In this document: positions 1-50,565 of the stretch, one piece after another | Layout: each line of letters opens with the position of its first letter | Position numbering within the stretch: the stretch's first letter is position 1 | Source: Chitinophagaceae bacterium | GTDB lineage: Bacteria > Bacteroidota > Bacteroidia > Chitinophagales > REEL01 | Length of the DNA: 50,565 nt | NCBI GenBank assembly: GCA_007695095.1 | Contig: REEL01000115.1 | Location: 1 to 50,565, forward strand | Reading direction: 5' to 3' | Made by a program: the position numbers and the translations under genes | Notes under the pieces: model-generated | The model's input: only the letters and a program-made list of their open reading frames with translations | What the model was told of the DNA's origin: nothing | The model's database searches: none

Positions 1-5
1 TATCC

Positions 6-30
6 TAAAAAGGGTAGCCGCTTTTTTTTA
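6..30 (+). terminator. Probable intrinsic terminator of a gene left of the window
   Basis: A short A-rich/GG arm (about 7-14) can pair with CC and CTTTTT (about 18-26), leaving a TAG loop and one bulged G, and the right arm runs into a nine-T tract. It has the form of a weak Rho-independent terminator. No coding sequence precedes it in the window, so the gene it serves is not visible. Confidence 0.4.
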
Positions 31-72
31 TGTACAAACAAGAATTAGTAAAAAAATAAATACGATGAGTCG

Positions 73-100
73 TTTGATAAAACACTATTTTGTAGTTTTG
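73..100 (+). promoter_or_regulatory. Candidate promoter for the first PorP/SprF gene
   Basis: TTTG at 73-76 and TAGTTTTG at 93-100 match the Bacteroidota -33 and -7 elements. The 16-nt spacing is one short of the usual 17-23. If used, it gives a 5' untranslated region of about 145 nt before the start at 251. The rest of 101-250 is AT-rich with no other recognisable element. Confidence 0.35.
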
Positions 101-250
101 ATAAATTTTTGGAAAAAAACTTGACAATTCAAAAAATGGATTTTAATTTACTAATGTTTCAGGCAAGAATTGCAAGCAGAAACAAAACAAACTTTTTAAG
201 ATTAGCCTCATTTAAAGTTTAAGTTTTATTCACATTAAAAAACTTATATT

Positions 251-1195
251 ATGCTTAAGAAATCATTATTAATTCTCGGATTGGTTTTTACTTATTTTTC
301 ATTTCCAACCTTTGGTCAGCAGGACCCCCAGTACAGTATGTACATGTTTAATGGTATGTCTATTAATCCGGCATATGCAGGAAGCAGGGAAAAAATAAGT
401 TTGACAGCATTGTACCGTCATCAGTGGTCAGGCATGGATGGTGCACCAAGAACAATTTCATTTAACGCACACTCGCCATTATTGAATGATAGAATAGGGT
501 TAGGTTTAAGTGTTGTAAATGACAGAATAGGAGTAACTAATACTAATCATATTAATGGAGCTTATGCTTACAGGCTGCCAACTGATATAGGTCGATTGTC
601 ATTTGGTATACAAGGTGGATTTTCTCACTATAATTCAAGATGGTCAGATTTAGTATTGAATGATGCAGGAGATAATAATTTTAGTTCAAATTCTCCCAAC
701 TTATTTTTACCTAACTTCGGGTTTGGAATATATCTTTATGATCACAACAGGTATTATGTAGGAGTCTCAGCTCCTCAATTACTAAATAACAGCTTAAATG
801 AAAGCTTAAGTTTAGAAGGTACAAATAATGTAGCCCGTCAGTTTAAGCACTATTTTTTCACAGCCGGATATGTTGCAAAGCTTAATGAATTTATGAAATT
901 CAAACCATCAGTATTGCTAAAGTATGTACATGGTGCTCCATTGCAAGCTGATTTTAATGCAAGTCTATTGTTTTATGACGCATTGTGGGTTGGAGCTTCA
1001 TACAGAACAGGTGATTCGTTTGTCTTCATGGTTGAATACTACTTCGGAGAAAGATTTAGAGCAGGATATGCTTACGATTATACTATAACTGAATTGAATA
1101 ATTACACTTCAGGTTCACACGAAATAATGATAGGCTATGAATTTAGTCTGGATAAAGATGCTTACCTCACTCCGAGAAGAATATCATACTTCTAG
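251..1195 (+). CDS. PorP/SprF family type IX secretion membrane protein
   Basis: 314 residues. A signal peptide (hydrophobic residues about 5-20) ends in FGQ, followed by the family's N-terminal signature QDPQYSMYMFN and NPAYAGS. The rest is rich in aromatic, alternating-polarity segments expected of an outer-membrane beta-barrel, ending in an aromatic residue. PorP/SprF proteins act at the outer membrane with the T9SS; some are needed to export or attach specific type B cargo such as SprB. No cargo gene is adjacent inside the window: the upstream 250 nt are non-coding and the downstream gene converges on it, so this copy looks singly transcribed or is the last gene of an operon cut by the edge. 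Family assignment is firm; the specific partner is unknown. Confidence 0.9.
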   Translation: MLKKSLLILGLVFTYFSFPTFGQQDPQYSMYMFNGMSINPAYAGSREKISLTALYRHQWSGMDGAPRTISFNAHSPLLNDRIGLGLSVVNDRIGVTNTNHINGAYAYRLPTDIGRLSFGIQGGFSHYNSRWSDLVLNDAGDNNFSSNSPNLFLPNFGFGIYLYDHNRYYVGVSAPQLLNNSLNESLSLEGTNNVARQFKHYFFTAGYVAKLNEFMKFKPSVLLKYVHGAPLQADFNASLLFYDALWVGASYRTGDSFVFMVEYYFGERFRAGYAYDYTITELNNYTSGSHEIMIGYEFSLDKDAYLTPRRISYF

Positions 1196-1217
1196 AGGTA
1201 CTTAAGCAAATGAGGCT

Positions 1218-1249
1218 GATAAGAGCCCGGTGAAAACCGGGCTCTTATC
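1218..1249. terminator. Bidirectional hairpin terminator between convergent genes
   Basis: A perfect 13-bp GC-rich stem (1218-1230 with 1237-1249) encloses a six-base loop TGAAAA, followed by G and TTTT on the plus strand. The right arm overlaps the stop codon of the minus-strand gene at 1245, so the hairpin probably ends transcription from both sides, more convincingly for the plus-strand gene. Confidence 0.8.
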
Positions 1250-2219
1250 GTTTTAAGTCAAAGTAATACGTGATTTTTTCTTTAAATTCTTCTGCTAATG
1301 CTTCATTTGTTTCCCAATTAAATTTTACTGCATAGTTTTCTTCAACAAATTTAACTGCAATATCACTATCATTTAAAGTACCTATTTCTCTTATTGCCTG
1401 ACTAAATAAATCCATATTTCCGTTAAAAAGCACTTTCGAATAGGTAAATCTATCGTTTAAGTCAAAGATATCTTTTAAAGACTCAAATCTTTTCATTCCA
1501 CTACCTGATTTTTTTTTGTCTTGATTACTACCTCCGGAAGTTAACTTGTCATGTATAGATAAAGGGATGTCTTTTCCACTTAATAAATGTGTGGTATTGC
1601 CCTTGTTTTTATCTGACTCCTTTTTGATATTATCTGTTTCTTTATCTTTTTCTAAGAAAACTTCCTGCTTTTCAGGAATTTCATTTTCTGTTAGATCAGA
1701 ACCTTTTTTATCTGAATCTAAACTCTCATTAATTTCAGTGTCTTTTTTTTCATCCTCAAAACCTTCCTTTACGTCTTTTTCTTTCTGTGAGATATTACCC
1801 GTTAAAACTGAATCAATTTCAATCTCATTATCTTTTTTCTCATCAATATTATCTGAATTTTTCTCTTCATTATCTCTTTGAGTGTTTAATTGTGACTCGG
1901 GTTTTGATTTTTCTGCGGAGTTCACTTCCGGAGTTTTTGAGTCTTCATGTGAAACATCAGAAGTTGATTCTTCTGTTTTTTTAAATGAATTATCTGTAAG
2001 TAGATTTTCAACTTTATCTTCAGTTTCAATACTACCGGATAAATCTTGACTTGCAATTGATTCCAGAAGGTTTGATTGTTCACTTAAGTTTTTCAAATAG
2101 GCGTTAAACAAATCTATTTCAACTGAATCAGGAATATCATCAGTAGAAATATTTTGATTTAAATTTTGAAGTTTTTTTAAAATTTTTTCAATTCTGTTGT
2201 GAATATCTTGCTTATTCAT
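1245..2219 (-). CDS. Charged low-complexity protein with conserved C-terminal domain, function unknown
   Basis: 324 residues in three parts: an N-terminal predicted helical segment (about 1-60) beginning MNKQDIHNRIEKILKKLQNL; a long Glu/Lys/Asp/Ser-rich low-complexity stretch (about 61-235) likely to be disordered; and a compact C-terminal segment (about 240-324) with SLKDIFDLNDRFTYSKVLFN. That last motif resembles a domain I associate with conserved uncharacterised Bacteroidota proteins (consensus like LNDRFRFxRELF). There is no signal peptide or membrane segment, so it is probably cytoplasmic. It is transcribed away from thymidine kinase. The biased composition makes the opposite strand open over several hundred bases, but that is a by-product. 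Function is not known. Confidence 0.75.
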   Translation of the reverse strand: MNKQDIHNRIEKILKKLQNLNQNISTDDIPDSVEIDLFNAYLKNLSEQSNLLESIASQDLSGSIETEDKVENLLTDNSFKKTEESTSDVSHEDSKTPEVNSAEKSKPESQLNTQRDNEEKNSDNIDEKKDNEIEIDSVLTGNISQKEKDVKEGFEDEKKDTEINESLDSDKKGSDLTENEIPEKQEVFLEKDKETDNIKKESDKNKGNTTHLLSGKDIPLSIHDKLTSGGSNQDKKKSGSGMKRFESLKDIFDLNDRFTYSKVLFNGNMDLFSQAIREIGTLNDSDIAVKFVEENYAVKFNWETNEALAEEFKEKITYYFDLKR

Positions 2220-2330
2220 TTTTTAAAATTAATTTTATGCAAAGAGAACGAGGTATTTTTTTTATTAATTGTTTAAACTTAATACCTTCATATTTTTTTT
2301 CCAAAGAAAAAGAAAACTAATTAATATTAT

Positions 2331-2909
2331 ATGTTTATTGAGCCTTCAAGCAAAGGTACTAAAAGAGGATGGATAGAAGTTATATGTGGCTCTATGTTTT
2401 CCGGAAAAACCGAAGAATTAATCAGACGACTCAGACGCGCTCAAATTGCAAATTTGAAGGTAGAGATTTTTAAGCCTTTGGTAGACGACCGCTATCATGA
2501 AAGTGATATAGTTTCTCATAACCAAAATACCATTCATTCGACACCCATTAGTCATTCAGAAAATATTTTACTTTTCGCGGATAAATTTATTGATGTAATA
2601 GGAATTGATGAAGCACAATTTTTTGATGATGGTATAGTCGGTGTATGTGAAAAGCTGGCTTTAAGCGGATCCAGGATTGTGGTTGCAGGTTTGGATATGG
2701 ATTTTGCAGGAAAGCCGTTTGGCCCTATTCCCGATTTACTGGCTATTGCAGATTATATTACTAAAGTGCATGCGATATGCAATGTATGTGGAGAGATTGC
2801 AAACTATTCTTACAGAAAAACATCAGAAACAGGGCAATTCCTTCTTGGAGAGAAGGATCTTTATGAACCCAGATGCAGAAAATGTTTTTTTGATATAGAA
2901 AAAAAATAG
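2331..2909 (+). CDS. tdk: Thymidine kinase (type II)
   Basis: 192 residues, the usual length for bacterial type II thymidine kinases. It phosphorylates thymidine to dTMP with ATP in the nucleotide salvage pathway. The phosphate-binding loop is GSMFSGKT (residues 20-27), the catalytic glutamate is in IDEAQFF (E94), and a structural zinc site is visible as CNVC plus a second CRKC pair near the C-terminus. A type II lasso region precedes the second Cys pair (about TSETGQ). The gene stands alone between the divergent low-complexity gene and the downstream T9SS cargo gene; no terminator is evident after it. Assignment is secure. Confidence 0.97.
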
Positions 2910-2917
2910 CCTCTCTC

Positions 2918-2948
2918 TTTGAAAGTGACTAACAATGTATTAGTTTTG
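2918..2948 (+). promoter_or_regulatory. Strong Bacteroidota-type promoter for the PKD cargo gene
   Basis: TTTG (2918-2921), exactly 19 nt, then TAGTTTTG (2941-2948) matches both consensus elements of the primary Bacteroidota sigma factor with ideal spacing. Transcription should begin near 2952, leaving about 50 nt of leader before the start at 3005. The -33 element lies just 9 nt past the tdk stop codon. Confidence 0.7.
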
Positions 2949-3004
2949 TTATTGGTTATTTAATAATTGCTTAAATAAAAATTTAAATTCAAAAGCACTA
3001 ACGT

Positions 3005-4963
3005 ATGAGAAAGTCAATCTTATTAATGATTGGAATTGTAATATGCAATTTCAGTTTTGGGCAAAATGCAGCAGATGCATTTAAAGTTCCCGCGGACAGA
3101 AAAGTAAATTCTGCCGAATTTCAACAAATTAAAGATCAGTATAAAAATACCGATCAACAAGGACAGCGTTCTACTGTAAGCTTTTACGTAGATTATGATG
3201 AGGCTGATGCACTTCACGCTGCAGAAGTAGGAGGAGATTATAACAGATTTATTTGGGGTCTTAATCGTGATTTTGCTACTACATCTACCAGTAACGATGA
3301 TAATTTTACGGTAAGATGGGGAGCTATTACTTTTAAAGATCTTTATGATTATACTACTGATATAAGTTACCCATATGATATTTCAGAAGTAACAATTGAT
3401 TCAGTATTTTTCGTTTTTAACCATGAAAGAGCAGCTAATGCTACTTCTGATGACACTATTAAAATATCTATTTTTCAATTAGCTACGAATGCTTCCGGCA
3501 TTACTAGTTCTAATGGCTTGGTTATTTCAAATACAATTCTTTGGGATACATTGTTAATTACAGATCAAAACCTTTCACCACAGGACCAATTAGCTGTAGC
3601 AGGTGTTCCTGTTGGCTTGACCCTCCCTCCCGGTGTGAAATATGGTGTTTTAGTCGATTTCTTTGGAGATAAAGAAAATGAGTTTAATTTACTTGCCGGC
3701 TTTAATGATATTTGTAGCGATAATTGTGCTGCAACTAACAGTATATTTGAAGATAACAGCTGGTATTATCACAATATCGCTCAGGGTGAAAATGCTCCTT
3801 ATACTACCATTAATGGTATTAACTCAGTCGTTATTCCATGTGTAACTCAAGGACAGGGCCCAATTTCTCCGGAGGATTGTGAGTTATTTTATATCCAAAA
3901 TTGGTCTGTATGGACAAGAGTTACTTTAGATGTAGATTTTGCTGTAGAAGCATTTGCCGATAAGCCTGTAGCTTGTCCGGGTGAATTTGTTCAATTAGGA
4001 GCTACTGTTTTTGCGGGAGAAGCACCTTTTTCATTTGATTGGTCAGGACCAAATATCGTAGGACCTAATGATCAGCAAACGATTAATATAGAGCCTACTA
4101 CTACTTCCACCTATACATTAACAGTTACTGATAATGCCGGAGATGTAGTTACTTCTGAAGTAACTGTTGAAGTTGCAGGTATAACTGTTAACCTTGCAGT
4201 TTCCGGTGGTGCTACTGAAATTAATTGTGGAGATGTAGTTAATTTATTAGCTACTTCTACCGGAAGCACGTCAGGTGTAAGCTATACTTGGAGAAAAAAC
4301 AATGTTGTTCAAACTGATGTTACAGGTGGACAATTTACAGGAGCAGGAATAGGCTCTTATCAGGTAACTGCAACTAATAATGCAGGCTGTACTTCTTCTG
4401 CATCAGTAACTATTACAGATGGTGTAAATCAGGAAGCTGATTTTGAATGGACAACTCCTGCAGTTGCTACTAAGCCTGTATCATTTACCAATTTATCTAC
4501 TGAGAAATCAGGTTGGAATTGGGAATGGAACTTTGGTGACGGATCAGGAAATACTTCAGCACAAGAAAATCCAACATATACTTATCCAAGTCAAGGGAAT
4601 TATGTTGTTGTTTTAACAGCTATTCAAGATGGAAACTCTGATTGTATAAGAGAAAGAAGCCGTTCAGTAGAAGTACAAACTGCAAATAACATAGCAGATG
4701 TAGCTAATGATGGCGTTTTAATTGAATTATACCCGAATCCATCAAATGGTGAAATGCAATTAAACCTTTCTGCCTTCAATAATGAAGATGTTAAAGTAAG
4801 TCTTTACACTTTAGACGGAAGAAAAGTTTATAATAACGTTATTAAAAACGTAACTGATTACAAGTCTAACTTAGACCTGGTTAATTTAGAAAATGGAATT
4901 TATTTCATTTCTATAGAAACTGCTGATAGTCAGTATCAGAGCAGAGTCGTTATTATGAAGTAA
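3005..4963 (+). CDS. Secreted PKD-domain protein with type A T9SS sorting domain
   Basis: 652 residues. A signal peptide (about 1-19, ending FGQ) directs Sec export. An N-terminal region of about 300 residues, with no family I recognise, is followed by an Ig-like segment (about 323-390), a second Ig-like segment (about 395-470), and a PKD domain (about 475-560) with the typical WNFGDG motif. The end is a type A T9SS sorting domain starting ELYPNPSNG, with LDGRKV and ENGIYFISI, so the protein should cross the outer membrane by the T9SS and stay on the surface or be released. It has its own consensus promoter and a strong terminator, hence a single-gene unit. The substrate or binding partner cannot be told from sequence. 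Confidence 0.88.
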   Translation: MRKSILLMIGIVICNFSFGQNAADAFKVPADRKVNSAEFQQIKDQYKNTDQQGQRSTVSFYVDYDEADALHAAEVGGDYNRFIWGLNRDFATTSTSNDDNFTVRWGAITFKDLYDYTTDISYPYDISEVTIDSVFFVFNHERAANATSDDTIKISIFQLATNASGITSSNGLVISNTILWDTLLITDQNLSPQDQLAVAGVPVGLTLPPGVKYGVLVDFFGDKENEFNLLAGFNDICSDNCAATNSIFEDNSWYYHNIAQGENAPYTTINGINSVVIPCVTQGQGPISPEDCELFYIQNWSVWTRVTLDVDFAVEAFADKPVACPGEFVQLGATVFAGEAPFSFDWSGPNIVGPNDQQTINIEPTTTSTYTLTVTDNAGDVVTSEVTVEVAGITVNLAVSGGATEINCGDVVNLLATSTGSTSGVSYTWRKNNVVQTDVTGGQFTGAGIGSYQVTATNNAGCTSSASVTITDGVNQEADFEWTTPAVATKPVSFTNLSTEKSGWNWEWNFGDGSGNTSAQENPTYTYPSQGNYVVVLTAIQDGNSDCIRERSRSVEVQTANNIADVANDGVLIELYPNPSNGEMQLNLSAFNNEDVKVSLYTLDGRKVYNNVIKNVTDYKSNLDLVNLENGIYFISIETADSQYQSRVVIMK

Positions 4964-4987
4964 TTTACTTTTCAATATATTATACAG

Positions 4988-5010
4988 AAGCCCGGGAAAT
5001 TCCCGGGCTT
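4988..5010 (+). terminator. Intrinsic terminator after the PKD cargo gene
   Basis: A 9-bp stem with a CCCGGG core (4988-4996 with 5002-5010) and an AAATT loop is followed by TTTGTTTTT. It lies 25 nt after the stop codon at 4963. One of the clearest Rho-independent terminators in the window. Confidence 0.88.
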
Positions 5011-5098
5011 TTTGTTTTTAAACCTTTAGTATAGCCTTACGTATAAATGTATCTTGTTATTACTAAGTTATGTTTTGAAAATAGTAGTAAACCAAATT

Positions 5099-6049
5099 AT
5101 GTATTCTCTCAGATTTATAATTTTAATAGTTTTTCTTTCTTTACAGCATTGTCTGGCTAAAGAATTGTCTGATATTTTTAAAATTGAAGGTCAATTTACT
5201 GAGTTACCAATAAATAAAGACATTTACTTTTACTTATACTCTTATAATGGTAATCAAAGAGAGGTACTAGATAGTGTTAAAGTTTTAAAGAGTGGTGCTT
5301 TTACATTAAAAATAGAAAAAGAATTAGAACCCGGTATCTATGAAGTGTCGTTAAACAATGCTTTATTTGCCTCAATAATACTAACAGGTAAAGAAGAAAG
5401 CTTACAGCTGGAAGCTTCTTATATGCAGTGGCAAACCGGTTATATTCAACCCGGTTCTTCAAAAGAGAATGAATTACTTAAACTTTTAAGAGAGTTAGTT
5501 GCACACAGAAATAGTCAATTGAACAGAGTGCGCCAAAATATAGAAGCACTATATACAACAGATCCATTTTATAACACAAAGCGAAATAGCTTTTTGGAAG
5601 AAGAGCAAAAAGTTTTATCGATTTATAATGTTCAAATTAATCGTTTAAAAGGATTTTATAGAGATACTTATACTGCCGAAGTTATTTGTCCATTTTATAT
5701 AGAACCGGTGTTAAGTGACTTTCCTGAATTAGCTGAAAAGTTTGATAATGAGAAAGCTTTTTTAAACCGGCATTACTTTTTTTATATTGATTTTACAGAT
5801 AACAGAAAAATTCAAAGTCCTTTATTTTATGAAAAAGTCCATAGATATTTCGAACAATATACTCATCCTACCTTATTGGGATACAAGTCCGGTTTAGAAT
5901 ATTTATTATCATTAAGTAGTGAAAATGAAAATGCAAGAAATGCTGTACTTGAAATTTCAAAAAGCTATTTTGAAAATACCGACCAAAGTGATTTATGGTC
6001 TAAGATTTATGAAAAACTAAGCGAACAACATATTTCAATAAGCAAGTAA
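5099..6049 (+). CDS. Secreted DUF4369-like envelope protein without a thioredoxin domain
   Basis: 316 residues from the ATG at 5099, which opens directly into a signal peptide (MYSLRFIILIVFLSLQHC). An upstream in-frame ATG at 5054 would add 15 residues and blur the signal, so I prefer 5099. A cysteine follows LQH, but this is a poor lipobox and lipoprotein status is uncertain. Residues about 30-115 have the layout of DUF4369, the beta-sandwich that usually precedes a thioredoxin domain in Bacteroidota periplasmic disulfide proteins: GQF, then DSVKV, GAFTLKI, PGIYEVSL. The remaining about 200 residues are mostly helical and charged, and no CxxC thioredoxin motif is present. The 3' end overlaps the convergent dehydrogenase gene by 15 nt. 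Function unknown; family call is moderate. Confidence 0.6.
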   Translation: MYSLRFIILIVFLSLQHCLAKELSDIFKIEGQFTELPINKDIYFYLYSYNGNQREVLDSVKVLKSGAFTLKIEKELEPGIYEVSLNNALFASIILTGKEESLQLEASYMQWQTGYIQPGSSKENELLKLLRELVAHRNSQLNRVRQNIEALYTTDPFYNTKRNSFLEEEQKVLSIYNVQINRLKGFYRDTYTAEVICPFYIEPVLSDFPELAEKFDNEKAFLNRHYFFYIDFTDNRKIQSPLFYEKVHRYFEQYTHPTLLGYKSGLEYLLSLSSENENARNAVLEISKSYFENTDQSDLWSKIYEKLSEQHISISK

Positions 6050-8026
6050 GCTTAGCAAAGCTTTTTCAAAACGTTTTTTCGGTAAAAAGTTTTCTTCCAA
6101 TATATTATTAAAAGGCACGGGAGTGTCCAATCCTCCGACTCTTAAAACAGGACCATCCAGATACGTAAATAAATGTTCATTAATTAATGCACTGATTTCT
6201 GCGCCAATTCCACCGGTCAGAGTATCTTCATGTAGAATAATTGCTTTCCCGGTTTTTATGACACTTTTTTTAATTTCTTCCCAATCAAATGGCAACAAAC
6301 TTCTTAAGTCGATGATTTCTACATCTTCAATGTTATTCTGGTTTACTGTTTCTAATGCCCATGAAACACCTTTGCCATAAGTGATGATACTGATGCTACT
6401 ACCCGATTTTACTACTTTAGCTTTTCCGATAGGGGTAGTATAATATCCTAAGGGAACTTTAGCTGAAAGACTCCTGTATAAAGCTTTATGTTCAAAATAC
6501 ATTACAGGGTTCGGGTCTTCAAAAGCTGAGAGTAAAAGACCTTTGGCATCTTCCGGATTTGACGGATAGAGTATTTTCAGACCGGGTGTATGAAAGAACC
6601 AGGCTTCATTTGACTGAGAATGAAAAGGGCCGGCACCTACACCTGCACCCGTAGGCATTCTGATTACAACGTCAGCGTTTTGCCCCCAGCGATAATGTAC
6701 TTTTGCCAGATTGTTTACTATAGGGTTAAATCCGCTGGAAACAAAGTCTGCAAATTGCATTTCAATCATAGACTTCATTTTCATGATTGAGAGGCCTAAA
6801 CCGGCTCCAATGATGCCTGATTCGCAAATAGGAGTGTTTCTGACTCTATCCTTGCCATATTTTTCCAGAAATCCATCAGTTATTTTAAATACACCACCAT
6901 ATTCAGCAATGTCCTGACCCATTAATACCAGATTTTTATGTTTTTTCATAGCCTCATTTAATCCGTCTGAGACAGCATCTATAAAACGCATTTCCTTGGT
7001 ATTGCTTGCTGATGTTTTTACTTCTTTATAGTCAAATGGTTTAAACAAGTCATTTATTTCCTTTTGGGTATTCGCTTTTTCAATAGCAGGAGTACTATAT
7101 GCTTCTTTCCAATTTTTATCTATTTCCGATGCAATTTCATCATGAATTTCTTTTTTTAACTCGTCTGATAGTATATTCTTTTTAATTAAGAAGTTTTCAT
7201 AATTAGTGACAGGGTCTTTTTTTGTCCATTGCTCTAAAAGTTCTTTAGGTACATATTTTACTCCTGAAGCTTCCTCGTGCCCCCGCATTCGAAAAGTCAT
7301 ACATTCAATTAATACAGGTCTTGGATTTTTTCTTAAGTCTTTTGCAAAAGCATCTATTGTTTTGTAAACTTCTAAAATATTATTACCGTCTATTGTTTTA
7401 GCTTCCATTCCATAACCAATTCCTCTGTCAGCCAATTGCTTGCATTTATATTGCTCTATAGATGGTGTGGATAAGCCATAACCATTATTTTCAATAACAA
7501 AAATAACAGGCAGATCCCAAACAGAAGCTATATTTAAAGCTTCATGAAAATCCCCTTCGCTGGTTCCACCTTCGCCGGTATAAGCTAAAGTAACTTTTGG
7601 GTTTTTGTTTATTTTATTGGCCAAAGCAATACCATTCGCAACACATAATTGTGGACCCAGGTGAGAAATCATTCCTGTAATATGGTACTGATTTGTGCCA
7701 AAATGAAAACTTCTGTCACGACCTTTTGTAAATCCATCTTCTTTGCCCTGAAACTGAAGAAAGAGTTTTTTTAAGGGAACATTTCTGGCGGTGAAGACAC
7801 CCAGATTTCTATGAAGTGGGAGTATGTATTCATCTTCTTCTAAAGCCAAAGTACTTGCTGTTGCAATTGCTTCCTGACCTATACCTGAAAACCACTTTGA
7901 AACTTTACCCTGACGCAGAAGAATCAGCATTTTTTCTTCTATTTTTCGAGGTTTTAGGATTGCCTTATACAATTTAATCAGCTGTTCATTATCAAATTCA
8001 TCTATGTTGTAATCTATTTCCGGCAT
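6035..8026 (-). CDS. Fused alpha/beta E1 component of a 2-oxoacid dehydrogenase
   Basis: 663 residues, equal to an E1 alpha subunit (about 1-320) joined to an E1 beta subunit (about 343-663). The alpha half carries the thiamine diphosphate/Mg motif GEGGTSEGD (from residue 151) ending in ENNGYG; the beta half carries GQDIAEYGG and RMPTGAGVGAGPFHSQS. Such E1 enzymes decarboxylate pyruvate or branched-chain 2-oxoacids and pass the acyl group to the lipoyl E2. The fused form is common in Bacteroidota and usually annotated as 2-oxoisovalerate-type; sequence alone does not settle the substrate. No E2 or E3 gene is nearby, so partners must be encoded elsewhere. It is transcribed divergently from the WbqC-like gene and overlaps the convergent gene at its 3' end. 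Confidence 0.93.
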   Translation of the reverse strand: MPEIDYNIDEFDNEQLIKLYKAILKPRKIEEKMLILLRQGKVSKWFSGIGQEAIATASTLALEEDEYILPLHRNLGVFTARNVPLKKLFLQFQGKEDGFTKGRDRSFHFGTNQYHITGMISHLGPQLCVANGIALANKINKNPKVTLAYTGEGGTSEGDFHEALNIASVWDLPVIFVIENNGYGLSTPSIEQYKCKQLADRGIGYGMEAKTIDGNNILEVYKTIDAFAKDLRKNPRPVLIECMTFRMRGHEEASGVKYVPKELLEQWTKKDPVTNYENFLIKKNILSDELKKEIHDEIASEIDKNWKEAYSTPAIEKANTQKEINDLFKPFDYKEVKTSASNTKEMRFIDAVSDGLNEAMKKHKNLVLMGQDIAEYGGVFKITDGFLEKYGKDRVRNTPICESGIIGAGLGLSIMKMKSMIEMQFADFVSSGFNPIVNNLAKVHYRWGQNADVVIRMPTGAGVGAGPFHSQSNEAWFFHTPGLKILYPSNPEDAKGLLLSAFEDPNPVMYFEHKALYRSLSAKVPLGYYTTPIGKAKVVKSGSSISIITYGKGVSWALETVNQNNIEDVEIIDLRSLLPFDWEEIKKSVIKTGKAIILHEDTLTGGIGAEISALINEHLFTYLDGPVLRVGGLDTPVPFNNILEENFLPKKRFEKALLSLLAY

Positions 8027-8039
8027 TCTTTTTTTTTAG

Positions 8040-8047
8040 CAAAGGTA
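8040..8047 (-). promoter_or_regulatory. Candidate -7 element for the E1 dehydrogenase gene
   Basis: Read on the minus strand this is TACCTTTG, an exact TAnnTTTG, 13 nt upstream of the start codon at 8026. No clear TTG was found at the expected -33 distance, so the assignment is tentative. The predicted leader is only a few nucleotides. Confidence 0.4.
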
Positions 8048-8144
8048 AGGGAAAAATTTATTTGGATTTATGAATTCAGTATCATTAAAAACTGAGCCTT
8101 CAGAATAAGAATTTTTATGGAGCCAATTTTTTATTCTCATGTTG

Positions 8145-8152
8145 TATCTTTG
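8145..8152 (+). promoter_or_regulatory. Candidate -7 element placing transcription start at the WbqC gene start
   Basis: TATCTTTG ends 5 nt before the ATG at 8158. With the usual distance from the -7 element to the start of transcription, the mRNA would begin at or within a few bases of the ATG. The -33 element is not obvious. Confidence 0.45.
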
Positions 8153-8157
8153 CCGGA

Positions 8158-8814
8158 ATGTTATTACTGAATTTATACTACTTACCCCCTATAGAGTGGT
8201 TCGCTTACTATGTTAATGCTGAAAGTATTTATATAGAGGCTTGTGAAAACTATCAAAAAAGAAGTTTTAGAAACAGGTGTTATATTACAGGGGCAGATGG
8301 AGTACAACGATTAAGTATACCCTTAATGAGTGGGAAGCACAGCAGAAAAATGTACAAGGAGGTTGAAATTTCTTATTCAGAAAAATGGGTTAGAGATCAT
8401 TGGAAAAGTTTATGTACTTCTTATAGAAGCTCCCCTTATTTTGAGTATTATGAGTCTCAGTTTAGTGTGTTTTACAAGGAGGATGGCTATAAAAGTTTAT
8501 TCTCTCTGAATTCAGACTTATTAAGTTTGTTGTTGAAGATTTTAAAGATTGATAAAAAGCATATTTTTACAGAAAGTTACAAGAATAATTACCCTGATGA
8601 ATATTCTGACTTAAGAGAAAAGATAAATCCTGTTGAGTTTAAAAAGAAAATTGTGAAAAAAGGTGATAGTAAACCATATTATCAGGTATTTAATGATAGA
8701 AATGGTTTTGTACCGGACTTATCCATAGTAGATTTAATTTTTAATGAGGGACCATCAGCCATACAGTATTTGAAATCATATCCGGTCTCGAAATTAAAAT
8801 TGAATAACAGTTAA
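8158..8814 (+). CDS. WbqC family protein
   Basis: 218 residues, slightly short of or equal to typical WbqC-like proteins in Bacteroidota. The N-terminal pattern LYYLPPIEWFAYY, then YQKRSFRNRCYI and a LSIPL segment, is the family signature (the canonical form begins with a tyrosine-proline rich strand and a conserved asparagine-arginine pair). The family is linked by gene neighbourhood to surface polysaccharide synthesis, but its reaction is not established. There is no signal peptide, so the protein is cytoplasmic. No polysaccharide genes adjoin it here. The ATG at 8158 is fixed by the start motif and by the -7 promoter element immediately upstream. Confidence 0.85.
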   Translation: MLLLNLYYLPPIEWFAYYVNAESIYIEACENYQKRSFRNRCYITGADGVQRLSIPLMSGKHSRKMYKEVEISYSEKWVRDHWKSLCTSYRSSPYFEYYESQFSVFYKEDGYKSLFSLNSDLLSLLLKILKIDKKHIFTESYKNNYPDEYSDLREKINPVEFKKKIVKKGDSKPYYQVFNDRNGFVPDLSIVDLIFNEGPSAIQYLKSYPVSKLKLNNS

Positions 8815-8870
8815 TTATGAAATTCAAAATTGTTTGTATTTTAATGAAGTTTAAGCAGTTTAAAAAATGT

Positions 8871-8878
8871 TAAATTTG
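8871..8878 (+). promoter_or_regulatory. Candidate -7 element for the two-gene cargo operon
   Basis: TAAATTTG fits TAnnTTTG and would give a leader of about 70 nt before the start at 8955. No TTG lies at the usual spacing upstream. The surrounding 8815-8954 gap has only this element and no other gene. Confidence 0.35.
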
Positions 8879-8954
8879 TAATCTAAATCTTAAAACTAAC
8901 TTAACAGCAGATTAAAAAAATCGCTGAAACTATTGACTAACTTGCACCCAAATT

Positions 8955-11042
8955 ATGAAAACATTTTTTTTAGTTTTAATTCTATTATTTACTTTTTGCA
9001 GCAAAAAAGATACTTTTGCTCAAGCCTCATTTGACAGGCAAGTTGTAGATATAGGCAATATAGGTCTTTCAATTACTAATGTTGGCACTATGGGAAGGCC
9101 GGATGTTCGTAATAATCCTCAGGGAGGGCCATCAATGGAATATCCAATCGGTTCCGGAGTTGAGCATTTGTTTGAAGCCGGTTTGTGGATTGGAGCTTTA
9201 GTTGAAGGGCAGGTAGCTGTATCTACTGCATCTGTTGATAATCCGGTTGGTTATACTACCGGAGGGTCAGGTTTCGAATTTACCGGATTAGGTCCCATAC
9301 AAAAGCGTTCAAGTCTTTCAAATAGCGAAAACTTTAGTTTAGATGCTGTTTCTCATCAGGACATGCTGGTTAGTTTTACGGACGAGTTTACTACAGTTGG
9401 TAACATTCCTATATCTGAGCATACACTTCCTTTGAATGCCAGAGTTGAACTGGAAACGTATGCTTGGAACTTTTCTTATGCAGACTATTTTGTGATTTTC
9501 AATTATCATATTATTAATGAGTCAAACGTTGCCTGGGACTCGGTTTATATCGGCATTTGGTCTGATTTAATTGTGAGGAATATTAATGTGGCAACTGATG
9601 CCGGAGCTGCTTTTTTTAATAAAGGTGGTGGTGGATTTATAGATTCTTTTTTTTCCATTTATGCATTTGATGTTGAAGGGGATCCCGGCTTAACAAATTC
9701 TTACGGGGCAACTCAGTTTTTGGGAATGTACTGGAACGATTATTTTTATCATCCAAGTAATCAGCAACCATTTATTGATGACGGCTTGCCTGCTCCTGAA
9801 ATTAAAGGAAATTTTTGGAATTTCAGGGCATTTGATGGTACGCAATTAGGAGCTCCGGCTAATGATGTGGAACGCTATGAAAAAATGAGACAGGGGCTCG
9901 ATTTTTCTGATCAGGGATTAGTGGAGTTATTGCAATCACCGGGTAACCGAACACAACTTTTATCTGCCGGCCCTTTAGTAAGAGTAGAACCCGGGGATAC
10001 TGTAAACTTTGTAACTTCTTTTGTGGCAGCAAGACAATTGGATACCGGTGGCACTACCGGACCTGATAAAGATACTGAGTTTGCCAGAACAAGACTTATA
10101 GAAAATTTAGGTTGGGCGAGAAGAACATACAATGGGGAAGATGTAAATGAAAACGGAGTGTTAGATCCGGGTGAAGATATTAATGATAATGGGGTGTTAG
10201 ACAGGTTTATATTACCTGAGCCACCTGCTACGCCTATTGTACATGTTGTGCCGGGTAGTCAAAAAGTAACTTTCTACTGGGATCAGGAAGCTGAATTTTC
10301 AATTGATCCGCTTTCTAAAAAAATGGATTTTGAGGGCTACCGGGTGTATCGTTCAAATATTGGAGATGACTTTGGAGTTGATCTGCTTGGTGAATCAAAA
10401 TTAATAGCACAATGGGATAAACCGGGAAATGATGTAGGTTTTAATAATGGGTTTAGCTCAATTCGGATGGATCAACCTAAATATTTTGAGGGAGATACAA
10501 CTGCTTACTGGTACAAATTTGAAGTAGACGGTTTATTGAATGGTTGGCAGTATATGTTTATAATCACTTCATTTGATGAAGGTGACGATGAATTAGGTTT
10601 ACCTCCTTTAGAATCTTCTTTTGTTGAAAACTCATTTAGAGTTACACCGGGAACAAAGCCTAATGAAGATTTTCCGAAAAGGGAAGTGGGAGTTTACCCT
10701 AATCCTTACAGAACAAATGCAGCATGGGATGGCAGCAGTTCAAGAACAAAAAAGTTGTATTTCTATAATTTGCCTGCCCTCTGTGAAATTAAAATTTATA
10801 CCTTATCCGGTGATGTAATTGCTGTGTTGAATCATGAAGGTGATGATTATGATGGTTCAGGATTGGGTTGGTATAACAATTTTGGTGGACAAAGATCAAA
10901 CAGACATTTTAGTGGGGGAGAGCATGCATGGGATTTATTAACAGACTCAAGACAATCTATATCTCAGGGTATATATCTATATTCAGTCAGAGATAGAGAA
11001 AGTGGAGAAATATTTAGAGGAAAATTCACAATTTTAAATTAA
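8955..11042 (+). CDS. Large secreted protein with T9SS-type C-terminal region
   Basis: 695 residues with a signal peptide (about 1-22, ending TFA). The N-terminal 380 residues form a region of unknown fold. Residues about 394-418 contain two calcium-binding-like loops of the type DVNENGVLDPGED and DINDNGVLD. A fibronectin type III-like segment follows (about 425-545, EGYRVYRSN). The C-terminus begins VYPNPYRTNA and ends with an SQGIYLYSVRD strand, a T9SS type A-like sorting region, though with an unusually long Gly/Asp-rich insertion. The gene is 15 nt upstream of a second T9SS cargo gene and likely co-transcribed. A role at the cell surface is inferred; no enzymatic motif is visible. Confidence 0.8.
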   Translation: MKTFFLVLILLFTFCSKKDTFAQASFDRQVVDIGNIGLSITNVGTMGRPDVRNNPQGGPSMEYPIGSGVEHLFEAGLWIGALVEGQVAVSTASVDNPVGYTTGGSGFEFTGLGPIQKRSSLSNSENFSLDAVSHQDMLVSFTDEFTTVGNIPISEHTLPLNARVELETYAWNFSYADYFVIFNYHIINESNVAWDSVYIGIWSDLIVRNINVATDAGAAFFNKGGGGFIDSFFSIYAFDVEGDPGLTNSYGATQFLGMYWNDYFYHPSNQQPFIDDGLPAPEIKGNFWNFRAFDGTQLGAPANDVERYEKMRQGLDFSDQGLVELLQSPGNRTQLLSAGPLVRVEPGDTVNFVTSFVAARQLDTGGTTGPDKDTEFARTRLIENLGWARRTYNGEDVNENGVLDPGEDINDNGVLDRFILPEPPATPIVHVVPGSQKVTFYWDQEAEFSIDPLSKKMDFEGYRVYRSNIGDDFGVDLLGESKLIAQWDKPGNDVGFNNGFSSIRMDQPKYFEGDTTAYWYKFEVDGLLNGWQYMFIITSFDEGDDELGLPPLESSFVENSFRVTPGTKPNEDFPKREVGVYPNPYRTNAAWDGSSSRTKKLYFYNLPALCEIKIYTLSGDVIAVLNHEGDDYDGSGLGWYNNFGGQRSNRHFSGGEHAWDLLTDSRQSISQGIYLYSVRDRESGEIFRGKFTILN

Positions 11043-11057
11043 ACCAAACAAACAATC

Positions 11058-13445
11058 ATGAAAAAGAATTTATTTATCTTATGTTCATTGCTAATCAGCA
11101 ACTTTCTATGGGCACAGTATCCATTGGTTTCTATCAACGACTTACAGTTCGTAGATCAACAGTCTTTGGCTGCAGGGAATAATGAATCGGCTTATTTAGG
11201 CGATACAGTACAAGTTGAAGGAGTAGTAATGTTTGACCCATGTGCTTATGCATTGAGTGGAACTCAAAGTCGAATTGGAACCTGGCTTCAGGATGAGCAG
11301 AATCCGGGCCCCTGGAGTGGAATCCATGTGCTGATAGATCCGGGTGCTTTACAAGGTTATACCGGAAGTTTATCAGATTTAGATCAATCAGTAAATTTTA
11401 TTGACAATTTTCAAGTTGGGAATAAAGTAGTGGCTACCGGAGTCGTAACTCAATTTAGCGGCTATACTCAGATAGTATTACTCCCTGTAGCATCTCAGGT
11501 TACAGGGTTTTCGGCATTACCTTCACCAAATTCTGCTTCTATTTCTGACTTTATGATCTCTGACGGTGCCGGTGGTCAAATCCAGCAATTATCAACCGGT
11601 GAGCCATACTCAGGCACTCTGATTTTATTAGAAAATGTTAGGGTTGTTGATGTTAGTGCCGGAACAGGTGGAGCAACCGGTCGCTATTTTTGGTCAGTTC
11701 AGGATAATTCAGGTAATAAAATGCAAATCCGGGATGTCTCCGGATTCATAAGAAATACGGATACAGATGAATTTTGTACAGGTTCAACATATACTCCGGG
11801 AACATTTTCTCCTCCGAACTTAAATGCTTTATTAGACACTCTGCAGGGTATGGTTGTGGAATTTGATGGTAACTACTATATAGCTCCCAGAACTCTTAGT
11901 GATATAGGAAATGTGATGGCTTCTCCACCGATAATTTCAAATATTAAAAGAAATCCCATTGTAGCTTCTTCATCTGATAATGTTACCATTACAGCAACTG
12001 TAATCGATACTGATGGATCAGTTGATAATGTAGATTTGATGTACAGTTTTGGCTGGGGGAACACAAATTATCAATCAATTGCTATGAGTCAGACTGGTTC
12101 AACAGATGAATGGTCAGGACAGATACCGGCTACCGGTTCAGACAGTACATATGTTAATTTTTATATAGTTGCTGAAGATAATGATGGAAATGAAACTGTA
12201 TTTCCTGATCCGGCAGTAACTTCTTCATTTTATTATGTAATAAATGCAGGAATATCTGATATTTCTATCATCCAGAATACACCTTTACCAAATGGAAATT
12301 CAATTTGGGAAGGAGATACTTTAAAGAATATTGATATCAGGGGCGTGGTAACAGCTTCAGATAAACAATATGACTTAGGGCAGGTAGCTATTCAGGACGG
12401 CAATTCACCCTGGAGTGGTATTTTTGTTCAGGGGGATGGAGTTTCTAATTTGCTAAGAGGAGATTCAATTCAAATAACTCAAGCTTTTGTGAGGGAACAA
12501 TTTGGTTTAACTATATTGCAGAATGTTTCGTTTACATTAATTTCTTCTCAAAATGACATTCCGGAGCCTGTTTTAGGATTAAATCCTGACTCAATTAATT
12601 TACAAGTAATTTCTCAGGGAGAAGCTTATGAAGGAATGTTAATTGGTTTTGAAAATGCATTTGTAGTAAATAAAAATGCAGATGAACCACAAAATTTTGG
12701 GGAGTTTGTAATCAATACGGACGAAAATGCTCTAAGTGGTTTAAGAGTAGATGACCGTTCAAATAATTTACCATTTGGTTTTAATATGGACTCTCTTGAA
12801 ATTGGAGATGAGTTTGACTATATTTACGGTATCCTCTCATATACTTTCAGTAATTTTAAGTTATGGCCAAGAAATTTGGCTGATATTGATGGATATAATA
12901 CAGAATATCCAAAGAGAATAACCAGCTTCCTGTTTTTAGACTTAAGCCCTGTTGCTGCGGGTAGTATAAATCAACAGACTGATTCAATTAGTATAGTTGT
13001 TCCTGAAGGAACGGATGTTACAAGTTTAACTCCTACTATTGAATTTCAAGGTCAAAGTGTATTTCCTGAGTCCGGTACAGTCAATGATTTTTCAACTCCT
13101 AAGGAATACACAGTTACTGCGCCAATTGATATGACTACCAGAACATATACTGTTTCTGTTGAGGTAGTTGTAAGTGTTCAGGAGTTATTGGAAAAAACAA
13201 TTTCTTTTTATCCTAATCCGGCTAAAGAAAGAGTTAATATCAGTTGGTATCAAAATGAACAAGAAGATGTTGAGCTTTCACTTTATGATATTAATGGAAA
13301 AAGAGTGTTTAATTCTGTAAGGTCATTTATGCCGGGTCCTGCGAATACAGCTATTCAATTATGGAATTTAAACACCGGTGTATATATTTTGAAGATACAG
13401 TCGAAAGATGCAGTATATTCTCATAGAATACAGGTTGTAAGATAA
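11058..13445 (+). CDS. Secreted protein with repeated OB-fold-like domains and T9SS sorting domain
   Basis: 795 residues with a signal peptide (about 1-19, ending LWAQ). Two segments resemble the OB-fold/DUF5689-type modules often attached to secreted nucleases: about 45-290 (VQVEGVVMFD, WLQDEQNPGPWSGI) and about 400-605 (IDIRGVVTASD, AIQDGNSPWSGIFV). Between them is an Ig-like domain (about 295-390, VTITATVIDTDGSVD). A strand-rich segment (about 620-705) with TYTVSVEV precedes a type A T9SS domain (about 715-795; SFYPNPAKE, DINGKRV, NTGVYILKI). No nuclease catalytic residues are recognised, so it is a binding or structural protein on present evidence. It follows the preceding cargo gene after 15 nt and ends at a strong terminator. 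Confidence 0.82.
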   Translation: MKKNLFILCSLLISNFLWAQYPLVSINDLQFVDQQSLAAGNNESAYLGDTVQVEGVVMFDPCAYALSGTQSRIGTWLQDEQNPGPWSGIHVLIDPGALQGYTGSLSDLDQSVNFIDNFQVGNKVVATGVVTQFSGYTQIVLLPVASQVTGFSALPSPNSASISDFMISDGAGGQIQQLSTGEPYSGTLILLENVRVVDVSAGTGGATGRYFWSVQDNSGNKMQIRDVSGFIRNTDTDEFCTGSTYTPGTFSPPNLNALLDTLQGMVVEFDGNYYIAPRTLSDIGNVMASPPIISNIKRNPIVASSSDNVTITATVIDTDGSVDNVDLMYSFGWGNTNYQSIAMSQTGSTDEWSGQIPATGSDSTYVNFYIVAEDNDGNETVFPDPAVTSSFYYVINAGISDISIIQNTPLPNGNSIWEGDTLKNIDIRGVVTASDKQYDLGQVAIQDGNSPWSGIFVQGDGVSNLLRGDSIQITQAFVREQFGLTILQNVSFTLISSQNDIPEPVLGLNPDSINLQVISQGEAYEGMLIGFENAFVVNKNADEPQNFGEFVINTDENALSGLRVDDRSNNLPFGFNMDSLEIGDEFDYIYGILSYTFSNFKLWPRNLADIDGYNTEYPKRITSFLFLDLSPVAAGSINQQTDSISIVVPEGTDVTSLTPTIEFQGQSVFPESGTVNDFSTPKEYTVTAPIDMTTRTYTVSVEVVVSVQELLEKTISFYPNPAKERVNISWYQNEQEDVELSLYDINGKRVFNSVRSFMPGPANTAIQLWNLNTGVYILKIQSKDAVYSHRIQVVR

Positions 13446-13470
13446 TCTATTTTCCTTGTTAACTATTTTA

Positions 13471-13506
13471 AAGAGCAGAGGCTTCTATTCAGAAGTTTCT
13501 GCTCTT
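13471..13506 (+). terminator. Intrinsic terminator after the two-gene cargo operon
   Basis: Arms 13471-13486 and 13491-13506 form a 16-bp stem, counting two G-U pairs, with a four-base ATTC loop. CTTTTT follows at once. It lies 25 nt after the stop codon at 13445. Confidence 0.85.
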
Positions 13507-13575
13507 CTTTTTACCGAAGAAAAAACCATTATTTCTAAAAACACTGAAAAGGTAAATTAAATTAGTTTATTTCAC

Positions 13576-13606
13576 TTTGTACTATGACTTAGTAGCCTTA
13601 ATTTTG
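13576..13606 (+). promoter_or_regulatory. Strong Bacteroidota-type promoter for the TonB receptor operon
   Basis: TTTG (13576-13579), exactly 19 nt, then TAATTTTG (13599-13606). Both elements are consensus. The predicted start near 13612 gives about 30 nt of leader before the receptor gene. I saw no palindromic operator such as a Fur box around it. Confidence 0.7.
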
Positions 13607-13641
13607 TAAAATCTATCAAAAAAAGATTTAATTCAAATTTT

Positions 13642-16002
13642 ATGAGCTCTTGCAGGTTAATGATTTTAATTTTTCTTTTTAGTCCTGCATTTTTGTTTGC
13701 TCAAAGATATTCAATTAGCGGCTATGTAAGTGATGCTGCCAGTGGAGAATCTCTCGTTGGTGCAAATGTTGTAATTGAGGAACTCAATAGAGGGTCTTCT
13801 ACAAACGAATATGGCTTTTATTCAATTACTTTAGAAGAAGGTGTGTACACAATTAAAGTAAGTTTTTTGGGCTATGAACCTTTTATTGAAACTGTTGAAC
13901 TATCTGAAAATAAAAGAATACATATATCATTAAACCCGTCAGATTTACTTACTGAAGAAGTTGTTGTAAGGGGTGAACGTTCAGACAGAAATATAGAAGG
14001 TACAGATATGGGTAGGGTTGATTTTTCTATAGATAAAATCAGAACATTACCTGTTTTGCTTGGTGAAGTAGATATCATGAAAACGCTGCAACTATTGCCC
14101 GGAGTTCAATCTGCAGGGGAGGGCAATTCCGGATTTTACGTAAGAGGCGGTGGAGCAGATCAGAATCTGGTTTTATTAGATGAAGCTGTAGTCTATAATC
14201 CCGGTCATTTATTTGGGTTTTTCTCTGTATTTAATGGAGATGCTATACGAAATGCAACTATGATAAAAGGAGGTATTCCTGCGCAATACGGCGGTCGATT
14301 GTCTTCAGTGATTGATATTAGTATGAAGGAAGGCAATAACAAGGAATATAAGTTTTCAGGTGGCATTGGCTTATTGGCATCTCGCGTTTTGGTCGAAGGT
14401 CCGATTTTAAGTGAAAAGGCTTCATTTATGATAAGTGCCAGAAGAACCTATATAGATTTATTTCTGGATCCATTACTTGAGAACATCCGTGACGGAGAGT
14501 TTAAGGGAAATTCATACTTTTTTTACGATTTTAATGCAAAAATAAATTACAGAGTTTCTGAACGAAGTCGCTTTTTCTTAAGTGGTTATTTTGGAAGAGA
14601 TGTTTTTAATTTCAGATCTCCTGAGCAATCTTTAGCAATAGATATACCCTGGGGAAATTCAACGGCAACTTTTAGGTGGAATTATTTAATCAACGATCGT
14701 TTGTTTATGAATGCAACGGCTGTTTACAATGACTATAACTTTTCTTTTTCTTCCAAGTTTCAGGATGAGTTTCAGTTTAATTTAGCATCCGGCATCAGAG
14801 ATTATAATTTAAAGCTTGACTTTGATTATTTCCCAAATATAAATCATAGAGTAAAGACCGGACTTAATTACACTTATCATTCTTTTGATCCTTATAATGC
14901 TACGGCTATAAGTGACGATCAGGAATTTGAAATAGATGAAGTAGATACAAAATATGCACATGAGTTAGCGGTTTACTTACAAGATGATTTTAGTATAACT
15001 GACCGCTTAAAGGTTAATATAGGTCTCAGAGGAACTGTCTTTCAACATACAGGACCATATAAAAGATATTTTTTGGATAATTTAGACAGACCGATAGATT
15101 CTGTTACTTATAAACCCTTGGAACCTGTTCATACATACTGGGGGATTGAACCCCGGTTTAGCATGAGATATACCATTGACGGCAGGTCTTCACTGAAAGC
15201 CGGTATTATGAATACTAAACAGTATATTCATATGGTGAGTAGTGCAACTACAACTTTACCAACCGATTTGTGGGTGCCCAGCACTAAAATAGTAAAGCCT
15301 CAAAACGGTTGGCAATATTCGGTCGGATATTTTAGAAACTTTTTGAATGATCAGCTCGAGACTTCAGTAGAAGTGTTTTACAGAACTATGGATAATCAAA
15401 TAGAATTTAAAAATAGTTACACACCTAATTTATATACTGATATAGAAGATAGTTTTGTGTTTGGTGAGGGAAATGCTTATGGTATAGAGTTTTTTATACA
15501 ACAGAATTTCGGTAATTTTTTTGGATGGATTGGCTATTCTTTATCTTATGCTAACAGAACCTTTGAAGATTTAAATGAAGGAGAACCGTTTCCGGCCAAG
15601 TTTGACAGAAGGCATGACTTAAGCGTTACAGGCAGTTACCAAATTAATGACCGATGGAGTGTTGGAATTCTTTTTGTTTATGGAACCGGACAAGCAATAA
15701 CAGTTCCAACAGGCAGATATTTTATTGAGGGAAATATTGTAAATCAATATGAAGAAAGGAATGGTTATCGGATGCCGGCATATCACAGAATGGATTTATC
15801 CGCAACTTACAGCTTTCCTAAAAAAAGACGTTTTGAATCTGAATTAGTTTTTTCAGTTTACAACGTATATTCCAGAAGAAATCCTTTTTTTATTTTTAAT
15901 AATATTGAAGGAAATATTTTCCAGGGTAATGTAAATGTTTCAGCTCAACAAGTTTCTTTATTTCCTATTTTACCATCAGTGTCTTATAATTTTAATTTTT
16001 AA
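13642..16002 (+). CDS. TonB-dependent receptor with carboxypeptidase-regulatory-like domain
   Basis: 786 residues: signal peptide (about 1-20, ending FAQ), carboxypeptidase D regulatory-like beta-sandwich (about 22-107; SISGYVSDAASGESLVGANV, YGFYSI), plug domain (about 120-230; LLPGVQS, FYVRGGGADQNLVLLDEA, YGGRLSSVID) and a beta-barrel to the C-terminal phenylalanine. Such receptors import a bound substrate across the outer membrane using TonB energy. The gene is followed 3 nt later by a DUF4249 lipoprotein, a common pairing in Bacteroidota. The pair differs from SusCD glycan systems, as no SusD homologue is present. The substrate is unknown. Confidence 0.93.
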   Translation: MSSCRLMILIFLFSPAFLFAQRYSISGYVSDAASGESLVGANVVIEELNRGSSTNEYGFYSITLEEGVYTIKVSFLGYEPFIETVELSENKRIHISLNPSDLLTEEVVVRGERSDRNIEGTDMGRVDFSIDKIRTLPVLLGEVDIMKTLQLLPGVQSAGEGNSGFYVRGGGADQNLVLLDEAVVYNPGHLFGFFSVFNGDAIRNATMIKGGIPAQYGGRLSSVIDISMKEGNNKEYKFSGGIGLLASRVLVEGPILSEKASFMISARRTYIDLFLDPLLENIRDGEFKGNSYFFYDFNAKINYRVSERSRFFLSGYFGRDVFNFRSPEQSLAIDIPWGNSTATFRWNYLINDRLFMNATAVYNDYNFSFSSKFQDEFQFNLASGIRDYNLKLDFDYFPNINHRVKTGLNYTYHSFDPYNATAISDDQEFEIDEVDTKYAHELAVYLQDDFSITDRLKVNIGLRGTVFQHTGPYKRYFLDNLDRPIDSVTYKPLEPVHTYWGIEPRFSMRYTIDGRSSLKAGIMNTKQYIHMVSSATTTLPTDLWVPSTKIVKPQNGWQYSVGYFRNFLNDQLETSVEVFYRTMDNQIEFKNSYTPNLYTDIEDSFVFGEGNAYGIEFFIQQNFGNFFGWIGYSLSYANRTFEDLNEGEPFPAKFDRRHDLSVTGSYQINDRWSVGILFVYGTGQAITVPTGRYFIEGNIVNQYEERNGYRMPAYHRMDLSATYSFPKKRRFESELVFSVYNVYSRRNPFFIFNNIEGNIFQGNVNVSAQQVSLFPILPSVSYNFNF

Positions 16003-16005
16003 AAC

Positions 16006-16929
16006 TTGAAAACAATCATTTTTACACTTTTTTCTTGTCTAATGTTTTATGCATGTTCAACAGAGATTGATTTGAATTTACCTGATCCTGAACCTAGAAT
16101 AGTAGTAGAAGGTTATATTGAAAATGGCAGGCAACCATTTGTTCTTTTAACAAGAAATGCACCTTATTACGGGGATTTAGATTTAAATGATTTAGATAGC
16201 TATCTAGTAAGAAATGCTGTAGTTAAAGTAAAATCCGAAGGAGTAGAAGAAATATTGCCGGAGATATGTCTTTCAACCTTGCCGCCTGCACTCAGGGAAG
16301 AATTATTAATAGAACTGGGTGTTTCACCAAAAAACTTTGATGTAAATAACTTTGAAATATGTGTGTATATTTCTTTAAATCCGCAAATAATTGGAGAAAC
16401 AGGTAAAACCTATGAGCTTTATGTACTGGCGGGGGATGAAGAGCTTACCGCTTCAACTCACATTCCTGATTTATTGACACTTGATTCCCTGTGGTATGTT
16501 AAAAATACAGAAGGGGATAATGATTCACTATATACTGTTTTTATGGAATATACTGATCCGGATACAATTGGAAATTATATAAGATATTCATCTAAGAGAA
16601 ATAGCGAGCCCTTTTATGGTGTATGGGCAATAGATGACAGGTTAATTAACGGACAGACTGTTGTGCTACCTCTGCGCAGGGGTCAAGGTCGTTTTGATGA
16701 GTTTGATATAGAAACATTCGGCTATTATTTTAAGGGAGATACAGCAATTATTCGTTGGGCATCAATTGATAAAGCCCATTTTGATTTTTGGAACACTATG
16801 GAGTTCGAAATGGTACCCTCGGGGCCATTTGGTACACCAACTGAAATAATGAGTAATATTAATGGAGGTTTGGGAATTTGGGGAGGATATGCAGCTTATT
16901 ATGATACATTGTATATCTTAGGGAATTGA
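16006..16929 (+). CDS. DUF4249 family lipoprotein, partner of the TonB receptor
   Basis: 307 residues starting at a TTG codon at 16006. The TTG is required because the signal peptide (MKTIIFTLFSCLMFYAC) would be lost from the next in-frame ATG. Lipobox FYAC places the lipidated cysteine at residue 17. After it comes STEIDLNLPDPEPRIVVEGY, the typical DUF4249 opening, and an all-beta body with GKTYELYV and TASTHIP motifs. The start is 3 nt from the receptor's stop codon, so the two are surely co-transcribed and probably translationally coupled. It likely acts at the outer membrane as the receptor's accessory lipoprotein; the family's biochemical role is not established. Confidence 0.88.
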   Translation: MKTIIFTLFSCLMFYACSTEIDLNLPDPEPRIVVEGYIENGRQPFVLLTRNAPYYGDLDLNDLDSYLVRNAVVKVKSEGVEEILPEICLSTLPPALREELLIELGVSPKNFDVNNFEICVYISLNPQIIGETGKTYELYVLAGDEELTASTHIPDLLTLDSLWYVKNTEGDNDSLYTVFMEYTDPDTIGNYIRYSSKRNSEPFYGVWAIDDRLINGQTVVLPLRRGQGRFDEFDIETFGYYFKGDTAIIRWASIDKAHFDFWNTMEFEMVPSGPFGTPTEIMSNINGGLGIWGGYAAYYDTLYILGN

Positions 16930-16955
16930 ACTCAAATATCACGATTAAGGTTTTA

Positions 16956-16963
16956 TACATTTG
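16956..16963 (+). promoter_or_regulatory. Candidate -7 element for trxB
   Basis: TACATTTG is an exact TAnnTTTG 24 nt before the trxB start. The nearest TTG upstream is 27 nt away, outside the usual range, so the promoter is only half supported. Confidence 0.4.
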
Positions 16964-16987
16964 TGAATTAAAAATAACTAGAAAATT

Positions 16988-17938
16988 ATGGAAGATAGTC
17001 AGATTGAGAGAATTAAGTGTTTAATCATTGGTTCCGGACCGGCCGGATACACAGCAGCAATTTATGCAGCAAGAGCAAACCTTAACCCAGTGTTATATCA
17101 GGGAATAGAACCGGGTGGTCAATTGATGCTCACTACAGAAGTAGAAAATTATCCCGGATATCCGGAAGGTGTTCAGGGTCCGGAAATGATGGAGGATTTC
17201 AGGAAACAAGCTGAGAGAATGGGAACACAGGTTCGCTTTGGAATGGTTACAGAAGTTGATTTTTCCAAAGCGGCACCTCACAAAGTGATTGTGGACGATA
17301 ATAAGGAAATTTTAGCAGATGCTGTTATTATTTCTACCGGTGCTTCTGCTAAATGGTTGGGAATTGAATCTGAAAAAAGATTAAATGGTCACGGAGTTTC
17401 TGCTTGTGCAGTTTGTGACGGCTTTTTTTATAAAGGTCAGGATGTTGCAATAGTTGGGGGAGGCGATACAGCTTGTGAAGAAGCCCTTTACCTTTCCAAA
17501 TTATGTAAAACAGTACATATGTTTGTGCGAAAAGATGAATTTCGTGCATCAAAAGTTATGCAGGAAAGAGTTTTAAAAACAACTAACATCACAGTTTACT
17601 GGAATACAGAAACAGATGAGATCTTAGGTGACAAAGTCGTTGAAGGTGTGCGTATCCTCAATAATAAAACTAATGAGAAAAAAGAAATTCCCATTACAGG
17701 CTTTTTTGTAGCTATTGGTCACACACCCAATACTTCGCTGTTTAAAACGTTTATAGACACTGACGAACAAGGTTATATAATTACAAAAACCGGTTCGACT
17801 AAGACAAATGTTGAAGGCGTATTCGCTTCCGGTGATGTGCAGGATAAAATTTACAGACAAGCCGTTACTGCAGCAGGAACAGGATGCATGGCTGCTTTGG
17901 ATGCTGAGCGTTATTTGGGAGAGAAAGGAATAGCCTGA
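16988..17938 (+). CDS. trxB: Thioredoxin-disulfide reductase
   Basis: 316 residues, the usual length. This FAD enzyme reduces thioredoxin with NADPH in the cytoplasm. The N-terminal FAD-binding motif is IGSGPAGYTAAIYAARA, the redox-active disulfide is CAVC (C140 and C143), the NADPH-binding motif is VGGGDTACEEALYLS, and the C-terminal FAD motif includes GVFASGDVQD. All key residues are present. The gene follows the DUF4249 lipoprotein after 58 nt with its own -7 element, so it is probably a separate unit. An imperfect hairpin with a T tract lies between it and the kinase gene. Confidence 0.97.
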   Translation: MEDSQIERIKCLIIGSGPAGYTAAIYAARANLNPVLYQGIEPGGQLMLTTEVENYPGYPEGVQGPEMMEDFRKQAERMGTQVRFGMVTEVDFSKAAPHKVIVDDNKEILADAVIISTGASAKWLGIESEKRLNGHGVSACAVCDGFFYKGQDVAIVGGGDTACEEALYLSKLCKTVHMFVRKDEFRASKVMQERVLKTTNITVYWNTETDEILGDKVVEGVRILNNKTNEKKEIPITGFFVAIGHTPNTSLFKTFIDTDEQGYIITKTGSTKTNVEGVFASGDVQDKIYRQAVTAAGTGCMAALDAERYLGEKGIA

Positions 17939-17953
17939 TGCTATTATTATAAT

Positions 17954-17992
17954 CTTATCCACCCTGTTTTAAGGGAGGGGTAACTTTTTTTT
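17954..17992 (+). terminator. Imperfect hairpin with T tract abutting the kinase start codon
   Basis: CCCT (about 17962-17965) can pair with AGGG (17971-17975 region) across a GTTTTA loop, and flanking ATCC and GGGGTAA extend it imperfectly. An eight-T run then leads directly to the ATG at 17993. It may end the trxB transcript or attenuate read-through into the kinase gene. Confidence 0.45.
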
Positions 17993-20900
17993 ATGAAATT
18001 GAAAGCAGCCAATAAAAATAGTATTTTACTTTTTTTACTAGCCATCTTATTGGCTTTCGGCGCATATGTTATTCAGCAGTATATGCTTTTTGATCCCGGC
18101 CCGGGGCGAATACATTCTAATATTAAAAAACAGATTTCTAAGGATAAAAATGCATTTGAGTCTTTCGTAAATTCAGCCTCTGAGATTATTGAGAATGGTG
18201 AAGAGTTATGGGATGGGCTGCCTGAATTCAGTAATCCGGTTTTTATTTATAAGGATAATGCCGTTGTTTATTGGAATAACAATCAAACCAGATTACCGGC
18301 AAGAATTGCTAATTACAGTGATGGGAATCATTTTATCAGAATTAGTGGAGGTGCTTTTGTACTACAAAAAACTGGTATAGATGAATTGAGTGATTATCGC
18401 TTTTATCATTTGATTCCGATAAAATATATCTACCCGCTGCAAAACAGACATCTTCAAAATCATTTTAATGAAAAACTAAAAATTCCTGACTATTATCATT
18501 TAGCTGAGTTTGAAAATGAAGTGTATGATGTTAAAGTTGAAATTGATGAAAATGTTGGATTTACTTTAGTTAAAATTCAGGGAGATAGTTTCAATGTATC
18601 TGATAATTACAGTGCTTTTTTTTATAGCATTTCTATCATTATCTTTTTTATAGCTTTATACCTCTCTTTTCAATACTTTTCTAATTCGCTTTTTGCTTTT
18701 GGCGGTTTTACTTTCTTAATCTTGTTTTCCAGATGGTTGATGATACAGTTTAACTATCCGGAAATTTTTAGCCAGTGGAATTTCTTTAGCCCGGCATTGT
18801 TTGCCAGCTCGGTTTTGAATAATTCATTAGGAGATTTGACGATTAATGTTTTGGTTGTATTTTTTATCTGTTTGTTTTTCTATAAACGGGTAAATGTAAT
18901 TCAACCTGAAGGTTCTTTTGGGAATTTTGTTCGAATTGGAATTTCTTTTATTTTGTTGTTTGGTCTGACTTTTTGGATTGCTGATATCTTTAGGAGTCAG
19001 GTGATAGATTCCCGAATTTCACTTGAAATAGATAACTTTTTTAGTCTTAATGTATATAGTATCGTCTCTATTCTAATTGGTAATCTTTTATTGGTTTCAT
19101 TATTGTTAATTATGATGAAGTCTTTTCTTTTGCTAAGAGATACAATTCAAAATAAGAAAACAGTATTATATACTCTTTTAACATTGCCATTTATTATACT
19201 TATAATTGGCCTTTATCTATTACCACTTAATGTTTCCATTTTTACATTTATTTGGATTTTAATCTCCGGCTTTACACTTTGGCAGTTTGTCCGGGAAAAA
19301 AAGAAAAATGATTATCTCACTCATGCATTGATATTTGCAGGTCTCACGGCCTTATTCAGCTCATTTTTTTATTTTTACTATACGAATGAAAAAGATGATA
19401 ATAATGTAGAGTTTCTTGCAAGAAGATTAGCGATTGACAGGGATCCGGTTACTGAGTTTTTATTTGATGATATAGAAAGACGAATTTCGGTGGATCCCTT
19501 CGTAAAGAATTACTTTCTTAATCCGCATATACCTCTTACAGAATTGTATGAACGACTGCAATCTTTTTATTTTACCGGTTATTTTAATCGCTATGAATTC
19601 AGATTGTTTACATTAAATGCAAGGGGAGAGGTTAAAAGCGGGGGTGGTGATATGGAAAGGTTCAGCGAGGAAGCTCTTGGAATTACCGGAAAAGCACAGC
19701 TGACATCAAATGATTATTTGTTTTATATTCCTAGACCTGATGGCACTTTTGCTTATATAAGTAATATGCCCATTTTATTGCAGGATAAAGTTATAGGTAG
19801 TTTATTTATAGAGTTGACACCAAAAGTTTACCGAAAAAACTATTTATATCCTGAATTGCTGCTTGAAGAAAGAAAGAAGCCTTTGGAGGAGTTTGATAGG
19901 TATGCGCATGCAGTTTATGTCAATAAAAAATTGATAACCAGACAAGGGCGATATCCTTATAACTTTTTTATTGAAGGTGATATCTCTTTACTGCCGGGAG
20001 AATCAACTTTTCACAAAAGCAACGGGCAGCTACATTTTGTATATATGGCCGATGAAAGTAAGTTGGTTGTGGTTTCAAGAGAATTACCCGATATGCTTCA
20101 ACCGGTAACTTTTTTCTCATACCTGTTTTGTTTTAACTTGTTTCTTATTTTTCTGTATTATTCCTTCAGCAGAGTGCTCATTGTTCTACTGGCAAAAAAG
20201 TCCTTTAAAGAATTTTTAAAAAAGGAACTCTCTTTCAGAAGTAAAATTCAAATTGCTATGCTTGCGGTAATTGTGTTCTCTTTTTTGATAATAGGGGTGG
20301 TTACCTTTTTGCACTTTAGCCGGGAGTATAATGATTCTTTCAGGGAACGATTACTTGAAAAAGAGGAGGCAGTTCAGGTTTCTATAGACTATCGCCTGAA
20401 CAAACCGGACAGGGAGTTCATAAATTTACGAGGGATCAGGTCTAATCCCTTGATGGTACTAAGCTCAGAGATTTATGCATTAGCTGATATACATGCAATA
20501 GATATAAATATATTCAACACTAACGGGGTTTCATTATTAACATCTCAACCCGGTATTTTTGAAAAGGGATTATTGAATAATTTAATGCATCCCAAAGCAT
20601 TTGAAACCTTGAAGCATCAAAACAGATCTCAGTTTTTACAGAATGAGTACATTGGTTTACTGGAATTTCTGTCAGTTTATGTGCCTATAAGAGATAGGAA
20701 CGGAGAGGTGTTGGGTTATTTGAACTTACCCTATTTTGAAAAGGAAAAAAATCTCAACAGAGAGATTTCCGGATTTTTTGTGGCATTGGTAAATGTGTAT
20801 GTATTGTTGCTGATTGCTGGTGGTTTGGTTGCTTTTTTTATTGGAAACTCACTTACTGCTTCCTTGGCAACTATTGTTGAGAAGCTTCAAAAAGTTAAAT

Positions 20901-21715
20901 TAGGCTCTACCAACGAACCCATTGAGTGGAAAAGTAAAGATGAAATAGGGGTGTTGGTACATGAGTACAATAAAATGATTTTAGAATTGGAAAAAAGTGC
21001 ATTGCTGCTGGCAAAATCAGAAAGAGAATACGCCTGGCGGGAAATGGCCAAACAAATTGCGCATGAGATTAAAAATCCTCTAACGCCAATGAAATTGAGA
21101 ATTCAGCATCTTCAGAGAGCTATGAAAGAGCAAAATCCAAATGTTGAAACAATGGCACCCAAAGTTCTTGCTTCTTTGATTGAACAAATCGATACACTTT
21201 CTCATATTGCTACAGAATTTTCTACATTTGCTAAAATGCCAAAAGCAGATATGGAACCCGTCAATATTGTACAAGTTGCTGAAGCATCTACTTCAATTTT
21301 TGAGGAAAATAATGGAGATATTGAAATTCATTTTGAATCAGATTATCCGGAAATTATTGTGAATGCAGATAAAAAGCAGTTAAATCGTGTATTTAATAAT
21401 CTAATAAAGAATGCGGTGCAGTCAATCCCTTCAGAAAAAGAAGGTAAAATTGTTATCAAAGTTGAAAAAACACCGGATAATGAACATTGTATAGTGAGTG
21501 TAAAAGATAACGGAATCGGTATTCCGGACGAACAGAAAGAAAATGTATTTGTTCCTAACTTTACTACTAAAAGTTCAGGTATGGGCTTAGGACTCGCTAT
21601 GTCTAAACAAATTATTCAGAATGTAAACGGTAGTATTTGGTTTGAATCAAATGTAGATGCAGGCACAACTTTTTATGTAAAATTGACTATATTAAAATCA
21701 TCAGAAAATTTATAA
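17993..21715 (+). CDS. Very large multi-pass membrane sensor histidine kinase
   Basis: 1240 residues. One N-terminal membrane segment (about 12-31) and an extracytoplasmic domain (about 32-205) precede a cluster of about seven membrane segments (about 205-465), a second extracytoplasmic domain (about 470-700), two membrane segments (about 705-790), a third extracytoplasmic domain (about 790-925), a last membrane helix (about 928-955) and a HAMP region (about 955-1010). The kinase core has the H-box IAHEIKNPLTPMKL with H1024, N-box NNLIKNAVQSI, DNGIGIP and GMGLGLAMSK. The H-box resembles the NtrY branch, but no regulator is next door. hemL begins 6 nt downstream. The signal sensed is unknown; three separate outside domains are unusual. 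Confidence 0.9.
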   Translation: MKLKAANKNSILLFLLAILLAFGAYVIQQYMLFDPGPGRIHSNIKKQISKDKNAFESFVNSASEIIENGEELWDGLPEFSNPVFIYKDNAVVYWNNNQTRLPARIANYSDGNHFIRISGGAFVLQKTGIDELSDYRFYHLIPIKYIYPLQNRHLQNHFNEKLKIPDYYHLAEFENEVYDVKVEIDENVGFTLVKIQGDSFNVSDNYSAFFYSISIIIFFIALYLSFQYFSNSLFAFGGFTFLILFSRWLMIQFNYPEIFSQWNFFSPALFASSVLNNSLGDLTINVLVVFFICLFFYKRVNVIQPEGSFGNFVRIGISFILLFGLTFWIADIFRSQVIDSRISLEIDNFFSLNVYSIVSILIGNLLLVSLLLIMMKSFLLLRDTIQNKKTVLYTLLTLPFIILIIGLYLLPLNVSIFTFIWILISGFTLWQFVREKKKNDYLTHALIFAGLTALFSSFFYFYYTNEKDDNNVEFLARRLAIDRDPVTEFLFDDIERRISVDPFVKNYFLNPHIPLTELYERLQSFYFTGYFNRYEFRLFTLNARGEVKSGGGDMERFSEEALGITGKAQLTSNDYLFYIPRPDGTFAYISNMPILLQDKVIGSLFIELTPKVYRKNYLYPELLLEERKKPLEEFDRYAHAVYVNKKLITRQGRYPYNFFIEGDISLLPGESTFHKSNGQLHFVYMADESKLVVVSRELPDMLQPVTFFSYLFCFNLFLIFLYYSFSRVLIVLLAKKSFKEFLKKELSFRSKIQIAMLAVIVFSFLIIGVVTFLHFSREYNDSFRERLLEKEEAVQVSIDYRLNKPDREFINLRGIRSNPLMVLSSEIYALADIHAIDINIFNTNGVSLLTSQPGIFEKGLLNNLMHPKAFETLKHQNRSQFLQNEYIGLLEFLSVYVPIRDRNGEVLGYLNLPYFEKEKNLNREISGFFVALVNVYVLLLIAGGLVAFFIGNSLTASLATIVEKLQKVKLGSTNEPIEWKSKDEIGVLVHEYNKMILELEKSALLLAKSEREYAWREMAKQIAHEIKNPLTPMKLRIQHLQRAMKEQNPNVETMAPKVLASLIEQIDTLSHIATEFSTFAKMPKADMEPVNIVQVAEASTSIFEENNGDIEIHFESDYPEIIVNADKKQLNRVFNNLIKNAVQSIPSEKEGKIVIKVEKTPDNEHCIVSVKDNGIGIPDEQKENVFVPNFTTKSSGMGLGLAMSKQIIQNVNGSIWFESNVDAGTTFYVKLTILKSSENL

Positions 21716-21721
21716 TACTAT

Positions 21722-23020
21722 ATGGAATTGAGCAGAACAAAATCAGCAGAGTTATATGAAATTTCAAAAACATTTTTTCCCGGAGGAGTTAACTCACCGG
21801 TGAGAGCTTTTCGTTCAGTGGGAGGAACTCCTTTGTTTATTGATAAAGGGGAAGGAGCTTACATTTGGGATGCTGATGGGAACAAATACCTGGATTTTTG
21901 TTGCTCCTGGGGTCCGCTAATCAGTGGGCATAGAAACCCGGCTGTTGAGAGTGCTATTTTTAAGACTATGCAGAACGGTTTTACTTTTGGAGCACCAACT
22001 AAGGCTGAAAATGAACTGGCTAATCTTATAATTACAAATCATAAATATCTGGATAAAATTCGGTTTACCAGCTCCGGTACAGAAGCTGTAATGTCAGCTT
22101 TGAGACTGGCAAGAGGATATACCGGAAAAGATAAAATCGTTAAATTCGAAGGCTGTTATCACGGTCATTTAGACTATTTGTTGGTTAAAGCAGGTAGCGG
22201 TTTGGCCACATCCGGAGTAGGTACTTCTGCCGGTATACCCAAAAGTGCTGCTGAAGAAACTTTGGTGTTGCCTTTAGATGATGAGTCAGCAGTAGAAAAA
22301 GTATTCAGGGATTTCGGGGATCAGATTGCTGCCATTATTATTGAACCAATACCTGCCAATAACGGCTTACTCATTCAACGAAAAGAGTACTTGGAATTTT
22401 TACGCTCTATTTGTGATAAGTACAATGCACTTTTAATTTTTGATGAAGTTATTTCCGGATTTAGAGTAGGCTTTGAAGGCGCATCAGAGCTATATGGCAT
22501 TAAACCCGACATACTTACTTTTGGAAAAATTGTAGGAGGAGGTTTGCCCGTAGGCGCATTTGGCGCAAATAATGAAATTATGTCTAAAATTGCACCCGAT
22601 GGAGATGTTTATCAGGCGGGTACTTTATCAGGAAATCCATTGGCAATGAGAGCTGGTGCAGCTCAATTGGAATGCTGTTTAAAAGAAAATTTTTATTCGG
22701 TCCTAGAAGCTAAAACTAAAGTTTTTACAGATAAACTGAATCGTGGTATTACTGAATCCGGTTTACCCGTGAAAGTATTTCAAATGGCTTCTATTTTTTG
22801 GATTTCTTTTTCTGCTCAAAGCCATATTCGTAAAGCTTCAGACATTAAACCGGAGGGAGCTCAATTATTTAAATTGTGGCATAGAAATCTGTTAAACAAA
22901 GGATTGTACTTAGGCCCATCTGGCTTTGAGGTTGGTTTTGTTTCTATGGCACATAGTCGTGAATCTTTAGATTCAGCTGCTGATATTATGTTGGAAGAGT
23001 TGAAAAAACTGCCCTTTTAA
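21722..23020 (+). CDS. hemL: Glutamate-1-semialdehyde 2,1-aminomutase
   Basis: 432 residues, the expected size. It converts glutamate-1-semialdehyde to 5-aminolevulinate, the committed tetrapyrrole precursor, with pyridoxal phosphate. The cofactor lysine is K269 in TFGKIVGGGLPVGAFG. Other family motifs are FPGGVNSPVRAF at the N-terminus, TSSGTEAVMSALRLAR and AGTLSGNPLAM. The ATG lies 6 nt after the kinase stop codon, so hemL is probably expressed from the kinase transcript or by coupling. Its last 4 nt overlap the end of convergent rlmH. Secure assignment. Confidence 0.97.
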   Translation: MELSRTKSAELYEISKTFFPGGVNSPVRAFRSVGGTPLFIDKGEGAYIWDADGNKYLDFCCSWGPLISGHRNPAVESAIFKTMQNGFTFGAPTKAENELANLIITNHKYLDKIRFTSSGTEAVMSALRLARGYTGKDKIVKFEGCYHGHLDYLLVKAGSGLATSGVGTSAGIPKSAAEETLVLPLDDESAVEKVFRDFGDQIAAIIIEPIPANNGLLIQRKEYLEFLRSICDKYNALLIFDEVISGFRVGFEGASELYGIKPDILTFGKIVGGGLPVGAFGANNEIMSKIAPDGDVYQAGTLSGNPLAMRAGAAQLECCLKENFYSVLEAKTKVFTDKLNRGITESGLPVKVFQMASIFWISFSAQSHIRKASDIKPEGAQLFKLWHRNLLNKGLYLGPSGFEVGFVSMAHSRESLDSAADIMLEELKKLPF

Positions 23021-23490
23021 TCGTGGTGATAAGGGCTGTTGTTGATAATACTGTAAGCTCTGTAAATTTGTTCTGCTAATACTAATCTTACTAATTGATG
23101 AGAAAATGTCAATGGGGATAAAGATATTTTTGCATTTGCACGTTTGTAAACTTTGTCACTAAAGCCGTATGCGCCACCGGTTAAAAAAACAATCTTTTTA
23201 GTTCGTAGTTCTAATTTTTTTTCCAGCATGGAAGAGAACTTTCTGGAGTTATACAAAGACCCGTTTTCATCTAACAATATTAAATAATCATCATCTTTCA
23301 CATATCTGAGTTGTAACTCTCCTTCTTTCTCTTTTATTACAGTATCCCGGTTTCCGGCTTTAATTTTTTCAGCAGCCAGCTCATGCCATTCTATTTTGGT
23401 ATAATTTGATAATTTTTTTAAATAAAACTCAACTCCTTCAGCAATGAAATCCTGATTTGTTTTCCCGGTATGTAAAAAGTATAGTTTCAT
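23017..23490 (-). CDS. rlmH: 23S rRNA pseudouridine-1915 N3-methyltransferase
   Basis: 157 residues from the ATG at 23490. The frame is open to 23529, but that extension would add 13 residues before the conserved MKLYFLHTGKT start, so I trimmed it; RlmH proteins are about 155-159 residues. RlmH methylates a pseudouridine in helix 69 of 23S rRNA using S-adenosylmethionine. The SPOUT-fold C-terminal motifs are all present: LLDENG, FLTGGAYGF, LSPLTFSHQLVRLVLAEQ and the closing YHHD. It converges with hemL, overlapping by 4 nt at the stops. Confidence 0.96.
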   Translation of the reverse strand: MKLYFLHTGKTNQDFIAEGVEFYLKKLSNYTKIEWHELAAEKIKAGNRDTVIKEKEGELQLRYVKDDDYLILLDENGSLYNSRKFSSMLEKKLELRTKKIVFLTGGAYGFSDKVYKRANAKISLSPLTFSHQLVRLVLAEQIYRAYSIINNSPYHHD

Positions 23491-23676
23491 AAACAATCCG
23501 TTAAAGCTTGACCGGTCTGATTTTTTCAATTAATATTTGGTGATAAATCAAAGTAAAACCGGGTAAAATTAAATGAATTGCCAATAGAAATAGAATAATC
23601 GTATTATAATTTCATGCTTTAGCTTTAATCTTTCGACTTAAAACACTTTTAAAGACGACACTAGTTGAAAAAAACT

Positions 23677-23684
23677 TATTTTTG
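23677..23684 (+). promoter_or_regulatory. Candidate -7 element for era
   Basis: TATTTTTG, an exact TAnnTTTG, lies 15 nt upstream of the era ATG. No TTG is at the proper -33 distance. The gap 23491-23699 between rlmH and era contains nothing else recognisable. Confidence 0.4.
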
Positions 23685-23699
23685 CATTTAATTAAAATC

Positions 23700-24602
23700 A
23701 TGGAATCAGTTAAAGCAGAAGAATTTAAAGCGGGATATATAAATGTTATAGGAAAGCCCAATGTAGGAAAGTCAACTTTTTTAAACGCAATTCTGGGTGA
23801 AAAACTGGCAATAACAACTGCCAAAGCTCAAACAACCCGACATAGAATATTGGGTATAATTACAAAGGATGAATATCAGGCTATTTTTTCAGATACGCCC
23901 GGATTTATTTCAGACCCTAAGTATGGCATGCAGGATGCAATGGTGTCAACAGTGAGGGAAGTGTTAAAAGATGGAGATGTTTTTATTTTAATAGTTGATC
24001 CTAAAACCAATGCAGAGCATCTTACTGATATTATAAAAGCACTTAATGAAACCACTAAAAAGGTTTTTTTAATGATAAATAAAATTGATACCATAAATGC
24101 AGAGCAACTGGAAATTTTAAGGCAGAAATGGCAGGAAATAGTTAAAGATGGCGAAGTTTTGGAAATATCTGCTTTGAAAGGTTTTGATAAAGAATCATTG
24201 TTAAAAAAGATAGTGCAACACTTGCCTGTGAACCCTCCCTATTTTCCGGATGATTATTATACAGACCGTTCTGAGCGGTTTCTTGTATCAGAAATCATAC
24301 GGGAGAAGATTATGATGTTATATGAAGAAGAGGTGCCTTATTCAGTTGAAGTGGTTATTCATTCCTTTAAGGAAGATGAGAAACTATTCAGAATAGCAGC
24401 TGATATTTATGTAAACAGAAAAACACAAAAACCTATTTTAATAGGTAAGGGTGGTGAAAAAATTAAAAAAGTGGGGGTTGAGTCCCGAAAAGAGATAGAA
24501 GCTATGCTGGGCAAGCAGGTATTTCTGGAAACCCATGTTAAAGTAAGAGAAAATTGGAGAAACGATGCCGGTTGGTTAAGACGTTTCGGTTATAAAAAAT
24601 AA
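23700..24602 (+). CDS. era: GTPase Era, 30S ribosome assembly factor
   Basis: 300 residues from the ATG at 23700. A TTG at 23682 would add six residues but coincides with the -7 promoter element, so it is rejected. Era binds the 3' end of 16S rRNA and helps mature the 30S subunit. The GTPase domain has G1 GKPNVGKST (18-26), G3 DTPGF and G4 NKID; a C-terminal KH domain carries the ILIGKGGEKIKKVG loop. The gene is 5 nt upstream of der, so the two ribosome-assembly GTPases form an operon. Confidence 0.97.
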   Translation: MESVKAEEFKAGYINVIGKPNVGKSTFLNAILGEKLAITTAKAQTTRHRILGIITKDEYQAIFSDTPGFISDPKYGMQDAMVSTVREVLKDGDVFILIVDPKTNAEHLTDIIKALNETTKKVFLMINKIDTINAEQLEILRQKWQEIVKDGEVLEISALKGFDKESLLKKIVQHLPVNPPYFPDDYYTDRSERFLVSEIIREKIMMLYEEEVPYSVEVVIHSFKEDEKLFRIAADIYVNRKTQKPILIGKGGEKIKKVGVESRKEIEAMLGKQVFLETHVKVRENWRNDAGWLRRFGYKK

Positions 24603-24607
24603 ATATT

Positions 24608-25915
24608 ATGAGTTTTACGGTAGCAATTGTTGGCAGGCCAAATGTGGGCAAGTCAACACTCTTCAATAGATTAGTGGGCATGCGAAAAGCAATTGTCGAT
24701 AATGTAAGCGGGGTAACCCGGGACAGGCAATACGGCGTTTGTGAATGGAATGGAAAGGAATTTACGATAGTAGATACCGGTGGTTTTGTTGCAAAGTCTG
24801 AAGATAAGTTTGAAGCTGCAATCAGGGATCAGGTTAAAATTGCAATAAGCGAAGCTGATTTAATATTGTTTATGCTCGATGTAACTACCGGTATAACAGC
24901 TTTGGATTCAGATATGACAGATATCTTAAGAAAACATGGTAAGAAAACTATGGTTGTGTTAAACAAAGTGGATAATTCATCCAGAGAGTTGTTAGTGCCG
25001 GAGTTTTATGGAATGGGCTTTGAAAAGTATTACTCATTATCTTCTATTAACGGAAAAGGGACAGGTGAGCTATTAGATGATGTGGTGCTGAGGATTCAGG
25101 ATGATAATTCTGATATAAAAAGTGATTTACCCAAAATAGCAATCTTAGGTCAGCCAAATGTTGGAAAATCTTCACTTTTAAATGCTTTTGTTGGTGAAGA
25201 AAGAAATATAGTAACAGACATTGCAGGAACAACAAGAGATGCTATCCACACAGAATATAAGTTGTTTGATAAAAACCTGATGTTAATTGATACTGCCGGA
25301 CTTAGAAAAAAGGCAAAGGTGCATGAAAACCTGGAGTTTTATTCAGTCATGCGGGCTGTAAGAGCATTGGAAGAAGCAGATGTTTGTATTATTATGGTTG
25401 ACGCTACTTTAGGTCTGGAATCTCAGGATTTAAATATTTTATCCCTTGCTTACAGAAAAAAGAAAGGAATCGTACTGGCAGTAAATAAATGGGATTTGAT
25501 TCAGGATAAGGAGTCCAATACTTCTAAAGAATTTATGGATGAATTGAAAAGAAGAACAGCTCCGTTTGTAGATTATCCGGTATTATTTATTTCAGCAATT
25601 GAAAAGCAAAGGATCCTAAAGGTTTTAGAAACTTCTATAGAGGTTTTTGAAAAGCGAAAAAAGAAAATCCCTACTTCTCAGTTGAATAAATTTTTAGAAG
25701 AGGTAAGTAAAATTAAGCAACCACCTTCCTACAAAGGAAAGTATGTAAAGATTAAGTATATAACTCAGTTGCCTACCCACACACCTACATTTGGACTTTT
25801 TTGTAATTTTCCTAAATATGTAAAAGAAGAATACAGAAACTTTCTTGAAAACCAAATGAGAAAGAAGTTTGATTTTACCGGCGTGCCAATAAAGTTAATT
25901 TTCAAAGAAAAGTGA
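24608..25915 (+). CDS. der: GTPase Der (EngA), 50S ribosome assembly factor
   Basis: 435 residues with the tandem G domains that define Der. Domain 1 has GRPNVGKST (8-16), DTGGF and NKVD; domain 2 has GQPNVGKSS (about 182-190), DTAGLRKK and NKWD. The C-terminal KH-like domain (about 355-435) closes the protein. Der is needed for 50S subunit maturation. It begins 5 nt after era, indicating co-transcription. No terminator is obvious after the stop; a 92-nt gap separates it from the small lipoprotein gene. Confidence 0.97.
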   Translation: MSFTVAIVGRPNVGKSTLFNRLVGMRKAIVDNVSGVTRDRQYGVCEWNGKEFTIVDTGGFVAKSEDKFEAAIRDQVKIAISEADLILFMLDVTTGITALDSDMTDILRKHGKKTMVVLNKVDNSSRELLVPEFYGMGFEKYYSLSSINGKGTGELLDDVVLRIQDDNSDIKSDLPKIAILGQPNVGKSSLLNAFVGEERNIVTDIAGTTRDAIHTEYKLFDKNLMLIDTAGLRKKAKVHENLEFYSVMRAVRALEEADVCIIMVDATLGLESQDLNILSLAYRKKKGIVLAVNKWDLIQDKESNTSKEFMDELKRRTAPFVDYPVLFISAIEKQRILKVLETSIEVFEKRKKKIPTSQLNKFLEEVSKIKQPPSYKGKYVKIKYITQLPTHTPTFGLFCNFPKYVKEEYRNFLENQMRKKFDFTGVPIKLIFKEK

Positions 25916-26007
25916 TAATTAGCTTAGCTTTAACAATCTAGCATTTAAACAATTCAATTTCTCAGCAGTTATTCTAAATATTTGTAATTTAGTTCAAAAA
26001 TATTTTT

Positions 26008-26208
26008 ATGAAAAGTAAATTGTTACTGCTCTTTATGTCTCTGTCTTTTATTGCTTATGCCTGTAACTATACTCCCAGAGAAAGAGAAGAGGTTGAAATA
26101 GACATCGATGATTTAATTGGAGATGTCATGGATGATGAAGATTTGTTTCCGGAAAATGACACTTTTGAGGTAGATTCCCTGATTGAAGAAATGGACACTG
26201 CAATTTAA
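26008..26208 (+). CDS. Very small, highly acidic lipoprotein of unknown function
   Basis: 66 residues: a lipoprotein signal peptide (MKSKLLLLFMSLSFIAYAC) with cysteine 19 in the lipobox IAYAC, then a 47-residue mature part in which 19 residues are Asp or Glu. The mature chain has no recognisable fold and reads as a disordered acidic tail, with repeats of the kind DDLIGDVMDDED. The signal peptide is well formed, and the gene starts shortly after an AT-rich promoter-like region, which supports a real gene. Its stop overlaps that of the convergent S41 protease by 3 nt. It could bind cations or a basic partner at the membrane, but that is inference. Confidence 0.65.
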   Translation: MKSKLLLLFMSLSFIAYACNYTPREREEVEIDIDDLIGDVMDDEDLFPENDTFEVDSLIEEMDTAI

Positions 26209-27827
26209 TTCAGGCTTTCGAATTGGACATCAAGTATTGAACCGCTGGGTGGCAAATCGTTAATCTCCTCTAAGGCTCTCAGAAATATTTCATCTGTAGT
26301 GTTTATAACTGGATAAAAGTATTCTCTGCCAAACTTTTGTCTGGCAATGTAAGCTTTCATCCATACTTTTAATCTATCCTCAATTTCACTAATCTCATTT
26401 TCTTTGAATTTGTTATTTTTTGCACTTGCCCTTTCCATTAATTCATTAAATAACTTATCACTAACAGTATAGTTACTTAAAAAGCTGTTAAACTCAGTAT
26501 AGGCATCAACTTCAGTTTTTACTTTAGTTGTATAGTTCGTGTAAATAAATGATGGAATTTCATTTCTTATTCGGGCAAATAGCTGGAGATTAAAAGAGGT
26601 ATCTCTTTCAACTAAAAAGTCCGGTGTAATGCCGCCGCCACCATAAACAACTCTGTTAGCAGAAGTATAAAAAACTTGTTGGTCAACTACTTGCAAAGTA
26701 TCTTCAGAATTTTCACTGAAAATATTTTCTTCGGCCATTTTTTTAAAAGGTTTCTGTATAGACCTGCCCGAAGGGGTGTAATACTTCGCTATTGTAAGCC
26801 TGAGTGCAGAGCCGTCTGAAAGGGTATATTGTTCTTGTACTGAGCCTTTTCCAAAGCTTTTACGACCAATTATCAATCCCCTGTCCCAGTCTTGTACAGC
26901 TCCTGCCAAAATTTCACTGGCTGATGCGGAACCTTCATCAATTAAAATAACCAAAGGGCCATTTTCAAATTGACCAATACTCCTGCTCATATAGTTATTC
27001 CTTCTGTAAGTTCTACCTTCTGTATAAACTAGTAGTCTTCTGGGCTCAATAAATTCCTCGGCAATTTTTGTGGCGGCAGTGAGATAGCCACCGGGGTTTT
27101 GCCTTACATCCACTATTAGCCTTTGCATACCACTCATAACTAAGTTGTTTAAAGCCCCTGCAAATTCTTCGTAAGTGTTTGCACTGAACCTGCTGAGCTT
27201 AATGTAACCTGTCTCATTATCTACCATATAGGATGATTCAATGCTGTTTATAGGAATTTTGTCACGGGTAATATCAAATGTCAATAAATCCGTGAACCCC
27301 GGACGATAAATTTTAATTTGCACATTAGTATTTCTCTCTCCTCTGAGCTTTTCCATAACTACCCGATTTGTAATACCGGTACCGGCTACTAAAGAGTCCT
27401 CTATATACACAATTTTATCACCGGCTTGTATGCCTAAAGCTTCTGAAGGGCCTCCTGTTATTGGAGTTATAACCTGAATCGTATCATTTAAGATTTGAAA
27501 TTCTACACCTATACCTTCAAAATTGCCCGATAAACTTTCATTTATTTGTTTAATATCCTGTTGAGAAATATAAAAAGAATGAGGGTCGAGATTGCCAATC
27601 ATTTCTCTGATTGTTTTTTCCTTCAAAGTGTTTCTGTCAACACCTTCAATGTATTTAGCGTCTATAACATTTAAAATCTCATCCCAGATATCAAATTCAT
27701 GCGTTGAAAAAAAAGAGGGTTTTTCATTTCCGTATTCAGCAATTTTTATTCCTAATTGAATACCGAGTATTAAAATTAATGCTGTAATAATTGGAAAGAG
27801 AAATTTATAGTTTTTGGAGCTTGTCAT
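26205..27827 (-). CDS. S41 family C-terminal processing peptidase
   Basis: 540 residues: an N-terminal membrane anchor (about 10-27) facing the periplasm, an N-terminal helical segment, a PDZ domain (about 85-165; GIGVEFQ, GGPSEALGIQAGDKIV), then the S41 protease core. The catalytic serine is in the GSASASE motif (from about residue 299) and the general-base lysine in RKSFGKGSVQ (about 325). Substrates are C-terminal tails of periplasmic proteins. A long C-terminal region (about 400-540) matches the larger Bacteroidota versions. The nearest similar name is CtpA, but the family has several paralogues per genome, so no symbol is given. It is transcribed divergently from mltG. Confidence 0.94.
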   Translation of the reverse strand: MTSSKNYKFLFPIITALILILGIQLGIKIAEYGNEKPSFFSTHEFDIWDEILNVIDAKYIEGVDRNTLKEKTIREMIGNLDPHSFYISQQDIKQINESLSGNFEGIGVEFQILNDTIQVITPITGGPSEALGIQAGDKIVYIEDSLVAGTGITNRVVMEKLRGERNTNVQIKIYRPGFTDLLTFDITRDKIPINSIESSYMVDNETGYIKLSRFSANTYEEFAGALNNLVMSGMQRLIVDVRQNPGGYLTAATKIAEEFIEPRRLLVYTEGRTYRRNNYMSRSIGQFENGPLVILIDEGSASASEILAGAVQDWDRGLIIGRKSFGKGSVQEQYTLSDGSALRLTIAKYYTPSGRSIQKPFKKMAEENIFSENSEDTLQVVDQQVFYTSANRVVYGGGGITPDFLVERDTSFNLQLFARIRNEIPSFIYTNYTTKVKTEVDAYTEFNSFLSNYTVSDKLFNELMERASAKNNKFKENEISEIEDRLKVWMKAYIARQKFGREYFYPVINTTDEIFLRALEEINDLPPSGSILDVQFESLN

Positions 27828-28110
27828 TTTTACTTTTAAATATAAAATAAACGAAAAGAGGTTGAATTGATTTTCTTCATTCTTAAAACTGCGAAATTAC
27901 ATTCTAATTTTGTTTCACACCCTAATAACGACAAATTTTGCAACTATTTTGTTGTTCAAAGTAAATAAAACTACTCTCAAAAGTTTTTAAAATCGATTTT
28001 TAAACAAAAAACTTCTTAATAACAAAAAGAAAATTGAATGACAGGCACTAAATTTGCCGGCATAAGGTTTTACTTTAGCGTAAATATTTAAGATAGCGTA
28101 AGGAAAAAGA
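27828..28110. other. AT-rich divergent intergenic region between the S41 protease and mltG
   Basis: 283 nt without a gene. It holds an exact -7-like TAAATTTG (28049-28056, plus strand), and two TAGCGTAA copies 18 nt apart (28076 and 28094) close to mltG. No hairpin terminator, tRNA or small reading frame with a convincing signal was seen. It presumably carries the promoters of both divergent genes. Confidence 0.5.
28076..28101 (+). repeat. Two direct TAGCGTAA repeats upstream of mltG
   Basis: Copies at 28076-28083 and 28094-28101 are identical octamers with an 18-nt period, just short of two helical turns. They lie between the candidate -7 element at 28049 and the mltG start at 28111, so they sit within the leader if that promoter is used. 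They could be a regulator site or chance. Confidence 0.35.
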
Positions 28111-29169
28111 ATGGAAAAAAAAACTAAGAAAAAAGGCTGCGTTTTAAAAGTTTTAGGAGTTGTTGTATTAATCGGAATTTTAGTAAGCGGTCTGCTGGGT
28201 TATTTCATCTATGCGTATGTTTTTTCGCCTAATGTAAATGATGAAACTGCCACTCATGAATTATTTATACCTACAGGGGCAAGCTATGATGAAGTTGTGG
28301 AGATGTTGGATCGGAAAAATGTTCTTTTAAACATTAAAAGTTTTGAGTGGACAGCAGATAAAATGAATTACCCAAACAGGGTAAAAGCAGGAAGATATCT
28401 AATAGATGCCGGAATGAGTAATAGAGAATTGATTCGAAAATTACGGGCAGGTGACCAGCAACCGGTAATGTTAGTATTAAATAATATGAGAACAAAAGAA
28501 GACCTGGCTGGAAAAGTAGCCGGACAAATAGAGGCAGATTCATTGGAGATTTTAACAATAATTAAGGATGAAGAGTTTTTGAGCAGCTATGGATTAAATA
28601 AATTTAATGTCTTGAGCATTATGTTGCCGAATACTTATGAGTTTTTTTGGAACACATCGGCTAAAGGCTTTTTTGACAGGATGTTGCGGGAGTTTAACCA
28701 ATTTTGGACTGAGGAGAGAATTTCAAAAGCCGGAAATTTAGGTCTTACAAAATATGAAGTTGTAACTTTAGCTTCTATAGTTGAAGAAGAAAGTAATCGG
28801 GTAGATGAACGTCCGCGTATAGCCGGAGTTTATCTTAATAGACTGAACCGGGGCTGGAAGTTACAGGCAGATCCAACTGTAAAGTATGCCATTGGTGACT
28901 TCTCCATTAGGAGAGTGTTGTTCAGGCATTTGGAATATGATTCACCCTATAATACATATATGTATGAAGGCTTGCCACCGGGCCCCATATGCTTACCATC
29001 TTTGAATTCTATTGATGCCGTATTAAATCCTGAAAAGCATGAGTTTATGTTTTTTAGTGCCAAAGAGGATTTTTCCGGTTATCATAACTTTGCCAGAACT
29101 CACCGTGAACATCAGGCAAATGCCAGGAGATTTCACCAGGAGTTAAATAGGAGAAATATATACAGATAA
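28111..29169 (+). CDS. mltG: Endolytic murein transglycosylase MltG
   Basis: 352 residues. A cytoplasmic basic tail and one membrane helix (about 11-35) precede a LysM-like subdomain (about 45-110) and the YceG catalytic domain. The catalytic glutamate lies in ASIVEEESN (E225, matching E218 of the E. coli enzyme); RIAGVYLNRLNRGWKLQADP and GLPPGPICLPS are diagnostic. MltG cleaves nascent glycan strands at the inner membrane and sets their length. It overlaps the next gene by one base (TAATG), so mltG and the thioesterase form a coupled pair, with the YihY gene following after 53 nt. Confidence 0.97.
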   Translation: MEKKTKKKGCVLKVLGVVVLIGILVSGLLGYFIYAYVFSPNVNDETATHELFIPTGASYDEVVEMLDRKNVLLNIKSFEWTADKMNYPNRVKAGRYLIDAGMSNRELIRKLRAGDQQPVMLVLNNMRTKEDLAGKVAGQIEADSLEILTIIKDEEFLSSYGLNKFNVLSIMLPNTYEFFWNTSAKGFFDRMLREFNQFWTEERISKAGNLGLTKYEVVTLASIVEEESNRVDERPRIAGVYLNRLNRGWKLQADPTVKYAIGDFSIRRVLFRHLEYDSPYNTYMYEGLPPGPICLPSLNSIDAVLNPEKHEFMFFSAKEDFSGYHNFARTHREHQANARRFHQELNRRNIYR

Positions 29170-29579
29170 TGTTTGTGCATAAAAAAAAGATAAGAGTCAG
29201 GTACGGAGAAACCGATAAAATGGGTTATGTTTATTATGGTAACTATGCCTTGTATTTTGAAGAAGGTCGCACTGAAGCTATCCGGGACTTAGGAGTAAGT
29301 TATAAGTCACTGGAGGAAAAAGGCGTTTTACTGCCGGTAACTACCTTGAATACTAAATTTCTAAAACCGGCTTATTATGATGATTTACTTACTATTGAAA
29401 CTTCGATAAATGAAATTCCGGCAGGAGTTAGAATCCATTTTTATTATAAAATTTTCAATGAAAATGAAGAGTTGCTGTGTACGGGGAATACCACTTTAGC
29501 ATTTATAGACGAAAAAACTAACAAGCCTTTAAAAGCGCCTGATTTTTTTCTTTTAAAATTAAAGCCTTTTTTTGATTAA
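29169..29579 (+). CDS. YbgC/4-hydroxybenzoyl-CoA thioesterase-like acyl-CoA thioesterase
   Basis: 136 residues, single hot-dog fold. The active-site segment is RVRYGETDKMGYVYYGNY, where the aspartate in TDKMG is the probable catalytic residue, followed by FEEGRTE. The family hydrolyses short or medium acyl-CoA or acyl-ACP thioesters in the cytoplasm; the substrate cannot be predicted here. The ATG overlaps the last base of the mltG stop codon, so translation is likely coupled. The association with mltG rather than with tol genes should be noted, since YbgC in enterobacteria belongs to the tol-pal cluster. Confidence 0.93.
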   Translation: MFVHKKKIRVRYGETDKMGYVYYGNYALYFEEGRTEAIRDLGVSYKSLEEKGVLLPVTTLNTKFLKPAYYDDLLTIETSINEIPAGVRIHFYYKIFNENEELLCTGNTTLAFIDEKTNKPLKAPDFFLLKLKPFFD

Positions 29580-29632
29580 TAAAACACCCTTTACTTTATT
29601 AAATTCAAAAAGATTTTTACATTAAAGCTTCA

Positions 29633-30589
29633 ATGAATAAAATATTTGATAAAATTAGAAAACGCAGAGTCGTTAGAATACTTTCATATATTACGAAGAA
29701 ATTTAGTTTTCCGGGTTTTGAAGGTGTGCCTATTTATAATGTTTTAAATTTTTTTTCTAAAGAAATAAAAAGAGACGTTATTCATATCAGGGCAAAAGCA
29801 ATTGCTTTTAGTTTTTTTTTGGCTATTGTCCCTTCATTGATATTTGTGTTTTCATTAATACCATACCTGCCGGTACCAATGTTACAGGATTATCTTATTG
29901 AAATTGTTTCTGAATTTATTCCGAATGAAACCTTCATAATGATTGAAGATACGGTAACAGATGTCATTGCAAACCAAAGAGGAGGTTTGCTATCATTAGG
30001 TTTTTTGATTGCTGTCTTTTTTGCAACGAATGGTATGTCTACGATGATGGACTCATTTGATAAATCAAACGCGAGTTTTGTCAACAGGAAGTTTTTGAAA
30101 TCTAAGTGGATTGCTTTAAAGCTTACAATTATTTTGATTTTTCTGTTTATAGCTACATTTGTTTTTGTGGTTACCGGTAATTATTTTTTAAACTTTTTGC
30201 TCAATTCAATGCAGATATTCAATCAATTGAACTTCATACTTTTTAGTATTTTGAAATGGGTAATTGTGATTTGTATGTTTTTTATAAGTATATCTATAAT
30301 TTATTACTACGGCCCTTCAGTCAGGAAACGATGGCGTTTTATCTCAGCGGGCTCTACCTTAGCTACAATACTATGCCTACTTATCTCTTTAGGGTTTTCT
30401 TATTACGTTAATAACTTTGGACATTATAATGTCTTCTATGGCTCACTTGGAACTATAATTGTTTTTTTGCTTTGGTTATACCTGAATAGCCTTTCTATGA
30501 TACTCGGTTTTGAACTAAATGCCAGTATAGCTTATAACAGACTTATGATTGATGAAAAAACTAAAGAAACACCTTCTGAGGAAGTTTAA
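29633..30589 (+). CDS. YihY/BrkB family inner-membrane protein
   Basis: 318 residues with six hydrophobic segments (about 60-80, 115-135, 165-190, 205-230, 240-262, 272-295) preceded by a basic cytoplasmic N-terminus. The motifs AKAIAFSFFLAIVPSLIFVF, YYYGPSVRKRWRFISAG and LGTIIVFLLWLYL mark the YihY/BrkB family, formerly misnamed ribonuclease BN. The biochemical role is not established; transport or envelope functions have been suggested. It is the last gene of the mltG set and ends 4 nt from the convergent TamB gene, with no clear terminator. Confidence 0.9.
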   Translation: MNKIFDKIRKRRVVRILSYITKKFSFPGFEGVPIYNVLNFFSKEIKRDVIHIRAKAIAFSFFLAIVPSLIFVFSLIPYLPVPMLQDYLIEIVSEFIPNETFIMIEDTVTDVIANQRGGLLSLGFLIAVFFATNGMSTMMDSFDKSNASFVNRKFLKSKWIALKLTIILIFLFIATFVFVVTGNYFLNFLLNSMQIFNQLNFILFSILKWVIVICMFFISISIIYYYGPSVRKRWRFISAGSTLATILCLLISLGFSYYVNNFGHYNVFYGSLGTIIVFLLWLYLNSLSMILGFELNASIAYNRLMIDEKTKETPSEEV

Positions 30590-30593
30590 AAAT

Positions 30594-33500
30594 CTACTTA
30601 CTGGCTTCAGGTAAATCAACTTCATCCTCTGTTTTCTCGTCTTCTTCCTTTTCATTTTCTAGGTCTTCTTCCTTATTTCTGTTTCTTGTCCATATTTCTC
30701 TGATATGATCGAATTCTTCCCGGTAGAATAGGCCAACACCGGTTTTGTTTCTGTTTCTATCAATTAAAATATCATAATGACTATTTCTGAATGCCTTGAC
30801 TCTTAGACGCCCGTCAGGTTTAATGTTATATTCAACCCTGAAATCACCGGCTATACTGTTTGTTCTTTCTGCAACATCCGGATCAATAGTTTCTCCACTG
30901 CCAAAATCAAAATTACCGCCTACGTCTACAGATACCCGATCATCAAAAAAGCGCTTAGTAAGAGCAAGATGCAATTCTCTTCTGTTTTCAAAGTCTTCAG
31001 GATTTTCTATACCCGGATAGTCATATTGATAAGTACGATATTTAACATTAAAATCTATATCAGTTACAAATTCCGAAATGATATCTGAAAAATACATACT
31101 AAATTGATTAGATAAGAATTCAGATACGGTGTTGTTCATGCTTGAAGTTAATAAAGGGTTTTCGGCTCCGAGTGTATTATCTAAATTATAGCTAGGTAAA
31201 AATCTGTTAAGAACCAGTAATCCAAAAACCTGTTTATTAAGTTCGTTTTCGTCGTTTTTAAGTACCTGAATTTTGTTCTCAATAGCATTCACTAAATCCG
31301 GTGCTGCATCCGGTACTCTTATGTCAAAGTTGATGTCAGGCTGTAAAAGTGAACCGGACAATGTCATATACAGATTCACCGGAATTCTGTTCCTCGCTTG
31401 CTTTAACTGATCATTTTCAGTAATCATATCCCGAATCAATTCGTATGGAGCTGTTCGTAAATTATAAATAGCACTTAGGCTTAGCTGAGCTTCGTAAGGG
31501 TCTCCTGTCCAACTGATAGTGCCTCCCTGATCAATTAAAAATTTCTTGTTAACAATATTCTGTAAAGTAAATAGATAATCCCCTTGCTGAATTTGATAAT
31601 TCCCGTACATATTAAACTCACCGTATTGATTCACTTCCATATTCAGGTTGCCTGCACCTCTTCCTTTAATTATATCACCTTGTTGTTGGTCAAAAATAAT
31701 TTGAACTTCTGCATCAGGAGTTACTTCCAGTTCAATAGAGACCGTTAAATTATTTGCTTTTATTTTAAATTCATCATCTTCACCTTCAGCTTTCTCATCC
31801 ACAAATCTAAAAAATGAATACTGACCAACATTTCTGGTAGAAGAAATAGGTATATGAAATACTGTATTTCGATTTGTTTTTGCTGAAATATAGATTGTTA
31901 TGTCATCCATAGGACCACTAAATAAGACAGTTCCTCCGGCGTAAGCTTTACCATAATACAAGCTGTTATCCCTTACTGTAGTATTTAAAAAGGTGAAATT
32001 TTGTGTGTTGACAAAAACACTTAAAACCCAATCTTTTAATTTATCATGCAATAGATACCCACCTACACTTGCCGTATTATTTTCATTATCAGTAATATTC
32101 AGTCCGGTTAAGTCTATCCAATATGGCTGAAATTCTATTTTTTGATCATGCATTTTATAATGTGCATTCAGGTAATTAACAGTGGTTCCTGTTTCGTAAA
32201 AAAATAGTTCTCCATTAACTTCAGGCTCATCCAATGTCCCTTTTACAGTTAATAAACCATCGGTATGGCCATGTATATTGGAAACATATTCTTGTAAAAA
32301 ATTTTCTAAAACAGATAATTCAAATCGATTCACGTATAAATTCCCATTTATCTCGTTTTTATTATCCATTAAGTTTAACTCCATGGATAAAGTAAAATCA
32401 TTTATTTCATCTCTTACGCCTGTATTAATATTTAAAACTTTCCTATCGAAATGATAATTAGACAATAAGTCTAAATCGCCAATAGCTTCATTTTTAAGTT
32501 TTAAGTTATTAATAGTTAAAACGGCATAAGCAACAGGACTTTCTATAATGTTAGAAAAGTTTACATGCCCATTTATGAGACCTTCCATTTCTATATTGAG
32601 AAAGCTAAGCAGAGATTGAGAAAAGTCATTTAACTCAACATCTGTAAACCGAATATTGATATTGTTTTCGTTATTATAGGTTATGAAAGAATTTATATTT
32701 ATGCTTTGCCAACCACTTTCAAGGCTTAAATTTTCTATCAGAAGTTGCTCTCTTGAGAGGGTAATTGGAGTTCTTAAGTTCATCACCCATTGCTTATTGT
32801 TTAGTATAATTTCAAAAGGCAATAAATCTAAACTAACATAATCATTCCCTGCGGCCATTACACCTGAAACATCAAATCTGTTTAAATCTTCCGGATTGTT
32901 CACTTTTACATTAAACAAGATACTATCCAGCGATGCAATTGCCATAAGGTGCGCAGAATTACCTATGATAGTACTGTCATTGTACTTAGCTGTACGAAAG
33001 CCAATGTCGATATCCAGTTGCTCATGTCCTGATGAAGCCATCATATAAAGGCTGTCTAATACAAGACCTTCGTATTCGAGTGATGGAATATAACCGTAAA
33101 GCTCCAAAGAGTTTAACGCATTATTAAAAGACCCGCTTAAATAGCCACCGGCAAGTGGTTTTAAAAATGGTAACAGTTGATAAAAGTTTTCTTGTTTTTC
33201 ATCAGGGTGATGAAAAGTAATGTTAAATCTAATATCCTGTTCTTTTTCGGTTTTTTCAAAATCAGTAAGATATGAATAGAAATATGTTTGAACATAGTGT
33301 AAAACAGCATTTTGCAATTCGTTTGCATGGAAATCTCCAAGTATACTCGCAGTAAAAAAGTCAGTTTCTGCTCTAAGTTGCCTTTCCTGGCCTCTCAAAT
33401 AAACAGAATGCAGCTTAATTGAGTCCAAATAGTAGTTTTCTGTACCGTCATTAAGATTCAGGCTATAAGCAATGGCATTACCGGAGAAATTTTCAAAATT

Positions 33501-35417
33501 TTCACCCTCAGCATCTAAGAATAAGTTTGTAGAAATACTCAATGGTTTGCCATATATATTTAAAGCCATTAAATCAGCACTCTTAATATCTGCATTAAAT
33601 TTGTAAGTTGGCAGTGCCTGGTTTAAGTCTATAAATCCTTCAAAATCCAATACTAAGTTTTCATCATCAACATTGAGATTCCCGGAAAAAAGTTTTTGGT
33701 TGATTACACCATCTACAACTAAATCTTTATATTCATAGTCCAGCAAATAAAATGAATGAATTTTGCCCTCCATTTTTGCTTCTAATTGATCATAGGTAAG
33801 TCCGCTTCCTTCAATAGCTAAGTCAAAACTAATTGTTTTTAAAAAATCAGCATTTTCAGCCCAACTATCTAAGCGAAATTTTTCTGCAGATAAATTTCCG
33901 GAATAAATAGCTTGTTTGTCTTCACCGATTAATTTTAAATTTAAATCACTGGTTAGTAAACCTAAATCATTTTGTAAAGTACCATCGGCTACAAAGTCAT
34001 AGTAAAACCCGGTAAAGCGGCCTTTGAAATTTGGCTTTCCTAATTTACGTAATGCCTCCGGAATAACGATACCGGGTTGAAATCTTGCTATATCATCAAA
34101 ATGTATTAAACTTTCATCAACTTTTAAATCCATGAAAGTTTCATTTATATCCGGCAGCCCCATGAGTAGTATATCTCCTCTGAAAATACTTTCAGCACCA
34201 TAGGCAATTATTAAATCTCTACCTCTGATTTGACTTACTGCCCCCCGTAAATTACCATCCAGATAAAAACTGTTATGAGCAATTTCATTGAGTTCTCCAC
34301 CTGTAAAGTAGTTGATATCTTTTAAATGAATTAAAGAATTTGTAAAATTCCCTTCTAATTTAACTTTATTCAAAAAGTCATTAAAGTCATTAAATTGATT
34401 AAAGTTTAGCGCAAAATAATCAGATAGATAACTGTCGGGGGTTCTTAGATTCAAATTTTTAAGAGTAATAGTGTTGGGTGATATCTCTGCGGCAGCGCTT
34501 AAATCAAGTACATTGAATCCGCTTTTTTCTTTAAAACTTAAAGCTTTAACAAAAGAAAAAATAGTATCGCCAATAATTTCAGTGTTCTCAAAATCTATAT
34601 GAATATCATCAACATTTAAATGATTAAAATCTATTAAAGCGGGAGATGTTTTAGAAGAAACCCCTTTGTTTATAAGACTAAAGCTTCCATTACTGATTCT
34701 TGTTTTTTCAATAAATAAATTAAAAAAATTAGGATTAAATGCCATCGTTAATTTCTCAGTGAATGTTTCTTCATGAGGGATATCCACATTTAAAGCCTCA
34801 AAAACTATATGAACACTTGGGCGGTCAATGTAAATAGCATTAAAATCGAGGATGTTTTCAGCAGGTAAAAACTCATAAATATCAAAATGAGATACCGGTA
34901 GTCCAATGTCCAGCTTAAAAGAACTGTTTTCATCCGTCAAAGTAAATCGGGAATCATATAAGGCAATGATATTTAAATCAACATTCCATTTGACACCACC
35001 GGCAGATTTTTCATCTTTACTGAAATAGTCTAATATAAATTGAAAGTTGTAGTCGGTTTCATTTTTCTTTTTAGCAATATTTACTTTTGATTTATCCAGA
35101 TGAACCCTGTTTATCAGAAAAAGTCTGTTAAAAATCTTCATTCCATCAAAATCAACTCTCAGGCGGTCAGCGTGTAAAAGAGTATCGTTATTTAAATCTT
35201 CAACATAAATATTTTCTAAAACCATACTATTAAAAAAATCTATATTGACCTTTTCAATAGAAAGATTCGTATTTAATTCTTCTGAAAGGTAGGCTGTTGC
35301 TTTTTTTGCTAAATATGTTTGAAATCTCGGAGATTGCAATAAAAGAGATAAGCCCAATAATAATGCAGTCAGCATTAAAAAAGCAGCTAATGTAAATTTT
35401 AGAAATTTTTTTCTCAC
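30594..35417 (-). CDS. TamB-like translocation and assembly module/AsmA-family protein
   Basis: 1607 residues. One N-terminal membrane helix (about 8-27) anchors a very long periplasmic beta-rich chain, ending in a TamB C-terminal (DUF490) domain (about 1180-1550; GGTVLFSGPMDD, GAGNLNMEVNQYGEFNMYGNY, YLTLSG-like strand) and a short Glu/Lys-rich tail. Such proteins bridge the periplasm and help move phospholipids or assemble outer-membrane proteins. It is longer than E. coli TamB (about 1260) because of an extended repeat region, as in other Bacteroidota. The gene is divergent from tsaD, and their predicted promoters interlock. No TamA (Omp85) gene is adjacent. Confidence 0.92.
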   Translation of the reverse strand: MRKKFLKFTLAAFLMLTALLLGLSLLLQSPRFQTYLAKKATAYLSEELNTNLSIEKVNIDFFNSMVLENIYVEDLNNDTLLHADRLRVDFDGMKIFNRLFLINRVHLDKSKVNIAKKKNETDYNFQFILDYFSKDEKSAGGVKWNVDLNIIALYDSRFTLTDENSSFKLDIGLPVSHFDIYEFLPAENILDFNAIYIDRPSVHIVFEALNVDIPHEETFTEKLTMAFNPNFFNLFIEKTRISNGSFSLINKGVSSKTSPALIDFNHLNVDDIHIDFENTEIIGDTIFSFVKALSFKEKSGFNVLDLSAAAEISPNTITLKNLNLRTPDSYLSDYFALNFNQFNDFNDFLNKVKLEGNFTNSLIHLKDINYFTGGELNEIAHNSFYLDGNLRGAVSQIRGRDLIIAYGAESIFRGDILLMGLPDINETFMDLKVDESLIHFDDIARFQPGIVIPEALRKLGKPNFKGRFTGFYYDFVADGTLQNDLGLLTSDLNLKLIGEDKQAIYSGNLSAEKFRLDSWAENADFLKTISFDLAIEGSGLTYDQLEAKMEGKIHSFYLLDYEYKDLVVDGVINQKLFSGNLNVDDENLVLDFEGFIDLNQALPTYKFNADIKSADLMALNIYGKPLSISTNLFLDAEGENFENFSGNAIAYSLNLNDGTENYYLDSIKLHSVYLRGQERQLRAETDFFTASILGDFHANELQNAVLHYVQTYFYSYLTDFEKTEKEQDIRFNITFHHPDEKQENFYQLLPFLKPLAGGYLSGSFNNALNSLELYGYIPSLEYEGLVLDSLYMMASSGHEQLDIDIGFRTAKYNDSTIIGNSAHLMAIASLDSILFNVKVNNPEDLNRFDVSGVMAAGNDYVSLDLLPFEIILNNKQWVMNLRTPITLSREQLLIENLSLESGWQSININSFITYNNENNINIRFTDVELNDFSQSLLSFLNIEMEGLINGHVNFSNIIESPVAYAVLTINNLKLKNEAIGDLDLLSNYHFDRKVLNINTGVRDEINDFTLSMELNLMDNKNEINGNLYVNRFELSVLENFLQEYVSNIHGHTDGLLTVKGTLDEPEVNGELFFYETGTTVNYLNAHYKMHDQKIEFQPYWIDLTGLNITDNENNTASVGGYLLHDKLKDWVLSVFVNTQNFTFLNTTVRDNSLYYGKAYAGGTVLFSGPMDDITIYISAKTNRNTVFHIPISSTRNVGQYSFFRFVDEKAEGEDDEFKIKANNLTVSIELEVTPDAEVQIIFDQQQGDIIKGRGAGNLNMEVNQYGEFNMYGNYQIQQGDYLFTLQNIVNKKFLIDQGGTISWTGDPYEAQLSLSAIYNLRTAPYELIRDMITENDQLKQARNRIPVNLYMTLSGSLLQPDINFDIRVPDAAPDLVNAIENKIQVLKNDENELNKQVFGLLVLNRFLPSYNLDNTLGAENPLLTSSMNNTVSEFLSNQFSMYFSDIISEFVTDIDFNVKYRTYQYDYPGIENPEDFENRRELHLALTKRFFDDRVSVDVGGNFDFGSGETIDPDVAERTNSIAGDFRVEYNIKPDGRLRVKAFRNSHYDILIDRNRNKTGVGLFYREEFDHIREIWTRNRNKEEDLENEKEEDEKTEDEVDLPEASK

Positions 35418-35467
35418 AATATCTCTTTCGTTTAGTGCCCTTAACTAAAGGTTTTTGCGTTTAATTT

Positions 35468-35501
35468 CAAAACTAAAGCTAAAGGTATTAATTTTGTGCA
35501 A
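35468..35501 (-). promoter_or_regulatory. Candidate promoter of the TamB-like gene, overlapping the tsaD start
   Basis: On the minus strand, TTG (35501-35499) is followed after 23 nt by TAGTTTTG (35475-35468). The -33 element lies across the first base of the tsaD ATG. The predicted leader is about 45 nt before the start at 35417. Confidence 0.45.
35489..35496 (+). promoter_or_regulatory. Candidate -7 element for tsaD, near-leaderless
   Basis: TAATTTTG ends 4 nt before the tsaD ATG, so transcription should begin at or next to the start codon. It is 13 bp from the opposing -7 element of the TamB gene, so the two promoters compete for the same DNA. The -33 element is not clear. Confidence 0.45.
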
Positions 35502-36514
35502 TGAACTGCACCATTTTAGGAATTGAAACTTCCTGTGACGATACATCTATTGCACTATATAAAAATAGCAAAATTCTTGCCAACATTACAGCTTCGCAGG
35601 ATATACATAAAAATTATGGTGGTGTTTTCCCGGAAAAAGCTTCCAGAGCGCATCAGATACATATCATTCCGGTTTTGGATGCATGTTTAAAAAAAGCAAA
35701 TTGTGATTTAGAAAGTATAGATGCTATAGCATTTACCCAAGGTCCCGGATTGATAGGGTCTCTCATGGTAGGTTGTTCATTTGCAAAAAGTCTTGCCTTT
35801 GCGCTCGACATCCCGCTAATTCCGGTTCATCATATGCAAGCTCACATTCTGGCACATTTTATTGAGGAACCAATGCCTGATTTTCCCTTTATTTGTTTAA
35901 CCGTTTCAGGGGGACACACTCAATTGATATTTGTAGAGGACTATTTGAAAATGACCGTTATTGGTCAAACAAAAGATGACGCTGCAGGAGAAGCTTTTGA
36001 TAAAACAGCAAAAATGCTCGGATTGCCTTATCCGGGAGGGCCTGTTATTGATAAGCTGGCACAATCCGGAAACCCGAAGGCCTTTTCTTTGCCATTGCCT
36101 AAAAAGGATATACATAACTTTAGTTTCAGTGGTTTGAAAACAGCAATTTTATACTTTTTAAGAGATAATGAAAAAATTAACAGCAATTTTAAAAACGAAA
36201 ACATAAACGACATTTGTGCTTCTGTTCAAGGTACAATTGTTACTTATTTATTAAGGGAGTTAAAGGATGCTGTTGAAGAGTATAAGGTACAGTCAGTAGC
36301 TATTGCAGGAGGCGTTTCAGCAAATTCATATTTGCGGCAGGAACTTTTGAAGTTTGGTTTAGAAAATAAAATAAAGACATATATCCCGGCATTTGAATAT
36401 TGTACTGATAATGGAGCAATGATAGCTCAAGCAGGTGCATTCTTATTTGCAGAAAAGATGTTTTTGGACTATAAAATTTCGCCTGATCCCCGACTTCCCT
36501 TTCCGGAAATTTAA
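35501..36514 (+). CDS. tsaD: tRNA N6-adenosine threonylcarbamoyltransferase TsaD
   Basis: 337 residues, standard length. TsaD transfers the threonylcarbamoyl group to A37 of tRNAs that read ANN codons. The ASKHA fold begins LGIETSCDDTS; the metal ligands are in VHHMQAH (H111, H115); TVSGGHTQL, DDAAGEAFDK, AIAGGVSANSYLR and the C-terminal YCTDNGAMIA complete the active site. It is an essential cytoplasmic enzyme that works with TsaB and TsaE, which are not in the window. It is divergent from the TamB gene; the next gene follows after 69 nt from its own promoter. Confidence 0.97.
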   Translation: MNCTILGIETSCDDTSIALYKNSKILANITASQDIHKNYGGVFPEKASRAHQIHIIPVLDACLKKANCDLESIDAIAFTQGPGLIGSLMVGCSFAKSLAFALDIPLIPVHHMQAHILAHFIEEPMPDFPFICLTVSGGHTQLIFVEDYLKMTVIGQTKDDAAGEAFDKTAKMLGLPYPGGPVIDKLAQSGNPKAFSLPLPKKDIHNFSFSGLKTAILYFLRDNEKINSNFKNENINDICASVQGTIVTYLLRELKDAVEEYKVQSVAIAGGVSANSYLRQELLKFGLENKIKTYIPAFEYCTDNGAMIAQAGAFLFAEKMFLDYKISPDPRLPFPEI

Positions 36515-36538
36515 ATTTAAATATACTTCTTAAAATTA

Positions 36539-36570
36539 TTGTTATACATGATATATTTTCTTTAAATTTG
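36539..36570 (+). promoter_or_regulatory. Promoter for the small coiled-coil protein gene
   Basis: TTG (36539-36541), 21 nt, TAAATTTG (36563-36570). Both elements and the spacing fit. The leader is about 9 nt before the first ATG at 36584. Confidence 0.6.
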
Positions 36571-36583
36571 CCAAAAAAAAATC

Positions 36584-36982
36584 ATGATGACTAAAACTTT
36601 TTGCCTTATTTTTTTCCTATTTGGAATAGTTTCAATTACTGTAGCTTCTGACGGTAACAGCCAGGACAACAGAAGAACAAATCTTCAAAATTCAGAGCGT
36701 ATGACTGAAAGCAGCTATGAGCGTGAAAATATCTCTGAGAAAAATATTGAAAAACACAAATTGGAGCAACGCATTCAAAATGCAAGACCGATTAGAGAAA
36801 TTGATGGGAATAATACCCCTTCAAATGAAATTGACAAAATCGACCACCAGCTTACACGCCTTGAGAAAATGCTGGAAGAAGGCAGATACAGAGATAATGA
36901 CCAAAAAGAAGCTATTGAAAGTAGAATTCAATCTCTTGAAGCACAGAAAGAAGCCTTAGAATCTGTAAACTCAGACGAATAA
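36584..36982 (+). CDS. Small secreted coiled-coil protein, function unknown
   Basis: 132 residues with a signal peptide (about 1-21, ending TVAS). A second ATG one codon downstream (36587) is an equally good start. The mature part is highly charged: a Ser/Glu/Arg/Asn-rich linker (about 22-80) followed by a predicted coiled coil (about 80-128) with heptad-like leucines in HQLTRLEKMLEEG and IQSLEAQKEAL. No cysteine for lipidation and no sorting domain, so it should remain in the periplasm or associate with the envelope. It has its own promoter and precedes the large adhesin gene by 98 nt. A periplasmic chaperone-like role is possible but unproven. Confidence 0.7.
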   Translation: MMTKTFCLIFFLFGIVSITVASDGNSQDNRRTNLQNSERMTESSYERENISEKNIEKHKLEQRIQNARPIREIDGNNTPSNEIDKIDHQLTRLEKMLEEGRYRDNDQKEAIESRIQSLEAQKEALESVNSDE

Positions 36983-37080
36983 ATTAGAAAAGACAATTTT
37001 GAATTTCTCTTAGAATAATAACTTATGCTAAGATGATTTTATGTTTTTAGATAAATAATAACTAACTAAATAATTTAATA

Positions 37081-40000
37081 ATGAAAAAAGTATTAGGATA
37101 CTTATTGCTTTTTATTGCAATGTCATTTATCCCTCAGTCTTTATCAGCTCAGTTTACTTTAATACTGGTTGAAGACTTTGAAGACGGAGTTCTACCTCCA
37201 AACTGGACCAGAATTCAAAATCCCGGTTCTGATGGCTGGCAATTTGGAATTAACTCTTATACAAGCCTGGATTGGGCTATACCACCTCATCCGGATGGAG
37301 GCTTTTTTACAGCTTCAAATGATGACGCATGTAATTGTGATATGAGTGATGACCAATTAATAAGCCCTGTTTTTGGGACAACGCTTTTTGATTCACTGTA
37401 TATTCTTTTCGATGCATTTTATGATGGTGAATGGGGGTCAAGTGCCTATGTAGGATATACTACCGATGGTGGTGTTACCTGGACAGACTTTGCTTTGCCG
37501 GAGGAAAATGATTGGACAACTTATAATTTAACAGTTTATCAGCCGGACTTAACAAATGATTTCGCCTTCCGCTTTATACATGATGATAATGGATTTTGGG
37601 CGGATGGTTTTGCTGTAGATAATGTAATTGTTGCCGGCTTTGCCAATCCATGTATTCCAACATATTCAGATGGACAAGACCCTTTTAACTTTTTAAATGA
37701 GGTGTATGTTAATACGGATTATGATTCTCTTGGTTTAGATGAAGGAGTCTATTATACAGATAAAACCGGAACTGTATTTACGGAGTTTATTGAAGGAAAT
37801 GAATATCAGATGTACTTTTCCGGTTCAGGCTTTGATTTTGAAATTTTTACTGCCTGGATAGATTACAATCAAAATGATGTTTTTGAACCAACTGAACTCT
37901 TAGGTACTTGTGAATCTGATAATGGTATTTGTAATATTACTTTTCAGATTCCTACGGGCAATACCGGAGATTTTACTATGAGAATTATGACTCAAGAGGA
38001 TTCAATTCTAAATATTGATCCATGCGGTTTCTATTCTTATGGGGAAGTTGTAGATTACGAAATAAGTATTTTACCTGCTTTACCTTACTGTTTGTCAACA
38101 TTTGTAATAGGACCGGATAATTTAAATTTTATTGATGGAATTAGTTTAAACACTTATTCATCCTCAAATTTAGGATTTACTGAAGGTGTAGCATATACTG
38201 ATAATACGGGTGTAACAGTCACAACACTTGAAGAAGGACAAGCTTATCAATTAGAGATTGAAGGCTCGGGAAGTGATTTTGAAACCTTTACAGCCTGGTT
38301 AGATTATAACGATAATAACGAATTTGAAGCTACTGAATTATTAGGAGAATGTAACTCTTTAAATGGTAATTGCATTATCAATTTTACAGTACCTGCCGGA
38401 ACTAATCCGGGAGATTATAACTTGAGAGTTCTTTCTCAGGAAGAAGAAGCTAATATTACCTCTTCTTGCAGTCCATATTTAATGGGTGAATTAATTGATT
38501 TTTCAGTAGAAATTATAGCTGCTGCGACTCCTTGTGATGAACCGTTGGCAACATTTACTGCCATTTGTGATGTAGCTATAGATACTGCATTCTTTGTGGA
38601 AGTGAATATTACAGATTTAGGAACTGCCTCAAGTGTGGATATAGTTTCAGGACAGCAAGTTTTAGAAACATCAGCTACTACAGGCCTTTATACAGTAGGA
38701 CCTTTTTCTAATAATGATAATGTATTTATAACTTTAGTTCATGATACAGATACAGCATGCAATATAACTTCTGCCTCATTAACTGAAAACTGCTTAACCC
38801 CATGTACTTCTCCACAGGCTTTATTTACTGCTATTTGTGATGCAGCTGTTGATACCGCTTTCTTTGTGGAAGTAAATATTACAGATTTGGGAAGTGCCTC
38901 AAGTGTAGATATAGTTTCAGGTCAGCAAGTTTTAGAAACGTCAGCTACCACAGGCCTTTATACAGTAGGACCTTTTTCTAATAATGATAATGTATTTATA
39001 ACTTTAGTTCATGATACAGATACAGCATGCAACATAACTTCTGCCTCATTAACTGAAAACTGTGCTCCGGTTTGTGTGGAGCCTCTGCTTACTTTATCTA
39101 CTGACTGTGTTTTAGGTGAAGACAGTGTGTTTTATATTAATTTAAATGTGGCAGATTTAGGTGATGCCACTGAATTGGATATTACTACAACTCCCGGTGG
39201 TTTTGTTACAACTGTAACTGCTCCCGGAATATATAGCTTAGGTAGCTTTTTAAATAATACAAATGTAGATGTATTAATTGAACATGATTTATCTGCTCAA
39301 TGTGATGTTATGGAAAGTATTACCGGAAATTGCAGTGCTACCGGACCGGCTTGTGCAAGCATTTTTGATGTGAACGGAGGTGGAGCTTTTTGTTCAGCAG
39401 ATGTTTCAGGTGTATCAGTAGGATTGGATAGTTCTCAAATCGGATTTACTTACACCTTATTATTAAATTCTTCTACTGTAGTAACTTCAGTTGAAGGTAC
39501 CGGTTTACCTATTGATTTTGGTTTACAGTCTCAAATTGGTGATTATACCGTTTTAGCCTCAGTTTCAAACCAAATTTATCATCAGGATTTTGGAGATGGG
39601 ACTTCTTTTCCTACGGGTTGGGTAGGTGATGCAGCCTGGTCTGTTGCTTCAACAGGTGTTTCAGGTGGTTATCCCGGAGCATCCGGAGGCGGCCAGATAA
39701 GAAGTGCAAATAACTTAGCAGGAGTAATAAGTTTAAGTGGTGTTGTTTCTACTATTGGATATACAAATATTGAAGTAATCTGGGGAGGGAGAAGAACAAC
39801 CGCTCAGGATCCCGCTACTTTAGAATTTAGTACTGATGGTATTAACTGGACTACCGTTCCATTTACTGATGTTACGAATAGCGCTAACTGGGAATTGGTA
39901 AATGCAGGAAATCCAATATCTCTTCCGGCTGCTGCTGAAAATCAAGCAGACTTACAGCTAAGATGGTCAGTTAATAGTGCAGGAACATACAGATTGGATG

Positions 40001-41787
40001 ATTTAATTATATCAGGGACTCCGGCTCAACCATGTGATGTATTTATGTCAGGTCAGGTCTCTGTTAATGAGTACATGCAAGTTGATATATTAAATCAGCC
40101 TTCAGATGATGAAATTTGTGTTGAAGAAAGCACTTCCTTTAGTGTAACAGCAAGCGGTGACAGCTTAACCTTTAGCTGGGAAGTGAGTTTGGATAACGGA
40201 CTAAGCTGGACTGCATTAGTAAATGATACTACCTATTCCGGTACGGAAACTTCTACTTTAATGCTGACTAATGTACAGGAGTCATTAAATGGAAATCTAT
40301 ACAGAGTTATTGTTGACGGAGTTTGTGGAGGACCTGAAACATCTGCTACAGCAGAATTGTTAGTAAATCCTTTACCGTTAATTGATATTATACTTACTGA
40401 GACTTTCTATTGTGTTGATGCAGCCTCTGTAACACTAAATGCTACTCCGACAGGAGGTAGTTTTTCCGGACCCGGAGTTAGTGGAGGCACTTTTGTTCCT
40501 TCATTTGCAGGGGTAGGCACACATACTATTATATATCAGTATGTTAGTCCAATCGGTTGTGCAAATACCGGTACTATAGAAGTTGAAGTAGGCGATTTAC
40601 CATCTACAGAAATCGTTTCACTTCCGCAGCAACTATGTGCTAATGATGATCCAATTGTTTTAACAGGATTACCGGCAGGTGGATTATTTAGCGGGCAAGG
40701 TATTACCGGCAATTCTTTTGATCCTTCATCAGTAAGTGCCGGCGGACCCTATGTAATTTTATATACTTATGTAGATTCTTTAGGATGTTCTAATACAGCT
40801 TTTGATTCTATTACCGTAAATGCAATACCAAATGTAGTTATTGATGCCGGAACAGCCTCTTATTGTGAAAACGAAGCAGCTATAACCCTAAATGGATTGC
40901 CGGCCGGAGGGATATTTACAGGCGCAGGCATAACTAACAATGAGTTCAATCCTTCAAATGCAGGTGTTGGTTTGCATCCAATAGTGTATACTTACATTGA
41001 TTCTCAAACCGGTTGCGAAAATTTTGCTGATATTAATCTAGAAGTAAAACCTGTACCGGTGGTTTCTATTGAAAACCTATCACCTACTTATTGTGAAAAT
41101 GATTCATCTTTAGTAGTTGAATTTTTGCCGGGAGGAGGGGTTTTGATTGGAGATGGTGTTAGCGGTAATACCTTTAATCCGGGAACCGCAGGACCTGGTC
41201 AGCATCAAATCACTTATAACTATACTTCATCTAATGGTTGTTCAAATTCAGATACCTTTGATGTCGAAGTTTTTGCTAAACCAAGTGTAAGTATAGTATC
41301 TGTAGAACCTCCGATTTGCAGAGATGATGAACCTTTTGAATTGGAAGGACAACCTTCCGGAGGTGTATTCTCGGGTAATGGAGTTGATGGTAATATGTTT
41401 AGCCCTGAAGTTGCAGGATTAGGGCCACATGTAATTAGCTATAACTATACTGATGGAAATGGTTGTTCAAATTCAGCCAATACTATTTTAGATGTGGTGA
41501 TATGTACTTCTGTAGAAGAGTTGTTGACAAGAATATCGGTAGATGTTTATCCGAATCCATTTACAGAGTTTATAAATATTGAAGCAACTTTTAACGAAAC
41601 TAAGTCTGTTTCAATAATGATAGTAGATATACAGGGAAGAGAAGTTTACAGAGCTGTGAAGACAGCCATTAAAGGAGATAACTTCTGGACCTTACAACTA
41701 CCTTATGACTTTGCCAGTGGTGCATATAATCTGATAATTTCATCTGATACTATGGTTAAACCACTTCAAATTATTAAACAGCGATAA
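37081..41787 (+). CDS. Giant multidomain adhesin-like protein with T9SS sorting domain
   Basis: 1568 residues. Order: signal peptide (about 1-23, ending LSAQ); choice-of-anchor J/cleaved-adhesin-like domain (about 28-195; LVEDFEDGVLPPNW, DGFAVDNVIVAG); two GEVED-like domains (about 200-335 and 340-480; FTAWIDYNQNDVFE, FTAWLDYNDNNEFE); three 90-residue repeats (about 490-757), the first two nearly identical; a second anchor-J-like segment (about 830-985); an Ig-like domain (about 1000-1095); five Ig-like repeats of about 75 residues (1097-1475) with a GGxFxGxGxxGxxFxP pattern; and a type A T9SS domain (about 1485-1568; VYPNPFTE, DIQGREV). All point to a long surface stalk that binds other molecules or cells. 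Its ligand is unknown. It ends at a strong terminator. Confidence 0.9.
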   Translation: MKKVLGYLLLFIAMSFIPQSLSAQFTLILVEDFEDGVLPPNWTRIQNPGSDGWQFGINSYTSLDWAIPPHPDGGFFTASNDDACNCDMSDDQLISPVFGTTLFDSLYILFDAFYDGEWGSSAYVGYTTDGGVTWTDFALPEENDWTTYNLTVYQPDLTNDFAFRFIHDDNGFWADGFAVDNVIVAGFANPCIPTYSDGQDPFNFLNEVYVNTDYDSLGLDEGVYYTDKTGTVFTEFIEGNEYQMYFSGSGFDFEIFTAWIDYNQNDVFEPTELLGTCESDNGICNITFQIPTGNTGDFTMRIMTQEDSILNIDPCGFYSYGEVVDYEISILPALPYCLSTFVIGPDNLNFIDGISLNTYSSSNLGFTEGVAYTDNTGVTVTTLEEGQAYQLEIEGSGSDFETFTAWLDYNDNNEFEATELLGECNSLNGNCIINFTVPAGTNPGDYNLRVLSQEEEANITSSCSPYLMGELIDFSVEIIAAATPCDEPLATFTAICDVAIDTAFFVEVNITDLGTASSVDIVSGQQVLETSATTGLYTVGPFSNNDNVFITLVHDTDTACNITSASLTENCLTPCTSPQALFTAICDAAVDTAFFVEVNITDLGSASSVDIVSGQQVLETSATTGLYTVGPFSNNDNVFITLVHDTDTACNITSASLTENCAPVCVEPLLTLSTDCVLGEDSVFYINLNVADLGDATELDITTTPGGFVTTVTAPGIYSLGSFLNNTNVDVLIEHDLSAQCDVMESITGNCSATGPACASIFDVNGGGAFCSADVSGVSVGLDSSQIGFTYTLLLNSSTVVTSVEGTGLPIDFGLQSQIGDYTVLASVSNQIYHQDFGDGTSFPTGWVGDAAWSVASTGVSGGYPGASGGGQIRSANNLAGVISLSGVVSTIGYTNIEVIWGGRRTTAQDPATLEFSTDGINWTTVPFTDVTNSANWELVNAGNPISLPAAAENQADLQLRWSVNSAGTYRLDDLIISGTPAQPCDVFMSGQVSVNEYMQVDILNQPSDDEICVEESTSFSVTASGDSLTFSWEVSLDNGLSWTALVNDTTYSGTETSTLMLTNVQESLNGNLYRVIVDGVCGGPETSATAELLVNPLPLIDIILTETFYCVDAASVTLNATPTGGSFSGPGVSGGTFVPSFAGVGTHTIIYQYVSPIGCANTGTIEVEVGDLPSTEIVSLPQQLCANDDPIVLTGLPAGGLFSGQGITGNSFDPSSVSAGGPYVILYTYVDSLGCSNTAFDSITVNAIPNVVIDAGTASYCENEAAITLNGLPAGGIFTGAGITNNEFNPSNAGVGLHPIVYTYIDSQTGCENFADINLEVKPVPVVSIENLSPTYCENDSSLVVEFLPGGGVLIGDGVSGNTFNPGTAGPGQHQITYNYTSSNGCSNSDTFDVEVFAKPSVSIVSVEPPICRDDEPFELEGQPSGGVFSGNGVDGNMFSPEVAGLGPHVISYNYTDGNGCSNSANTILDVVICTSVEELLTRISVDVYPNPFTEFINIEATFNETKSVSIMIVDIQGREVYRAVKTAIKGDNFWTLQLPYDFASGAYNLIISSDTMVKPLQIIKQR
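38551..39090 (+). repeat. Exact-period 270-nt tandem duplication inside the adhesin gene
   Basis: Copy 1 (38551-38820) and copy 2 (38821-39090) are 90 codons each. They share an uninterrupted identical run of 83 nt (38680-38762 equals 38950-39032), and differ at only about ten positions over the central 215 nt. A third, much more diverged copy follows to about 39345. The pattern indicates recent duplication or ongoing gene conversion of copies 1 and 2. Confidence 0.92.
40369..41505 (+). repeat. Five diverged Ig-like repeats in the adhesin gene
   Basis: Five units of about 227 nt begin near 40369, 40593, 40825, 41050 and 41278. Each encodes a Cys near its start, a GG-F-G-G turn, an AGxGxH-like strand and a GC-N motif near its end. 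DNA identity is low, so they are old protein-level repeats, unlike the recent 270-nt duplication upstream. Confidence 0.8.
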
Positions 41788-41802
41788 TATAACTGTTTAA
41801 AG

Positions 41803-41836
41803 AAAAAGGGAAGTATGATTTCATACTTCCCTTTTT
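41803..41836. terminator. Bidirectional terminator between the adhesin and M64 peptidase genes
   Basis: Arms 41803-41818 and 41821-41836 are perfect inverted repeats with an AAGGGAAGTATG core and a tiny loop. T-rich sequence flanks it on the right and A-rich sequence on the left, so it can end transcripts from both convergent genes. Confidence 0.85.
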
Positions 41837-41926
41837 TTATTGAATAATTTCCTGTGTGTGTAAATGTAATTTAGATTTAGTTGTTGCAAAATTTCAGTTA
41901 CTTAAAAACGATTTAAGATTATTTGA

Positions 41927-43297
41927 TTATTGAACAATGAGTTTTCCGGAGTATAAGGGAATTCCCTGTTTTTCAATAGCAATCAGATAATAGCTGTCAG
42001 AAAGCATACTAATATCAATGCTTAATTTATTTGAGGTTTGAAAGTCAGTTTTAAAGCGCATTGCCTCTCTACCTGCCAAATCATAAATGACAACTTCAAA
42101 TATTTCATCAGTAAATATTTCGGATTCAAAGTACAAGGTTTCTGAAGCAGGGTTTGGGTAAAAATTTAATGAGAAAATATTTCTTGAACTTTTAATTTCA
42201 CTAATATCCGTAGTGGAAAAGTCAATTACCCAGGTGACCGCGTATAAATTTATAGATTCATATTGATCAATTCTTATCAATTGAGTTGTATCAGTTACAA
42301 TTGCTGTCAAATAGTTAATGCCTTGAATCAGCTCTTCTTCATTTAGGGATAACGAGTCTATGCTTTCAGGTTTTATAAGACTGTTCAATTCCCATTTAAT
42401 ACTCAATGAATTTGAAATGGGCTCAATTAAATCTAATTCAAATGATAATGGAAACTGAGAGGCTAAAAAAAACGAAGCTGAAGGTAAATAACTATTGATT
42501 GGATTTGTCAGAACATGGATCCTTTCTATAAAAGCTTCAGTACATACAGCGCAAAATGGAACGCCCAGTACTTCCATTTTACAACTTTCATGTGGTTTAT
42601 ACCATTGAGAGGAGTTCCCGCCGCAACAATGCTGAAAAATCCCAACATTAAAATCTCCGTACCAATTTTTCCATTTTACAGTAGCAGGATTGTTATTCAT
42701 TGTCATATTTGATAGTTCAGCAGCAAACTGATCGCCTGCCCAATATTCATCTGCTAAAAATGCAAAAGAATGTCCAATTTCATGAATCATAATTTCTAAT
42801 GACTGAACGTTTGTAGAAGCTGTTGCGACCCAACCTCCTGAACCGCCGTATTTTGTTGAGTTTACAATCATTAAGACCTGGTCATAGGTCGGAAAATGAT
42901 TAGCTAAAACATTCACTACTTGTGAATTATTCGTTGGCACCAATAATCTTTCAATACCTGCATACCAAAAAGTACTTCCAAAATAATTGTCAATCAAATT
43001 ATTGGGATCCATTGCAGCACCGGACTCATTGGAGGGGGTAAAAACAGAAACTACATTAAAATAGTTTATATACCTGTCAAACGGCTTTTCCAAAAATAGT
43101 CCTGTAACAATATTTTCAGCATCATCTGTGAATTTTTGGTATTCATGCTGTTGATAACCATCACCTAAGATTACTAAATTTATTCTTGATTCAGTACTGC
43201 CATTATTCAATAATGTGTCAACAATTATATTTTGCGAATTAGCAGTAAATGAAAAAATTAGGAACAAGGCTAAATAAAAATTTTTCATTTTATTCAA
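41927..43297 (-). CDS. Secreted M64 family metallopeptidase with T9SS sorting domain
   Basis: 456 residues. Signal peptide about 1-22 (ending ANSQ). The M64 (IgA-peptidase-like) domain spans about 35-270: it opens INLVILGDGY and carries the zinc site HEIGH (H172, E173, H176) with a third ligand likely in the ADEYW segment about ten residues later. A cysteine-rich stretch HCCGG and CAVC follow at about 225-255. The C-terminus is a type A T9SS domain (about 375-456; NFYPNPASE, DLAGREA), so the enzyme should reach the cell surface. Two starts are possible: 43297, overlapping the upstream lipoprotein gene by 8 nt, or 43288, giving a signal peptide three residues shorter. Substrate unknown. Confidence 0.9.
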   Translation of the reverse strand: MNKMKNFYLALFLIFSFTANSQNIIVDTLLNNGSTESRINLVILGDGYQQHEYQKFTDDAENIVTGLFLEKPFDRYINYFNVVSVFTPSNESGAAMDPNNLIDNYFGSTFWYAGIERLLVPTNNSQVVNVLANHFPTYDQVLMIVNSTKYGGSGGWVATASTNVQSLEIMIHEIGHSFAFLADEYWAGDQFAAELSNMTMNNNPATVKWKNWYGDFNVGIFQHCCGGNSSQWYKPHESCKMEVLGVPFCAVCTEAFIERIHVLTNPINSYLPSASFFLASQFPLSFELDLIEPISNSLSIKWELNSLIKPESIDSLSLNEEELIQGINYLTAIVTDTTQLIRIDQYESINLYAVTWVIDFSTTDISEIKSSRNIFSLNFYPNPASETLYFESEIFTDEIFEVVIYDLAGREAMRFKTDFQTSNKLSIDISMLSDSYYLIAIEKQGIPLYSGKLIVQ

Positions 43298-43787
43298 TAT
43301 TTACTTTTAAAATGTCATTTCTTAATTGTTCAGGAGATTTGATAAACTCTTGAATGATAAATGCAGCACTACCTTCAATCAACTGAAGTCTTAAAAAATG
43401 ATCGGTTTCTTGTAGTTTTAACATTTTAGTTGCAAGCTTGCCTTCATTGTCAACGTATTCAACCTTTTTTTGCAAAGGGTTTTCAAAAATAATTTCTTTT
43501 AAAGGCTCCCCATTCGTATCTAATAAAAGAAAAGCTAAATCTCCGTCCTCAGCATATCGCTTGCTTTTTGCAGATTCTTTCAATCGGCCTTTAGTTACTA
43601 TATAGTTAATTAAATCAGCTGATAATATTCCACTAATACTATCTTGAGTAAGACTAAAATTGACAAACAAAATTTTAGGTTGTTGAGTTTCCTCATTCAT
43701 AACATCTGTGTTGTCATGCAAATGATTGCCTGACTTACAATTTGCTAAAAATAAAGAAAGTATACATGCTATTAAAAACAACTTCAT
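43290..43787 (-). CDS. Small lipoprotein of unknown function coupled to the M64 peptidase
   Basis: 165 residues with a clear lipoprotein signal peptide (MKLFLIACILSLFLANC, cysteine 17). The mature domain (about 30-160) alternates strands and short helices with motifs such as ILFVNFSLTQDSISG and LLLDTNGEPLKEIIF; I recognise no family. Its stop codon is within or next to the start of the M64 peptidase gene, so the two are co-transcribed. The arrangement suggests a partner of the peptidase: an inhibitor, chaperone or anchor. That is inference from gene order only. The 138-nt gap upstream contains no recognisable promoter or gene. Confidence 0.72.
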   Translation of the reverse strand: MKLFLIACILSLFLANCKSGNHLHDNTDVMNEETQQPKILFVNFSLTQDSISGILSADLINYIVTKGRLKESAKSKRYAEDGDLAFLLLDTNGEPLKEIIFENPLQKKVEYVDNEGKLATKMLKLQETDHFLRLQLIEGSAAFIIQEFIKSPEQLRNDILKVNIE

Positions 43788-43926
43788 TTCAAAAATTACT
43801 CCATTTTGTATACTCGAAGTTAAGCTATTTTATCTAAAATTAATAGACGAATATGTTTTACAAAATGTCACATGATAATCTAATAATGAGTTTAATCACA
43901 AGTATTTTTAAATTTTTAATCCCAAA

Positions 43927-44901
43927 TTATTTCCGGGCAGTAAACATCTCAACACTATTATCATAAGGTTCCAAGGATTGAAGGAAAATATATATTGCTT
44001 CTATGTCAGATGTTTTCATGCCGGCATAAGTTATCCAGGGCATGATTGTCTGAAAGTCACCTTCATTTACTCTATGAGGTCTGTAATCAGGGCTGTCGTA
44101 TCTTTTGAAACGGTTTACAAAATCTTCTTTTGTCCAATGTTTCAAACCGGTTTCATGAGGGGTAAGATTAGGTGCTCTGAGTATACTGCCATCAGGAAGT
44201 CCAAATTCTCTGCCGCCTCCGGCTAACGGCCCTGTAAAACTGCCTTTTTCAAATTGCGTATGACAATCTCCACAGGCTGCAGCAGTAAACATATATTGAC
44301 CGTAAGCTAATTTATTATTTTCCGGTGGGCGTTGCGATAATTGAGCTTTTTCCGGAATGGTTCTAAGAATAAAATTAAAAGGGAAATCAGCTTTTGAAAC
44401 CGGGTGATTCGTCTCTATAGGCTCAATTGTTCTCAAATATGCTATAACTGCCCTAATATCATCCTCATCTAATTTCCCGTAATTGTGATAAGGCATAACC
44501 GGAAAAATAGGATCTCCATTGTTTTTAACTCCGGTTGTAATCAACCTAAAAAGTTCTCCATCAGTCCAATCACCAATACCATAGGGAGTAATATTAGGCG
44601 AGATAAAAACTCCCGGGAAGCCCATGCTTTGATCAAAACGTTCTCCTCCGGCGGCTTCAGTCCCTTCAATCATTGGACCTGCGAAATAATTAAAATCTCT
44701 TTCAGCATGACACTCTATACATTGCATTACATGTAACGCAAGATATCTGCCTCTTTCAACTTTTTCCGCTGTAATTTTAACTTCTATATCAGGTGGTGCC
44801 CCAACATTCGGTAAAGCATAAGAAATATAAGTTAAGGCCATTATTATTATAGCTAAAATGCCTCCTATTGAGAAAAATGAATATTTTATCAGCTTCTTCA
44901 T
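43927..44901 (-). CDS. Diheme c-type cytochrome
   Basis: 324 residues. An N-terminal hydrophobic segment (about 10-32) acts as signal or membrane anchor and places the rest in the periplasm. Two haem-binding motifs are visible: CIECH (C61-H65) and CGDCH (C210-H214), each followed by a methionine-containing segment (TIMPWITYAGM, FPVMPYHNYG) likely to give the sixth ligand. Two similar halves of about 150 residues each indicate an internal duplication of a cytochrome c domain. It resembles the cytochrome subunits of periplasmic dehydrogenases, but no dehydrogenase gene is adjacent. It lies 71 nt downstream of a response regulator on the same strand. Confidence 0.92.
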   Translation of the reverse strand: MKKLIKYSFFSIGGILAIIIMALTYISYALPNVGAPPDIEVKITAEKVERGRYLALHVMQCIECHAERDFNYFAGPMIEGTEAAGGERFDQSMGFPGVFISPNITPYGIGDWTDGELFRLITTGVKNNGDPIFPVMPYHNYGKLDEDDIRAVIAYLRTIEPIETNHPVSKADFPFNFILRTIPEKAQLSQRPPENNKLAYGQYMFTAAACGDCHTQFEKGSFTGPLAGGGREFGLPDGSILRAPNLTPHETGLKHWTKEDFVNRFKRYDSPDYRPHRVNEGDFQTIMPWITYAGMKTSDIEAIYIFLQSLEPYDNSVEMFTARK

Positions 44902-44919
44902 AATTTAATTTGTTTAAGG

Positions 44920-44927
44920 CAAATGTA
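44920..44927 (-). promoter_or_regulatory. Candidate -7 element for the cytochrome c gene
   Basis: Minus-strand TACATTTG lies 18 nt before the start at 44901. No TTG is at the -33 distance. It suggests the cytochrome can be transcribed separately from the kinase/regulator pair. Confidence 0.4.
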
Positions 44928-44972
44928 AATTATATATATATGTTAAATTTCACCTGAAAGGGTGAATTTTAG

Positions 44973-45596
44973 CTATCCTCTAAATAATTTGTGGATTAGT
45001 GAAGTGCGATTCTTTGTATACGTTTTTTGAAAAATATTCTTTAAGTGTGTCTTAATGGTGTTTTCGGAAACAAAAAGGGTTTGAGCAATTTCTTTGTTAT
45101 GCATACCGGTTTCTAAAAGTTTTATGACCTCAATTTCACTTTTTGTTAAAGAATGTTCTAAATAATTGTTTAGCCTTAAAATACTGCTTATTTTTTCTTG
45201 TTCTATATCCCTTTTATAGTAATTGATATATGCGAACTCCACAGCAATTTTTAAATTGATTTTTGTGAATGGTTTAAGAAGGTAATACATAGGGTGAACT
45301 TCCTTCGCCTTATCCAAAATTTTTTCTTCTGCATATGCAGTTAAAAAAATGATTGGTACCGGTAGGTTTTCATTAAACCAATGCCCGAGTTCGATGCCAT
45401 CATTATTGTTTTCAAGGTGAATGTCAAGAATGGCTAATTGTGGCTTATATTCTAAAGCATATTCTTTGGATTCAGCTATATTAAAAGCAGGCCCCACAAC
45501 TTCATAGCCCAATTCTTCAAGAGTGAGAGCAATATCGCCCCCAATAATGGCATCATCTTCTACAACAAGTATTTTAAAATTAGCTGACTTCGTCAT
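44973..45596 (-). CDS. Response regulator with LuxR-type DNA-binding domain
   Basis: 207 residues from the ATG at 45596. The frame is open to 45647, but the extra 17 residues would precede the receiver's natural start at KILVVEDD, so they are dropped. Receiver domain: acidic pair D14/D15, phosphoacceptor D58 in LAILDIHL, T86 and K108 (LLKPF). The C-terminal helix-turn-helix (about 145-205; LTKSEIEVIKLLETG, NKEIAQTLFVSENTIKTHLK) is of the LuxR/FixJ type, so the protein is a transcription activator. It overlaps the upstream kinase gene by 17 nt. The neighbouring cytochrome gene is a possible target. Confidence 0.93.
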   Translation of the reverse strand: MTKSANFKILVVEDDAIIGGDIALTLEELGYEVVGPAFNIAESKEYALEYKPQLAILDIHLENNNDGIELGHWFNENLPVPIIFLTAYAEEKILDKAKEVHPMYYLLKPFTKINLKIAVEFAYINYYKRDIEQEKISSILRLNNYLEHSLTKSEIEVIKLLETGMHNKEIAQTLFVSENTIKTHLKNIFQKTYTKNRTSLIHKLFRG

Positions 45597-47532
45597 GTAG
45601 TTTGAATTTTTTGATATTGTAAACAACCTGAGTACCGCCAAACTCATTATTATTATGGCATAAAGTTGCTTTTAATTTTTTAGAAAAAGTATCTATCATT
45701 TTTAAACCGAAAGAATCAGAACCTTTTTTGTCTGGTATAAATCCGCTGCCATCATCATTGATTTCTAATATCAATTCATTATTACTTAAAATAAGTGAAA
45801 TGTGAATATTACCGGTTTCTTTATCTTCAAAAGCATGTTTCATTGCATTCGTTACCAATTCATTGATGATCAAACCCAGAGGTATTGCAGTATCTATATC
45901 TACTCGTATTTTTTCAGAGTGGTTGTGTAGCTGAATATTTTTATAGGAAAGTTGAAAGGCTTCCTGATATTGATTAATCAATTGTTCTATGTATTCATGC
46001 ATTTCTATTTTTCTAAAATTTGATGCAGCATATAATTGGTGATGAATCAAACCAATAGCATTTACACTATTCTTACTGGATTGAACGGTTCTGACAGCTT
46101 CAGCATCTGTTATTGAAAGACTTTGTAAGTTAAGCAGACTTTGTAGCAATTGCAGATTATTCTTAATCCTGTGATGCATTTCATGTATCAATTCCTCTTT
46201 TTCTTCAAGGGCAATTGATGTTTGAGACATTGATTTTTTAAGTTTACTATTTAATTTTTGACGGTTAATTAATATAATGGTTGAGATTAAAAATAAAGCT
46301 GATAAGGAAATACTTCCAATTAAATATAATTGTTGCTGAGCCAGATTTTTTTCAATTTCGAGATTTTGTAAAGCGATTGTTTGCTCTTTTTCTTTTAGTT
46401 CAAATCTTGCCTGCATTTCTTCAATCGCCCATTGCTGCTGCTCATTATTTAAAATTTCAGTAAGTCGGGTATATTCTTTCCAGCTTAGTATCGCTTCAGT
46501 ATAGTTTTTACTATATTCCTTAGCGATAGCTCTTTCTTTATAAATTCTTCTTAATAAATCTAATCTTCCCGATCCTTTAACCAGAGAATATGCCATCTCA
46601 ATTTTTTCACTTCCTTCTTTTATCTTTCCGGCTTTTATTTCTATTGCACCCAGATAAGTAAGCCCTGCAACATATTCTAAAGGGTTTATTTTGCTTGTAA
46701 ACTCTAATCCGCTTTCTAATTTAACTTTAGCTTCTTCAAGTTCATTTAGATGAAATAACGCAATGCCTTTTCCAATATCAACAGCATGCATTTCATCTAA
46801 ACTATTTGTTTTTTCAAATAATGCTTCTGCATATTTAAAACTTTCAATGCTTTTTTTATGCTCATTCATATAAGAGTAAGCCAGCCCCTTGTTAAAATAA
46901 GTATAAGCCATCCCCATATTGTCATTTTCAAGTGATTTTAAATCAAGTGAACGGTCATAAACTTCTAAGGCTTTTACATAATTTCTCCTTTGACGAAAAA
47001 TAATTCCCAAATTGTTCAGTGCATGTCCCATACCTTCCTTATATTCAATACTTTCAGAAAGAAAATATGCTTTTTCATAGTGTTCTATAGCATTTAATAG
47101 ATTCCCCTCAAAAAAAAACGCAGCCCCCAGTGCATTTTCTAATTTTGCTACACTTAATAAATCACTATTTTCCTCTGCAAGATTAATGGCTTTTTGATAC
47201 TTTTTGTGAGCAGTTTGAAAGTCATCCTTGTATTCATAAGCCAGAGCTTGTTGATATAAATTCCATATTTTACCCTGAAGAAAGTCTATTTTCCTTGCCA
47301 GCTCATAACCTTTATTGCTGAAAATAAGAGCTGAATCCGGGTTTGTAGATAACAAATAATAAGAAATGTCCCTGTACAACCAAACTTTATTAGTGTCCGG
47401 AACAACATAATTTAAGCTCATAATCAGACTGTCATGCTCAGCCCTCAATAGACTATTACCGGAAATGTTAAATATTTCAAGGGTAAAAATTACAAGTAAA
47501 AGCAGAGTTTTTCTTGGACTAAACTTTTGCAT
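45580..47532 (-). CDS. TPR-containing HisKA_2-type sensor histidine kinase
   Basis: 650 residues: signal peptide or first hydrophobic segment (about 8-25), a periplasmic array of tetratricopeptide repeats (about 55-375; LGAAFFFEGNLLNAIEHYEKA, LNNLGIIFRQRRNYVKALEV), one membrane helix (about 400-420), a coiled linker, then the kinase. The H-box is MHHRIKNNLQLLQ (histidines 453-454, the second next to Arg being the probable phosphoacceptor), of the HisKA_2 group. ATPase motifs NELVTNAMKHAF, DDGSGF and FGLKMI follow. The TPR region is likely the sensor, reading a periplasmic or envelope protein. Its stop overlaps the regulator gene by 17 nt, so the two form a two-component pair. Confidence 0.93.
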   Translation of the reverse strand: MQKFSPRKTLLLLVIFTLEIFNISGNSLLRAEHDSLIMSLNYVVPDTNKVWLYRDISYYLLSTNPDSALIFSNKGYELARKIDFLQGKIWNLYQQALAYEYKDDFQTAHKKYQKAINLAEENSDLLSVAKLENALGAAFFFEGNLLNAIEHYEKAYFLSESIEYKEGMGHALNNLGIIFRQRRNYVKALEVYDRSLDLKSLENDNMGMAYTYFNKGLAYSYMNEHKKSIESFKYAEALFEKTNSLDEMHAVDIGKGIALFHLNELEEAKVKLESGLEFTSKINPLEYVAGLTYLGAIEIKAGKIKEGSEKIEMAYSLVKGSGRLDLLRRIYKERAIAKEYSKNYTEAILSWKEYTRLTEILNNEQQQWAIEEMQARFELKEKEQTIALQNLEIEKNLAQQQLYLIGSISLSALFLISTIILINRQKLNSKLKKSMSQTSIALEEKEELIHEMHHRIKNNLQLLQSLLNLQSLSITDAEAVRTVQSSKNSVNAIGLIHHQLYAASNFRKIEMHEYIEQLINQYQEAFQLSYKNIQLHNHSEKIRVDIDTAIPLGLIINELVTNAMKHAFEDKETGNIHISLILSNNELILEINDDGSGFIPDKKGSDSFGLKMIDTFSKKLKATLCHNNNEFGGTQVVYNIKKFKLHDEVS

Positions 47533-47795
47533 TTTTTATTACTTTTAAATTTCAATTGTAAGTGCATTTTTAAAATTGAATAAATATAGCTATGAAATGG
47601 TGCATTTTGTCATTTGCTGTCTTTTAAATTAATTTTACGTCCACTTTCTATAAAAATATTTAATAAATATATAAAAATAAAATATTGGTTTTAAAATCTT
47701 TTTTAATTTTTTTTGAAGTGTTCAATAACATTTTACTTTTTATTTCTTTAGAGTAAAAGGTTTACCTATTTATTATCTTTGCAAAAAATAGTTAA
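47533..47795. other. AT-rich divergent gap between the TPR kinase and the type B cargo gene
   Basis: 263 nt, very AT-rich. It contains TATCTTTG (47774-47781) as the probable -7 element for the rightward operon. I found no palindrome, tRNA or convincing reading frame in it, and no matching element for the leftward kinase. Confidence 0.5.
47774..47781 (+). promoter_or_regulatory. Candidate -7 element for the type B cargo operon
   Basis: Exact TAnnTTTG (TATCTTTG), 14 nt before the GTG start at 47796. The leader would be about 7-10 nt. The -33 region has no TTG. Confidence 0.45.
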
Positions 47796-49259
47796 GTGAT
47801 TTTTAGAATTTTATCAAGCTTGTTTGTGGTATTTATATCTATTTCTTCTGAGGCTTCTCTAAGACTCAACGAAGTTATGGTAAACCCCAACCCCGGAACA
47901 AATACTTCTGAAGTTCAATCATTAGTAGATTGTGACAATCCAACTTTTGGAGCAGCATGGATTGAATTATATAATTTTAGTCAGTGTGATACAATTTTTT
48001 TAGACTGTTACATAGTTGCTTCTCAGACCTCAGGTTCTAATGGAGGAGCTTTTACATTTCCTGCAGGGAGTTTTATTGCCCCTCTGGATTTTGTGGTTAT
48101 CGGAGGGCCTGATGCGCCCAATGTAGATTATCTGTTGCCGGATTTTTGTAATACACCTTCTTTATGTACGTCTGATACCTGGTCACTTGCAAATGACTTT
48201 GGCTGGGTGGCTTTATATGCACCTGATGGGACTGTGACGGATGCTTTTTTCTATACTGAAAGTACAGGTCAGGCTACAGATTTAGGGGTTAACCCAAATT
48301 TTGATTTAGCGCCTTGTGTTCCTTTACAATGTGATAATTTAGGTGCTCTTCAGAAAGCAAACGAAATGACACCCGGTACAGAAATATTTTATACAGGCAT
48401 AGCTCCTCCGGCAGGGGAATCTAAAGCCCGGAGTGAAGATGGTTTAGGAAGTTGGCAAACAGTTTCTGTTCCTACACCGGGAGATTGTAATGGTACTTGT
48501 GCAGAACCGGACGATTTGGAAATTCTGATTGAAGTAGTTCAAAATGAGACATGTGAGCAATCTAACGGAATAGTTACTTTTAGTATTGAAGGTGGAAGTG
48601 AGCCATATTCAATTGAGTGGTTCAATGAATCTCAGCAGGATACTTTATTTAATTTGTCGGCCGGTGATATAGAAGTAGTAGTTACTGATGTTAATGGATG
48701 CCGAGATGAAGATTTTGCCTTACTGTTAAATGAAGGTGCACCACCTGATTTAGAAGTAATTCCGGAGAATCCGGCCATTTTTTTAGGAGAATTTGTTGGT
48801 TTAGAATTGCAGGCTTCAAATGCTATTGTTGACGCAGCTTGGTCTCCTTCTAATGGATTGAGCTGTCAGTCATGCCTAAATCCACTGGCTGCACCGGGAG
48901 TCACAACAACCTATAATGTAGAGGTGCTTGATGAGTTTGGATGTACCCAGTCAACAACTGTAAGGGTGGAGGTTGTAGATGATGCAGCTTCAATATTTAT
49001 TCCCAATGCTTTTACTCCCAATCAGGCGGAAAATAATCAATTATTTGTCAGAAGTCCGAGAATTCAAAGTATGAACTTCCGGGTATATGACAGATGGGGA
49101 AATGTTGTTTTTCAGACAACTACTCAATCTGAAGGCTGGGATGGAACTGACCCTTCCGGAAACCCATTGCAAACAGGTGTTTTTATATATCAGTTAGAAG
49201 TGGTTTTGGAAAATGGAACAGAAAGAACGCTAAGTGGTAATATTAATCTGATTCGATAA
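47796..49259 (+). CDS. Secreted lamin-tail-domain protein with type B T9SS sorting domain
   Basis: 487 residues from a GTG codon that opens a complete signal peptide (MIFRILSSLFVVFISISSEA). Residues about 22-215 form a lamin-tail-like domain (LRLNEVMVNPNP, AAWIELYNFS, FVVIGGPD). A SprB-like Ig segment follows (about 245-310; CEQSNGIVTFSIEGGSEPYS), then another Ig-like segment (about 315-395), and the end is a type B sorting domain (about 400-487; FIPNAFTPNQAENN, YDRWGNVVFQT, WDGTDPSGNPLQTGVFIYQL). Type B cargo needs a co-encoded SprF-like protein for export in Flavobacterium. Exactly such a gene begins 18 nt downstream, so the two should act as a pair. No start ATG gives a better signal peptide. 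Confidence 0.88.
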   Translation: MIFRILSSLFVVFISISSEASLRLNEVMVNPNPGTNTSEVQSLVDCDNPTFGAAWIELYNFSQCDTIFLDCYIVASQTSGSNGGAFTFPAGSFIAPLDFVVIGGPDAPNVDYLLPDFCNTPSLCTSDTWSLANDFGWVALYAPDGTVTDAFFYTESTGQATDLGVNPNFDLAPCVPLQCDNLGALQKANEMTPGTEIFYTGIAPPAGESKARSEDGLGSWQTVSVPTPGDCNGTCAEPDDLEILIEVVQNETCEQSNGIVTFSIEGGSEPYSIEWFNESQQDTLFNLSAGDIEVVVTDVNGCRDEDFALLLNEGAPPDLEVIPENPAIFLGEFVGLELQASNAIVDAAWSPSNGLSCQSCLNPLAAPGVTTTYNVEVLDEFGCTQSTTVRVEVVDDAASIFIPNAFTPNQAENNQLFVRSPRIQSMNFRVYDRWGNVVFQTTTQSEGWDGTDPSGNPLQTGVFIYQLEVVLENGTERTLSGNINLIR

Positions 49260-49277
49260 AACATAATTAAGTTTATA

Positions 49278-50327
49278 ATGTACTCTATAAAAAATATACT
49301 CGGTCTGATTTTGCTATTAATTACAATCGTATCTCCTAAAATCTCATCGTCTCAGGATATTCATTTTTCACAGTTTTATGCTTCACGCTTAATTGTAAAT
49401 CCTGCTATGACCGGTTTTATTAATGAAGAATATAGGGTAGGGGCACAGTTTAGAAGTCAATGGAATGGTTTTACTAATGGCTATACAACTATTGGAGCTT
49501 CCGCAGAGGGTAGTTTTTTTAAAGGTCGCTGGAGAGATGATTATTTTGGGGCAGGCCTCCAAATGTATCGTGATTTTGCCGGGGATGCCGCCTTGGGGAA
49601 TAATACGATAGCCCTTTCAGGAGCATATAGCAAAGGCCTGGGAAATGATGGCAGACATGCTCTTGCTCTTGGTTTTCAAGCGCTTGCCTATCAGCTTACA
49701 ATTAATCCCGGAGATTTATACTTTGATAATCAATATAATGGAGTAATTCTGGATACCGATATTCCTCCATCTTCATTTGTTAATTCAGCTTCAGATATTA
49801 GTTTTGATTTAGCTGCCGGACTTAATTATCATTTTATCCCGGGAGATGCCTTTAATTTTTATGCCGGTATTTCCGCTTATCAGATTTTAGAATCTGAAGC
49901 TAATCTTTTAACGGAAGGAGTTGCAAAAAGAAATCGTAGATATACCGCACACTTTGCCGGTGATTTTTATGTGAGCCGGCCCATGAATATTTTAATTGCC
50001 GGGATGTATTTACAGCAAGCTTCTTTAAGACAGATTAATACCGGATTTATGTTACAGTTTTTTCTGGATGATCACAACTTAGAATCACCTACACGCTTTA
50101 ATATCGGGACTTTTTTAAGATATTCTTCTCCTTTACCGGATGCACTTATTGTCTCTGCCAGAATGGATTACCAAAATGTTTCCCTTGGCATGTCTTATGA
50201 TTTTAATATTTCCGGATTAAATACTTCTTCCGACTTTCGCGGAGCTTATGAATTAAGCCTTTTCTACAATGGTCTTTTTACAACTGCAGGGCAAAGAAAT
50301 TTTGTAATGCCGTGCCCAAGTTTATAA
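49278..50327 (+). CDS. PorP/SprF family T9SS membrane protein paired with the type B cargo
   Basis: 349 residues with a signal peptide (about 1-25, ending SSQ) and the family's diagnostic start QDIHFSQFYASRLIVNPAMT. The body has the strand pattern of an outer-membrane barrel with repeated aromatic-ended strands. The start is 18 nt after the type B cargo stop, so they share a transcript. By analogy with SprF and SprB, it should support export or anchoring of that cargo at the cell surface. A further PorP/SprF gene follows 114 nt later from its own probable promoter. Confidence 0.93.
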   Translation: MYSIKNILGLILLLITIVSPKISSSQDIHFSQFYASRLIVNPAMTGFINEEYRVGAQFRSQWNGFTNGYTTIGASAEGSFFKGRWRDDYFGAGLQMYRDFAGDAALGNNTIALSGAYSKGLGNDGRHALALGFQALAYQLTINPGDLYFDNQYNGVILDTDIPPSSFVNSASDISFDLAAGLNYHFIPGDAFNFYAGISAYQILESEANLLTEGVAKRNRRYTAHFAGDFYVSRPMNILIAGMYLQQASLRQINTGFMLQFFLDDHNLESPTRFNIGTFLRYSSPLPDALIVSARMDYQNVSLGMSYDFNISGLNTSSDFRGAYELSLFYNGLFTTAGQRNFVMPCPSL

Positions 50328-50372
50328 AAAGCTAAAAATTTTACTTTATTTATTGCCTAAAACTATAAGTAA

Positions 50373-50404
50373 TTTGTATTGCTGAGAAAATTATATTTAC
50401 TTTG
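50373..50404 (+). promoter_or_regulatory. Promoter for the last PorP/SprF gene
   Basis: TTTG (50373-50376), 20 nt, TTACTTTG (50397-50404), one mismatch from TAnnTTTG. The leader is about 35 nt before the ATG at 50442. This suggests the third PorP/SprF copy has separate transcription from the cargo operon. Confidence 0.45.
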
Positions 50405-50441
50405 CTAAAATTTCATTTTTTATTAAAATATTGAAGTGATT

Positions 50442-50565
50442 ATGAAAAAGTTAAAATTGTGGATTAGCGCTGCTTTTATTGTATGTGTATCCACATTGAC
50501 AACCGAAGCCCAGGACATTCATTTTTCTCAGTTTTACAACTCGCCCCTGACGTTGAATCCATCCT
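50442..50565 (+). CDS. PorP/SprF family protein, 5' part cut by the window edge
   Basis: Only the first 41 codons are present. They encode a signal peptide (MKKLKLWISAAFIVCVSTL, cleavage after EAQ) and the family opening DIHFSQFYNSPLTLNPS. This matches the start of the preceding PorP/SprF protein (QDIHFSQFYASRLIVNPA) almost residue for residue, so the two are likely tandem paralogues. Confidence 0.88.
   Translation, partial: MKKLKLWISAAFIVCVSTLTTEAQDIHFSQFYNSPLTLNPS

Follow-up and report, generated by a model that had tools for sequence, protein, structure and literature searches.

The analysed window is the whole of a 50,565-nucleotide contig (C115) of a 3.49 Mb Chitinophagaceae genome assembled in 186 contigs. 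At its right end lie, on the forward strand, a type B T9SS cargo gene with a candidate lamin-tail domain (LTD), a complete PorP/SprF family carrier gene (PorP1) and the start of a second PorP/SprF gene (PorP2) that is stopped by the contig end. The ORF coordinates bear out the original prediction in that a gap of 18 nt joins the cargo to PorP1 and the next PorP gene starts 114 nt further on. All features of this locus are collected in Table 1.

Table 1. Features of the cargo-carrier locus and of the PorP genes adjacent to cargos elsewhere in the genome
Feature	Position	Strand	Description
Type B T9SS cargo	47796..49259	+	GTG start, 487 aa; putative signal peptide, LTD-like, SprB-repeat-like, Ig-like and type B CTD parts
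Cargo LTD-like domain	aa 17-154		
Cargo SprB-repeat-like stretch	aa 246-275		
Cargo type B CTD	aa 401-487		
CHU_C / TIGR04131 type B sorting domain of cargo	48996..49244	+	
PorP1, PorP/SprF family carrier	49278..50327	+	349 aa, complete, predicted 14-stranded beta-barrel, single Cys346 in C-tail
PorP2, start of second PorP/SprF gene	50442..50565	+	41 codons, stopped by contig end
66-base block common to the ends of C115 and C118	50500..50565	+	final 55 bases identical
Nine cargo-adjacent PorP genes			C73, C94, C107, C127, C106, C56, C115 PorP1, C79, C153

The assignment of the first gene as a type B cargo, as originally predicted, holds, since its C-terminus exceeds the cut-offs of TIGR04131 (41.8 bits against 35) and of CHU_C (50.2 against 27 bits). 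Its N-terminus is hydrophobic by eye, its GTG start codon abuts the preceding in-frame stop, and the protein contains 14 cysteines. The LTD (PF00932) scores close to its Pfam cut-off of 34.3 bits, reaching 31.6 bits by hmmscan, just under this value, and 34.7 bits in a six-frame scan, slightly above it; all seven sequences of the cargo ortholog alignment match the domain at E ≤ 0.01, the best at 2.3e-12. The structure model of the cargo, with a pLDDT of about 25 over the N-terminal half, did not resolve the LTD. The domain may have an adhesive or surface-binding role.

The prediction had further regarded an LTD as an unusual displayed part, and this holds within the genome without being unique to it. 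Among the ten other LTD proteins of the genome, seven carry the type A signal TIGR04183 above its cut-off, one narrowly misses it (22.1 versus 23) and two carry neither signal, while TIGR04131 was found in none of the ten at E ≤ 0.01. One of the two with neither signal, encoded on contig C118, reaches 27.5 bits with CHU_C, barely above the Pfam cut-off of 27. The cargo is the only protein with a clear type B signal among the 11 LTD proteins of this genome; the same combination is present too in G091, a genome of another family.

Divergent from the cargo gene, overlapping ORFs (44973-47532, minus strand) encode a TPR/HisKA_2 histidine kinase and a LuxR-type response regulator, which are possible candidate regulators. 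In six relatives the divergent neighbour is instead an ORF of ~260 aa, with NlpC/P60 and SH3 in the one that was scanned (L131). Another gene of the window (41927-43297, minus strand) encodes a member of the M64 (IgA) peptidase family that carries a type A T9SS sorting domain.

PorP1 matches TIGR03519 with 146.9 bits (cut-off 90.55) and PF11751 with 119.8 bits, likewise over the cut-off. The AF2 model, at medium confidence (mean pLDDT 61), is a 14-stranded barrel with the C-tail free past the final strand. A Foldseek search with this model matched FadL and, in the T9SS translocon entries 8gl6 and 6h3i, chain F, the chain of PorV. The tail of PorP1 ends in PCPSL, and the Cys-X-Cys motif that marks the C-tail of SprF-type gliding carriers is absent from it, Cys346 standing alone.

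A cargo profile was run against 396 genomes of the order. Full-length cargo orthologs are present in seven of these (the genome itself and six others), and two more harbor longer LTD-bearing proteins. Gene order in related genomes had been named as a check on the prediction, and in all six relatives a PorP1 ortholog (41-43% identity in the alignment) lies directly downstream of the cargo; five of them show a 4-nt overlap of the two coding regions, and in G059 the overlap is about 20 nt. In the family of genome G020, six of the seven sampled genomes possess the cargo. The exception, G081, also shows no PorP1 ortholog, its best PorP match being only 33% identical and, in a phylogeny of 43 PorP sequences, clustering with the PorP of contig C107 rather than with PorP1. 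This tree combines the 14 PorP rows of the genome with the 29 nearest matches found in other genomes; in it, the seven LTD-linked PorP1 proteins group together as a single clade (support 100/99), and Cys346 is the sole cysteine of the mature protein in all seven. The dedicated export module originally envisaged is thus supported for the cargo and PorP1, which are adjacent in 6/6 relatives and both missing from G081, whereas the proposal that both SprF-like genes serve the cargo is not supported. In genome G047 (L126, 1945-16001, minus strand), the LTD cargo and PorP1 are followed by proteins of 1570 and 1821 aa with type B-like ends and then by a PorP gene, an arrangement that constitutes a multi-cargo array.

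At E ≤ 0.001 the genome contains 14 PorP and 41 CHU_C matches. Nine of the 14 PorP genes begin 7-117 nt behind a CHU_C gene on the same strand, as determined from the Pfam scan and ORF gaps; these replaced a regex for upstream type B CTDs, which had overlooked the cargos at C73, C94 and C107. From the numbers of both families in 3.49 Mb, we estimate that well under one such neighbour would be expected by chance. Pairing of a PorP gene with a type B cargo gene immediately ahead of it is therefore the rule in this genome. For Flavobacterium johnsoniae, an excerpt of PMC12618676 gives nine of 12 type B genes as adjoining a SprF-like gene. A further PorP gene, on C68, adjoins GldK. The left end of the window carries a complete PorP/SprF gene of 314 aa (251-1195, plus strand), which scores highest in the genome with PF11751 (279 bits) and is devoid of a tail cysteine; the contig includes 250 bases upstream of it. 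On contig C146 (5362-7812), a partial GldK-like (perhaps GldJ) protein has as its neighbour a PorP-like gene with the tail KCPGILRF.

Tandem PorP genes are scarce, as by eye one pair was found among 135 PorP matches in seven related genomes. This pair, in G059 (L242, 2308-7384, minus strand), consists of two separate PorP genes that follow an SprB-repeat/type B cargo and precede a TPR-PD40-OmpA (PorE-like) gene. A single 739-aa frame spanning both PorP genes was ruled out because the translation has stops between them. Cargos with two carriers therefore exist, albeit rarely and elsewhere than at the locus of this cargo.

The genome encodes SprA (2747 bits) and GldK (601 bits), the latter followed by GldL-like and GldM-like genes as judged by eye, and hence a T9SS is likely. 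Excerpts of the literature describe type B cargos as dependent on a cognate PorP/SprF carrier, often encoded by the next gene downstream (PMC12618676), and PorP/SprF carriers as anchors of type B cargos (PMC9143113); the type B CTD is collected at SprA by its own carrier, which stays bound to it afterwards on the surface (PMC9143113, PMC12618676). Judged from gene order, co-inheritance and domain content, the cargo and PorP1 are very probably cognate partners of this kind in type B secretion, with PorP2 probably outside the module. The cargo would cross the inner membrane via its putative signal peptide and would then be routed through the SprA translocon by its type B CTD. PorP1, which is probably made from one transcript with the cargo, would take up the cargo and remain bound to it, thereby keeping the LTD-bearing protein at the cell surface. 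Since crosstalk of carriers among cargos with similar CTDs is reported in PMC12618676, PorP2 or another paralog could serve the cargo as well. Among the literature matches listed, there was no paper on an LTD type B cargo-PorP pair and nothing on tandem or converted PorP genes.

The cysteine in the tail of PorP1 may additionally tie the cargo-carrier complex to GldK. According to PMC12635249, the C-tail of SprF is disulfide-bonded to Cys343 of GldK, this cysteine is conserved in PorK, and PorK Cys356 is the PorG-interacting residue. GldK of the present genome has two cysteines, that of the lipobox and Cys295, and the latter aligned with PorK Cys356. Because of this alignment and the lone tail cysteine of PorP1, a disulfide between both proteins is possible, and Cys346 of PorP1 may be linked to Cys295 of GldK. 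Against this speaks that PorP1 offers one cysteine as opposed to the Cys-X-Cys of SprF; the same source reports that only a minority of a single-Cys SprF was bonded to GldK and that gliding was not supported. A cysteine within the final 10 residues is found in 8/14 PorP matches of the genome itself, so that the tail cysteine is no special feature of PorP1; among the nearest matches in other genomes the figure is 29/29, in a sample that is skewed in favour of PorP1.

The 41-residue fragment of PorP2 reaches 14.1 bits with PF11751 (cut-off 22.3), and its mature start, AQDIHFSQFYNSPLTLNPS, resembles those of the other PorP genes of the genome. Its terminal 66 bases equal those of contig C118 at 65 positions, and the two contigs break off at one and the same base. 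The copy on C118 sits about 120 nt behind a PKD/type B cargo of 955 aa. Of the 19 codons at the mature N-terminus, 18 are identical between PorP2 and the C118 carrier, versus 393 of 963 (41%) shared-residue codons in all other paralog pairs. The encoded residues are shared with the C118 carrier at 19/19, with C107 at 17/19 and with PorP1 at only 13/19 positions, and on this ground an origin of PorP2 by tandem duplication of PorP1 was rejected. The sequences of C115 and C118 that precede the signal-peptide cleavage region are unrelated. Because of the C118 match and the common end base, we regard PorP2 as repeated sequence and not as a tandem copy of PorP1; it seems to be a paralog of the C118 carrier that was duplicated or converted not long ago. 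The shared contig end would reflect an assembler break at the repeat, with the shared part missing from the bin. C118 carries SprA and a type B cargo-PorP pair on one contig (134940-142097 and 169420-169934).

A truncated PorP on C77 was dismissed as the missing right part of PorP2 owing to sequence mismatch, and a PorP-tail pattern, which also misses the tail of PorP1, gave five matches versus 12 in the control. A candidate promoter near 50374 (TTG-20-TTACTTTG, one mismatch), which would have spoken for PorP2 being transcribed separately, was discarded, such matches occurring ~3.4 times per kb on this strand. A sigma-70-type scan gave 17 matches versus 12.2 (sd 3.6) after shuffling, and a terminator-like scan gave three versus 2.5, so that both stay at or barely exceed the shuffled level.

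As to the role of PorP2, the chances are about even that it stands here incidentally, either as the carrier of another type B cargo encoded past the contig end or as a spare copy of the carrier of the C118 cargo. The codons common with the C118 carrier argue for this, and in G047 proteins with type B-like ends and one more PorP come after the pair; on the other side, the assembly has no sequence to the right of 50565 and the shared 55 bases were found on no other contig of the assembly. This reading concerns PorP2 alone and is compatible with a cognate cargo-PorP1 pair. It is doubtful that, beyond this, recent gene conversion or duplication keeps one barrel sequence nearly the same under differing signal peptides and behind various cargos, and that the single-Cys CPxL tail of PorP1-type carriers acts as a non-exchangeable GldK tether. 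If this were true, the LTD cargo would have beside it a private, vertically inherited carrier and a shared mobile one, and display by PorP1-type carriers would be static instead of gliding.

That PorP1 and PorP2 both serve the LTD cargo and divide the labour, one in export and the other in anchoring or delivery, we consider unlikely. Their tandem position behind the cargo and the two-carrier cargo of G059 with its OmpA/TPR PorE-like gene would fit such a division, but no second PorP is the next gene after the pair in any of the six relatives, the mature start of PorP2 is nearer to C107 and C118 than to PorP1, PorP2 is duplicated behind another cargo on C118, and tandem pairs are as rare as described above. 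The predicted service of PorP2 to this cargo is not supported: the gene is not conserved with the cargo, and what it closely copies is the carrier on C118 rather than PorP1. A single carrier gene whose upstream segments differ among cells, that is, a rearranging or strain-variable locus in place of two fixed copies, is very unlikely: the sharp onset of identity near the signal-peptide cleavage region with unrelated DNA upstream would suit it, but the binned contig that it predicts, beginning with the 55-base overlap, was not found, and the loss of a short repeat, present twice, through a length threshold would be a simpler explanation. PorP2 is probably a separate carrier gene of another subfamily and not part of the cargo-PorP1 module.

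The probable cognate pair of cargo and PorP1 belongs to an already known class, that of an ordinary surface protein with its outer-membrane carrier. It shares with SprB-SprF of F. johnsoniae the type B CTD of the cargo, the PorP/SprF gene directly downstream and the lack of an adjacent porE-like gene, but SprB is a 669-kDa repetitive adhesin whereas the cargo here is an LTD protein of 487 aa, and the Cys-X-Cys tail of SprF contrasts with the one cysteine of PorP1. In the PG1035-PorP-PorE system of Porphyromonas gingivalis, a PorP-family barrel likewise holds a type B cargo; this organism, however, has a single PorP and PorE as peptidoglycan anchor, compared with 14 PorP matches here and no PorE-like gene beside the cargo and PorP1 up to the contig end. 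Fjoh_3952-Fjoh_3951 of F. johnsoniae resembles the pair in that cognate cargo and carrier genes are adjacent and differs in that a PorE-like gene comes after Fjoh_3951, whereas another PorP comes after PorP1.

The PorP2 repeat is a warning that tandem PorP genes at contig ends may be unrelated paralogs. The cargo and PorP1 would provide a compact, conserved cargo-carrier pair in which an LTD protein is displayed in place of a giant adhesin, which would aid the question of carrier specificity, and PorP1, with its single-Cys tail, opens the GldK-tether model to testing in carriers other than SprF.
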